From contig JAIRNP010000115.1 of NCBI GenBank assembly GCA_031258005.1, positions 1 through 41,975 on the forward strand: a stretch of 41,975 bases of DNA, given 5' to 3'. A program made the position numbers and the translations under genes. Source of the DNA: Treponema sp. GTDB lineage: Bacteria > Spirochaetota > Spirochaetia > Treponematales > Breznakiellaceae. Shown piece after piece: positions 1 through 41,975 of this stretch. A model generated the notes under the pieces. The model made no database searches. It saw nothing but the letters and a program-made list of their open reading frames with translations, and was not told the DNA's origin. The first letter of the stretch is position 1. Every line of letters begins with the position of its first letter.

Positions 1-23
1 AGGAGGGTAATCTATCGGAGATA

Positions 24-278
24 ATGCAATGGGTAAAGTGCAATTTCGCCAAGGCGTGGAATAAGGCGCATAATCGGACTGGGCATGTGTGGGGGGAGCG
101 GTTCTATTCGCGGATAATCCGGGGGGTAGGGGAGTTTTTGAGAGTGAGGGGATACATTGAGGAGAATCCGGTAAAGGCAGGACTTGTGGAGCGAGCTGTA
201 GAGTGGGTGTATGGGAGTTTATATCAGCGTCTGCATGGGCAGACTGATTTGTTAGACGAACCTCCCGGTATCGTTTGA
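24..278 (+). CDS. REP-associated / IS200-like tyrosine transposase (Y1_Tnp), C-terminal part; 5' end may lie outside the window
   Basis: Protein ..NRTGHVWGERFYSRIIRG..YIEENPVKAGLVERAVEWVYGSLYQRL matches the RAYT C-terminal pattern (HVWq.RfysrvV....yl...YIe.NPVkAGLV......W.ysS). Truncated by the window edge or by a start inside the gene. Confidence 0.7.
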   Translation: MQWVKCNFAKAWNKAHNRTGHVWGERFYSRIIRGVGEFLRVRGYIEENPVKAGLVERAVEWVYGSLYQRLHGQTDLLDEPPGIV

Positions 279-313
279 CAGCAACCGCCAGCCAGCCAAG
301 CCAAAAGCCAACT

Positions 314-326
314 GGTGTCAGACACC
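314..326. repeat. Perfect short palindrome GGTGTC-A-GACACC downstream of the transposase, possible REP-like element
   Basis: Read directly: tggtgtcagacaccc, about 36 bp after the transposase stop codon. Confidence 0.5.
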
Positions 327-470
327 CGCGGAATATGGATCAGGTTGGATCAGGTTAATGAAGATGTATATTTTGCCGGCGTACCGGGAGTACCTGATTG
401 CCGTCTATGGCCCCGGAGGAACCCCGCTTGCAGGCGGAAGGGGCGGGGAATTTAAAGGCACCCCATTTTA

Positions 471-499
471 TTGACATTTCCCTAAATATGTAGTATAGT
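471..499 (+). promoter_or_regulatory. Predicted sigma70 promoter (TTGACA - 17 bp - TATAGT)
   Basis: Perfect -35 TTGACA at 471-476, 17-nt spacer, near-consensus -10 TATAGT at 494-499. Followed by AAGGAGGA (533-540) and ATG at 545. Confidence 0.75.
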
Positions 500-544
500 G
501 ATATTCAATACGCTTTCAAGCGGGAAACTAAAAAGGAGGAAGCC

Positions 545-640
545 ATGACAGACCGTATGCTGTTCGCCGGGATAAGCCTGAGGGTTCCCGCAATTTCCTT
601 CTTTACCCCCCCCCCCCCCCCCTATAGCGCTTGTATATAG
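545..640 (+). CDS. Short ORF (31 aa) MTDRMLFAGISLRVPAISFFTPPPPPPYSACI containing the poly-C tract; possible phase-variable or leader ORF
   Basis: Strong RBS 5 nt upstream of ATG and a promoter upstream; frame stops just after the (C)17 tract. Confidence 0.4.
   Translation: MTDRMLFAGISLRVPAISFFTPPPPPYSACI
606..622. repeat. Homopolymeric (C)17 tract
   Basis: Counted directly: 17 consecutive C between ctttA and TATAGC. Confidence 0.9.
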
Positions 641-720
641 TCCGGTAGCACCTTTAAGCCCCAGGGAAAGCGCGTTCTTTCATCGTATAAGAGCATTATT
701 TCATCAAATTAGTTCTTTTC

Positions 721-867
721 CGCACTCGCTAAGACCTTTCGTGTACTCGCCGGACCTTTTCGCGCATTCGCTGAAACCTTTCGCGCCTTCCCTATGCCTT
801 TTCCCCTACTCGCTAAAACTTTTCTCCCCCTCCCTAAGACCCTTAAAGAATCCGCTAAGACTCTTAG
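721..867. repeat. Degenerate 21-bp tandem repeat, 7 units (consensus approx. CnCTCGCTAAnACCTTTTCGC), weaker units back to about 679
   Basis: Cutting 721-867 every 21 nt aligns cgcactcgctaagacctttcg / tgtactcgccggaccttttcg / cgcattcgctgaaacctttcg / cgccttccctatgccttttcc / cctactcgctaaaacttttct / ccccctccctaagacccttaa / agaatccgctaagactcttag. Confidence 0.8.
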
Positions 868-910
868 GCTGCCGGAAAGCCCCCGCTATACCCTTAACAA
901 GGAGGAGTGT

Positions 911-1457
911 ATGAAACACTACATACCTGCCAAAGAAGCGGATTTTGTTGACTGGAGTGGAAACCTCATCACCGTGTCCAAAGCCAACAAAACACCATGG
1001 AACCTGCCTGAGAACCAGCTTACGCCACCGGGAGGAAGTGTTCGTGCGGAACAATTTACAGAATAACGACGCCATGACCGATGAGGGCCGCCGGTCATTA
1101 CGGATACCGATTCACGACCAGAAGGCTACGCCCGTACCTGAACCGGATACGATTCCGGAAATCGAAGTGCTTACCCCCTATCCGAGGACCCTGCAGTTTA
1201 AGTTCAAGGATGCCCATGCCCCGCGCCGGGGAAAGCCCGAACACGTTCACGGCCTTGAACTAGCCTGGTCTCTGGGGGATGCGCCGCCTGGGCGGGTGAA
1301 GGACCTGTTGCACTCCGCCTTTGCCACCCGGAACCCCCTGGAACTGGTATTTGAGGAGGAAGACCGGGGGAAGAAGGGGTACTTTGCGGCCCGCCGGGAG
1401 ACGAGCACCGCGAAGAACGGGAAGTGGAGCGACGTACAGTTTGCGGTCATTCCGTAA
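911..1457 (+). pseudogene. Treponemal hypothetical protein starting MKHYIPAKEADFVDWSGNLIT..., disrupted by an internal deletion/frameshift
   Basis: RBS aaggagg and ATG at 911 give MKHYIPAKEADFVDWSGNLITVSKANKTPWNLPENQLT; the coherent continuation REEVFVRNNLQNNDAMTDEGRRSLRIPIHDQKATPVPEPDTIPE...VQFAVIP is in the other frame from about 1027 to 1457. Confidence 0.65.
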
Positions 1458-1554
1458 ACACAACCAGGGAAACTTGCCCGTATGGGCGGTTTATAAATAA
1501 ACAAGGGATACCCAAGGCCGGGTCAATTCCTGGCGGAAAGGGCCGGCTTTGAGG

Positions 1555-2639
1555 ATGGACTACCAGTATGTACCCCATGATTGGGGAACAAACACCGATG
1601 GTAACGGAACAAACACCGACGGCAATGGAGACGACACCGGAGATGGCGCCGATGCCAGGGAACCTTGACGGTGATCAACAACACCTCAAAGGACATGGTC
1701 ATCTTCCAGGGACAGACACCCCAGGCATCCAACATCATGGGCGGGGTCAAGGCTCTCACTACCAGGGTATTTGACGTGTCTGATGATGTGGATGATTTCA
1801 CTGTGGGCGGTTTTTTGGTTCTGCGGGGTATTCCGCTTGATGAATACAACGCCAACAAGACCAGTCTGAGCAAGGCAAAGATCGAATACTCCGCTATGGC
1901 CACCTACGGTCAGGGCAAAAAGTACCGCACCGAGATCAACTCCGCCTACACCGGGGATTACGGGTACCGGGTAACCAATCTGGGCCGCATCGGTATGGAA
2001 CTGCGAAAAGACAGCCCGGATGGTGAAAAAATCGGCTACCTCCCTTCATTGGCGTCGAACATGCTGCTCTATGCGGATACCACCGAAGGCTTTGCCATTT
2101 ACCCGGTGTTTGTATACTACAACAAGAGTACCAGCCAGGTAACCACGCTGAAACCCACCAGTCAGTTTGAGACGGTCAGCGTTTCTCCCCGGCCCGCGGC
2201 GGGCAGCGAGATTCAGGCCTACACCCTGCCCGCGGATACAGGCGCCACCTGGGACAGCATTAAGGCTTCCCTCAGTTCCCCGGTCGCGTATGTTACCATA
2301 ACCAACAGTGTGGCAAACCAGAGCGGAAGGGTTACCTTGTCGGGAACGAACCGGCTGAACAGTCAAAACGGATATGATTCCATCGGCTCAGGGGAAACCT
2401 TGACCTACGAAATCAAAAGCACCGATGCGGGTTCACCGCAGGCGGTGGTCGTTACCTATTATAACCAGGCTCTGCAGATTCCCATTGTGGATGAAGATGG
2501 CAAGACCCCGACGCTTAAGAACGGGTACGATTACACCATAAGCGTCTCGGGAAGCGGTCAGACGGCCGAAGGTTACTCCGTAACCTTCAAAGAAAGTGCA
2601 GAGGCCCGTGATTTGAGCGGCCAAATCGAATCTCTTTAG
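1555..2639 (+). pseudogene. Surface/lipoprotein-like protein with a degraded N-terminus; body is open 1665-2639
   Basis: 324-aa ORF from 1665 (TTG) has no signal peptide. An N-T-D-G-rich linker typical of the neighbouring lipoproteins (HDWGTNTDGNGTNTDGNGDDTGDGADAREP) lies in a different frame just upstream and hits a stop at the junction. Confidence 0.55.
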
Positions 2640-2651
2640 AAGCAATAGCAG

Positions 2652-2681
2652 CCGGCGTTCCTGCATAAGGACGCCGGTTTA
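2652..2681 (+). terminator. Probable Rho-independent terminator after the 1665-2639 ORF
   Basis: CCGGCGT...ACGCCGG stem followed by tttat. Confidence 0.5.
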
Positions 2682-2710
2682 TAGGGGTGGTAAAACCCCG
2701 GAGGAAGGGT

Positions 2711-3508
2711 ATGCATAAACAGAAAATTGCCGCTATTTTTCTTGTCCTCCTGTTCTGCCTGTCCGCGGCCTGCAAGAACCCTGCAGGGGATTCATCGTCC
2801 GGCAATACGGACAGCGGTAATACAGACAACAGCAATACGGACAAGGACAATACAGACAACAGCAACACGGATGAGGGCGGCAAGGGTACGGAAGCCAAAA
2901 CCGGCAAGGTAACGTTTTTTAACGAATCCAGCTACCGGGCGGTGGTCCACCAGGACGTTTTCAGCGGGCCGGTCCTGCTGGAACTCAACTCAGGCCAGTC
3001 AAAGACCGCGGATGTCCGGGTAAGCGACAATTACGGGGTGGGTTCAACCTTTTCCATAGAATACCTCTACCGGATAAACGACGGGTTTGACCAGGAATCC
3101 GGGGAGGTTATCGCCGGCGGCATAGACCCCAACGTACAGATCAACTTTGTGGTGGAGGAAGATAAATCCTACACCAAGCAGATCCCCCAGCCGCAAAACC
3201 TTGAATTCCAGCAGGCATTCCTCGAGATTCTTAATGCCGGAAGCCTCCAATATGAGCTGCGCTATCTGGGTACGGTGTTCAAGCAGGCGGGAAACAGCAG
3301 CATTTCCGTGGCCCCAGGCAAGACCGGGGTGTATAAACTGGAAGGCATCCCTGCCGCAGGCAAGGTCATGGAGAACTACGAGCTGGTTTCCACCTTCGCC
3401 AGCACGGTCATTCCCGGTTTTACGGCGATGAAGGGGTTTATATACCGTTTTACCTATAACGGGTCCTCGGCGGTACAAACCGGGGAACAGACGATTGTTT
3501 TTAAATAG
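2711..3508 (+). CDS. Lipoprotein with N-T-D-rich linker, unknown function
   Basis: MHKQKIAAIFLVLLFCLSAAC lipobox-type signal, GGAGG RBS at about 2700, then GNTDSGNTDNSNTDKDNTDNSNTDEGG linker. Confidence 0.8.
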   Translation: MHKQKIAAIFLVLLFCLSAACKNPAGDSSSGNTDSGNTDNSNTDKDNTDNSNTDEGGKGTEAKTGKVTFFNESSYRAVVHQDVFSGPVLLELNSGQSKTADVRVSDNYGVGSTFSIEYLYRINDGFDQESGEVIAGGIDPNVQINFVVEEDKSYTKQIPQPQNLEFQQAFLEILNAGSLQYELRYLGTVFKQAGNSSISVAPGKTGVYKLEGIPAAGKVMENYELVSTFASTVIPGFTAMKGFIYRFTYNGSSAVQTGEQTIVFK

Positions 3509-3529
3509 ATCAAGGAGAAAAGAAAAGAA

Positions 3530-5155
3530 ATGAAAAAATCATTTGTTTTGATAGCGGCTCTTATGGCCGCCCTCTTTGCCGGGCTGATCCTCTCGGGCTG
3601 CGAAACTAAAGTAGAGGATAACAACACAGAAACCGGCAAACAGGGTGACAACACGGACAACGACAACATGGACGGATCCAATACAGGCGGTAACGACACA
3701 GCCACCGCTACCATGACCTGGACCGGAAGCTGGATACGGGTATCCGACACCACGTACCGGAGCGCTCCGATTGGAAACAGCGCAAACACCATTGAGCGGC
3801 TTGACATCGCAGCGACCGGCGCGGGTACGGTAACCATACAGATCACCGCATCCAGTGAAAACTATAGGGATTACGGGTACGCGTCCAAGCTGGATACGGG
3901 GGTTTCCACATCCGGCTATCAGATGAGCGTAACCGGAACACTGGTAGCAACACACACCTATACCATCCCCAAGGGAGCCCACTGGATTCAGTTTATGTAT
4001 CAAAAGGACTCCTATGATTATACTACCTCCGGCAGCGACAGCGTTACGGTGGAGATAATCGCCTCCTCTTTCACGTCCTCCAATGACAATCCCGATGCCC
4101 ATGACATGGCCAAGTTAAAGGTGCAGAACCAGTCCTCTGTTACCCTGGCGGATGTAAAGTGGGGCAGCACGGCGGTTTCCGCAAGCCTTACCCCATCGGA
4201 GTCACAAACCGTGGATGTTGCCGTAGGCTCAGGGTACCTGTACTTTACCAAGGGAGGCGCGGACGGCCTTGAATGCCGGACCCAGGAGGTAATAGCCGTA
4301 AGCAAAGACGAAACCAAAGAGCTGACCCTCACCAACAACACCCTGGTCGTAGCCCTGGATGATACAAACAACCCTCAAGCCCTGGGAACCATTGAGGCCC
4401 GGGTAACCCAGTTGACCCTTAGCAACCAGTCCTTTACGGAACTCACCGAGGTGATCTGGAATAATGTTTCCTTTGCCAATAACACCGTGGAAAACTCGGT
4501 CAAGACCGGGACCACCGTAACCAATACCGTAAGCGCGGGATCGGGGTATATCTTCTTCAAGCGCAAAGCGAATCCGGTTACCGCCCGGACCAAAGACCTG
4601 GTAATTATTGCAGAACTTGAAAGCAAAACCTTTACCTTTGACGATAAGACGGAAATAGTGGAGGTCAACAACCCGGACAATACCGGCACTCTGGGCGCGC
4701 TGCAAAGCACCGTAGTTTTTTGGGATGATGCGGAAGGAGAATTGCAGTCCTATTATGAGTCCGCGAGTTTTGTCGGGTATTATAAAACGGGTTCCGATCT
4801 GCTCTATAACAGCTCGTATAATTATTATAACCCGCCGAAGAACGGGCAGAAATCCATTGCGGTGGGAGGAACCACTACGGCGAAGCTCCATCTCAAGGTA
4901 ACCCTGAGCAAGGCTGCAAAACTTTCCTTCTGGTACGCCAACAAGTATAGAAGCAACGGCGAAACAACCTTTTCCATCAACGGAACGACCCAGCGGACCT
5001 GGACCACGGATGTCAACTGGTCAAAAGTTGAATTTGACTTGGCTAAGGGAGAAAACGATCTGGTGTGGGAGAAAACAGATGGATACTACTACTACTACAA
5101 CAACAACTACTACTACCTCACCCTGGACGACATCCTGATCTACTACACGGAGTAG
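3530..5155 (+). CDS. Large modular surface lipoprotein
   Basis: MKKSFVLIAALMAALFAGLILSGC lipobox, TWTGSW domain, two copies of an approx. 90-aa module, Tyr/Asn-rich C-terminus. Confidence 0.85.
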   Translation: MKKSFVLIAALMAALFAGLILSGCETKVEDNNTETGKQGDNTDNDNMDGSNTGGNDTATATMTWTGSWIRVSDTTYRSAPIGNSANTIERLDIAATGAGTVTIQITASSENYRDYGYASKLDTGVSTSGYQMSVTGTLVATHTYTIPKGAHWIQFMYQKDSYDYTTSGSDSVTVEIIASSFTSSNDNPDAHDMAKLKVQNQSSVTLADVKWGSTAVSASLTPSESQTVDVAVGSGYLYFTKGGADGLECRTQEVIAVSKDETKELTLTNNTLVVALDDTNNPQALGTIEARVTQLTLSNQSFTELTEVIWNNVSFANNTVENSVKTGTTVTNTVSAGSGYIFFKRKANPVTARTKDLVIIAELESKTFTFDDKTEIVEVNNPDNTGTLGALQSTVVFWDDAEGELQSYYESASFVGYYKTGSDLLYNSSYNYYNPPKNGQKSIAVGGTTTAKLHLKVTLSKAAKLSFWYANKYRSNGETTFSINGTTQRTWTTDVNWSKVEFDLAKGENDLVWEKTDGYYYYYNNNYYYLTLDDILIYYTE

Positions 5156-5168
5156 CCTGAATCCCAAG

Positions 5169-5213
5169 CAGTAACCCAGTCCTGGGATGCCCCAGGGCTG
5201 CTTACTGTTTTAC
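5169..5213 (+). terminator. Probable terminator hairpin after the 3530-5155 CDS
   Basis: CAGTAA..CAGTCCTGGG-ATG-CCCCAGGGCTG..TTACTG followed by TTTT. Confidence 0.6.
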
Positions 5214-5285
5214 CTATAACGGGTCATTGGTGGTACAAACCGGGGAACAGACGATTGTTTTCAGATAAATTTAAGGAGAAAGAAC

Positions 5286-7805
5286 ATGAAAAAATCATTC
5301 GTTTTGACAGCGGCCCTTGCCGCCGCCATCTTCGCGGGACTGCTCCCCTCGGGATGCAAGAATCCCGCAAATGACGACGATGCGGATACATCGCCCTCAT
5401 TGACTATCAAAAACGAATCGTCCTTTACCCTAAAGGACGTCAAGTTTTCAGGCGTTTCCTTTGCCGCGCCTGATTCCACTGAGCTGCCGCCGACAAGCCA
5501 GGCGGTCAACCGGCTTACCAAAGACGAACTGAACAAGGCGGGCTATATTACCTTTACCCGCAAGGATATTGGCATCGCCTGCCGTACCGACGCGGTAACC
5601 CAGGTGTCTGATCAGGATATAACCGTTACCATTACCGATACTACCCTGGTCGTGGAGACCGCCAACACCGACAACAAGAAACCCCTCGGGCAAATCAATT
5701 TTATTTCAAAGCTGGCCATTGAATGGGGCGGCTTAACCGTGGCAAAAAATGATACGGTAAACCTGGGGGAAGCGACGCTGAACCAGACGCTGGAGTCCGT
5801 ATTTTCAATAAAAAACGCCGGGGTTGGCAAACTGCTGCTGAACGGAACCGAGCCGGTAAAAATAACGCCCCCGGTCGAGGGCTTTACGGTGGTACAGCCC
5901 GCCAGTTCCGAAGTTCTCCCGGATGAAACGCTCACCTTTAAGATCAACTTTAGGCCGGCGGATATAAAGACCTACAACGGCGCTGTCACCATAGACTCAA
6001 ATGACCCTTCGGGTAATTTCAATTTTACGATAAACGCCGGCGGGGTTCCCCCGAAACCGATAGCCGCTCTTTTTTACGGCGACGATGAGATTGGGCAAAA
6101 CGGGACGATTACCGCGGAATCGACGCTGATGACCCAATCAAGCTCTATCACCATCACCATTAAAAACACCGGCAGCGAAGTCCTGACGATTGATACCGCC
6201 AATATCGCCATAAGCGGCACAAACTCCCCGTCCTTTTCCCAACAAACCAGTCCGGCTGGCTCTATATCCGCCGGCGGTCAGTCCCAGTTTATTGTGCGGT
6301 TTGCCCCGGTGAGCGCGGGCGAGCATAACGCTCTTTTGACGATTCCCTGTAACGACAGTTCCCGCAATCCGATAAACGTGCTTTTGCAGGGGACGGCGAC
6401 TCAAGGCGCGGCGGCGCTGGAACTCAGCCAGGGGACAACCCTTATTACCAGTAACGGGATTACTCCCTGGGATTTCGGCCCGGTTGAGCTAGAAACCAAC
6501 AAAACCGTGGTGTTTACCGTTAAAAACACCGGCAACATACCCCTGAGCTTAACCGGTAGTCCGGCGGTTGAATCGTCCAGTCCCCTTTTTACGGTTTCCA
6601 CCCAGCCGGCGAAAGCGGAGATTCCCGTCGGGGACAGTGTTTCTTTTGTGGTCCGGTACGCGCCAACCGGGGAAACCCTAAACGCCGCGGACATAACGAT
6701 TATGAACAACGCCGCGGACGGGATGTTCACCCTCAAGGTAACGGGAAACGGGCATATCAAAAAGCCGCAAATATCCCTGCGGCAGAATACCGCCGGGATT
6801 GGCGCGAATGACTATTTCTCCATTGGGACTATCAGGACGGGCAGAACCGAAGAGCGGGTCTTTACCATAGAGAATACGGGGGACGCGAATTTAACCTTCG
6901 ACACCACGGCGGGCAGCCGGGTCAACCTGGTGGAAAACACCGGCGGTGCAGTTACCATTACCACCCAGCCTTCCAGCGCTTCGGTCAGCCCCGGCGGGAC
7001 CACCAGCTTTACCCTGCGTTTCGCCCCAACCTCGATGGGGGATTTTTCCGCGAAGCTGCGGATTAACACGAACAGCCGCGCGGACGGCGATTTTTCCTTT
7101 ACCGTAAACGGCGCGGGGGGCTACGCCATAACCTTCAATGCCGCGGAGGGGAAGTTCAGCGATGGGACTACCAGCAAGATTTTGGCCGTCGTGCCTGGGG
7201 CTGATGTGCGCTTTAGCGACGCGGGCATACCGGAGCGGAGCGGTTACGCTTTTGCCAACTGGCATGACGGAACCAATTACTACGACGGCACAACGCCCTT
7301 TGGCCCGGTAAGCAGTGATATAACCTACACCGCCCAATGGACGGAGGAGGTCAGCGCGGCCCCTTCTCTGACCTGGACCGGAAGCTGGACGCGGGTTTCA
7401 GAAAACAAGTACACCAGCAATGCGATTGGACACAGCGCAAACACCATTGAGCGTCTTGACATCGCAACGGCAAGCGATTGTACTGTAACCATACAGATCA
7501 CCGCATCCAGCGAAAGCGGTTATGATTATGGGTACATGTCCTTGCTGGATAGGGGAGTTTACACCTCGGTTAAACTTACGTCCTCTGCCTTAATCCACGC
7601 CATGGCGCGGGTCGGAACCACAATCCCTTTTGTTCCGGCCGGTACCTCCTCCTATGCGAAGCGGGTAAGCGGAACCGGGGTGGCAACGCAAACCTACACC
7701 GTCCCCGCCGGCTCCCACTGGATTCAGTTCAGGTATCAAAAAAACGGATCTGGTTCTTCCGGCAGCGACAGCGTTACGGTGGAGGTTATATCCATTAACT
7801 ACTAA
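5286..7805 (+). CDS. Large lipoprotein with choice-of-anchor-D / HYDIN-ASPM-like repeats, an InlB B-repeat-like segment and a C-terminal TWTGSW domain
   Basis: MKKSFVLTAALAAAIFAGLLPSGC lipobox; repeated segments of the type F.I.NTG...L........V.I.....P.SA.V..G....F.LRFAPTS.G...A.L.I..N....DF.F.V.G.G; then ITFNAAEGKFSDGTTSK...YAFANWHDG....D...PFGPVSSDITYTAQW. Confidence 0.85.
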   Translation: MKKSFVLTAALAAAIFAGLLPSGCKNPANDDDADTSPSLTIKNESSFTLKDVKFSGVSFAAPDSTELPPTSQAVNRLTKDELNKAGYITFTRKDIGIACRTDAVTQVSDQDITVTITDTTLVVETANTDNKKPLGQINFISKLAIEWGGLTVAKNDTVNLGEATLNQTLESVFSIKNAGVGKLLLNGTEPVKITPPVEGFTVVQPASSEVLPDETLTFKINFRPADIKTYNGAVTIDSNDPSGNFNFTINAGGVPPKPIAALFYGDDEIGQNGTITAESTLMTQSSSITITIKNTGSEVLTIDTANIAISGTNSPSFSQQTSPAGSISAGGQSQFIVRFAPVSAGEHNALLTIPCNDSSRNPINVLLQGTATQGAAALELSQGTTLITSNGITPWDFGPVELETNKTVVFTVKNTGNIPLSLTGSPAVESSSPLFTVSTQPAKAEIPVGDSVSFVVRYAPTGETLNAADITIMNNAADGMFTLKVTGNGHIKKPQISLRQNTAGIGANDYFSIGTIRTGRTEERVFTIENTGDANLTFDTTAGSRVNLVENTGGAVTITTQPSSASVSPGGTTSFTLRFAPTSMGDFSAKLRINTNSRADGDFSFTVNGAGGYAITFNAAEGKFSDGTTSKILAVVPGADVRFSDAGIPERSGYAFANWHDGTNYYDGTTPFGPVSSDITYTAQWTEEVSAAPSLTWTGSWTRVSENKYTSNAIGHSANTIERLDIATASDCTVTIQITASSESGYDYGYMSLLDRGVYTSVKLTSSALIHAMARVGTTIPFVPAGTSSYAKRVSGTGVATQTYTVPAGSHWIQFRYQKNGSGSSGSDSVTVEVISINY

Positions 7806-7871
7806 TGTCCGTCCATAATGCCGATTGGGTTTAACCGCGAATGAAGAGCGAATGGCTGGCGACCAACCCGT

Positions 7872-7903
7872 AAATCCCTTGGGAATACCCCAGGGGTTTG
7901 TTT
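7872..7903 (+). terminator. Probable terminator after the 5286-7805 CDS
   Basis: AAATCCCTTGGG-AATA-CCCCAGGGGTTT followed by gttt. Confidence 0.6.
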
Positions 7904-7917
7904 AATACGAGACTTGT

Positions 7918-8443
7918 ATCGCGGCCCTCTTTGCCGTGCTGCTCCTTGCGGGCTGCGACAGCGGCACAGGGGATACCATAGGAAAGGATAACTGCTGCAA
8001 AAAACAAAGGGATTTAGAAAAAATGAGTCCTCCTATTCTATCTCCGGTACGATGGCCGGGCATATCTTTTACCTCCCCGACGGGGACGAGACATTAATCT
8101 TTACCAATAACACCGTGGTTGTAGAAAGTGGTACATTGAAAGCAGGGGGAATCATGGCGGGGCTCATTGGTCTTACAAAGAACCCCCCGTCCCGGTGTAC
8201 CGGTATCAGGGAGTATGAGTCATGGCTACAATCAAAACCGTATCTGGAAAAGGTACAAGAGCGTATACCCGGAAAAGGGCAGCTATCAGCCGCTTGCCCT
8301 TGGGTTTAAGGGCGTTCGCTGCCGGACCAGAAGGTTATTGTGCTGGATACTATCAAAGTGGAAAAGGGTGATTATATCGACATCCCCATAGCCCAGGGGC
8401 GCGTGATACCGGTGGTGGTAAAAACCCTCATTTTTGGAAAATG
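7918..8443 (+). pseudogene. Remnants of a lipoprotein gene of the same family
   Basis: Fragments in different frames: IAALFAVLLLAGCDSGTGDTIG (lipobox, no start), SYSISGTMAGHIFYLPDGDETLIFTNNTVVVESGTLK, and [39 protein letters not shown]. Confidence 0.65.
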
Positions 8444-8616
8444 AGGAAAAGGTATTAGAGCGGAAACCTCCAGTTTCCGAACAACTTCCGCTTAAAAACA
8501 ACAACAGGGCAGGCCGGTGTTTCATACTAAAAACGCCCGGTTTTATGGGTTTTAGACATAATTCTGACACAATTATAGGCTAGATTCTTTGTAAAAGCAA
8601 GGAGCCTGGAAACTGT

Positions 8617-10458
8617 ATGAAAACGCAAACTATCCGTATCGGCGGTATGACCTGTATAAACTGCCAAAACCGGATTGAAAAAACCCTGAAAAGCGCCGTC
8701 GGCGTGGAGGACGCCCAGGTACGTTTCAATACCGGGACGGCTGCGGTTACCTACAACGCCTCGGTGATTACATTTAACGAGATTAAGGCGGCTATTGAAA
8801 GACTGGACTATAAGGTTTTGGAAGAAAAGGAAAAAACGCCGGTTTCGGAGATTATCGGGACGGTGGTGATTATTCTTTCTCTCTATGTGCTTTTACGGGG
8901 TTTGGGGATTAGTACCCTGACTTCGGCTTTCCCGCTGGCAGAGGCAGGTATGAGCTATGGCATGGTATTTGTCATCGGGCTTATTACTTCGGTACACTGC
9001 CTGGCTATGTGCGGGGGGATTAACCTGTCCCAATGTATCCCCTCCGCTGTCGTTACGCCGGAATCAGGAAAACGGTGGCAGACGCTGTTTCCTTCAACTC
9101 TTTACAATGCGGGCCGGGTCATTTCCTATACTACCCTGGGCGCTATTGTCGGGGCCTTGGGTTCGGTGATTACCGTGTCGGGGCGGTTTCAGGGTATCGT
9201 GCAGTTATTGGCGGGGGTTTTCATGGTGATCATGGGGATCAATATGCTGGGTATTTTTCCGGCTCTGCGCCGCTTTAACCTAGGTATGCCGAAAATTTTT
9301 GCCCGGAAAATTGACGAACAAAAGGCCGGAAACAGAAGCCCCCTCTGTATCGGCCTTCTCAACGGGCTTATGCCCTGCGGCCCCTTGCAGGCAATGCAGC
9401 TTTACGCCCTTTCCACAGGCAGCCCTGTTGCCGGGGGGATTTCCATGTTTCTTTTCAGCATGGGGACGGTTCCCCTGATGTTCGGCCTTGGGGCTTTGAG
9501 TTCTGCCTTGAGTAAGAGATTTACCCATAGGGTGATGACGATTGGGGCGATTCTGGTAACGGTAATGGGGATGACCATGTTCACCTACGGATGGGGGCTT
9601 TCGGGATTTAGCTTTGATTTTATTGACCGGGCTGTCGCCGCTCTAAGACCCTTTACTTCAAATACCACAGGGACAGGAGAAGGAGCCTTTACACCGGTAA
9701 TTGAAAATGGCGTCCAGATTGTCAACTCCACCTTGAGCGGGGGACGGTATCCGGCAATAACGGTACAGCAGGGTATTCCGGTAAAATGGACAATTAACGC
9801 CCCCCAGGGAAGCATCAACGGCTGTAACAACCGTATGATCATCCGGGAATATGGTATTGAATACCGGTTTAAGCCGGGGGAAAACGTGATCGAATTTACC
9901 CCTGAAGGGACGGGAAAATTCTCCTATTCCTGCTGGATGGGCATGATCCGCAGTTCTATTACGGTAGTCGCTGAAGGTGAGAACCTTGCCGATGTAAAGG
10001 AACCGAGTTTAGAGCCAACGCCGGCGGGGGTTGCCATACCTACGGATAAGATCGGCCTTGCGGAAATAGCGGATAATTTCCAGACCGTACACATAAACCT
10101 GCGGGATGACGGTATAGACCCGGCGATCATGGTCGTACAGCGGGGCGTTCCGGCCCTGTGGACGATCAATAACAATTCCAGTGATCCGGGGAACAGCCGC
10201 CTCATCTTCCCTGGGTATTACACCCAGGTTGACATGGAAATAGGGGACAATGTTATTCAGTTTATGCCGGTAGAGGATTTCGATTTTTCCACCGCCGACA
10301 ACGTGTTTTACGGGTATGTGAAAGTGGCGGATGATTTGAATACCATTGATACCGAGGCAATAAAGGCGGAAGTTTCCAATTTTGAAACCCGGATCTATCC
10401 TGAAGCGTATTTTGAGGCCCAAGCCCCGGGTAGGTGCTGCGGCGGTGCAGGAACATGA
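8617..10458 (+). CDS. HMA-domain / sulfite-exporter TauE-SafE-like membrane protein / C-terminal cupredoxin-like domains (metal handling)
   Basis: N-terminal IGGMTCINCQNRIEK (HMA CxxC); membrane domain with HCLAMCGGINLSQ and GLLNGLMPCGPLQAMQLYALSTGS; two beta-rich cupredoxin-like segments; C-terminal GRCCGGAGT. Confidence 0.85.
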   Translation: MKTQTIRIGGMTCINCQNRIEKTLKSAVGVEDAQVRFNTGTAAVTYNASVITFNEIKAAIERLDYKVLEEKEKTPVSEIIGTVVIILSLYVLLRGLGISTLTSAFPLAEAGMSYGMVFVIGLITSVHCLAMCGGINLSQCIPSAVVTPESGKRWQTLFPSTLYNAGRVISYTTLGAIVGALGSVITVSGRFQGIVQLLAGVFMVIMGINMLGIFPALRRFNLGMPKIFARKIDEQKAGNRSPLCIGLLNGLMPCGPLQAMQLYALSTGSPVAGGISMFLFSMGTVPLMFGLGALSSALSKRFTHRVMTIGAILVTVMGMTMFTYGWGLSGFSFDFIDRAVAALRPFTSNTTGTGEGAFTPVIENGVQIVNSTLSGGRYPAITVQQGIPVKWTINAPQGSINGCNNRMIIREYGIEYRFKPGENVIEFTPEGTGKFSYSCWMGMIRSSITVVAEGENLADVKEPSLEPTPAGVAIPTDKIGLAEIADNFQTVHINLRDDGIDPAIMVVQRGVPALWTINNNSSDPGNSRLIFPGYYTQVDMEIGDNVIQFMPVEDFDFSTADNVFYGYVKVADDLNTIDTEAIKAEVSNFETRIYPEAYFEAQAPGRCCGGAGT

Positions 10459-10539
10459 TACAAAAAAATCAATTTTTTGAATTATCATAATTTTGACACA
10501 ATCCTTCGGTATATTGGGGTAACAAAAGGAGGTGAAAAA

Positions 10540-10644
10540 ATGGGATTTTTATTAAGCCATTGGCATTGCATTGTTCCGGCTGTCGCCATTGTTATCGTCA
10601 TGTTCTTACAAGGCCGGGGCAAGAAAAAACCGGACGCCGAATAA
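10540..10644 (+). CDS. Tiny membrane protein (34 aa) MGFLLSHWHCIVPAVAIVIVMFLQGRGKKKPDAE
   Basis: RBS aaaggaggtg directly upstream of ATG, single TM helix; below the supplied ORF-track length cutoff. Confidence 0.55.
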   Translation: MGFLLSHWHCIVPAVAIVIVMFLQGRGKKKPDAE

Positions 10645-10698
10645 AAAACAGAGTCCTGACACCATTTTGTGTTATGAGTATTTTATGGAGGAAACAAC

Positions 10699-10839
10699 AT
10701 GGAAAATGTGATTGCCCTTGTCCTGGTAATTCTGTTGTTGGCGGGTATTTTGTTATTCGCCAAAAAGTTCCTCAAGCCGCCTAAAGGCCCATTGCCTGAT
10801 TGCTGCGGCCCCAGAGGAAACCGGGATATTGAAGTGTAA
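10699..10839 (+). CDS. Tiny membrane protein (46 aa) MENVIALVLVILLLAGILLFAKKFLKPPKGPLPDCCGPRGNRDIEV
   Basis: RBS tggagg, one TM helix, C-terminal CCGP; below the ORF-track cutoff. Confidence 0.55.
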   Translation: MENVIALVLVILLLAGILLFAKKFLKPPKGPLPDCCGPRGNRDIEV

Positions 10840-10863
10840 CGCGCCGTTGGCGTTGACTATTTT

Positions 10864-10895
10864 GTCGCGCCCCACGTGGGTGCGTGGACTGAAAT
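10864..10895 (+). repeat. Solitary sequence resembling a type I-C CRISPR repeat (32 nt)
   Basis: GTCGCGCCCCACGTGGGTGCGTGGACTGAAAT matches the recalled I-C repeat form GTCGCGCCCCGCACGGGCGCGTGGATTGAAAC at 26/32 positions, with the same GCGCCC-5nt-GGGYGC hairpin and a tGAAAY tail. No second copy nearby. Confidence 0.6.
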
Positions 10896-10909
10896 AAATA
10901 TGAGGAAAC

Positions 10910-11395
10910 ATGAAAACCTGTTTGGGGAAAGCCGGAGTTTTACTGGCAGCAGCCCTCATGCTGGCAGGGGCCGGCCATGCCTATGGGCAAACCCCTCAGC
11001 AGAATGTGGTAAAGCGCGCGATTGCCGACCGGGACTTGGTGATTCAAATTGCGGAGATAAGTGAGAATGCCCTCTTTTATCCGGTTGATATTGAGGGAAC
11101 CCGGCTTGAGGTCCTGGCGGTAAAGGCTCCGGACGGAACGATCCGCACGGCTTTTAACACCTGTCAGGTGTGCTATGCTTCAGGCCGGGGCTTTTACAAG
11201 CAGCAAGGCTCGGTGCTGGTGTGCCAGAACTGCGGCAACCGCTTCCGCATGAGTCAGGTAGGGCTGCGTGCCGGTGGCTGCAATCCGGTTCCGATTTTTC
11301 CCGCTAACAAGCAGGTAACGGACACGACCATTACCATTTCAAAGGAATTCCTCAAGGAAGCCAAGGGTATTTTCACCCGTTGGCGGCGAGGATAG
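10910..11395 (+). CDS. DUF2318-like periplasmic metal/iron-sulfur-type protein
   Basis: Signal peptide MKTCLGKAGVLLAAALMLAGAGHAYG; FNTCQVCYASGRGFYKQQGSVLVCQNCGNRF with paired CxxC motifs followed by GGCNPVPI. Confidence 0.75.
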   Translation: MKTCLGKAGVLLAAALMLAGAGHAYGQTPQQNVVKRAIADRDLVIQIAEISENALFYPVDIEGTRLEVLAVKAPDGTIRTAFNTCQVCYASGRGFYKQQGSVLVCQNCGNRFRMSQVGLRAGGCNPVPIFPANKQVTDTTITISKEFLKEAKGIFTRWRRG

Positions 11396-11533
11396 GGTAA
11401 GCTGGTAATCACCAGCGGCGTTTAGAAGCGTACAATTCAGGTTCGGAACTTTGCAATAGTAGTTTAGAACTCCACTATCTATGATTCTTTGAGCGTATTA
11501 TTTTGTAATGACCTAACATAAGGAGCAGAAACA

Positions 11534-14233
11534 ATGCAAAATGAAACCCTAAGCTTAGGCGGGATGACCTGCGCTGCCTGTGCAGGCCGGATTGAAAAGA
11601 CGGTGCGGAAAATCCAGGGGGTGAGCGCCGCTTCGGTGAACTTGGCGAGCGAAAAACTCTTTGTGGAGTACGCGGACGCCCAAACCCTTACCAGTATTAA
11701 GGACGCGGTAGTAAAGATCGGCTATCAGGTTTTGGACAAACCCCATGGCAGCGCCGTTACTATTCCCATAGGCGGCATGACCTGCGCGGCTTGTTCCGCC
11801 CGGGTGGAAAAAGCCCTGAACAAACTGGAAGGGATAGAAACCGCAACGGTGAACCTTGCCACGGAAAAGGCTACGGTACTCTATAACCCCCAGGTAATCA
11901 GGATTTCCGCTATTAAAGAGGCGATTGAAAAAGCCGGGTACAAGGCTTTGGATTTTTCCAAAAACGGCGCGGTGGACGAAGATAAACTGCGAAAAGAAAA
12001 AGAAATAAGAGTCCTCTGGACAAAATTCATCGTGGCCGCCTCTTTCGGGCTTCCCCTGCTCTATATCGCTATGGTTCCCATGATAAAGGTCTTCACCCTG
12101 CCCTTTCCCAAGGCGTTGGCCCCGATGAACTTCCCGCTGCTCTATGCCCTTGCGGAACTGCTGCTGGTTATTCCCATCATCATTGCAGGCAACCGGTTTT
12201 ATACCGTAGGTTTCAAGAACCTTCTGCACCGGAGCCCCAACATGGACTCCCTCATCGCCATTGGGACTACGGCCGCGGTACTCTACAGTCTCTACAACGT
12301 GTGGCAAATAGCCGGGGGGAATTTCAAGGCGGTGGACGCGCTTTATTTCGAGACCGCCGGGGTGATTATCGCGCTCATCCTTTTGGGTAAGTCTTTGGAA
12401 GCGGTGTCCAAGGGCCGCACCAGCGAGGCCATCAAGAAACTCATGGGTCTTGCGCCAAAGACGGCTATCATCATTGAGAACGGCGCGGAAAAAGAAATCC
12501 CTATTGACGAGGTGATCCCCGGCGATAGTATTGTGGTGAAACCGGGCACCAAGATTCCGGTTGACGGCGTGGTTACCGAGGGGCATACGGCTATAGATGA
12601 ATCCATGCTTACCGGCGAGAGTATGCCGGTTGACAAGAAAGCGGGGGACAAAGTTTACGCCGCGACGATTAACAGCAACGGCGTTATTCGGTTTAGGGCC
12701 GAAAAAATCGGAAGCGATACCGCACTGGCGCAAATCATCAAGCTGGTGGAAGACGCGCAAGGCAGCAAAGCCCCGATAGCGCAGATGGCGGATATTGTGT
12801 CCGGCTACTTTGTGCCAATCGTGTGCCTCATCGCCCTTGTCGCGGGCGTCGTGTGGTTCGCGGCGGCTTCCGCCGGGCTTGTCGCCCTGCCGCCCGGAAA
12901 ACCGGCGCTTGAGTTCGCCCTCACCATCTTTATTTCCGTGCTGGTCATCGCCTGCCCCTGCGCTTTGGGGCTTGCCACGCCCACCGCGATTATGGTCGCC
13001 ACCGGCAAGGGCGCGGAGAACGGCATCCTGATTAAGGGCGGCGAGGCTCTGGAAACGACCCACAAGATACGGACCATCGTCTTTGACAAGACCGGAACCA
13101 TCACCGAAGGCAAGCCAAAGGTTACCGATGTGATAGTCTTGAAAGGGAAGAAGGGGGAAGTCGCGGCAACTTCGTTGCCGAACCCCTCGCTCCAGCCGCC
13201 TGCGGCGTCTTTCGCTACCCCCTCTGCGGGGGACACCCCCGCAACGCCCCCGCCGCTTTCTCCGAAAGATTACCTTTTCTGCCTTGCCGCTTCCGCCGAG
13301 AAGGGGTCGGAACACCCGCTGGGTCAGGCGATTGTACAAGGCGCGGAGGAACAGGGGCTGGAACTCTTTAGGGTGTCCCATTTTGAGGCCCTTACCGGCA
13401 GGGGTATTGAGGCGGAGATTAACGGGATAAAGGCGCTTGTCGGCAACCGCAAGCTCATGGACGAACGCGGCATAGACCTTGCGGAACTGGAAGCGGACTC
13501 GGACCGGCTCGCCGGAGAAGGAAAAACCCCTATGTATGCCGCCCTGGACGGAAAAATCGCGGGAATTGTGGCGGTTGCGGACGTGGTAAAACCCTCCAGC
13601 AAAGCGGCTATCGAAACGCTTCATAAGATGGGGATTGAAGTCGCCATGATAACCGGGGACAACAAAAAGACCGCCGCCGCTATCGCCAAACAGGTAGGGA
13701 TTGACCGGGTGCTTTCCGAAGTGCTGCCCCAGGACAAGTCCGCTGAGGTAAAGAAACTACAGGAAGCCGGCACGGAACCGTTGCGTAGAGAAAAGCGTAC
13801 GCTTTTCTCCCAAGCTACAAAACGCCCCCGGCGTTTTGTAGCCATGGTAGGGGACGGCATTAACGATGCCCCGGCGTTGGTACAGGCGGACATAGGCATT
13901 GCCATTGGAAGCGGTACCGATGTGGCAATGGAATCCGCCGACATTGTGCTTATGAGGAGCGACCTCTCGGATGTTCCCACGGCTATCAACTTAAGTAAGC
14001 GGACGATCCGCACTATCAAGCAAAATCTGTTCTGGGCCTTTGGCTATAACGTGCTGGGCATCCCCATTGCCGCGGGCCTTCTCTATCTTTTTGGCGGGCC
14101 GCTCCTCAATCCGATTTTTGCCGCCGCCGCCATGAGCATGAGTTCCGTATCGGTACTGACCAATGCCTTGCGGCTCAAGCGGTTTAAGGCTGTCCGGGAA
14201 ACTTCCCGGCCTGAAACTCTGGAAACTGCATGA
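11534..14233 (+). CDS. copA: Cu+-translocating P1B-type ATPase with two HMA domains and two in-frame insertions
   Basis: Two GMTCAAC motifs, [48 protein letters not shown]. Confidence 0.95.
13164..13243. repeat. Cluster of hairpin-forming inverted repeats inside the copA CDS (first insertion)
   Basis: CGGCAAC-TTC-GTTGCCG (13164-13180), GCCGC-CT-GCGGC (about 13195-13206), TGCGGGGG-ACA-CCCCCGCA (13225-13243). Confidence 0.7.
13788..13842. repeat. Two adjacent palindromes inside the copA CDS (second insertion)
   Basis: Perfect 22-bp palindrome GAGAAAAGCGTACGCTTTTCTC (13788-13809) and 13-bp stem GCTACAAAACGCC-CCC-GGCGTTTTGTAGC (13814-13842). Confidence 0.85.
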
Positions 14234-14279
14234 AACGTTGTTTCATGTTCGATTTATGTGCGCGGTCATACGACCGCGC
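14229..14279. repeat. Two hairpins at the copA stop codon
   Basis: CATGAAAC-GTT-GTTTCATG (includes TGA stop) and GCGCGGTC-ATAC-GACCGCGC. Confidence 0.65.
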
Positions 14280-14342
14280 CAGATAGCGGTTAGCGGCGGC
14301 GCACGGCTGCTGCTAAAAAATAACAAACAGGAGTAAAGCAAC

Positions 14343-15026
14343 ATGAAAAGAACAAAACATATTATTAGGGCCGGGCTTTTTGCCCTGCTCATGCTCACGG
14401 CCCTTTCCTGCGGGAAACTGGATGTGGTGGGGACGGATTCAGTGGCTTCCTTTGCCAAGGTTCTTCAGCAAATCCCCCAATCCCTTAGCCCGGATGCACT
14501 GAATCGGGGCTGGTCATTGGTTGCCCCGGACAAGAGCGCCCGCTTCATTTGGAGTGAGAATTACGCGGAAAGCCCCCGTTACGATGTCGCCATCGAATTC
14601 AACGCCGCTCCCTTTATCGTCGCAGGTCTTGATCCTGCAAGACTCCCTGAAAATTTTGCCTTCTATGACGGTATGATTATGGTGGGTACAAAACTTGGTC
14701 AGGAAGTTTTGAAGTACACCGGGGAAGTTACGCCTCTTGCCTCGTATGAACAGATTGTAAAGTTAAAGCGGAACGCAATCGGCTACCATGGGGCCCTGGA
14801 TCATTATGGGATAAACCTGGGTGACGGTAATCTCTTTGAGTGGGCCAAGGATACGGGCACCAATGACAAGGACCTGGTGTTTGTCCTTAACCCCGAACCC
14901 CTTATCGCCGCGGGTACCGATCCATCCGGTATTGAAGGCTGGCTCTTCACCAAGGTTACAGTAGATGATGCTAACGGGAAACCCGTGGAGGTAGACAAGA
15001 TTTTGAAGTCCTTTGATTTGAAGTAG
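14343..15026 (+). CDS. Lipoprotein, unknown function
   Basis: MKRTKHIIRAGLFALLMLTALSC lipobox; RBS caggag upstream; 227 aa. Confidence 0.75.
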   Translation: MKRTKHIIRAGLFALLMLTALSCGKLDVVGTDSVASFAKVLQQIPQSLSPDALNRGWSLVAPDKSARFIWSENYAESPRYDVAIEFNAAPFIVAGLDPARLPENFAFYDGMIMVGTKLGQEVLKYTGEVTPLASYEQIVKLKRNAIGYHGALDHYGINLGDGNLFEWAKDTGTNDKDLVFVLNPEPLIAAGTDPSGIEGWLFTKVTVDDANGKPVEVDKILKSFDLK

Positions 15027-15031
15027 GGGGT

Positions 15032-15063
15032 AAGGCTAGGGAATTTCCTATCCTTCTTTTTGT
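15032..15063 (+). terminator. Rho-independent terminator after the 14343-15026 lipoprotein
   Basis: AAGGCTAGG-gaattt-CCTATCCTT then CTTTTT. Confidence 0.65.
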
Positions 15064-15088
15064 ATGAACGATGCCCTACAAACCTACA

Positions 15089-15251
15089 CCCGCCGGCGGG
15101 CGTTGCGTAGGCTTATAAGCTATACGGCGGCCTTGCTCCCAACCCACTCAAATCCCGAAGCCAGGGGCGCCCCGTTTTCTTGCTGCCACGGCCCTACAGG
15201 CCAGTAAGCCCGCCGGCGGGCTTGGGGCAAGGCAGGTTATGAGCCTGTAGG
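15089..15251. repeat. Intergenic palindrome cluster
   Basis: CCCGCCGGCGGG (15089-15100), 18-bp perfect palindrome AAGCCCGCCGGCGGGCTT (15206-15223), outer pair CCTACAGGC (15193-15201)/GCCTGTAGG (15243-15251). Confidence 0.7.
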
Positions 15252-15308
15252 CTTTTTGCAAAGGTCCCGCAAAAAAATAAAAAAAAGTAATTTTTTTTAA
15301 AAAAGGCC

Positions 15309-15337
15309 TTTACAAAGTTTTCTGAATGTAGTATGTT
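15309..15337 (+). promoter_or_regulatory. Predicted sigma70-type promoter (TTTACA - 17 bp - TATGTT)
   Basis: Read directly; spacing 17 nt; preceded by an A/T-rich tract. Confidence 0.5.
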
Positions 15338-15344
15338 AGTTATA

Positions 15345-15584
15345 GCTAATTAAGTTGCCTAGAGCTAACTACAATAAGCTGATGAGGATTTTTGCAGCAT
15401 TAATGGAATGATGCAAAATCTCGTTATAGGAAATTACCAGGGGATTGCTGCTACCTCTCTCGGCAATCCTCTGTGCCTCAGGCGGTAATTGGGTTATTTA
15501 AAAATATTGATGCTCTCCATTCTTTTTATCCGGAGAGATTCGGTTTCGTACGTCGTATAGAAACTGGGTCTCTCCGGGTTTTTC
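15345..15584 (+). ncRNA. Candidate structured RNA / 5' leader with terminator-antiterminator-like architecture
   Basis: Three successive stems: 15384-15400/15408-15422, 15432-15438/15484-15490 enclosing 15442-15448/15463-15469, and CCGGAGAGA (15530)/TCTCTCCGG (15569) followed by GTTTTT; competing CTCTCC at 15513. Confidence 0.5.
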
Positions 15585-15764
15585 ATGCTCCCCTGTACAA
15601 GCGCAGGGGGTGTCCAAGTCTCCCTGCCCCCATTTTTCTCTCTGTATGATCCTGGATTTACAGGCTACCGCTGATTACCATAGCATGGTACAATTAAAAT
15701 AAATAAGGGGGTTTCAAAATCTCAGATTTTAAACAAAGGCGATATCTATATTTAAGGAACGATC

Positions 15765-16544
15765 ATGAAATATAAGACCAAACTACTTGCGGAGAGGTTC
15801 ACTAAGATGCTTTCTCAATGGCCGGGGGTGGAATGTGTTTCCCTTAACGAGGCTGCCCGGGAGGATACCTTGGATCCCTATTTCGCCCTGATCCTAGACG
15901 TATTTTATGCAGGATCCATTCCGGAAGCAGCAGAACGGGGGCGCCTGTACGGGGAAGATGTGGCGGCCTTTGAGACTTCCGGCCGGACTGATAAGGATCG
16001 CTTCCTTATCGGAGGGCTTCCGATCAGACTGGAGTATAAATCTACCCAGCAAATCCAGACCCTGGTTTCCATGGTGTCTACCGACGCGGAGTCCTTCTGG
16101 ATTATCAAGGATTCAGGAACCTACGGGTTCTATAGATTGACCCAGGGGGATCTTCTGTTTTACCGGACCGATTGGATCCAGGACATACGCAAGCGGCTGC
16201 TCAACCTGGATGATAACTTTTGGGTGCAGATGCGGTATAGCTATCAATCCAAGATGGAGCATCTATTGAATGACCTGGGGGCGGCGTTTTTTCAGGAGGA
16301 TGATTTCAATTACCTCATCTCTTCTGCCCTCTTCATTAAAACCGCCTGCCTTACCCTGTTTTGTATCAATCATCAATTTGAGCCGTCCCATCGGGCCTAT
16401 TATAAACAGACCCTGGAACTCCCGATCTTACCCGAAGCCTTCCAGGTCCAGCTTGCCACCTTTTTGCGGGGGGATCCGGAAATAACCAATGAACGGAAAT
16501 ATTCCCTTGCTCAACGGATGGCCCGAAATATTGTCGCCTTGTAG
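15765..16544 (+). CDS. Conserved-looking cytosolic protein of unknown function (259 aa)
   Basis: Good ORF with coding-like composition; possible nucleotidyltransferase-like fold is only a guess. Confidence 0.7.
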   Translation: MKYKTKLLAERFTKMLSQWPGVECVSLNEAAREDTLDPYFALILDVFYAGSIPEAAERGRLYGEDVAAFETSGRTDKDRFLIGGLPIRLEYKSTQQIQTLVSMVSTDAESFWIIKDSGTYGFYRLTQGDLLFYRTDWIQDIRKRLLNLDDNFWVQMRYSYQSKMEHLLNDLGAAFFQEDDFNYLISSALFIKTACLTLFCINHQFEPSHRAYYKQTLELPILPEAFQVQLATFLRGDPEITNERKYSLAQRMARNIVAL

Positions 16545-16565
16545 GAGGGGAAGAGGAGGAAACCC

Positions 16566-18317
16566 ATGCAGGTACCCGCAAAAGTGCGGTATCCGGTCTT
16601 ACTGATTTTTTTGGTCATGCACCTCGGGACCAGTTCCTGTACATACAAGGAAGTGGCGGCATTTCCCTTTTATGGCGCAGAGGACAATACCTCTTTATAC
16701 GGCCTTTCTAAAGCCGCCGCCTCAGGGGTACTTCCTCTTTCCAAACCGGAGGTATTCGAATATGTGTTTGAAAAGACCCTGCAGGTTCCTCCTCAAGGGG
16801 CTTTAGAAGTAGATTATAGGATCCGGCCAGTAGACGGAACCAATGCAGGGACGCCTCCCTATCGGATCATCCTCACCATTGAAGGAGAGGCTGCCTGGGT
16901 CCTTCCCTATGATGCTTCTTTTCTCGGTATGGATACCAAGCCGAGCCGTATCCGCTATGTGATACCGGTTAATACCGGATTAGAAAAGATACGTTTCCAG
17001 GTTGCCTCAGAATCGGCGGAAAACACCGATTCTTCTGCATCCGATGCGGTTCCTGCGTGGATTTTTGAACTGTATTCCTTGAGCCTCCTAAACCGCTGGT
17101 ACGGATTTACCCAGGAATTTACCCAAGAAACAGAAGCTCCACGGCATTGCATCTTACGGGCAAGCCCTTTTGTGTTTCCAGCGGAACAGGATCCCCCGTA
17201 TCCCTATGGGTTCAGCATAAACCCTCCATCTCACTATCAGATTACCGGAGGGCTTGCAGTATATGCCGAAGGAGCAGCAGCCCATATCCGGGTCAGTGAG
17301 GGAAACAGGCGGTTTGACTATACTGCTCCGCCGGAGGGAGCCGGAGCGTCTTTGTTCATTTCTCCGGGAGCTTTGTCTTCTGTTACGTATCCCTTGAAGA
17401 GCAGCGGGAACAGGCCGCTCAAAACGTTCATGCTTGTTCCTGCAGAGAACCCTTCTTTTCCTAAGTACCCAGTCATAGCGGATCCCGGCATCATCCTGAA
17501 CTATCCCCAACAAAACTGGCGGGACCCCCGTTACGAGTTCTTTCAATGGAAAGATTTTCCTTCGATACTCATTTTTGATACCGCCGATTATAAGATCCAG
17601 AATGCGCTGTTTAAGCGGCTGGCTTTCTTCACTGAAAAAGCCGGTTTTCGAGGCCGTCTTGCCGCTGACCGAGAGATAGCGAATCTCCATGGTTGGAATG
17701 CCCATGATTACCAGGCAAAGGATCTGGCCGCCTTTTTTGAAGCTGCCCGAAACACGGAGTTTCCCCTTGCTCCAGAAGAGCGGGAACTGGAAAGTATACT
17801 CCAGGCAGCGGGCATCATAAACCGAACCGAAACCGGCGCCTGGTCAATGGGCACGGGTGCGGTTATTTCCATTTCCCGGGAATCTCCTGAATATCTCCGT
17901 TCCCAGTTCATGGTCCATGAAGGGTTCCACGGGCTTTTCTTTGTGGATGAGGATTTTCGGAATTTCAGCCGCCATCGCTTTGAAACCTTGGATCCCACCG
18001 CAAAAGGATTCATCCTTTCTTTTTTTGATTATCAGCATTATGACGTACAGGATGCCTATTTGATGCTCAACGAGTTTATGGCCCATGTACTCCAGCAGCC
18101 CGTATCTCATGCCGCATCCTATTTTGGGGAATATCTAGCTGCCCGGATCGATGCTTCCCCCTGGCGCCGCACCGTGTTGCCCCCCATGGACGAAGCTTCC
18201 CATTCCTGGCCGGACATTGCCCGGGCCTTCCATACTGAAGCGGTTGCCTTCTCCGCGTATGTAAACCAGCGCTGGGGTTTTGCAGCCGGAAAGGTCAACC
18301 GGATTACGGTCCGGTGA
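16566..18317 (+). CDS. Putative secreted lipoprotein with HExxH zinc-metallopeptidase-like motif
   Basis: N-terminal hydrophobic segment with GTSSC; SQFMVHEGFHGLFF (HEGFH) followed by LMLNEFMAHVLQQP. Confidence 0.65.
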   Translation: MQVPAKVRYPVLLIFLVMHLGTSSCTYKEVAAFPFYGAEDNTSLYGLSKAAASGVLPLSKPEVFEYVFEKTLQVPPQGALEVDYRIRPVDGTNAGTPPYRIILTIEGEAAWVLPYDASFLGMDTKPSRIRYVIPVNTGLEKIRFQVASESAENTDSSASDAVPAWIFELYSLSLLNRWYGFTQEFTQETEAPRHCILRASPFVFPAEQDPPYPYGFSINPPSHYQITGGLAVYAEGAAAHIRVSEGNRRFDYTAPPEGAGASLFISPGALSSVTYPLKSSGNRPLKTFMLVPAENPSFPKYPVIADPGIILNYPQQNWRDPRYEFFQWKDFPSILIFDTADYKIQNALFKRLAFFTEKAGFRGRLAADREIANLHGWNAHDYQAKDLAAFFEAARNTEFPLAPEERELESILQAAGIINRTETGAWSMGTGAVISISRESPEYLRSQFMVHEGFHGLFFVDEDFRNFSRHRFETLDPTAKGFILSFFDYQHYDVQDAYLMLNEFMAHVLQQPVSHAASYFGEYLAARIDASPWRRTVLPPMDEASHSWPDIARAFHTEAVAFSAYVNQRWGFAAGKVNRITVR

Positions 18318-18359
18318 ACACCCCGTCTTTCGGTTCTCTTAATTCGCTGAAATGAGCGT

Positions 18360-21300
18360 TCATTCGATGTACCGGTTCCGCTTCTTATCATGCCGGCTGT
18401 TGAGGAGGGAATACAACACCGGCGTAAGCAGCAGGGTCATAAAAGAACTCACCGTAAGGCCCCCTACAAAGGTTTTTCCAATAGGCTGGATGGTATCTGC
18501 CCCAGGGCCGGGAAAAAAGGCGATGGGGACCATCCCCAGAATGGTGGTGAGACTGGTCATCAGGATGGGCCGCAGGCGGTTCTTCCCGGCCTCAAGGCAG
18601 GCGTCCCGGACCCGCAGCCCCCTCGCCCTGAGGGTATTGGTGTAGTCCACCAGCACAATGCCGTTATTGACCACCACCCCCACCAAGGCCACGATCCCCA
18701 CGGCGGAAAATACCGACATAGCCTCGTGGCCGATCTTGTATATCCAAATCACCCCGATAAACAGCAGGGGAATCGAGAAAAAGATGATCAAGGGGTCCAC
18801 AAAGGATTCAAACTGACTGGCCATGAGGCCGAACACCAGGAATACCGCGGCGGCAATGATAAAGATGAACCGGCGGTTATAGGCTTGAATTTCCTGGGCT
18901 TCCCCCAGGTAACGGACCGTTACCCCTTCCCGGGGAACCAGATACTGCTGTACGGTTTCTTCCAGCCGCTGCTGCATCTCCGTGGCGGCAATACCTTGGG
19001 GGAGATCCCCGGTGATCCGCAGGACCCGCTCCTGATTTTCCCGGCGGATAGAACTGGAGGAGCGGCCTTCGGTAATCCTGGCCACATTGGAGAGGGATAT
19101 CCGCGCGCCGCTTCGGCTCAGTACAAAGATCGCATCCAGATTGGGGAGCCCTATCCGATCTTCCTGCCGGAGCATGACGTTCACATTGATGATCCTATCC
19201 CCTTGGCTGATAGTCGTGGCAGTGGTGCCGTCCATAGCGGTGCGGATCTCCGTGGCAATAGCGGATAAAGAGACCCCCAAGGCCGCGGCCCGGTCCCGGT
19301 CAATCTCAATAGACAGTTGAGGGGCCCCTTCGTCGAGATTCACTTCCGGATTTTCGATTTCCGGCAGATACCGAACCATGATGCCTTTGATTTCATCGGC
19401 CGTTTCCATAAGCACCTGGGCATCCCGGGAAGAGACGGCGATCTCCACGGCCTGGGTTGAACCCATGGAACGGCCTGCCCGAAAAGCCACCTGAATTCCC
19501 GGAATCGCGGTGGTATAGGGACTGAGCTTGGCGGTGATCCGGTCCGGCGTATCGATCTGTTCCGCCGGAGGGGGCAGGGTTATCTGAATGGCGCTGTTCC
19601 CGCTCCGCCGGGCCGTGAGGATGATGTTTCTAAAACCTTGGATCTCTTCCCGGATGATCCCGGCCAGGTCCTCTAATACCTGCTCGGTACGATCTATGGG
19701 GGTGCCCTGGGGCAAGGTAACGTTGAGGGATACGGAATCATCCGTTCTGGACCGGATAAAGAGATTCATCCCAATGCCTCCAAACTGCATAAGGGAAAAG
19801 ACCAGGATGAGTACCACCAAGAGCAGGACCAAAAGCCGGTGATCCAGGCAGTACCGGATAGCCAGGCCATAGCCCTCGTCCAGGTTGTGGAAAAATTGCT
19901 CCAGGCGCCGGTCCAGGAAATGCAACAGCGGGTTCTTGAGGGGCTTTTGCTTGCGGGTATCCAGCCTGAGGATGGAACCGCAAAGGCTGGGTACCAGCGT
20001 CAAGGCCACCACCAGGGAGCAGATAAGGGAAATCACCACCGTAAAGATAAGGTCGCTAAAAAGCTGGCCCATCATCTCCAAGTCGTTTTTATAAATGATC
20101 AGGGGGATAAACACGCACAAGGTGGTGGTGGTAGAGGTGATGATAGCCCGGGTCATCTCCTGGCTGCCCAGGATGGCGGCAATTTCCGCCTTGGCCCCCC
20201 GCTCCCGGTAATTGTGAACATTATCCAGAATCACAATGGAGGCATCCACGGTCATGCCCAAGCCCAGGATGAGACCGGTCATGGTGAGGAGATTCAAGGT
20301 AAACCCGAAAATCGCCATGAACATCAGGGTAAGGAGGATGGATATAGGAATGGAAAGGCCGATGATGAGGGTTCCCTTGATGTTCCGCAGAAATATGAAG
20401 AGAATGACCATAGATAAAAGGGCCCCTTGTAGGGCATTGGAATAGACCTGATTCAAGGTTGCGCTGATGAGGGAGGTGTTGTCGGAGAGCACTTCCAGGG
20501 TGATTCCCTGAGGCAGCGCTGCGTTGATGCCTTCCAACGCGGCCCTGACCCGGCTGGCAACCTGTACTTGGTTACTGTCGCTTTCGCTGGTAACCTGGAT
20601 GTACACCCCGCTCTGGCCGTTCACCGAGACCCGGGTGGCGTTATCGTTATAGGCGAGACTCACCTCGGCGATATCTTCAAGGCGTACCACCTGGGAACGA
20701 TTCAGTTGGCTTATCCCTTGCCCTGAGGCCGGGACGCTTAAGGTCTTCACCGCCAGCCGTTTTATCTGGTCCAGAGTCGTCAATTCCTGCGTGGTGAGAA
20801 GCTGATATTCCCGCAGCCCCCGGGTAAGGCTGCCTCCGCTGGAAAGGACATTCTGCCCCTTCAGGGTCGCGCTAATGTCCTGCAGGGTGAGGTTGAAAGC
20901 CCCCAGGCGGTTTAAGGAAACCGCCACCCGGATGATCTGGGTCGTCCCTCCGGTAACCTCCGCAGAAGCCACCCCCTGGATCCGCTCAATACCGGCCTGG
21001 ATTTCATTTTCCGCAAAGAGCCTGAGCTGATCCGGCGGGTAATTGCCCCGGACCACCAGGCGCATGATAGGCATGGCGGACATATCAAAGCGCCTGACCG
21101 TGGGGGTTCCCGCACCGTCGGGCAGAGAATTGGCCAGGCGGTTCACCAGGGTTTGGGCGTCGGTTATGGCCTTGTCCATATCCGTGCCGTAGGCGAAGTT
21201 AAGGTTGATAAAACTGTTTTCAAAGGAAGAACTGCTGGTCAGGTTTTCCAAGCCCCGGGATGAAGCCAAGGCCCGTTCCAAAGGGATGGTGATATTCTGT

Positions 21301-21488
21301 TCCACATCCCTAGGACCGGCTCCGGGAAAACTGGTGAATATAGATAAAACCGGACGGGCCGTGGAAGGATAGAGATCCACCGCAATATGGGGAACCAAAG
21401 TAGCGGCAATACCCATAGCCAGGGCGTACAAGACCACAATGGTTACGGGCCGTTTCACGGAGTAGGTGGAAATACTCAGGGAATTCAT
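18360..21488 (-). CDS. RND efflux permease (HAE1/AcrB family)
   Basis: 1042 aa; RPVTIVVLYALAMGIAA, FTSFPGAGPRDVEQNITIPLERAL, GLILGLGMTVDASIVILDNV, FVGGLTVSSFMTLLLTPVLYSLL. Confidence 0.95.
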   Translation of the reverse strand: MNSLSISTYSVKRPVTIVVLYALAMGIAATLVPHIAVDLYPSTARPVLSIFTSFPGAGPRDVEQNITIPLERALASSRGLENLTSSSSFENSFINLNFAYGTDMDKAITDAQTLVNRLANSLPDGAGTPTVRRFDMSAMPIMRLVVRGNYPPDQLRLFAENEIQAGIERIQGVASAEVTGGTTQIIRVAVSLNRLGAFNLTLQDISATLKGQNVLSSGGSLTRGLREYQLLTTQELTTLDQIKRLAVKTLSVPASGQGISQLNRSQVVRLEDIAEVSLAYNDNATRVSVNGQSGVYIQVTSESDSNQVQVASRVRAALEGINAALPQGITLEVLSDNTSLISATLNQVYSNALQGALLSMVILFIFLRNIKGTLIIGLSIPISILLTLMFMAIFGFTLNLLTMTGLILGLGMTVDASIVILDNVHNYRERGAKAEIAAILGSQEMTRAIITSTTTTLCVFIPLIIYKNDLEMMGQLFSDLIFTVVISLICSLVVALTLVPSLCGSILRLDTRKQKPLKNPLLHFLDRRLEQFFHNLDEGYGLAIRYCLDHRLLVLLLVVLILVFSLMQFGGIGMNLFIRSRTDDSVSLNVTLPQGTPIDRTEQVLEDLAGIIREEIQGFRNIILTARRSGNSAIQITLPPPAEQIDTPDRITAKLSPYTTAIPGIQVAFRAGRSMGSTQAVEIAVSSRDAQVLMETADEIKGIMVRYLPEIENPEVNLDEGAPQLSIEIDRDRAAALGVSLSAIATEIRTAMDGTTATTISQGDRIINVNVMLRQEDRIGLPNLDAIFVLSRSGARISLSNVARITEGRSSSSIRRENQERVLRITGDLPQGIAATEMQQRLEETVQQYLVPREGVTVRYLGEAQEIQAYNRRFIFIIAAAVFLVFGLMASQFESFVDPLIIFFSIPLLFIGVIWIYKIGHEAMSVFSAVGIVALVGVVVNNGIVLVDYTNTLRARGLRVRDACLEAGKNRLRPILMTSLTTILGMVPIAFFPGPGADTIQPIGKTFVGGLTVSSFMTLLLTPVLYSLLNSRHDKKRNRYIE

Positions 21489-22492
21489 TAGGGTACCACC
21501 CGGACCGGATCCGCCTCAGAAAGAAAATTTTGTCCCTCCGTAACCACCCATTCTCCTGGTTCCAAACCGCTGAGGACCTCCATCGCCTCCTCCCCTTCCA
21601 AGCCCAGGCGCAACTCCCGGCGCTCCGCCCGCTGCTCCTGGGTAACCACAAAGGCGATCCAAGACCCGTAGGTGTTGATCACCGCTTCCCGGGGGATTAC
21701 CGGGACATCCTTACGGGTTTGGGTAACCAGGCTTACCTGGGCGAACATTCCCACCCGGATCCGGGGATCCTGCCGGGTAAACTCAAGCCGGATCTTCAGG
21801 GTCCGGCTGGCAGGATCCAAGACCGGACTCACCTCATCCACCACCGCATCAAAGGTTTCCCCAGGGAGGGCTTCCAAGGAGACCCTTGCAGCAAGGCCTT
21901 TCCGGGCCACCGGGGAAAACCGTTCAGGCACAAAGGTCTCCACTAAAAGCCGGGAAAGTTCTCCCACCTGGTATACCACCGTTTGACTGGTCAGGGTGTC
22001 CCCCGGAGAGAGGGGGGCCTGGAGGATCGTGCCTGAAACCGGAGCGTGTACCGGGCTTTGAGCATAGACTTCCCCTGGCCGGGAAGGATCCACCATAGCC
22101 AGAATATCCCCCTGCCGTACGGTATCCCCCACCTGGAACCGGACCTCGGTGAGTTTTCCTCCCACCGTGGGATACACCGCTACCTCGGTCCGGGGAATGA
22201 CATCGCCGTTGATAAGGGCTTTGGTTTCGATGGTGCCCAAGCGAATCTCTTGGACCCGAACCGGCAGGGCGTTCTGCGCCCCGGGGTTATTTCCCCGGCT
22301 TCCCCCAGATCCCGGCTGCGGGCTGCCTTGGCCTTGGGCAGGTCCGCTTCCCGGGACAGCAGGCCTGCCCGATGAGGCCGGCTTCTGCTTGGTTCCATAG
22401 GAAAACCCTATCAATCCGGCGAACACCAGCATAAGTCCGATGATTCCTCCCGTTACGATCCGGCTTGGGGTGATGGGGCTATTCGGTACCAT
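21488..22492 (-). CDS. RND efflux periplasmic adaptor subunit (membrane fusion protein)
   Basis: TEVAVYPTVGGKLTEVRFQVGDTVRQGDILAMVDPS...PVHAPVSGTILQAPLSPGDTL; stop overlaps start of RND gene. Confidence 0.9.
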   Translation of the reverse strand: MVPNSPITPSRIVTGGIIGLMLVFAGLIGFSYGTKQKPASSGRPAVPGSGPAQGQGSPQPGSGGSRGNNPGAQNALPVRVQEIRLGTIETKALINGDVIPRTEVAVYPTVGGKLTEVRFQVGDTVRQGDILAMVDPSRPGEVYAQSPVHAPVSGTILQAPLSPGDTLTSQTVVYQVGELSRLLVETFVPERFSPVARKGLAARVSLEALPGETFDAVVDEVSPVLDPASRTLKIRLEFTRQDPRIRVGMFAQVSLVTQTRKDVPVIPREAVINTYGSWIAFVVTQEQRAERRELRLGLEGEEAMEVLSGLEPGEWVVTEGQNFLSEADPVRVVP

Positions 22493-23828
22493 GGTATTCC
22501 ATACTCCTTCGGTCTCGGTTCAAGGCTGCTTCCATGTCTAAGATCATCAGGGCATAGGCCAGTTCGCCGTCCATGAGCTGCTGCCGGGACTCGGTCCATT
22601 TACTGCGGGTATTTTCCAGTTCCAGGAATTCCACCGTACCCTGCTGGAAGCCCTGTTCCGTCAAGGTATAGGTCCGTTCGGCAATCTCCGCCCGAAGCCG
22701 GGCGATGGCTAGACTCTCCCAGGAACTGCGAAGGTTCGCGGCAAGGGAACGAATCTGGGACATGGCGGTATGCTCGGTGTTTTTCAGGTCTAACCGGGCC
22801 TTTTCTACCGCGGCACCGGCTTTGGTAATGGTTTGACTGTTCTTGGTACCGGGAATCCACGGGTCCAGGGGAATGGAAAGGCTTACGTTGCCGCTGAGGT
22901 TATCGGAAAATTCTTCGGAGCCGCCTCCGGTTCCCCGCCATTGGACCGAAAGACTCAAGGAAGGGGATCGGGTATTCAAGATGGTTCGACGTTCCTCGGC
23001 CTGTAAGCCTTCAATCTGCTGACGCATACTCTGGATATCCGGCCGTTGGGCCAGGTATTGGTGAATCAGGGTTTCCGGGTCGGCCTCCCAAGGCTCAATC
23101 ACCAGGCTTCCTTCCAGTACCACCTGCCGGGTTTTCCCGGTCTGTTCATACCCTAAGCCTAAAAGAAGGAGGAACTCCGTAAGGGCCGTATCATAGGCGC
23201 TCTGGGCCTTGTACAGATCCAACTTAGCGGTTTCCACACTGAGCTGGGTTTGTAGATAACTCAGCTCCCCTATAAGCCCATACGCAAAGGCTATCCTGCT
23301 TTTTTCCCGCTGCTTTTCCGCCAGATCCAGGGTTTCTTGAAGAAAGGCGAGCCGGTTCTTATCGGTCAACAAGGTGTAAAAGGTCTTGGTAACCTGGACT
23401 GCAAGCTGCTGCCGGGCCTGCTCATAGTTGAGCAGCTCGGTTTGATAGGCCAAGCGGATGATGTTCATGGCGCTGGGCAGGCCTCCTTGTAAACTCAGAC
23501 TGATTCCCGCGGAAACACTATAGCCGAACCCGCTTTTTTCCAGGTGAAACCCTTCACCGGTACCTAAGGGAGTACCGTAACTCACCCCGGCACCGGCGCT
23601 TATGGAAGGAAAGAGTTCCGACCACAAGTGGGTCGCCGCATAGTGCGCGGCGTTCAGGTCCAGGGCGCTTTTTTGCAGGCTTAAACTTTGTGCGGTCGCT
23701 GCTTCCACCGCCTGGTCTAAAGATAGGATCAATGCCGGAGGGTCTTCCACGGCGCTCCCCGGGACCAAGGGGCATAACCAAAGAACGCCCCCCATAAGGA
23801 CTCCTGTCAAGAACATCCGTCGTATCAT
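22479..23828 (-). CDS. TolC-family outer membrane efflux protein
   Basis: Signal peptide MIRRMFLTGVLMGGVLWLCPLVPGSA with gaggag RBS; coiled-coil TolC-like repeats; first gene of the operon. Confidence 0.9.
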   Translation of the reverse strand: MIRRMFLTGVLMGGVLWLCPLVPGSAVEDPPALILSLDQAVEAATAQSLSLQKSALDLNAAHYAATHLWSELFPSISAGAGVSYGTPLGTGEGFHLEKSGFGYSVSAGISLSLQGGLPSAMNIIRLAYQTELLNYEQARQQLAVQVTKTFYTLLTDKNRLAFLQETLDLAEKQREKSRIAFAYGLIGELSYLQTQLSVETAKLDLYKAQSAYDTALTEFLLLLGLGYEQTGKTRQVVLEGSLVIEPWEADPETLIHQYLAQRPDIQSMRQQIEGLQAEERRTILNTRSPSLSLSVQWRGTGGGSEEFSDNLSGNVSLSIPLDPWIPGTKNSQTITKAGAAVEKARLDLKNTEHTAMSQIRSLAANLRSSWESLAIARLRAEIAERTYTLTEQGFQQGTVEFLELENTRSKWTESRQQLMDGELAYALMILDMEAALNRDRRSMEYHGTE

Positions 23829-24365
23829 CTTCACTCCTCTGTAGGTATGTTCCTTAACCATGTTTTCAAGTCCAGGACTGGTATTATGGTATATTGCAAA
23901 AACCGTGCCAAAGGTGGTTTCCGGTATCCTTCACGTAAAGAGCCGGCATCCGCTCTCCAAGAACCGGTACGCCAATTCCGAAAAAACGGTCTCACCCCCG
24001 CTTTTTCCCATAGCTCTTTTGAAGAAAAGAAAGAGAAAGCTGAGAAAAAACTTCCTAGTGTTCACGCATTACCTGGGTAATTTTTTCACAAAAACGCTCG
24101 GTACTCCCTGCGGTGGGGGGCCGGCCCCAGGAAAGAACGATGAAACCAGGGTATAGGACCTATCCCTGTTGTATCTCCATACCTATAAAGGGCCGGTTTT
24201 ATGATATGGTTACACCCCCTTTTCCCGAGTTCCAGGTACGCCCCAGCCCCTTCTTTTGATGAACCCGTGGGTTTCTCCACGGGGGCATGGGAATTGCTAT
24301 GGGTTTATCCTTGAGGAGTCACGGATTTACTTGCAGGAGCACCCGGGATACGGTAAAATAAGACC

Positions 24366-25703
24366 ATGTATAAATTCCGGTATACCCTACCTGAACTGAT
24401 GCAGCGAAGTTACCGTTCCCGTTTAGCCCTGATCCTGGAAAGTATCCTCATCGGGTTCACGGTGGGGCTCATCATTGTTTTCTTTAGATACCTCTTGATC
24501 CAGGCAGATACCTTACGACAGGGGATTTACCACGTACCCCATAGCAGGGTGTATTGGATCTTCTGGAGCGCGATGCTGGTGCTTACCGGTCTTTTTTTGG
24601 GATGGGCTGCGAAGGTATGGCCCCTGATCAAGGGGAGCGGTATACCCCAAATCAAGGGATCCCTAACGGGGAGTCTCCCTTTGAATTATCAGGAGTTGCC
24701 CATAAAGTTACTTACCGGCTTACTCGGATTGGGAGCAGGTCTTTCCCTGGGCAGGGAAGGGCCTTCGGTACAGATAGGGGCCTATATGGGGAAGGGAGTT
24801 TTGTCCATATTTCCCAAACAAGAACAGGAACAGCATTGGCTCATCGCCAGCGGATCCGCTGCAGGCGTAGCCGCCGCTTTTAATGCGCCCCTGGCAGGGG
24901 TCCTCTTTGTACTGGAAGAGTTACAGGCTTCTTTTTCCCCGCTGTTTTTAGCCTGCGCCATGGCCGCTTCCATGACGGCAGATGCAGTGGCGGGCTTGTT
25001 CTTTGGTTTGGGGCCGGTCTTTGATTTCAGGTATATCGCGGTCCTGTCCTTGAAGGATATACCCTGGGTTATCCTTTTGGGGGTGGGCTGCGGACTGTTG
25101 GGGGACCTCTTTAAGCGGCTCCTGTATTGGACGCTGAACGGATATGATAGATGCCGTATCCCCCAGATCCTACGCCCGGTGATCCCTTTGCTGGTTTCTA
25201 TTCCCCTGGGACTGCTGTGGTTTGATGTGCTCGGAGGGGGCCATGATTTGATAGAATCCCTGGTCCATGAGGAACGGACCCTCGGCGTTCTTGCCCTGTT
25301 ACTGGCGGGTAAGATGCTGTTCACCGCTCTTTCCTATGGCTCAGGAACCGCAGGAGGTATTTTTCTGCCGCTCCTGGTCTGCGGCGCTTTAACCGGGGAT
25401 CTCTTGGGCCTATGCTTATGGCAGTTTGGATACATTGCCGAAGGGCAGAACCTGAATTTCATCATCTTGGGGATGGCCGCTTTTTTTACCGGTGTGGTTA
25501 AAGCGCCGATTACGGGTATTGTCCTGATCCTGGAGATGAGCGCGAATTTTAATCACCTGGGAAACCTGGTCCTGGTGTGCCTTTGCGCGCTCATAACTTC
25601 CGAGTTGATCGCTTCCCGGCCGGTGTATGCGGTACTTTTGGAACGGATGTTAGGCCGGGGCAGGCTTCCTCCTGAAAGCCCTGAGGGAACTCAGGCTGCA
25701 TAA
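24366..25703 (+). CDS. ClC-family chloride channel/transporter
   Basis: GSGIPQIKGSL, GLSLGREGPSVQIGA, GSAAGVAAAFNAPLAGVLFVLEEL, SYGSGTAGGIFLPLLVCGAL. Confidence 0.95.
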   Translation: MYKFRYTLPELMQRSYRSRLALILESILIGFTVGLIIVFFRYLLIQADTLRQGIYHVPHSRVYWIFWSAMLVLTGLFLGWAAKVWPLIKGSGIPQIKGSLTGSLPLNYQELPIKLLTGLLGLGAGLSLGREGPSVQIGAYMGKGVLSIFPKQEQEQHWLIASGSAAGVAAAFNAPLAGVLFVLEELQASFSPLFLACAMAASMTADAVAGLFFGLGPVFDFRYIAVLSLKDIPWVILLGVGCGLLGDLFKRLLYWTLNGYDRCRIPQILRPVIPLLVSIPLGLLWFDVLGGGHDLIESLVHEERTLGVLALLLAGKMLFTALSYGSGTAGGIFLPLLVCGALTGDLLGLCLWQFGYIAEGQNLNFIILGMAAFFTGVVKAPITGIVLILEMSANFNHLGNLVLVCLCALITSELIASRPVYAVLLERMLGRGRLPPESPEGTQAA

Positions 25704-25737
25704 GATTCCGGAGGCCCCTCCTGAAGGGACGGCGGGA

Positions 25738-28155
25738 TTGTTCCGGGGTTTTATTGTCCATGCTTATGGGGATCTCCGGCGGGACCGGCTGTACTTCATC
25801 GGGCGTTTGGAAGACGGCCGGTCTTTTGCCGTCATGGAATCCCGATGGCGGCCTTCGGTGTATGTTCCTCAAGAGGTCCTAACTCGGCAGGAAAATCTGT
25901 TTTCTTCCCTATCTTATGAAAAACTCCCTTCCAAACTGGAAGCCTTCGACGGACAAGCCCAGGGAACCTATGCCTGTTTGCAGTTTCCCCGGTACCGGGA
26001 CCGGGCACAGGCAGTACGGATCCTTGAACAGGCAGGCATACCCACGCCTTATGGGGATATGAAGTTCCCGGATAGCTTCCTGGCCGAAAGGTATATCAAA
26101 GGGCCGGTGGAGATCCGAGGGGCTTCCCGGCCTGGACAGGTGGTGGCTGCGGTGTTTCCTAACCCGGTACTTAGTCCGCTGGATAGCCCCATGAATGTAC
26201 CCCTCACCATTGCTTCGGTGGACATTGAGACCGATACCAGGGATGGGTCTATCCTGGCTATTGGTCTGGCCGTTACGGATACTCGTTTCAAGGAGCCCAG
26301 CGGTTTTGTTCGGGTCCGTTCCCCGGAAAAGACGCGCATGACCAGTTCAGAGGGGAGGGTTTTGTTTCATCCTGATGAGCGGTCCATGCTCAGGGCTTTT
26401 ATGGAAGATATCCGCCGGGTAGACCCGGATGTGCTTACGGGATGGAATTTTCTGGATTTCGATTTCAAGTGCCTCTGGGATCGGTGCGCATGGCATCGCA
26501 TACCCTTTACCTTGGGACGCTCCCTGGACTTGGAAGGAGTGTATTTGAGCGGGGAGGGCCGCAGTTCCGCAGCGGCTCTGGTACCGGGACGTCAGGTCCT
26601 GGATGCCCTGCGCATTGTCCGTTCCGGTCCCAAGGTTTCAGGGGTGCACTTCACTGATTATACCTTGGAAACCGTATCCCAGGTGGTGTTAGGTGAAGGC
26701 AAACTGGTCAGTGCCGCAGGAACCGGCAAGATCGCCGCCTTGGCGCATCTGTATAGCCATGACCCGGTACGGTTTGGAGCCTATTGTTACCAAGATGCGG
26801 TCCTGGTGCTGCGGATCCTCGGGCAAACCGGCCTGTTCCGGCTGACCGTGGAACGCTCCTGTCTTACCGGGGTTTCTCTGGATAAGGCCTGGACCAGCGT
26901 GGTCAGCTTTGAGCGGATCTACGGTATGGAACTCCTGAAACGGGGTATTGCTCCGCCGCAGCCTGCTCCAGAGATCACCGTAAGCGGCGCAACCGGGGGA
27001 ACCTTGCTGGAACCGCGCCCCGGTTTTTTCAGCAATGTGGCGGTTTTTGATTTCCGGAGCCTCTACCCTTCCATTATTCGTACCTTTAATATCGACCCCC
27101 TCTCTTATGCCCGGGCCAAGGCTGCGGCTCCCGCTTCCGGGCTGATCAAGGCTCCTAACGGTGCGGTTTTTTCTTCCCTTCCCGGTCTGCTCCCCGGCCT
27201 CATTGAGGAATACTTTGCCGCGCGAAAAGCGGCCCTGGATCGAGGGGATGAAAACGCCGCCTATGTGTATAAGATCTTGATGAACAGTTTTTATGGGGTC
27301 TTGGGTACCAAGGCCTGCCGGTACGGCCGCACTGAATTAGCCGGGGCGATAACCTCCTTCGCCCGGAAATGGCTCCTGTTTTCCCGGGATTGGTTTACGG
27401 GTCAGGGTTTTAGGGTCCTGTACGGGGATACGGATTCCCTTTTTGTAGAGACCCGCCTAGGGGATGGGGCGGCATATCAGGATTTTTTTGTCCTATGCCA
27501 AGGACTTGCCGCAGAACTGAACGCCTTGCTTGCCGGGCGAATAGACCACGAGTACCATCGTGCATCCTTCATGGAACTCCGGTTTGAAAAAGCCTATCGC
27601 CGTTTTATGATACCTCCCCTGCGGGCCTTTTCCGAATCCGCAGGCCGGGGCAGGGCCAAAGGGTATGGGGGGTATCTCCTGGATGCGTCGGGAACCTTAT
27701 CGGTGGAGGTGAAGGGCATGGAAGCGGTGAGGAGTGATGCCACGCCCTTGGCCCGACGGCTCCAGATGGAACTCTTGGAGATGGTCTTTGCAGGCGGCAG
27801 GGAAGCGGAGCTGAGCGAGAAGGTCCAGGAGACCATAGGGCAGCTTCGCCGGGGGGAATTGGATGAAGCATTGATCTATCGAAAGCGGCTTTCCCGGCCT
27901 CCGGAAACCTATACCTCCTCTACCCCGCCCCAGGTGAAAGCTGCCCGGTTGCTGGGCTGGAAGGGCCGGCGGGGGACCGTGGCCTTTGTCTGGACTCTGA
28001 AAGGGCCTGAACCGGCATTACTCCCCCATGCTCCCTTTGACTACGATCATTACATCAATGCCCAGGTACTTCCTGTGGCACGGTCCATTGCCGCTGCGGC
28101 CCTGTGGGATCAGGATATACTGTTCAAAGGGGATCCCCAGATGGAACTGTTTTAA
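25738..28155 (+). CDS. B-family DNA polymerase (DNA polymerase II-like)
   Basis: Exo motif VDIETD, FDFRSLYPSIIRTFNIDP, LMNSFYGVLGT, VLYGDTDSLFVE. TTG start predicted. Confidence 0.93.
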   Translation: MFRGFIVHAYGDLRRDRLYFIGRLEDGRSFAVMESRWRPSVYVPQEVLTRQENLFSSLSYEKLPSKLEAFDGQAQGTYACLQFPRYRDRAQAVRILEQAGIPTPYGDMKFPDSFLAERYIKGPVEIRGASRPGQVVAAVFPNPVLSPLDSPMNVPLTIASVDIETDTRDGSILAIGLAVTDTRFKEPSGFVRVRSPEKTRMTSSEGRVLFHPDERSMLRAFMEDIRRVDPDVLTGWNFLDFDFKCLWDRCAWHRIPFTLGRSLDLEGVYLSGEGRSSAAALVPGRQVLDALRIVRSGPKVSGVHFTDYTLETVSQVVLGEGKLVSAAGTGKIAALAHLYSHDPVRFGAYCYQDAVLVLRILGQTGLFRLTVERSCLTGVSLDKAWTSVVSFERIYGMELLKRGIAPPQPAPEITVSGATGGTLLEPRPGFFSNVAVFDFRSLYPSIIRTFNIDPLSYARAKAAAPASGLIKAPNGAVFSSLPGLLPGLIEEYFAARKAALDRGDENAAYVYKILMNSFYGVLGTKACRYGRTELAGAITSFARKWLLFSRDWFTGQGFRVLYGDTDSLFVETRLGDGAAYQDFFVLCQGLAAELNALLAGRIDHEYHRASFMELRFEKAYRRFMIPPLRAFSESAGRGRAKGYGGYLLDASGTLSVEVKGMEAVRSDATPLARRLQMELLEMVFAGGREAELSEKVQETIGQLRRGELDEALIYRKRLSRPPETYTSSTPPQVKAARLLGWKGRRGTVAFVWTLKGPEPALLPHAPFDYDHYINAQVLPVARSIAAAALWDQDILFKGDPQMELF

Positions 28156-28320
28156 TGGGTGAAGGGTTGGCGCATGTCCGGGTTTACCCACAAGCTATCC
28201 TTATGGCTCCTTTATAGTAGACTATGAAACTTTTACCGAAGACCAGGGAATCTCTATAGTCCCCCGCAAGTGTTATAGTCCGCCATAACGCTTGTATCGT
28301 CTCCGGTAAAACCCGTAAAG

Positions 28321-28337
28321 GCCCGCCAAAGGCGGGC
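28321..28337. repeat. Perfect hairpin GCCCGCC-AAA-GGCGGGC
   Basis: Read directly in the intergenic region downstream of the polymerase. Confidence 0.6.
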
Positions 28338-28399
28338 GGGGGGAGTGCAGGGAAAATAGCTCGCATAAAAAGTCATTGCCAGCCTATTGCTCATGTATA

Positions 28400-28514
28400 A
28401 CGTGAGTTCGACAGAGAGACTAAAGTCCGCCGGACTTTAGTCCGCTATTACGCGCATTTATTCGAATAATTCGCTGAAATGAGCGTTCCTTCGCGGATTC
28501 CATCGAACTCACGT
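28400..28514. repeat. Nested inverted-repeat element (12-bp outer stem, 10-bp inner hairpin)
   Basis: ACGTGAGTTCGA (28400-28411)/TCGAACTCACGT (28503-28514) enclosing ACTAAAGTCC-GCC-GGACTTTAGT (28419-28441). Confidence 0.75.
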
Positions 28515-28556
28515 TGTATACCGTCTTCCGTTAAAAAGCCGGTCTCTCTATGGAAT

Positions 28557-29036
28557 TTAGTTACTGTGGCCTGTTTTTGCGGTCTTGGCCGGATCGCAGA
28601 GGCAGTATTTTGTTCCGCAGCAGATCTTTATGCCTACTTTTGATGGGATGCAGGCGCCGGTTATCAGCGTGGTTACATAGTTGGCGGAAAAGAAAACAAT
28701 GACCCCACAACAGGCCGCCACAGCCCAGTGGGAAGCCCGGTGCACAAACCGGCGTTTGATGTCCTGTTTCGCCAGCGTAGTCTGACGCCTCCAGAGGGCC
28801 CGGGCGCGGACCGCGCGCGCTGCGGCGCACAGCGCTTCATCGCTGAGTTTGGGGGATGACAGTCCGTCCAGTGCGTATAACGCGTCTATCCGGCGGTCAA
28901 TAAAATCGGGATCCATATCGTCCGCGTCTTTTTTCAATTCCGATTCGATATTTTCGATAAGGGAAGTCCGTATAGGTTGTTTTTTCATTGTCCGCGCTCC
29001 ATGTAGTATACTCGCCGTTTCTACGAAAAGTTGCAT
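28557..29036 (-). CDS. Membrane protein with Cys-rich C-terminus, likely partner of the adjacent sigma factor
   Basis: N-terminal soluble region, one TM helix, tail GACIPSKVGIKICCGTKYCLCDPAK; start overlaps sigma stop, or internal ATG at 28988. Confidence 0.65.
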   Translation of the reverse strand: MQLFVETASILHGARTMKKQPIRTSLIENIESELKKDADDMDPDFIDRRIDALYALDGLSSPKLSDEALCAAARAVRARALWRRQTTLAKQDIKRRFVHRASHWAVAACCGVIVFFSANYVTTLITGACIPSKVGIKICCGTKYCLCDPAKTAKTGHSN

Positions 29037-29605
29037 CAGAACTTATCCGCCAGTAATTCCCTGGCAAGGGCGCTTATATTTTGCCGCAGCCTGCTTGCCC
29101 GGGATTTTGCGGCGCTGAGGCTTATGCCAAGCCGCGCGGCCACTTCTTTTAGCGGGCGTTTTTGCCTGAAGGCAAGTTCCAGCATTTGTTCGTCCTTTGG
29201 CTTGAGGCGCTTCTCAATTTCGGCGGCAGTGCAGGCTATGGATTTTTCCTCAAGGATCTGCTCTTCCTCGGTCTTGCGCTTATTTTCAGCGCCTATGCCG
29301 TTCAGCGTTTCCTCGCCTTCATCCGTGAAAAAGGCAGCAAATCTTGAGCGCTCTTTCCTCATGGAAGCGGCGTACTGTTTGGCAATATTCCCCGCGGTTT
29401 TATAAAGCCAACCGCCGATTTTATCATAATCCTTGAGCTTAGGCATATGCTCATACAGGATGAGGAAAATATCCTGGGTACAGTCCTCGGCGGCGCTTGT
29501 GTTGCCGCCCAGGGTATACGTGCAGAATTTAAGCAGCTTCTCGTAATACCGTTTGACCAGGCCGTTAAACGCAGCTTCTTGTTCAGTTTCAGTGCTGACT
29601 TCCAT
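29036..29605 (-). CDS. ECF-type sigma-70 family RNA polymerase sigma factor
   Basis: FNGLVKRYYEKLLKFCTYTLGGNTSAAEDCTQDIFLILYEH (region 2) and KEVAARLGISLSAAKSRASRLRQNI (region 4 HTH). Confidence 0.9.
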   Translation of the reverse strand: MEVSTETEQEAAFNGLVKRYYEKLLKFCTYTLGGNTSAAEDCTQDIFLILYEHMPKLKDYDKIGGWLYKTAGNIAKQYAASMRKERSRFAAFFTDEGEETLNGIGAENKRKTEEEQILEEKSIACTAAEIEKRLKPKDEQMLELAFRQKRPLKEVAARLGISLSAAKSRASRLRQNISALARELLADKF

Positions 29606-29619
29606 GGCGATCGCCGCCT

Positions 29620-30294
29620 TCAGGCGGTATGGGGTAACAGATTCCCCGCGTCCATCAAATAGGTTTTATTCCCGTAATTCAGCGTATCAAGTTCATGAGT
29701 AACAATGAGTACCGCCGTCCCTTTCTGGGCGATACGGCTGAATAGCTCCATGATTTCCGCCGTAGTCTCCACATCCAGATCGCTGGTCGGCTCGTCGGCA
29801 ATGAGGAGCTGGGGCTTGTTGATAAGGGCACGGGCAAGAGCGGTCCTCCGCATTTCCCCGCCCGACAGTTCTTTAGGGTACGAAGCGGCAAGGTGGCTTA
29901 TCCCCACCTTCTCAAGCAGGGTAAAGGCCCTTCCCTCCACATCCCCCTCGCGCTTAAACAGAAACCAGGGGATACACACATTGTCGAACACGGTAAAGTT
30001 TGAGAGTAGGCTTTGTCCTTGGGGGACATACCCGATCTGCTCATTGCGCAGAAACGATATTTCCTTGTCATTTAAACCGTATATATCCCGTTCTTCAAAG
30101 AAAACCGTTCCTCCGGTCGGGTGGAGCAGTCCCGCGCCCATGTTGAGCAGGGTACTTTTCCCGCTGCCCGACCGCCCGATAATGCTGATAAAATCCCCCG
30201 GTTCAACAGACAGGCTGACGTGGTTCACCGCGTTAAAGGGCTGTTTTCCCCGCTTATATTCTTTGGTAAGCTCCTTGAATTCAAAAAATCCCAT
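29620..30294 (-). CDS. ABC transporter ATP-binding protein (LolD/MacB-type)
   Basis: Walker A GRSGSGKSTLL, signature LSGGEMRR, Walker B LLIADEPTSDLD. Confidence 0.93.
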   Translation of the reverse strand: MGFFEFKELTKEYKRGKQPFNAVNHVSLSVEPGDFISIIGRSGSGKSTLLNMGAGLLHPTGGTVFFEERDIYGLNDKEISFLRNEQIGYVPQGQSLLSNFTVFDNVCIPWFLFKREGDVEGRAFTLLEKVGISHLAASYPKELSGGEMRRTALARALINKPQLLIADEPTSDLDVETTAEIMELFSRIAQKGTAVLIVTHELDTLNYGNKTYLMDAGNLLPHTA

Positions 30295-31514
30295 TATTCT
30301 CCCTCCCGCATGGTTAAATAGGTTTCCGCCCTGCTGATTCGCAGCGCTGAATACAGTGAAGCCAAGGGCCCCACCAAAATAGAAAGAAAAAGACTCCCCA
30401 AAGCACTAGGTATAATTTTGAAAAAGGGTGCATCCAGGTAGGGCAGTTCCAGACTCTCGCTGATCCAGGTACTGAAAGGGAACACCGTGAGGCTTGCCAG
30501 GAGGATCCCTATGACGGCACCGGCCATGCCGGCAAGGAAAGATTCGCTTAATACCATGCCTACCAGTTTTTTCCTGGTGGCCCCGAGAATCCGCAGCAGG
30601 GCGAACTCTTTTTTCCGTTCATGGATGGTTCCTGAAAACACCGCCGCGAGAATGATGACTGCCAATACCCAAAGGACGGCGGAAAAAATATGAATATAGG
30701 AAACAAGGCCGGATAACGTAGCGGCAAGGGCGGAAAAAATACCCTGTGAAACCAAGACATCCACCCCTGCATTTTCCTGCCGTATCTTTTGGGCAAGCAG
30801 CGATGGTGATGCGGAAGCGTCGCTTTTTACCAAAACCGCCGAAACGTTTCCCCTATGCAGCTCTTTTTCCTGCACCGCAAAATTGTTATACCCATCCGCC
30901 CGGGCGCGTCCCATAATGAGCCGCATGGTATTCATAGTCATAAAAATAGACGTATCCAATCCGCTTGCGCTTGGTGAAAGCCGCGCCGCCACCGGATACA
31001 TATTTCCTATAAGTTTAATGGTGTTGTCGCTACGGACTGTGATCCGGCTTCCAATCACAAGCTGCCCGTCTTGCACATCGATACGGTACTTTTCCGCAAT
31101 CCAAGGCTGAATTACAAAATCAGTTGTCGGATCATACGCTATAAGCTGGACCATAGCATCACAGCAGCTCTCGGACAGAGAAGTAAGAAAAAATTGCGGC
31201 GAAGCGCAGGCTATGCCCTCGGTTCCGGCAATGTTACCGGCTACAGCCTCATCAAAGTAAAAATAATTTGCCCTGCTGCGCAGCAATAAGGTCTGCGCCT
31301 GTCCTGAAGCCCCGGCGGGAACCACCATAAGATCAGCTCCGAAGCGTTTGGTCATGGTATCCAAGCCCTGGCTGAGGTTCAAGGTCAGCATAGAACCTCC
31401 GAACAGGGCAAAAGCAAGAATACCCACCACCGCCGCAAGGCAGGCAGTACGGACTGGTTTGGCCTTGAGGTTTTCCAGGGACAAAGCCCCGGTATATAAA
31501 TTTCGTTTCATCAT
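30294..31514 (-). CDS. FtsX/MacB-type ABC transporter permease (paralogue 2)
   Basis: N-terminal TM, periplasmic domain with SESCCDAMVQLIAYDP, C-terminal FtsX core KKEFALLRILGATRKKLVGMVLSES. Confidence 0.9.
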   Translation of the reverse strand: MMKRNLYTGALSLENLKAKPVRTACLAAVVGILAFALFGGSMLTLNLSQGLDTMTKRFGADLMVVPAGASGQAQTLLLRSRANYFYFDEAVAGNIAGTEGIACASPQFFLTSLSESCCDAMVQLIAYDPTTDFVIQPWIAEKYRIDVQDGQLVIGSRITVRSDNTIKLIGNMYPVAARLSPSASGLDTSIFMTMNTMRLIMGRARADGYNNFAVQEKELHRGNVSAVLVKSDASASPSLLAQKIRQENAGVDVLVSQGIFSALAATLSGLVSYIHIFSAVLWVLAVIILAAVFSGTIHERKKEFALLRILGATRKKLVGMVLSESFLAGMAGAVIGILLASLTVFPFSTWISESLELPYLDAPFFKIIPSALGSLFLSILVGPLASLYSALRISRAETYLTMREGE

Positions 31515-31589
31515 TCCCTTTCCTCCTTACATATTACCAGAATGGTATGCTAGGAAGCTGCCTATTGTCAATATTGTTAGCTTTTACTA

Positions 31590-32798
31590 TCATTCTCCCT
31601 CCCGCATGGTGAAATAGGTTTCCGCCCCGCTGATTCGCAGCGCTGAATACAGTGAAGCCAAGGGCCCCACCAGAACCGAGAGCAGGAGGCTCCCCAAAAC
31701 AAGGGGGATACTGTTAAAAAGCGGCGCGTCAAGATAGGGCAGTTCAAGCCGTTCGCTGATCAAGGCACTGAAAGGGAACACCGTGAGGCTTGCCAGGAGG
31801 ATCCCTATGACGGCACCGGCCATGCCGGCAAGGGAGGATTCGCTTAACACCATGCCTACAAGTTTTTTCCTGGTGGCCCCGAGAATCCGCAGCAGGGCGA
31901 ACTCTTTTTTCCGTTCATGGATGGTTCCTGAAAACACCGCCGCGAGAATTATGACTGCCAATACCCAGAGCGCGGCAGAGAAAATACGGATATAATACAC
32001 CAGGCCGGAGAGCGCTTCCGCGATACGGGAAAAAATTCTCTGGGATACGAGAACGTCCACGCCTTCATTGTCCCGCCTTATGGTATACGCGAGAAACGAG
32101 GTATTTTTCGATGGATCCGCTTTGACTAAAACAGCGGAAATCGCGTGTTCCCCGTATTTGTCCGCCAAAAAATTATATTTTTCAGCATGGGCGCGGTCAA
32201 TAAGCTGCCACATGGTATTCATGGTCATGAAAATCGAGGTATCAAGCCCGCTCGCACTGTCTGAAAGCTGTGCCGCCACCGGGTATTCATGATCGAACAG
32301 TTTAATGGTACCATTCGGACGGAGGACAATCCGGCTGCCCACCACTACCTGCCCGTCCGCTACGGTGTCGTGGTACTTTTCCGCCACCCAGGGCTGAACC
32401 ACAAAATCCGTTTTCGGATCATAGGCGATAAGCTGCACCGGCGCGTCGCAGCATTCGGCGGCAAGGGATGCGAGAAAAAACTGAGGGGACGCGCAGACTA
32501 TGCCCTCGGTCCCGGTGATCCTATCGGCGATGCGGGAATCAAAATAAAAGTAATTGACGGACCCGTTCAGCAATGCCGACTGGGCCTGTTCCCCTGCCCC
32601 CTGGGGAACCACCATCAAATCCGCACCGAAACGCTTCGTCATGGTGGCTAGTCCCTGACGGAGATTCAGGGTAAGGAGAGAACCTCCGAACAGGGTAAAG
32701 GCAAGGACCGCAACCACCACCACAAGACAGGTGGTACGAACAGGCTTGGCCTTGAGGTTTTCCAGCGATAGCGTACCGGTATCCAAATTTTTCTTCAT
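31590..32798 (-). CDS. FtsX/MacB-type ABC transporter permease (paralogue 1)
   Basis: Colinear with 30294-31514; AAECCDAPVQLIAYDP and the same C-terminal FtsX core. Confidence 0.9.
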   Translation of the reverse strand: MKKNLDTGTLSLENLKAKPVRTTCLVVVVAVLAFTLFGGSLLTLNLRQGLATMTKRFGADLMVVPQGAGEQAQSALLNGSVNYFYFDSRIADRITGTEGIVCASPQFFLASLAAECCDAPVQLIAYDPKTDFVVQPWVAEKYHDTVADGQVVVGSRIVLRPNGTIKLFDHEYPVAAQLSDSASGLDTSIFMTMNTMWQLIDRAHAEKYNFLADKYGEHAISAVLVKADPSKNTSFLAYTIRRDNEGVDVLVSQRIFSRIAEALSGLVYYIRIFSAALWVLAVIILAAVFSGTIHERKKEFALLRILGATRKKLVGMVLSESSLAGMAGAVIGILLASLTVFPFSALISERLELPYLDAPLFNSIPLVLGSLLLSVLVGPLASLYSALRISGAETYFTMREGE

Positions 32799-32904
32799 AC
32801 TGCATTTCTCCTTATATATCCGATAGTTATACTAGGAATATATATATAAACAATCCACTTTTTTGTCAAGTGAAGAGTTGAAAATTTCAAAAATTGGACT
32901 TGTT

Positions 32905-32940
32905 CGATAACCCGGCCGGTTATCGCGGACTTTTAGTCCG
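32905..32940. repeat. Two adjacent hairpins upstream of the permease operon
   Basis: CGATAACC-CGGCC-GGTTATCG and CGGACT-TTT-AGTCCG. Confidence 0.65.
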
Positions 32941-33278
32941 TACTAAGGAACCGGCAATCTGAGTGGCCCTGCCCAAAGGGCTCATTCACGATTCATTGTT
33001 TGCCGGCGTGAAGTCTCCGGAACTTACAGGCGGGAGGGTGAAGTATCCTTCGTTATTGACAATTTTAAAATTGCCTTGGGTAATACCACGCTTACACACC
33101 GGTCAATCCGGGCTTTTTGCCCGTAGTGCTCCCGGTTTATCGGGATAGTTGGAACTAATGCATTCTACCTCATGGATTTCACCTTGTACCCAATGCCCGT
33201 AAGCCCCATTGAACAAGCGCTCAAAAAAAAGGATACTTAAAAAAGAAGCATATCAGAGGCAGAGCATTGGAGGACACT

Positions 33279-33542
33279 ATGAAAGCGCTTATTCTAGGTA
33301 TTATAATTCTTTTCGGGGTGATATTTTCGGTTTTACCTACCGGCCTGGGATGGGGGAGAGAGGTGTTGGTCTTTCTCAAAGGAGCGTTGCCGGTAATTGC
33401 CGCCTTTATCGGGCTTATTTCAGTTTTCATCGGTATTGCAGACATCAAGGATATGAATGAAGTAAAGAAAGAAGAAGGCTCTGGAGAAGCGGAAAACACA
33501 GAAGAAAAAAAAGCCCCTCCTCGGGATACCCCCGGTTCTTGA
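33279..33542 (+). CDS. Small membrane protein, unknown function
   Basis: MKALILGIIILFGVIFSVLPTGLGWGREVLVFLKGALPVIAAFIGLISVFIGIADIKD; GGAGG RBS. Confidence 0.65.
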   Translation: MKALILGIIILFGVIFSVLPTGLGWGREVLVFLKGALPVIAAFIGLISVFIGIADIKDMNEVKKEEGSGEAENTEEKKAPPRDTPGS

Positions 33543-33573
33543 GGTACCGCAAGGCATCTGCCGAATTGTTTAG

Positions 33574-33611
33574 GGGGCTTTTCCCAAAACTCGGTTGGTT
33601 TTGGGAAAGCC
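33574..33611. terminator. Strong hairpin between convergent genes, probably bidirectional terminator
   Basis: GGCTTTTCCCAAAAC-tcggttg-GTTTTGGGAAAGCC near both stop codons. Confidence 0.6.
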
Positions 33612-33612
33612 T

Positions 33613-34497
33613 CTATGGTGTCGAGAAGGGAATAGTCAATACCTGTTGGTTAAGGACTATGGCTATCCGCCCCTCCCGTAAGAGTTTGCGGTTATCCTCC
33701 AAAGAGATAATCTGGAGGGCATCCTGCCGATCTATGATAGGATCCGTGCGGTGGATACCAAACACTCCCCGGGCGATGATCCGCAGGGGATTAGAGCCGA
33801 CTAAGCGGATCAGTTCATCCTCAAGTCCCGAAGGGGTAGGCCGAAATATCTTATTGGCGGATACATACCGGACGATACTTTGCACCTGTTGCGGATCTAC
33901 CATGCTCTGTTCGTATATGAGGTTCATATCCGTATCCCAAACCTTGGGGAAGAGACAGGGACGGGTGAACGCGGTACTATGCTTCCCATGGACCGGTAAT
34001 GCTTCATCGGCGATAATCAGTATCCCCGTATAAGGAATGGCAGGAACCGGAATGAGGAGCCGCATACTCTCTGTAGGCTGACTATGCCGCATGAGTTCCC
34101 CGCTCAGGTTGTTCAGACTCAGGGCGTACCGAGCGGACATAAAGGCCAAGTCAAAGGTTAAGGCCGGGGGAATCTTCTGGGCAGATGAACTGATACTATC
34201 CGTACGCTTGAGGGAGAAGGCTCCCCGGTCTAACAAGTCCCCCAGGGTATCGGCGGAATCAACCGGTATGGACAATAAATAGGGTCTTACCAAATGGGGG
34301 TATTCCCCGTGGAGAATTTCCTCTGCCTGGTTTCTCCCGGTCGGCAGACGGATCCCCGCAGAAGCCAGGTCCATCGTTACGGTGGCGTTAATTTCCATCC
34401 GTTCCCACTCAATCGACCCGCTGATGGCAATCTTGGTTTCCCCAAAAGCCAACCCTGCGAAGACAAGCAGCAAAGAGGGGAGTATACGCGGTTTCAT
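33613..34497 (-). CDS. Exported protein of unknown function
   Basis: Signal peptide MKPRILPSLLLVFAGLAFGE; 294 aa; operon with the LysM transglycosylase. Confidence 0.75.
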   Translation of the reverse strand: MKPRILPSLLLVFAGLAFGETKIAISGSIEWERMEINATVTMDLASAGIRLPTGRNQAEEILHGEYPHLVRPYLLSIPVDSADTLGDLLDRGAFSLKRTDSISSSAQKIPPALTFDLAFMSARYALSLNNLSGELMRHSQPTESMRLLIPVPAIPYTGILIIADEALPVHGKHSTAFTRPCLFPKVWDTDMNLIYEQSMVDPQQVQSIVRYVSANKIFRPTPSGLEDELIRLVGSNPLRIIARGVFGIHRTDPIIDRQDALQIISLEDNRKLLREGRIAIVLNQQVLTIPFSTP

Positions 34498-34499
34498 AG

Positions 34500-36050
34500 T
34501 TACCTTATCGGAGTTTTGAGGTGTTTTCCTTCATGGAGAATATCGCTTAATCCCATACCGTTGGCATTCGCCAGGGTCTCAGGAGCGATATTGTAGGATC
34601 GGGCTATGGACCAGAGGGTTTCTCCTGATTTTACCAGATGAACACCCTCAAATTGCCCCATGTCCGGGGCAGGAGAACCGGTATTCAGCGGTCCCTGGGG
34701 ATCCTTAAATGCGGGGATCAAGAGCCGGGAACCAATCTTGAGATACTTGGCCTGGGTGCCCGGATTGGAATTGAGGATATGATCCACCGATATACCATAG
34801 TGCACGGCCAGGGCAGAGAGGGTATCCCCGGATTTAATGGTATGAAAGTAATATTTGATAAGGGCCAGATCATGCCGCTGTAATACCTCGGAGATCGCCG
34901 CCGCATCCGCAGACCGTACCTTGAGCTGATAATCCGGATCAGGGGGGGTAACGTTAAACAAGAGTTCCCGGTTAGCCCTCTTAAGATCATCCTGGTCAAC
35001 TCCGGCTGCCAGGGCCAATAATCCCAGATCTACGGTTCGGCCCACCGGGATCCGGGTCCATTCGGGATCCTGCGGCCATACCGGTTCAACCCCGAAGGAG
35101 CGGGGATGGGACATAATATAGGAAATAGCCAGCAGTTTAGGGACGAAATGGATGGTCTCCAGGGCCAGTTCTTTTCTTGCAGAGAGGACCCAATAGTCCT
35201 TAATGCCGGTTTTCTGGATGATCCGGGTTAAGCCTCCAAGCCCGGTATTATACGCGGCCAGAGCCAGGGCCCAATCCCCCATCTGCCGGTAGTTTTCCTC
35301 TAGTTTGCTAAGGGCGCCCATGGTAGACTTCCAGAAATCCATCCGTTCATCCGCCCACTCGGTTATCTTCATATCATAAGGAGCGATACTGTTCTTCATA
35401 AACTGCCAGAGTCCTGTGGCGCCGGATTTACTCACCGCAGAGGAAATATACGCCGATTCAATCACCGGGAGGTAGAGCAATTCCGGCGGCAGATTCCGGA
35501 CTTCGATCTCCCGCCGGATAAACGCGAGATACGGATTGCCTCGGTGCATGATGGCATTGAGCCATGCAAGCCCTTGGGGACTGGAATACCGGCTGATGTA
35601 CTGCTGCGTCAAGGGCTCCTTAAGACCCGGTATGACCCCCTGCCATACCGGTGGAATCTCCGGCCTTACCCGAGAGGGTTCAATATAGGAAACGGACCGC
35701 ATGGGACGGAATGCGTGGCTGGGATCTTCCGCCTCGGTAAACAGGGTTTTCTGCGGTGATTCCGGGGTCATTTCAACCGCCGCAGGGATCCTGTCCCCCA
35801 GGTTTTCCGCTTCCTCCAGGGTTTCCAGAAGCTTTGCCTCAGGAATTTCCAAGAACAGCTCTGCAGGAAGTTCTGGAGTCGGCAAGGTAACATAAAAATC
35901 CGGGTCGTCCCGTACTGATTCGGCTTGCAAGGAACCGCAGGACATAAAGGTACTAAACAGCAAGGCCAGGAAGCGCCCCTTTTTTCTGAACAACTGACTT
36001 TCCCGCTGCCCTAAGGGTATGAAAAACAACGCTATCGCTACATATGTCAT
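34500..36050 (-). CDS. Lytic transglycosylase (SLT/MltD-like) with two LysM domains
   Basis: LPVIESAYISSAVSKSGATGLWQFM...LALAAYNTGLGGLTRII; LysM YTIKSGDTLSALAVHYGISVDHILNSNPG-type and VKSGETLWSIARSYNIAPETLANANGM. Start at MTYVAIA overlaps the upstream stop (TAATG). Confidence 0.92.
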   Translation of the reverse strand: MTYVAIALFFIPLGQRESQLFRKKGRFLALLFSTFMSCGSLQAESVRDDPDFYVTLPTPELPAELFLEIPEAKLLETLEEAENLGDRIPAAVEMTPESPQKTLFTEAEDPSHAFRPMRSVSYIEPSRVRPEIPPVWQGVIPGLKEPLTQQYISRYSSPQGLAWLNAIMHRGNPYLAFIRREIEVRNLPPELLYLPVIESAYISSAVSKSGATGLWQFMKNSIAPYDMKITEWADERMDFWKSTMGALSKLEENYRQMGDWALALAAYNTGLGGLTRIIQKTGIKDYWVLSARKELALETIHFVPKLLAISYIMSHPRSFGVEPVWPQDPEWTRIPVGRTVDLGLLALAAGVDQDDLKRANRELLFNVTPPDPDYQLKVRSADAAAISEVLQRHDLALIKYYFHTIKSGDTLSALAVHYGISVDHILNSNPGTQAKYLKIGSRLLIPAFKDPQGPLNTGSPAPDMGQFEGVHLVKSGETLWSIARSYNIAPETLANANGMGLSDILHEGKHLKTPIR

Positions 36051-37189
36051 TAGAATTTCTCTCCATAATACACTCCGGCCCACTCCCAACGGCCATGGAT
36101 ATCCGGATTCAAAGGAAAATAGATTTTTCTGAAATAAAAATACCAGGTAGAAATAAATTGATCCCATCCAGAGGTGCGTAAATAGGCCTCAGCAGCATTG
36201 GAACTGGTATCCAGCACATCTGCGTACTGGATCTGATTTCCCCGCATGAAGTCGGCCAGGTTGAATTCCGCCATCCCGGAATCGTCTGTATCCTCTTGTT
36301 CCCAGGATCGGGCAAAAAAATTAACTTTCGCTTGGTACTGCCGGAGCCGGAGGCTGCTTCCATCGGCTAAGGCGCCTTTCACCGCATTGACCAGGCTGTG
36401 GAGATTCTCAAAGGTCCAATCCTTGGGAGACTGGTTAAAGTCCACCAGTTGTTTGGCGTACTGATCCGCCTGGGGAAACCCGGGGATAATGGTTCCCCTA
36501 TAGGGAAGATACTGGGTATAGGATTGGATGGCCCCATTCCAGTCTCCGATTTGTTCATAGGCCTGGCCCAACATGAAGTAGGTCATCCCCAGATCCAGGG
36601 AATCAGAGAAACGGGCAATCAACTCCTCGTAATACGTGACCTTTTGTTCCGGGTTATCCACGAGGGTAATCAACTGGTTAAGGCAGGCTAAGTGAATAGA
36701 TTGCCCCTCTACCGTCAAATCCGGGTAATTCTTGATAATCCCATCGAAGTAGAGCGCCGCCACAGGGTATGCCTCCTGCTGGATATACCCATAGGCCACC
36801 ATGAGGAGGTAATAGGCGTTGTAAGGATCCTGGGGATTCCGGTTAGTCCGGTCAGTAAGAAAATTGATGAGTTTACCGTATTCCTGTAAACGGATATACC
36901 GGTTAGCAATCTCCCGAACCAGGGCGAATTCAACTGCACTATAAACGGCAGCATTTCCCGTATCTGCTTCCCGGTTTTCTGTTTCCTTCGCTAACAGGAC
37001 GAAAAGCTGGCGTAGGGTTTCCCGATCTTCCTTAGAACCGCTGATATAATAGGGATCGAGCCGTGGCGCCTCCGCGTGATGCGGATGGGGGGCACAACCG
37101 AGGATTCCCTGCGTCAAGACCACAATAAGCAGCCATCTTAAACAGAATGACACTAAACAAGAACGGGCTATAATACTCCTCCTATTCAT
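36050..37189 (-). CDS. TPR-like lipoprotein
   Basis: LLIVVLTQGILGC lipobox; helical repeats with LGMTYFMLGQAYEQIGDWNGAIQSYTQYL. Confidence 0.75.
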   Translation of the reverse strand: MNRRSIIARSCLVSFCLRWLLIVVLTQGILGCAPHPHHAEAPRLDPYYISGSKEDRETLRQLFVLLAKETENREADTGNAAVYSAVEFALVREIANRYIRLQEYGKLINFLTDRTNRNPQDPYNAYYLLMVAYGYIQQEAYPVAALYFDGIIKNYPDLTVEGQSIHLACLNQLITLVDNPEQKVTYYEELIARFSDSLDLGMTYFMLGQAYEQIGDWNGAIQSYTQYLPYRGTIIPGFPQADQYAKQLVDFNQSPKDWTFENLHSLVNAVKGALADGSSLRLRQYQAKVNFFARSWEQEDTDDSGMAEFNLADFMRGNQIQYADVLDTSSNAAEAYLRTSGWDQFISTWYFYFRKIYFPLNPDIHGRWEWAGVYYGEKF

Positions 37190-37277
37190 CCCCGGTATAG
37201 GTGATACCCGGCTGCCTTAATTAATAGGGTTTCTTTCATTATCGAACTTTTATAAAAAAAATAAAACCATAACACCC

Positions 37278-37311
37278 AAAACAAAAATGCAGGGAGGCCA
37301 TCCCCCCTGCA
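37278..37311 (-). terminator. Terminator of the xylA transcript
   Basis: On the minus strand TGCAGGG..CCCTGCA followed by TTTTTGTTTT. Confidence 0.7.
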
Positions 37312-37336
37312 CCCTCGAATCAGCGGAGCCTACTGG

Positions 37337-38680
37337 TTACAGGCCCAGCAGGTACTGGTTCAAGATATTTTCCAGCCGTTCCTGTTTGCCGCTGGCGATC
37401 CCCGCAGTCCCGTAAGCCGAACCGAGCCGGGCCAATGCTTCAAGGCTCAGTTTCCCTTGGGCGAACCGGGCTCCCTCCCCGGTATCAAAGGAGGCGTAGC
37501 GGTTTTTCACAAAGTTCCCCAGTTTTCCGTCGTCCATGATCCGTTGGGCCACTTCCAGACCCACCGCAAAGCTGTCCATACCCCCGATATGGGCCTCGAA
37601 GAGGTCTGCGGGGTCCACCGAATTCCGCCGGATCTTGGCGTCAAAATTGAGGCCCCCTGAGGTAAAGCCCCCGGCCTTGAGGATGGCATACATAGCCAGG
37701 GCAGTCTCGTAGTAGCTTGAGGGAAACTGGTCCGTGTCCCAGCCGTTCCGGGGTTCCCCCCGGTTGGCATCTACCGAACCAAAGATACCCAGGCTCGCCG
37801 CGGTTTCAAGCTCGTGGACAAAATCATGCCCCGCAAGCTCCGCATGGTTGGCTTCAATATTCACCCGGAAGTCCTTATCCAGGCCGTGGGCCCGCAGGAA
37901 GCCTGCCACGGTTTCCACATCATAATCGTACTGGTGTTTGGTAGGCTCCATGGGTTTCGGCTCAATATAGAACGCTCCGGTAAAGCCCTGTTTTCGGGCA
38001 TAGTCCCGGGCCATGATCAGAAACCGGGCCAGGTGATCCTTTTCCCGCTTCAAATCGGTGTTAAGGAGGCTCATATACCCTTCCCGGCCCCCCCAGAAGG
38101 TGTACCCCTGTCCCCCGAGCTCAATGGTAGCGTCAATGGCAGCCTTAACCTGGGCGGCTGCAAGGCTCACCACAGCAAAGTCCGGGTTAGTGGCAGCGCC
38201 GTTCATAAACCGGGGGTGACTAAAGAGGTTCGCCGTACCCCAGAGGAGCTTAACCCCCGTAGCCTGCTGCCGTTCCTTGGCCTTAGCCGCCAGGATACGA
38301 AGATTCTGCTCGCTTTCCCCGGGGCTTGCCCCTTCCGGAGCCATATCCCGATCATGGAAGGCGTAGAATTCCACCCCGAGCTTGGTAAAGAACTCAAAGG
38401 CCGCATCCATCTTGTGTTCCGCTGCGTCCATAGGGTTCTTGGCATCGGTGATCCAGGGATGGGGATGGGTAGGGGCTCCAAAGGGATCCGCCCCGTCTGC
38501 GCAGAAACTATGCCAGTAGGCAACGGCGAAACGGAGATGATCCTTCATCTTTTTCTTGCCCACCACTTTTTCAGGATCATAGTACTTAAACGCCAAAGGA
38601 TTATCGCTTTTAGGCCCTTCGTACGTAATCCTGCCAATACCGGGGAAGTACTCCTTACCCCCCACAAAATAATCTGCCAT
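37337..38680 (-). CDS. xylA: Xylose isomerase
   Basis: [96 protein letters not shown]. Confidence 0.97.
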
Positions 38681-38748
38681 AAAACCTCCAAAAAATTACC
38701 CGATACAAGTCCAATAAAGAACCTGCTTAAGCCGTATATTCCCCCTGC

Positions 38749-40236
38749 TTATATGTACAAGGGGCTCAAAGCTCCAAGATAGCGGGAATATACCTCATAG
38801 GCCTGATTGTAGGCCGTCACAGAGGCCGCATCAGGGTCTACCCGCACCCCGCCCTCTAAGATGACGTGTTCTTCTACTAAGGATTCGATGGAACGCTCCG
38901 CTTTTTTCCATGTCCAGAGGGCCTGGATAGCTCCGCCTATAGCCGCGGCTTCATCTCCTGCAGGAACCCGCACCGGAAGGTTCATCACCTGAGCCGCGAT
39001 GCTTTGCCAGAGCGGACTTTTGGCCCCTCCACCGATGAGCCGGATTTCTTTAGCCTTGAATCCCAAGCGGCTAAACCCTTCCATGCCGATACGCATCCCA
39101 AATATCGCGGATTCCAGACTCGCCCGGGCGATATTTTCCCGGTTGAAGTTGGCCGCGGTGATCCCATTAAGGCTGGCCCGGCCATTGGGGAGATTCGGGG
39201 TCCGTTCTCCGTTAAAGAAGGGTAACACCACCAGTCCTTCGGCGCCAATGGGCGCCTTCGCTGCCTGGGCGTCAAAGCCCTTCACATCCACCCCGAAGAG
39301 GGAACGGAATTCTTCACTCGCCACGGTACAGTTCATGGTACAGAGCAGAGGCAGCCAGCCGCCGGTGGAAGAACAGAAGGCGGCGAGGTTTCCTGTGGGA
39401 TCGATCACCGGAACGTGGGAAAAACCGAAGAGGGTACCGGAAGTACCCAGGCTCATGGTGAGGAATCCGTCTTTCACCGCCCCGGTCCCGACGGCGCCCA
39501 TCATGTTATCCCCGCCTCCGGCAGCTACGATAGCGCCTTCAGGAATGCCGAAGGTTTTGGCGGCTGCCGCAGATACGGTCCCTGCGGGTTCTCCGGGTTC
39601 CAGCAGCCGGGGAAGGCAGTTCAGGACTGCGGGATCAATGAGATCGCAAACCCGGGAAGACCACTTCCGGGTTCGGACATTAAAGAGGGCGGTACCCGAA
39701 GCATCCCCGTATTCTGCGGTGTATGCGCCGGTGAGGAGGAAATTGATATAATCATGGGGAAGCAGGATATGCCGCAGCCGGGCAAACAGGTCCGGTTTAT
39801 GGTTTTTAAGCCACTGTACCTTAGGGGCGGTATACCCGGGCCGCATGGGAAGGCCCGTCTCGGCGATGAGGGCCCCTTCCCCCCCTGCCTGGGCCGTGAG
39901 TTCCCCGCATTCAGCGGCGGTAGCGGTGTCGCACCAGAGCTTGACCCGGTACAGGGGCTTTCCCTCCTCGTCCAGGGGTACGAAACTATGCTGATGACCG
40001 GAAACCCCGATGGCCATGATCCGTGCGTTGAGACCGGGGTTGCTTTTTTCTATCGCGGAGAAACAGGCTTTCAGGGCTGCCGGATACCATGCAGCCGCTT
40101 GTTCTCGGGTGCCGTCGTTCTCTGCAATCATATCCACCGGCGCCTGTGCTCGAGCCAGGACCGATTTTTTTTCATAATCGTATATCAGTACCTTGCAGCT
40201 TTGGGTTCCCAGGTCTATACCGCACACGGTTTTCAT
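38749..40236 (-). CDS. xylB: Xylulokinase
   Basis: MKTVCGIDLGTQSCKVLIYDYE, GVSGHQHSFVPLDEEGKPLY, GGGDNMMGAVGTGAV; RBS aaggagg before this internal ATG. Confidence 0.95.
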   Translation of the reverse strand: MKTVCGIDLGTQSCKVLIYDYEKKSVLARAQAPVDMIAENDGTREQAAAWYPAALKACFSAIEKSNPGLNARIMAIGVSGHQHSFVPLDEEGKPLYRVKLWCDTATAAECGELTAQAGGEGALIAETGLPMRPGYTAPKVQWLKNHKPDLFARLRHILLPHDYINFLLTGAYTAEYGDASGTALFNVRTRKWSSRVCDLIDPAVLNCLPRLLEPGEPAGTVSAAAAKTFGIPEGAIVAAGGGDNMMGAVGTGAVKDGFLTMSLGTSGTLFGFSHVPVIDPTGNLAAFCSSTGGWLPLLCTMNCTVASEEFRSLFGVDVKGFDAQAAKAPIGAEGLVVLPFFNGERTPNLPNGRASLNGITAANFNRENIARASLESAIFGMRIGMEGFSRLGFKAKEIRLIGGGAKSPLWQSIAAQVMNLPVRVPAGDEAAAIGGAIQALWTWKKAERSIESLVEEHVILEGGVRVDPDAASVTAYNQAYEVYSRYLGALSPLYI

Positions 40237-40269
40237 AAAGTCCTCCTTAATCTTTTTATAGTACCTCAT

Positions 40270-40305
40270 GGTATGCAGCTTACGGAGCATTGGCCTCTGC
40301 ATACC
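40270..40305. promoter_or_regulatory. Inverted repeat GGTATGCAG-N18-CTGCATACC upstream of xylB, possible operator or terminator
   Basis: 9-bp perfect arms at 40270-40278 and 40297-40305 between thrC and xylB. Confidence 0.45.
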
Positions 40306-40336
40306 AAGAGACATTAACAGAAAAAGGGGGGCCTAT

Positions 40337-41650
40337 CTAGATACAACTGGCGATAGCTCCCTCCAAGGCATCAAGATGCGGTTTGATGAGTGCAATGGGG
40401 TCGGTTTTCTTCCTGAGGATCCCCAATCGGGGGGGAATTGTTATGGTTTGACCCGTGGCTTTTGAAACCGATTCCGCCTCCCTGGCAGGGTGACCGGTGG
40501 CGAGGACGACCACATGAGCGTCTCCGCTGGATACGTCATGGGAAGCCATGATCCGATCCGCTGCGGCAAAGGCCACCGCTCCATGAGGATCCAGGAGTAT
40601 GCCGTATTGTTTCCAGACCTTATCCATGATCCCCAGGGTTATCCGGTCATCAATAGCTGCAGGAAATACCATGTTTCGCATCACCGAAGGAGCTTCCGCA
40701 TAAAACGAGAGGAGCCGCGCATAATTTGAAGGGACACTCACATCCAAGGCAGGAGAAACGGTAGGGATCAACTGCTGGGGTTTGAATGCCGCTCCTTTAA
40801 GGAACCCTCCAAAGGCATTATTCGCGTTCATCGCGGCGATGAAACCCCGTACAGGCATACCGAACTTCCACGCATAGAGGCCGGCTATCAAATTGCCGAA
40901 ATTGCCGCAGGGCACACTGAAGAGTAAATCCCCTTTTAATTGTTTCTTGAGTTTGATGAAGGCATAGAGATAATAAAAAGCCTGGGGCAGAAGCCGCCCC
41001 GGATTGAGGGCATTAGCCGTGGATATACCATACCGCTCTGCAAAGGGCTTGTCCTTGATGGCTTCGATTACCAGGCGCTGACAATCATCAAAGGTACCCC
41101 GGACTTGAATGGGAATGATATTACCCCCCTGGGGAACAAAAGTACCGGGGTCAAGGCCTCGGATGGGTCCTGAAGGGTAGAGCAGGCAGGACACGATGTT
41201 CTGCCGCTGATAAAACGCATGGGCTATACTGACTCCCGTATCCCCCCTGGTAGCGGAGAGGACCATGCCCCGGCTGTTATTTTTCAGCAGTTCCTCCATG
41301 ACCGCGGCGAGAAAGGCGATGCCAAAGTCCTTAAAAACCCCGGTGGGGCCGTTAGAGAGGTTCAAGAGGGAAAACCGTTCATCCAACTGCTGGATTTCAG
41401 GTTCAAAGGCAAAGGCGCTTTGGGCAACCCGAGACGCGGAGAAGGGGTTAAGTTCCCCCTGAAGCAGGGGGGGGGCGACGGTGGCTACTAATTCGGGATA
41501 CGCCGTATCGGTATCCATATACAGAAAAAACTGCCGCAAATCCATTACCGAAGCCGGGACATACAGCCCCCCTTCCTGGGGCAGGCAACGGAGGATCGCA
41601 TCCTTAAAAGAAACCACGACTTTATTTGATTGGGTAGATTTGAACTGCAT
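40337..41650 (-). CDS. thrC: Threonine synthase
   Basis: LPQEGGLYVPASV, NLSNGPTGVFKDFGIAFLA, LSATRGDTGVSIAHAF, VPCGNFGNLIAGLYAWKFGMPV. Confidence 0.95.
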   Translation of the reverse strand: MQFKSTQSNKVVVSFKDAILRCLPQEGGLYVPASVMDLRQFFLYMDTDTAYPELVATVAPPLLQGELNPFSASRVAQSAFAFEPEIQQLDERFSLLNLSNGPTGVFKDFGIAFLAAVMEELLKNNSRGMVLSATRGDTGVSIAHAFYQRQNIVSCLLYPSGPIRGLDPGTFVPQGGNIIPIQVRGTFDDCQRLVIEAIKDKPFAERYGISTANALNPGRLLPQAFYYLYAFIKLKKQLKGDLLFSVPCGNFGNLIAGLYAWKFGMPVRGFIAAMNANNAFGGFLKGAAFKPQQLIPTVSPALDVSVPSNYARLLSFYAEAPSVMRNMVFPAAIDDRITLGIMDKVWKQYGILLDPHGAVAFAAADRIMASHDVSSGDAHVVVLATGHPAREAESVSKATGQTITIPPRLGILRKKTDPIALIKPHLDALEGAIASCI

Positions 41651-41676
41651 GCATTATCCTTAACATATATGGTCTG

Positions 41677-41790
41677 CTAGGAATTTGCCGGCCTTTCAGT
41701 ACACTGCTGCTCTGGTTATAAGTATCTGCAACTATCTCTATGCCACACATCCTGCTTATGAATATACCTCGAAGGCCGACAGGTTCCTAG
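41677..41790. repeat. Imperfect 19-bp inverted repeats (16/19) bounding an approx. 114-bp segment upstream of thrC
   Basis: CTAGGAATTTGCCGGCCTT (41677-41695) versus AAGGCCGACAGGTTCCTAG (41772-41790). Confidence 0.55.
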
Positions 41791-41975
41791 GTAACGTTCA
41801 CACGATAACGTTTACTGGTTAAAGTGTACTCATAGAATCAGGAATCTGCAAGTGTACGCATTGCCTCATCAAAAATGTTGTCGAAAAGAGGTCATGCCTC
41901 AAATTGAAACGTCAACTTGTTGACGCTGTTGCCCAAATTATAATGGGGATACCGCATGGAGGGTGTCCCAATGGG

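Follow-up and report, generated by a model that had tools for sequence, protein, structure and literature searches.

Unrelated small RNAs (sRNAs) which spare iron are known from several phyla (PMC9410917). IsrR of staphylococci is an iron-repressed sRNA; it pairs with mRNAs for iron-containing enzymes at their Shine-Dalgarno regions (PMC9410917). The same source describes further systems: FsrA of Bacillus subtilis, an iron-sparing sRNA with a C-rich motif that binds the Shine-Dalgarno sequence and a need for FbpA, FbpB and FbpC; RyhB and PrrF of proteobacteria, which are made under iron starvation, repress Fe-S mRNAs, are controlled by Fur and depend on Hfq; and MrsI of Mycobacterium tuberculosis, with predicted IdeR control and a place in the iron-sparing response (PMC9410917). 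A 14-bp IdeR/DtxR consensus, TTAGGNNNNCCTAA, has also been proposed (PMC8464063). In the literature searched, no description of such an RNA in spirochaetes was found.

Here we describe a candidate from the window, by which we mean the whole stretch of Treponema sp. DNA analysed, 41,975 nucleotides in length. The RNA resembles IsrR in having several stem-loops, an intrinsic terminator, and conserved C-rich regions that are single-stranded, both within loops and between stems (PMC9410917). It differs from IsrR in belonging to another phylum, in having an IdeR/DtxR-like box as opposed to Fur control, and in forming, in many cases, the 3' end of a flavodoxin transcript where IsrR is a free gene; no Rfam match links the two. 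With FsrA it shares a C-rich segment directed at the Shine-Dalgarno sequence, and no sequence relation between them is recorded. With RyhB and PrrF, as described there, it would share the repression of Fe-S mRNAs at low iron that we propose below, although neither has an Rfam match in the window. MrsI, compared by its description in the same source, would have iron sparing and predicted IdeR control in common with the RNA but comes from another phylum. As sequence families, RyhB, FsrA and IsrR gave no match, a negative which extends to those of them that Rfam 15 contains. The box of the RNA, TTAG-N6-CTAA, resembles the IdeR/DtxR consensus (PMC8464063), a likeness judged by sequence. The best reading of these comparisons is that the RNA works by analogy with FsrA, IsrR and RyhB, and nothing indicates common ancestry.

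Structure and conservation of the RNA

The features of the locus are collected in Table 1. The core of the RNA is a junction in which P1 (AATTACC/GGTAATT) encloses P2, with its apical loop, and the small P3; a linear stretch and the terminator hairpin, CCGGAGAGA...TCTCTCCGG-GTTTTT, follow. The fold of 15344-15586 has an energy of -83.6 kcal/mol, against -59.1 +/- 4.4 for shuffled sequences (z = -5.56; 0 of 200 shuffles as good). The species-variable 5' hairpin is paired otherwise in the minimum-energy fold of the window sequence alone.

Table 1. Features of the RNA locus in the window
Feature	Position	Strand	Basis or remark
Sigma-70-like promoter, TTTACA-17-TATGTT	15309..15337	+	Sequence; TTTACA and TATGTT kept across the genus of the window
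Iron-box-like operator TTAGTTATAGCTAA (TTAG-N6-CTAA)	15336..15349	+	Overlaps the -10 and the inferred start at ~15344
Possible second, weaker box TTGCCTAGAGCTAA	15355..15368	+	19 bp further on; 2 mismatches to TTAG-N6-CTAA
Predicted small RNA transcript, ~240 nt	15344..15583	+	5' end placed by the promoter, 3' end by the terminator
5' hairpin GATTTTTGCA/TGCAAAATC, species-variable	15387..15420	+	Genus alignment, compensatory changes by eye; outside the covariance model
P1 (15432-15438 with 15484-15490) enclosing P2 (15439-15473) and P3 (15475-15483)	15432..15490	+	Covariation, helices 1-3
Seed 1, ACCUCUCUC, in the P2 apical loop; complement of GAGAGAGGU at ribosome-binding sites	15453..15461	+	Kept in nearly all homologs
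Unpaired conserved GGGUUAUUUAAAAAUA	15491..15506	+	Near-invariant in the genus and in L010-L012; partly retained further out
Seed 2, CUCUCCAUUC; complementary to GAAUGGAGAG where the hydN-like gene starts	15513..15522	+	Sequence match
Intrinsic terminator: hairpin enclosing an inner TACGTCGTA hairpin, followed by a U-rich tail	15528..15583	+	Helix 4: 20/23 pairs changed on both sides
Gene, 259 aa	15765-16544	+	Conserved within the genus immediately behind the RNA and ahead of a 583-aa protein

Counted as motifs alone, promoter-like matches (2 found, 2.6 expected) and terminator-like matches (3 found, 3.6 expected) stand at chance level in the region. The promoter and terminator are instead taken as real because of their conservation and covariation. 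Several distant homologs, and flavodoxin promoters too, have TTTACA or TTGACA together with TATGTT. As expected of a trans-acting sRNA, the RNA appears from its sequence to be a discrete unit: in the window it has a promoter and a terminator of its own, both of which are kept in the genus.

Two-sided compensatory change was found in 42 of 45 pairs among 41 covariance-model matches, which include two partial reverse-strand matches to the palindromic terminator, and none of 500 shuffles scored as high. In the same alignment standard pairs occupy 91.5% of cells, compared with 70.4% after shuffling and 32-48% in slid controls; being fitted to the covariance model, this alignment somewhat favours the structure. 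Aligned with MAFFT, 12 sequences show two-sided changes at 18 pairs. Conservation is highest at unpaired bases, namely ACCUCUCUC in the P2 loop and CUCUCCAUUC ahead of the terminator. Seed 1 has a mean unpaired probability of 0.86 in the window and is predicted to be open in 10 of 11 scored sequences (0.85-0.99), while seed 2, at 0.48 in the window, is about half open in prediction. The conserved GGGUUAUUUAAAAAUA (15491-15506) has no evident pairing partner and could bind a protein. A small open reading frame within the RNA was considered and rejected, the frames seen by eye being broken by indels between species.

Searching at the DNA level located the RNA region in most genomes of the same genus and in three further genera. 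A covariance model built from 12 sequences then detected it within one family, apparently Breznakiellaceae, where 43 of 200 genomes and 19 of 57 genera have it; in a phylum sample of 393 genomes it occurs only within that family. Scanning GTDB genomes for a sequence pattern gave 14 MAGs; almost all bear the name 'Treponema sp.', and they are taken as termite-gut genomes. A single match in Actinomycetota was taken as chance, a rough prior estimate having allowed for about four chance matches. One genome carries two copies of the RNA, one linked to flavodoxin and one free. In genus g47, weak second copies (L049, L053) lie 3' of a membrane-protein-like gene; they keep the ACCUCUCUCGG loop and lack CUCUCCAUUC.

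No Rfam 15 family matches the window at its gathering score, and up to an E-value of 10 there are only chance-level matches, none of them relevant. A scan for tRNA and tmRNA found none in the window, and RF00013 (6S) has no match there. The initial annotation had described an uncharacterised structured RNA, which it could match to no tmRNA, 6S, SRP, RNase P or riboswitch consensus, with a TTTACA-17-TATGTT promoter at 15309-15337 and strong stems, the third terminator-like; it had proposed an Rfam scan and a covariance analysis of homologs as checks. Both checks bear it out: the promoter and hairpins were placed correctly, the scans for known families are empty, and the helices covary strongly. 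By comparative sequence analysis the RNA thus appears to represent a new, well-supported structured family.

Putative iron box and neighbouring genes

The spacing of the two putative boxes in the window recurs elsewhere, since tandem boxes 19 bp apart also precede several flavodoxin genes. Searched with up to 3 mismatches, ATGTTAGTTATAGCTAATTA has 20 sites in 11 genomes of the same genus. Except for two which are likely due to chance (L089, L090), every site is at the RNA or just upstream of a flavodoxin gene. In other genera, all 12 flavodoxin promoters examined have one or two boxes with at most 1 mismatch, against a background of about 0.55 per kb.

The position of the RNA varies between genera. 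In the genus of the window and several others it stands alone, with its own promoter and box. In many genera it lies immediately 3' of a flavodoxin gene (L030, L031, L035, L038-L041, L046, L050, L051 and L054) or of a flavodoxin-DUF3793 pair (L010, L012 and L047), and several flavodoxin-linked copies leave no space for a separate promoter. It also follows feoB at two loci, identified by Pfam in L008 and by sequence in L029. The DUF3793 gene (L010:783-1358, and likewise in L012 and L047) sits between flavodoxin and the RNA. Its occurrence there in several genera suggests a role for DUF3793 in the low-iron response. The literature searched held nothing on DUF3793 with flavodoxin, nor on a UTR-derived sRNA connected with iron and flavodoxin. 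Upstream of the RNA in the window (8617-14233, + strand) there is a metal-related cluster consisting of an HMA-DsbD-like fusion, an FtrD-like protein and a heavy-metal P-type ATPase.

Candidate targets

Targets were sought through pattern searches and in genome stretches. The pattern GAGAGAGGT-N2-9-ATG was searched before genes of 50 codons or more, both in 14 genomes with the RNA from outside the genus and in 14 relatives lacking it. The latter may have divergent copies, but none was detected at E-values up to 1. Fe-S proteins account for 11 of the 17 genes found in the RNA-carrying genomes: a 56-aa ferredoxin (5 genomes), NifU/IscU-like proteins (2), a HydN-like protein, CO dehydrogenase, a thioredoxin-like [2Fe-2S] subunit and a DUF362 protein with Fer4. 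In the genomes lacking the RNA they account for 1 of 10 entries, two of which represent one duplicated gene; the one Fe-S entry is a ferredoxin, in G016. There is thus an excess of complementarity to the ribosome-binding sites of iron proteins where the RNA is present (11/17 against 1/10; Fisher p = 0.007 by gene). With each distinct family entered once, the contrast is 6/12 against 1/9 (p = 0.08), and this is the cautious figure because orthologs are not independent. Set against an assumed Fe-S background of 5%, the family count has a probability of about 1e-5.

The second seed points to a HydN-like 4Fe-4S protein. Exact complements of CUCUCCAUUC number 2-11 per genome in the same genus, the RNA itself counted, and in seven of these genomes a 12-nt match, GAATGGAGAGCA, lies at the start codon of the hydN-like gene, the ribosome-binding site of which also has AGAGGT, matching the loop. 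In two other genomes of the genus the hydN-like site is different or not resolved. The G160 ortholog has both motifs, GAGAGAGGT (a 9-nt loop match) and AATGGAGA, and that of G167 has AGAGAGGAG and GGAGAGG. In 1.6 Mb of G167 the hydN-like gene ranks 8th of 1356 by duplex energy; a class-wide test of Fe-S genes in the same sequence gave a non-significant p = 0.08 with only 12 such genes, and shuffled seeds gave similar p values. Seed 2 also matches the leader of V-type ATPase subunit I in six genomes. In the genus of the window, GAGAGAGGT precedes mostly non-Fe-S genes (mntP, rplW, pyrE and others). It lies before mntP-like genes, assigned by sequence, in two of three genomes (L182, L185), a possible link to manganese.

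Alternative explanations

The initial annotation had interpreted the locus as a cis-acting leader controlling the gene at 15765 through a switch between terminator and antiterminator, in which CTCTCC (15513-15518) pairs with a GGAGAG of the terminator. This pairing exists in the window and in several sequences of the same genus, and it is not kept across homologs: 5 of 6 pairs can form in most, 3 of 6 in L041 (G167) and L047, and 2 of 6 in L055. In other genera the terminator arm varies with compensation inside the terminator itself, and CTCTCC hardly changes, so that no conserved mutually exclusive pairing of the riboswitch or antiterminator kind was found. CTCTCC appears better explained, from its sequence, as a pairing site for target mRNAs. 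The gene at 15765 does adjoin the RNA in some genomes of the genus, yet the RNA ends about 180 bases upstream of it, its terminator closing a unit of ~240 nt, and elsewhere different genes follow, often on the opposite strand. Neither this 259-aa gene product nor the 583-aa protein after it matches Pfam or NCBIfam. Where the RNA lies 3' of flavodoxin, it cannot be the leader of that same gene. A switch acting on the gene at 15765 is therefore very unlikely. Still less probable is a lineage-specific 6S RNA or other housekeeping RNA. The RNA is conserved, structured and intergenic, and the Rfam 6S model finds no 6S RNA in its genome, but it is not built as a single long bubble helix, it occurs in only a third of the genera of the family, its operator and linkage are specific to iron, and Rfam offers no match.

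A cis-acting 3' UTR element, serving termination or stability of iron-regulated transcripts and having no action in trans, would account for the strong terminator at the end of the RNA and its frequent position directly after flavodoxin or DUF3793 genes. It accounts poorly for the stand-alone copies with their own promoter and the same box, in the genus of the window and several others, and for the best-conserved bases being unpaired ones that match the ribosome-binding sites of other genes; we think it unlikely. An iron-regulated sRNA with another main role, such as regulation of non-Fe-S targets (mntP or the V-ATPase, for example) or titration of a protein, seems similarly improbable. The mntP and V-ATPase subunit I matches and the otherwise unexplained conservation of GGGUUAUUUAAAAAUA speak for such a role, but across other genera the sites are mostly at Fe-S genes, and the V-ATPase site lies within an upstream reading frame, so that its conservation may be coding.

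Proposed mechanism and significance

We consider it likely that the RNA is a trans-acting sRNA of an iron-sparing response. Its structure is conserved, it shares an operator with flavodoxin genes, it is linked to iron genes, and sites complementary to it lie at Fe-S genes. From these observations we infer that the RNA is expressed in an iron-dependent manner. It is probably made under iron shortage together with the iron-free flavodoxin, and probably prevents iron-using proteins, ferredoxin among them, from being translated. Ample iron would keep a repressor, most likely a sensor of the IdeR/DtxR type, on TTAG-N6-CTAA over the -10 element, blocking transcription; when iron is scarce, the RNA would be transcribed. 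In the genus of the window it would come from its own promoter under an operator common to the flavodoxin gene, and in other genera it would form the 3' end of the flavodoxin or flavodoxin-DUF3793 transcript. The loop ACCUCUCUC and the linear CUCUCCAUUC may then pair with the Shine-Dalgarno and start-codon regions of Fe-S mRNAs and stop the translation of ferredoxin, HydN-like and NifU/IscU-like proteins, CO dehydrogenase and the [2Fe-2S] subunit. Flavodoxin would replace ferredoxin in the meantime.

We further lean towards regarding the RNA as a new family which couples the two halves of the ferredoxin-flavodoxin swap in one transcript, the 3' end of the flavodoxin mRNA silencing Fe-S mRNAs in many spirochaete genera, with the RNA having elsewhere turned into, or stayed, a separate gene controlled through the same iron box. 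The family would also provide an evolutionary series between an sRNA embedded in an mRNA, at the flavodoxin 3' end, and a free one. The spirochaetes which carry it are abundant gut symbionts, and since its predicted targets include ferredoxin, CO dehydrogenase and a HydN-like protein, rationing of iron by such an RNA could shape their metabolism.
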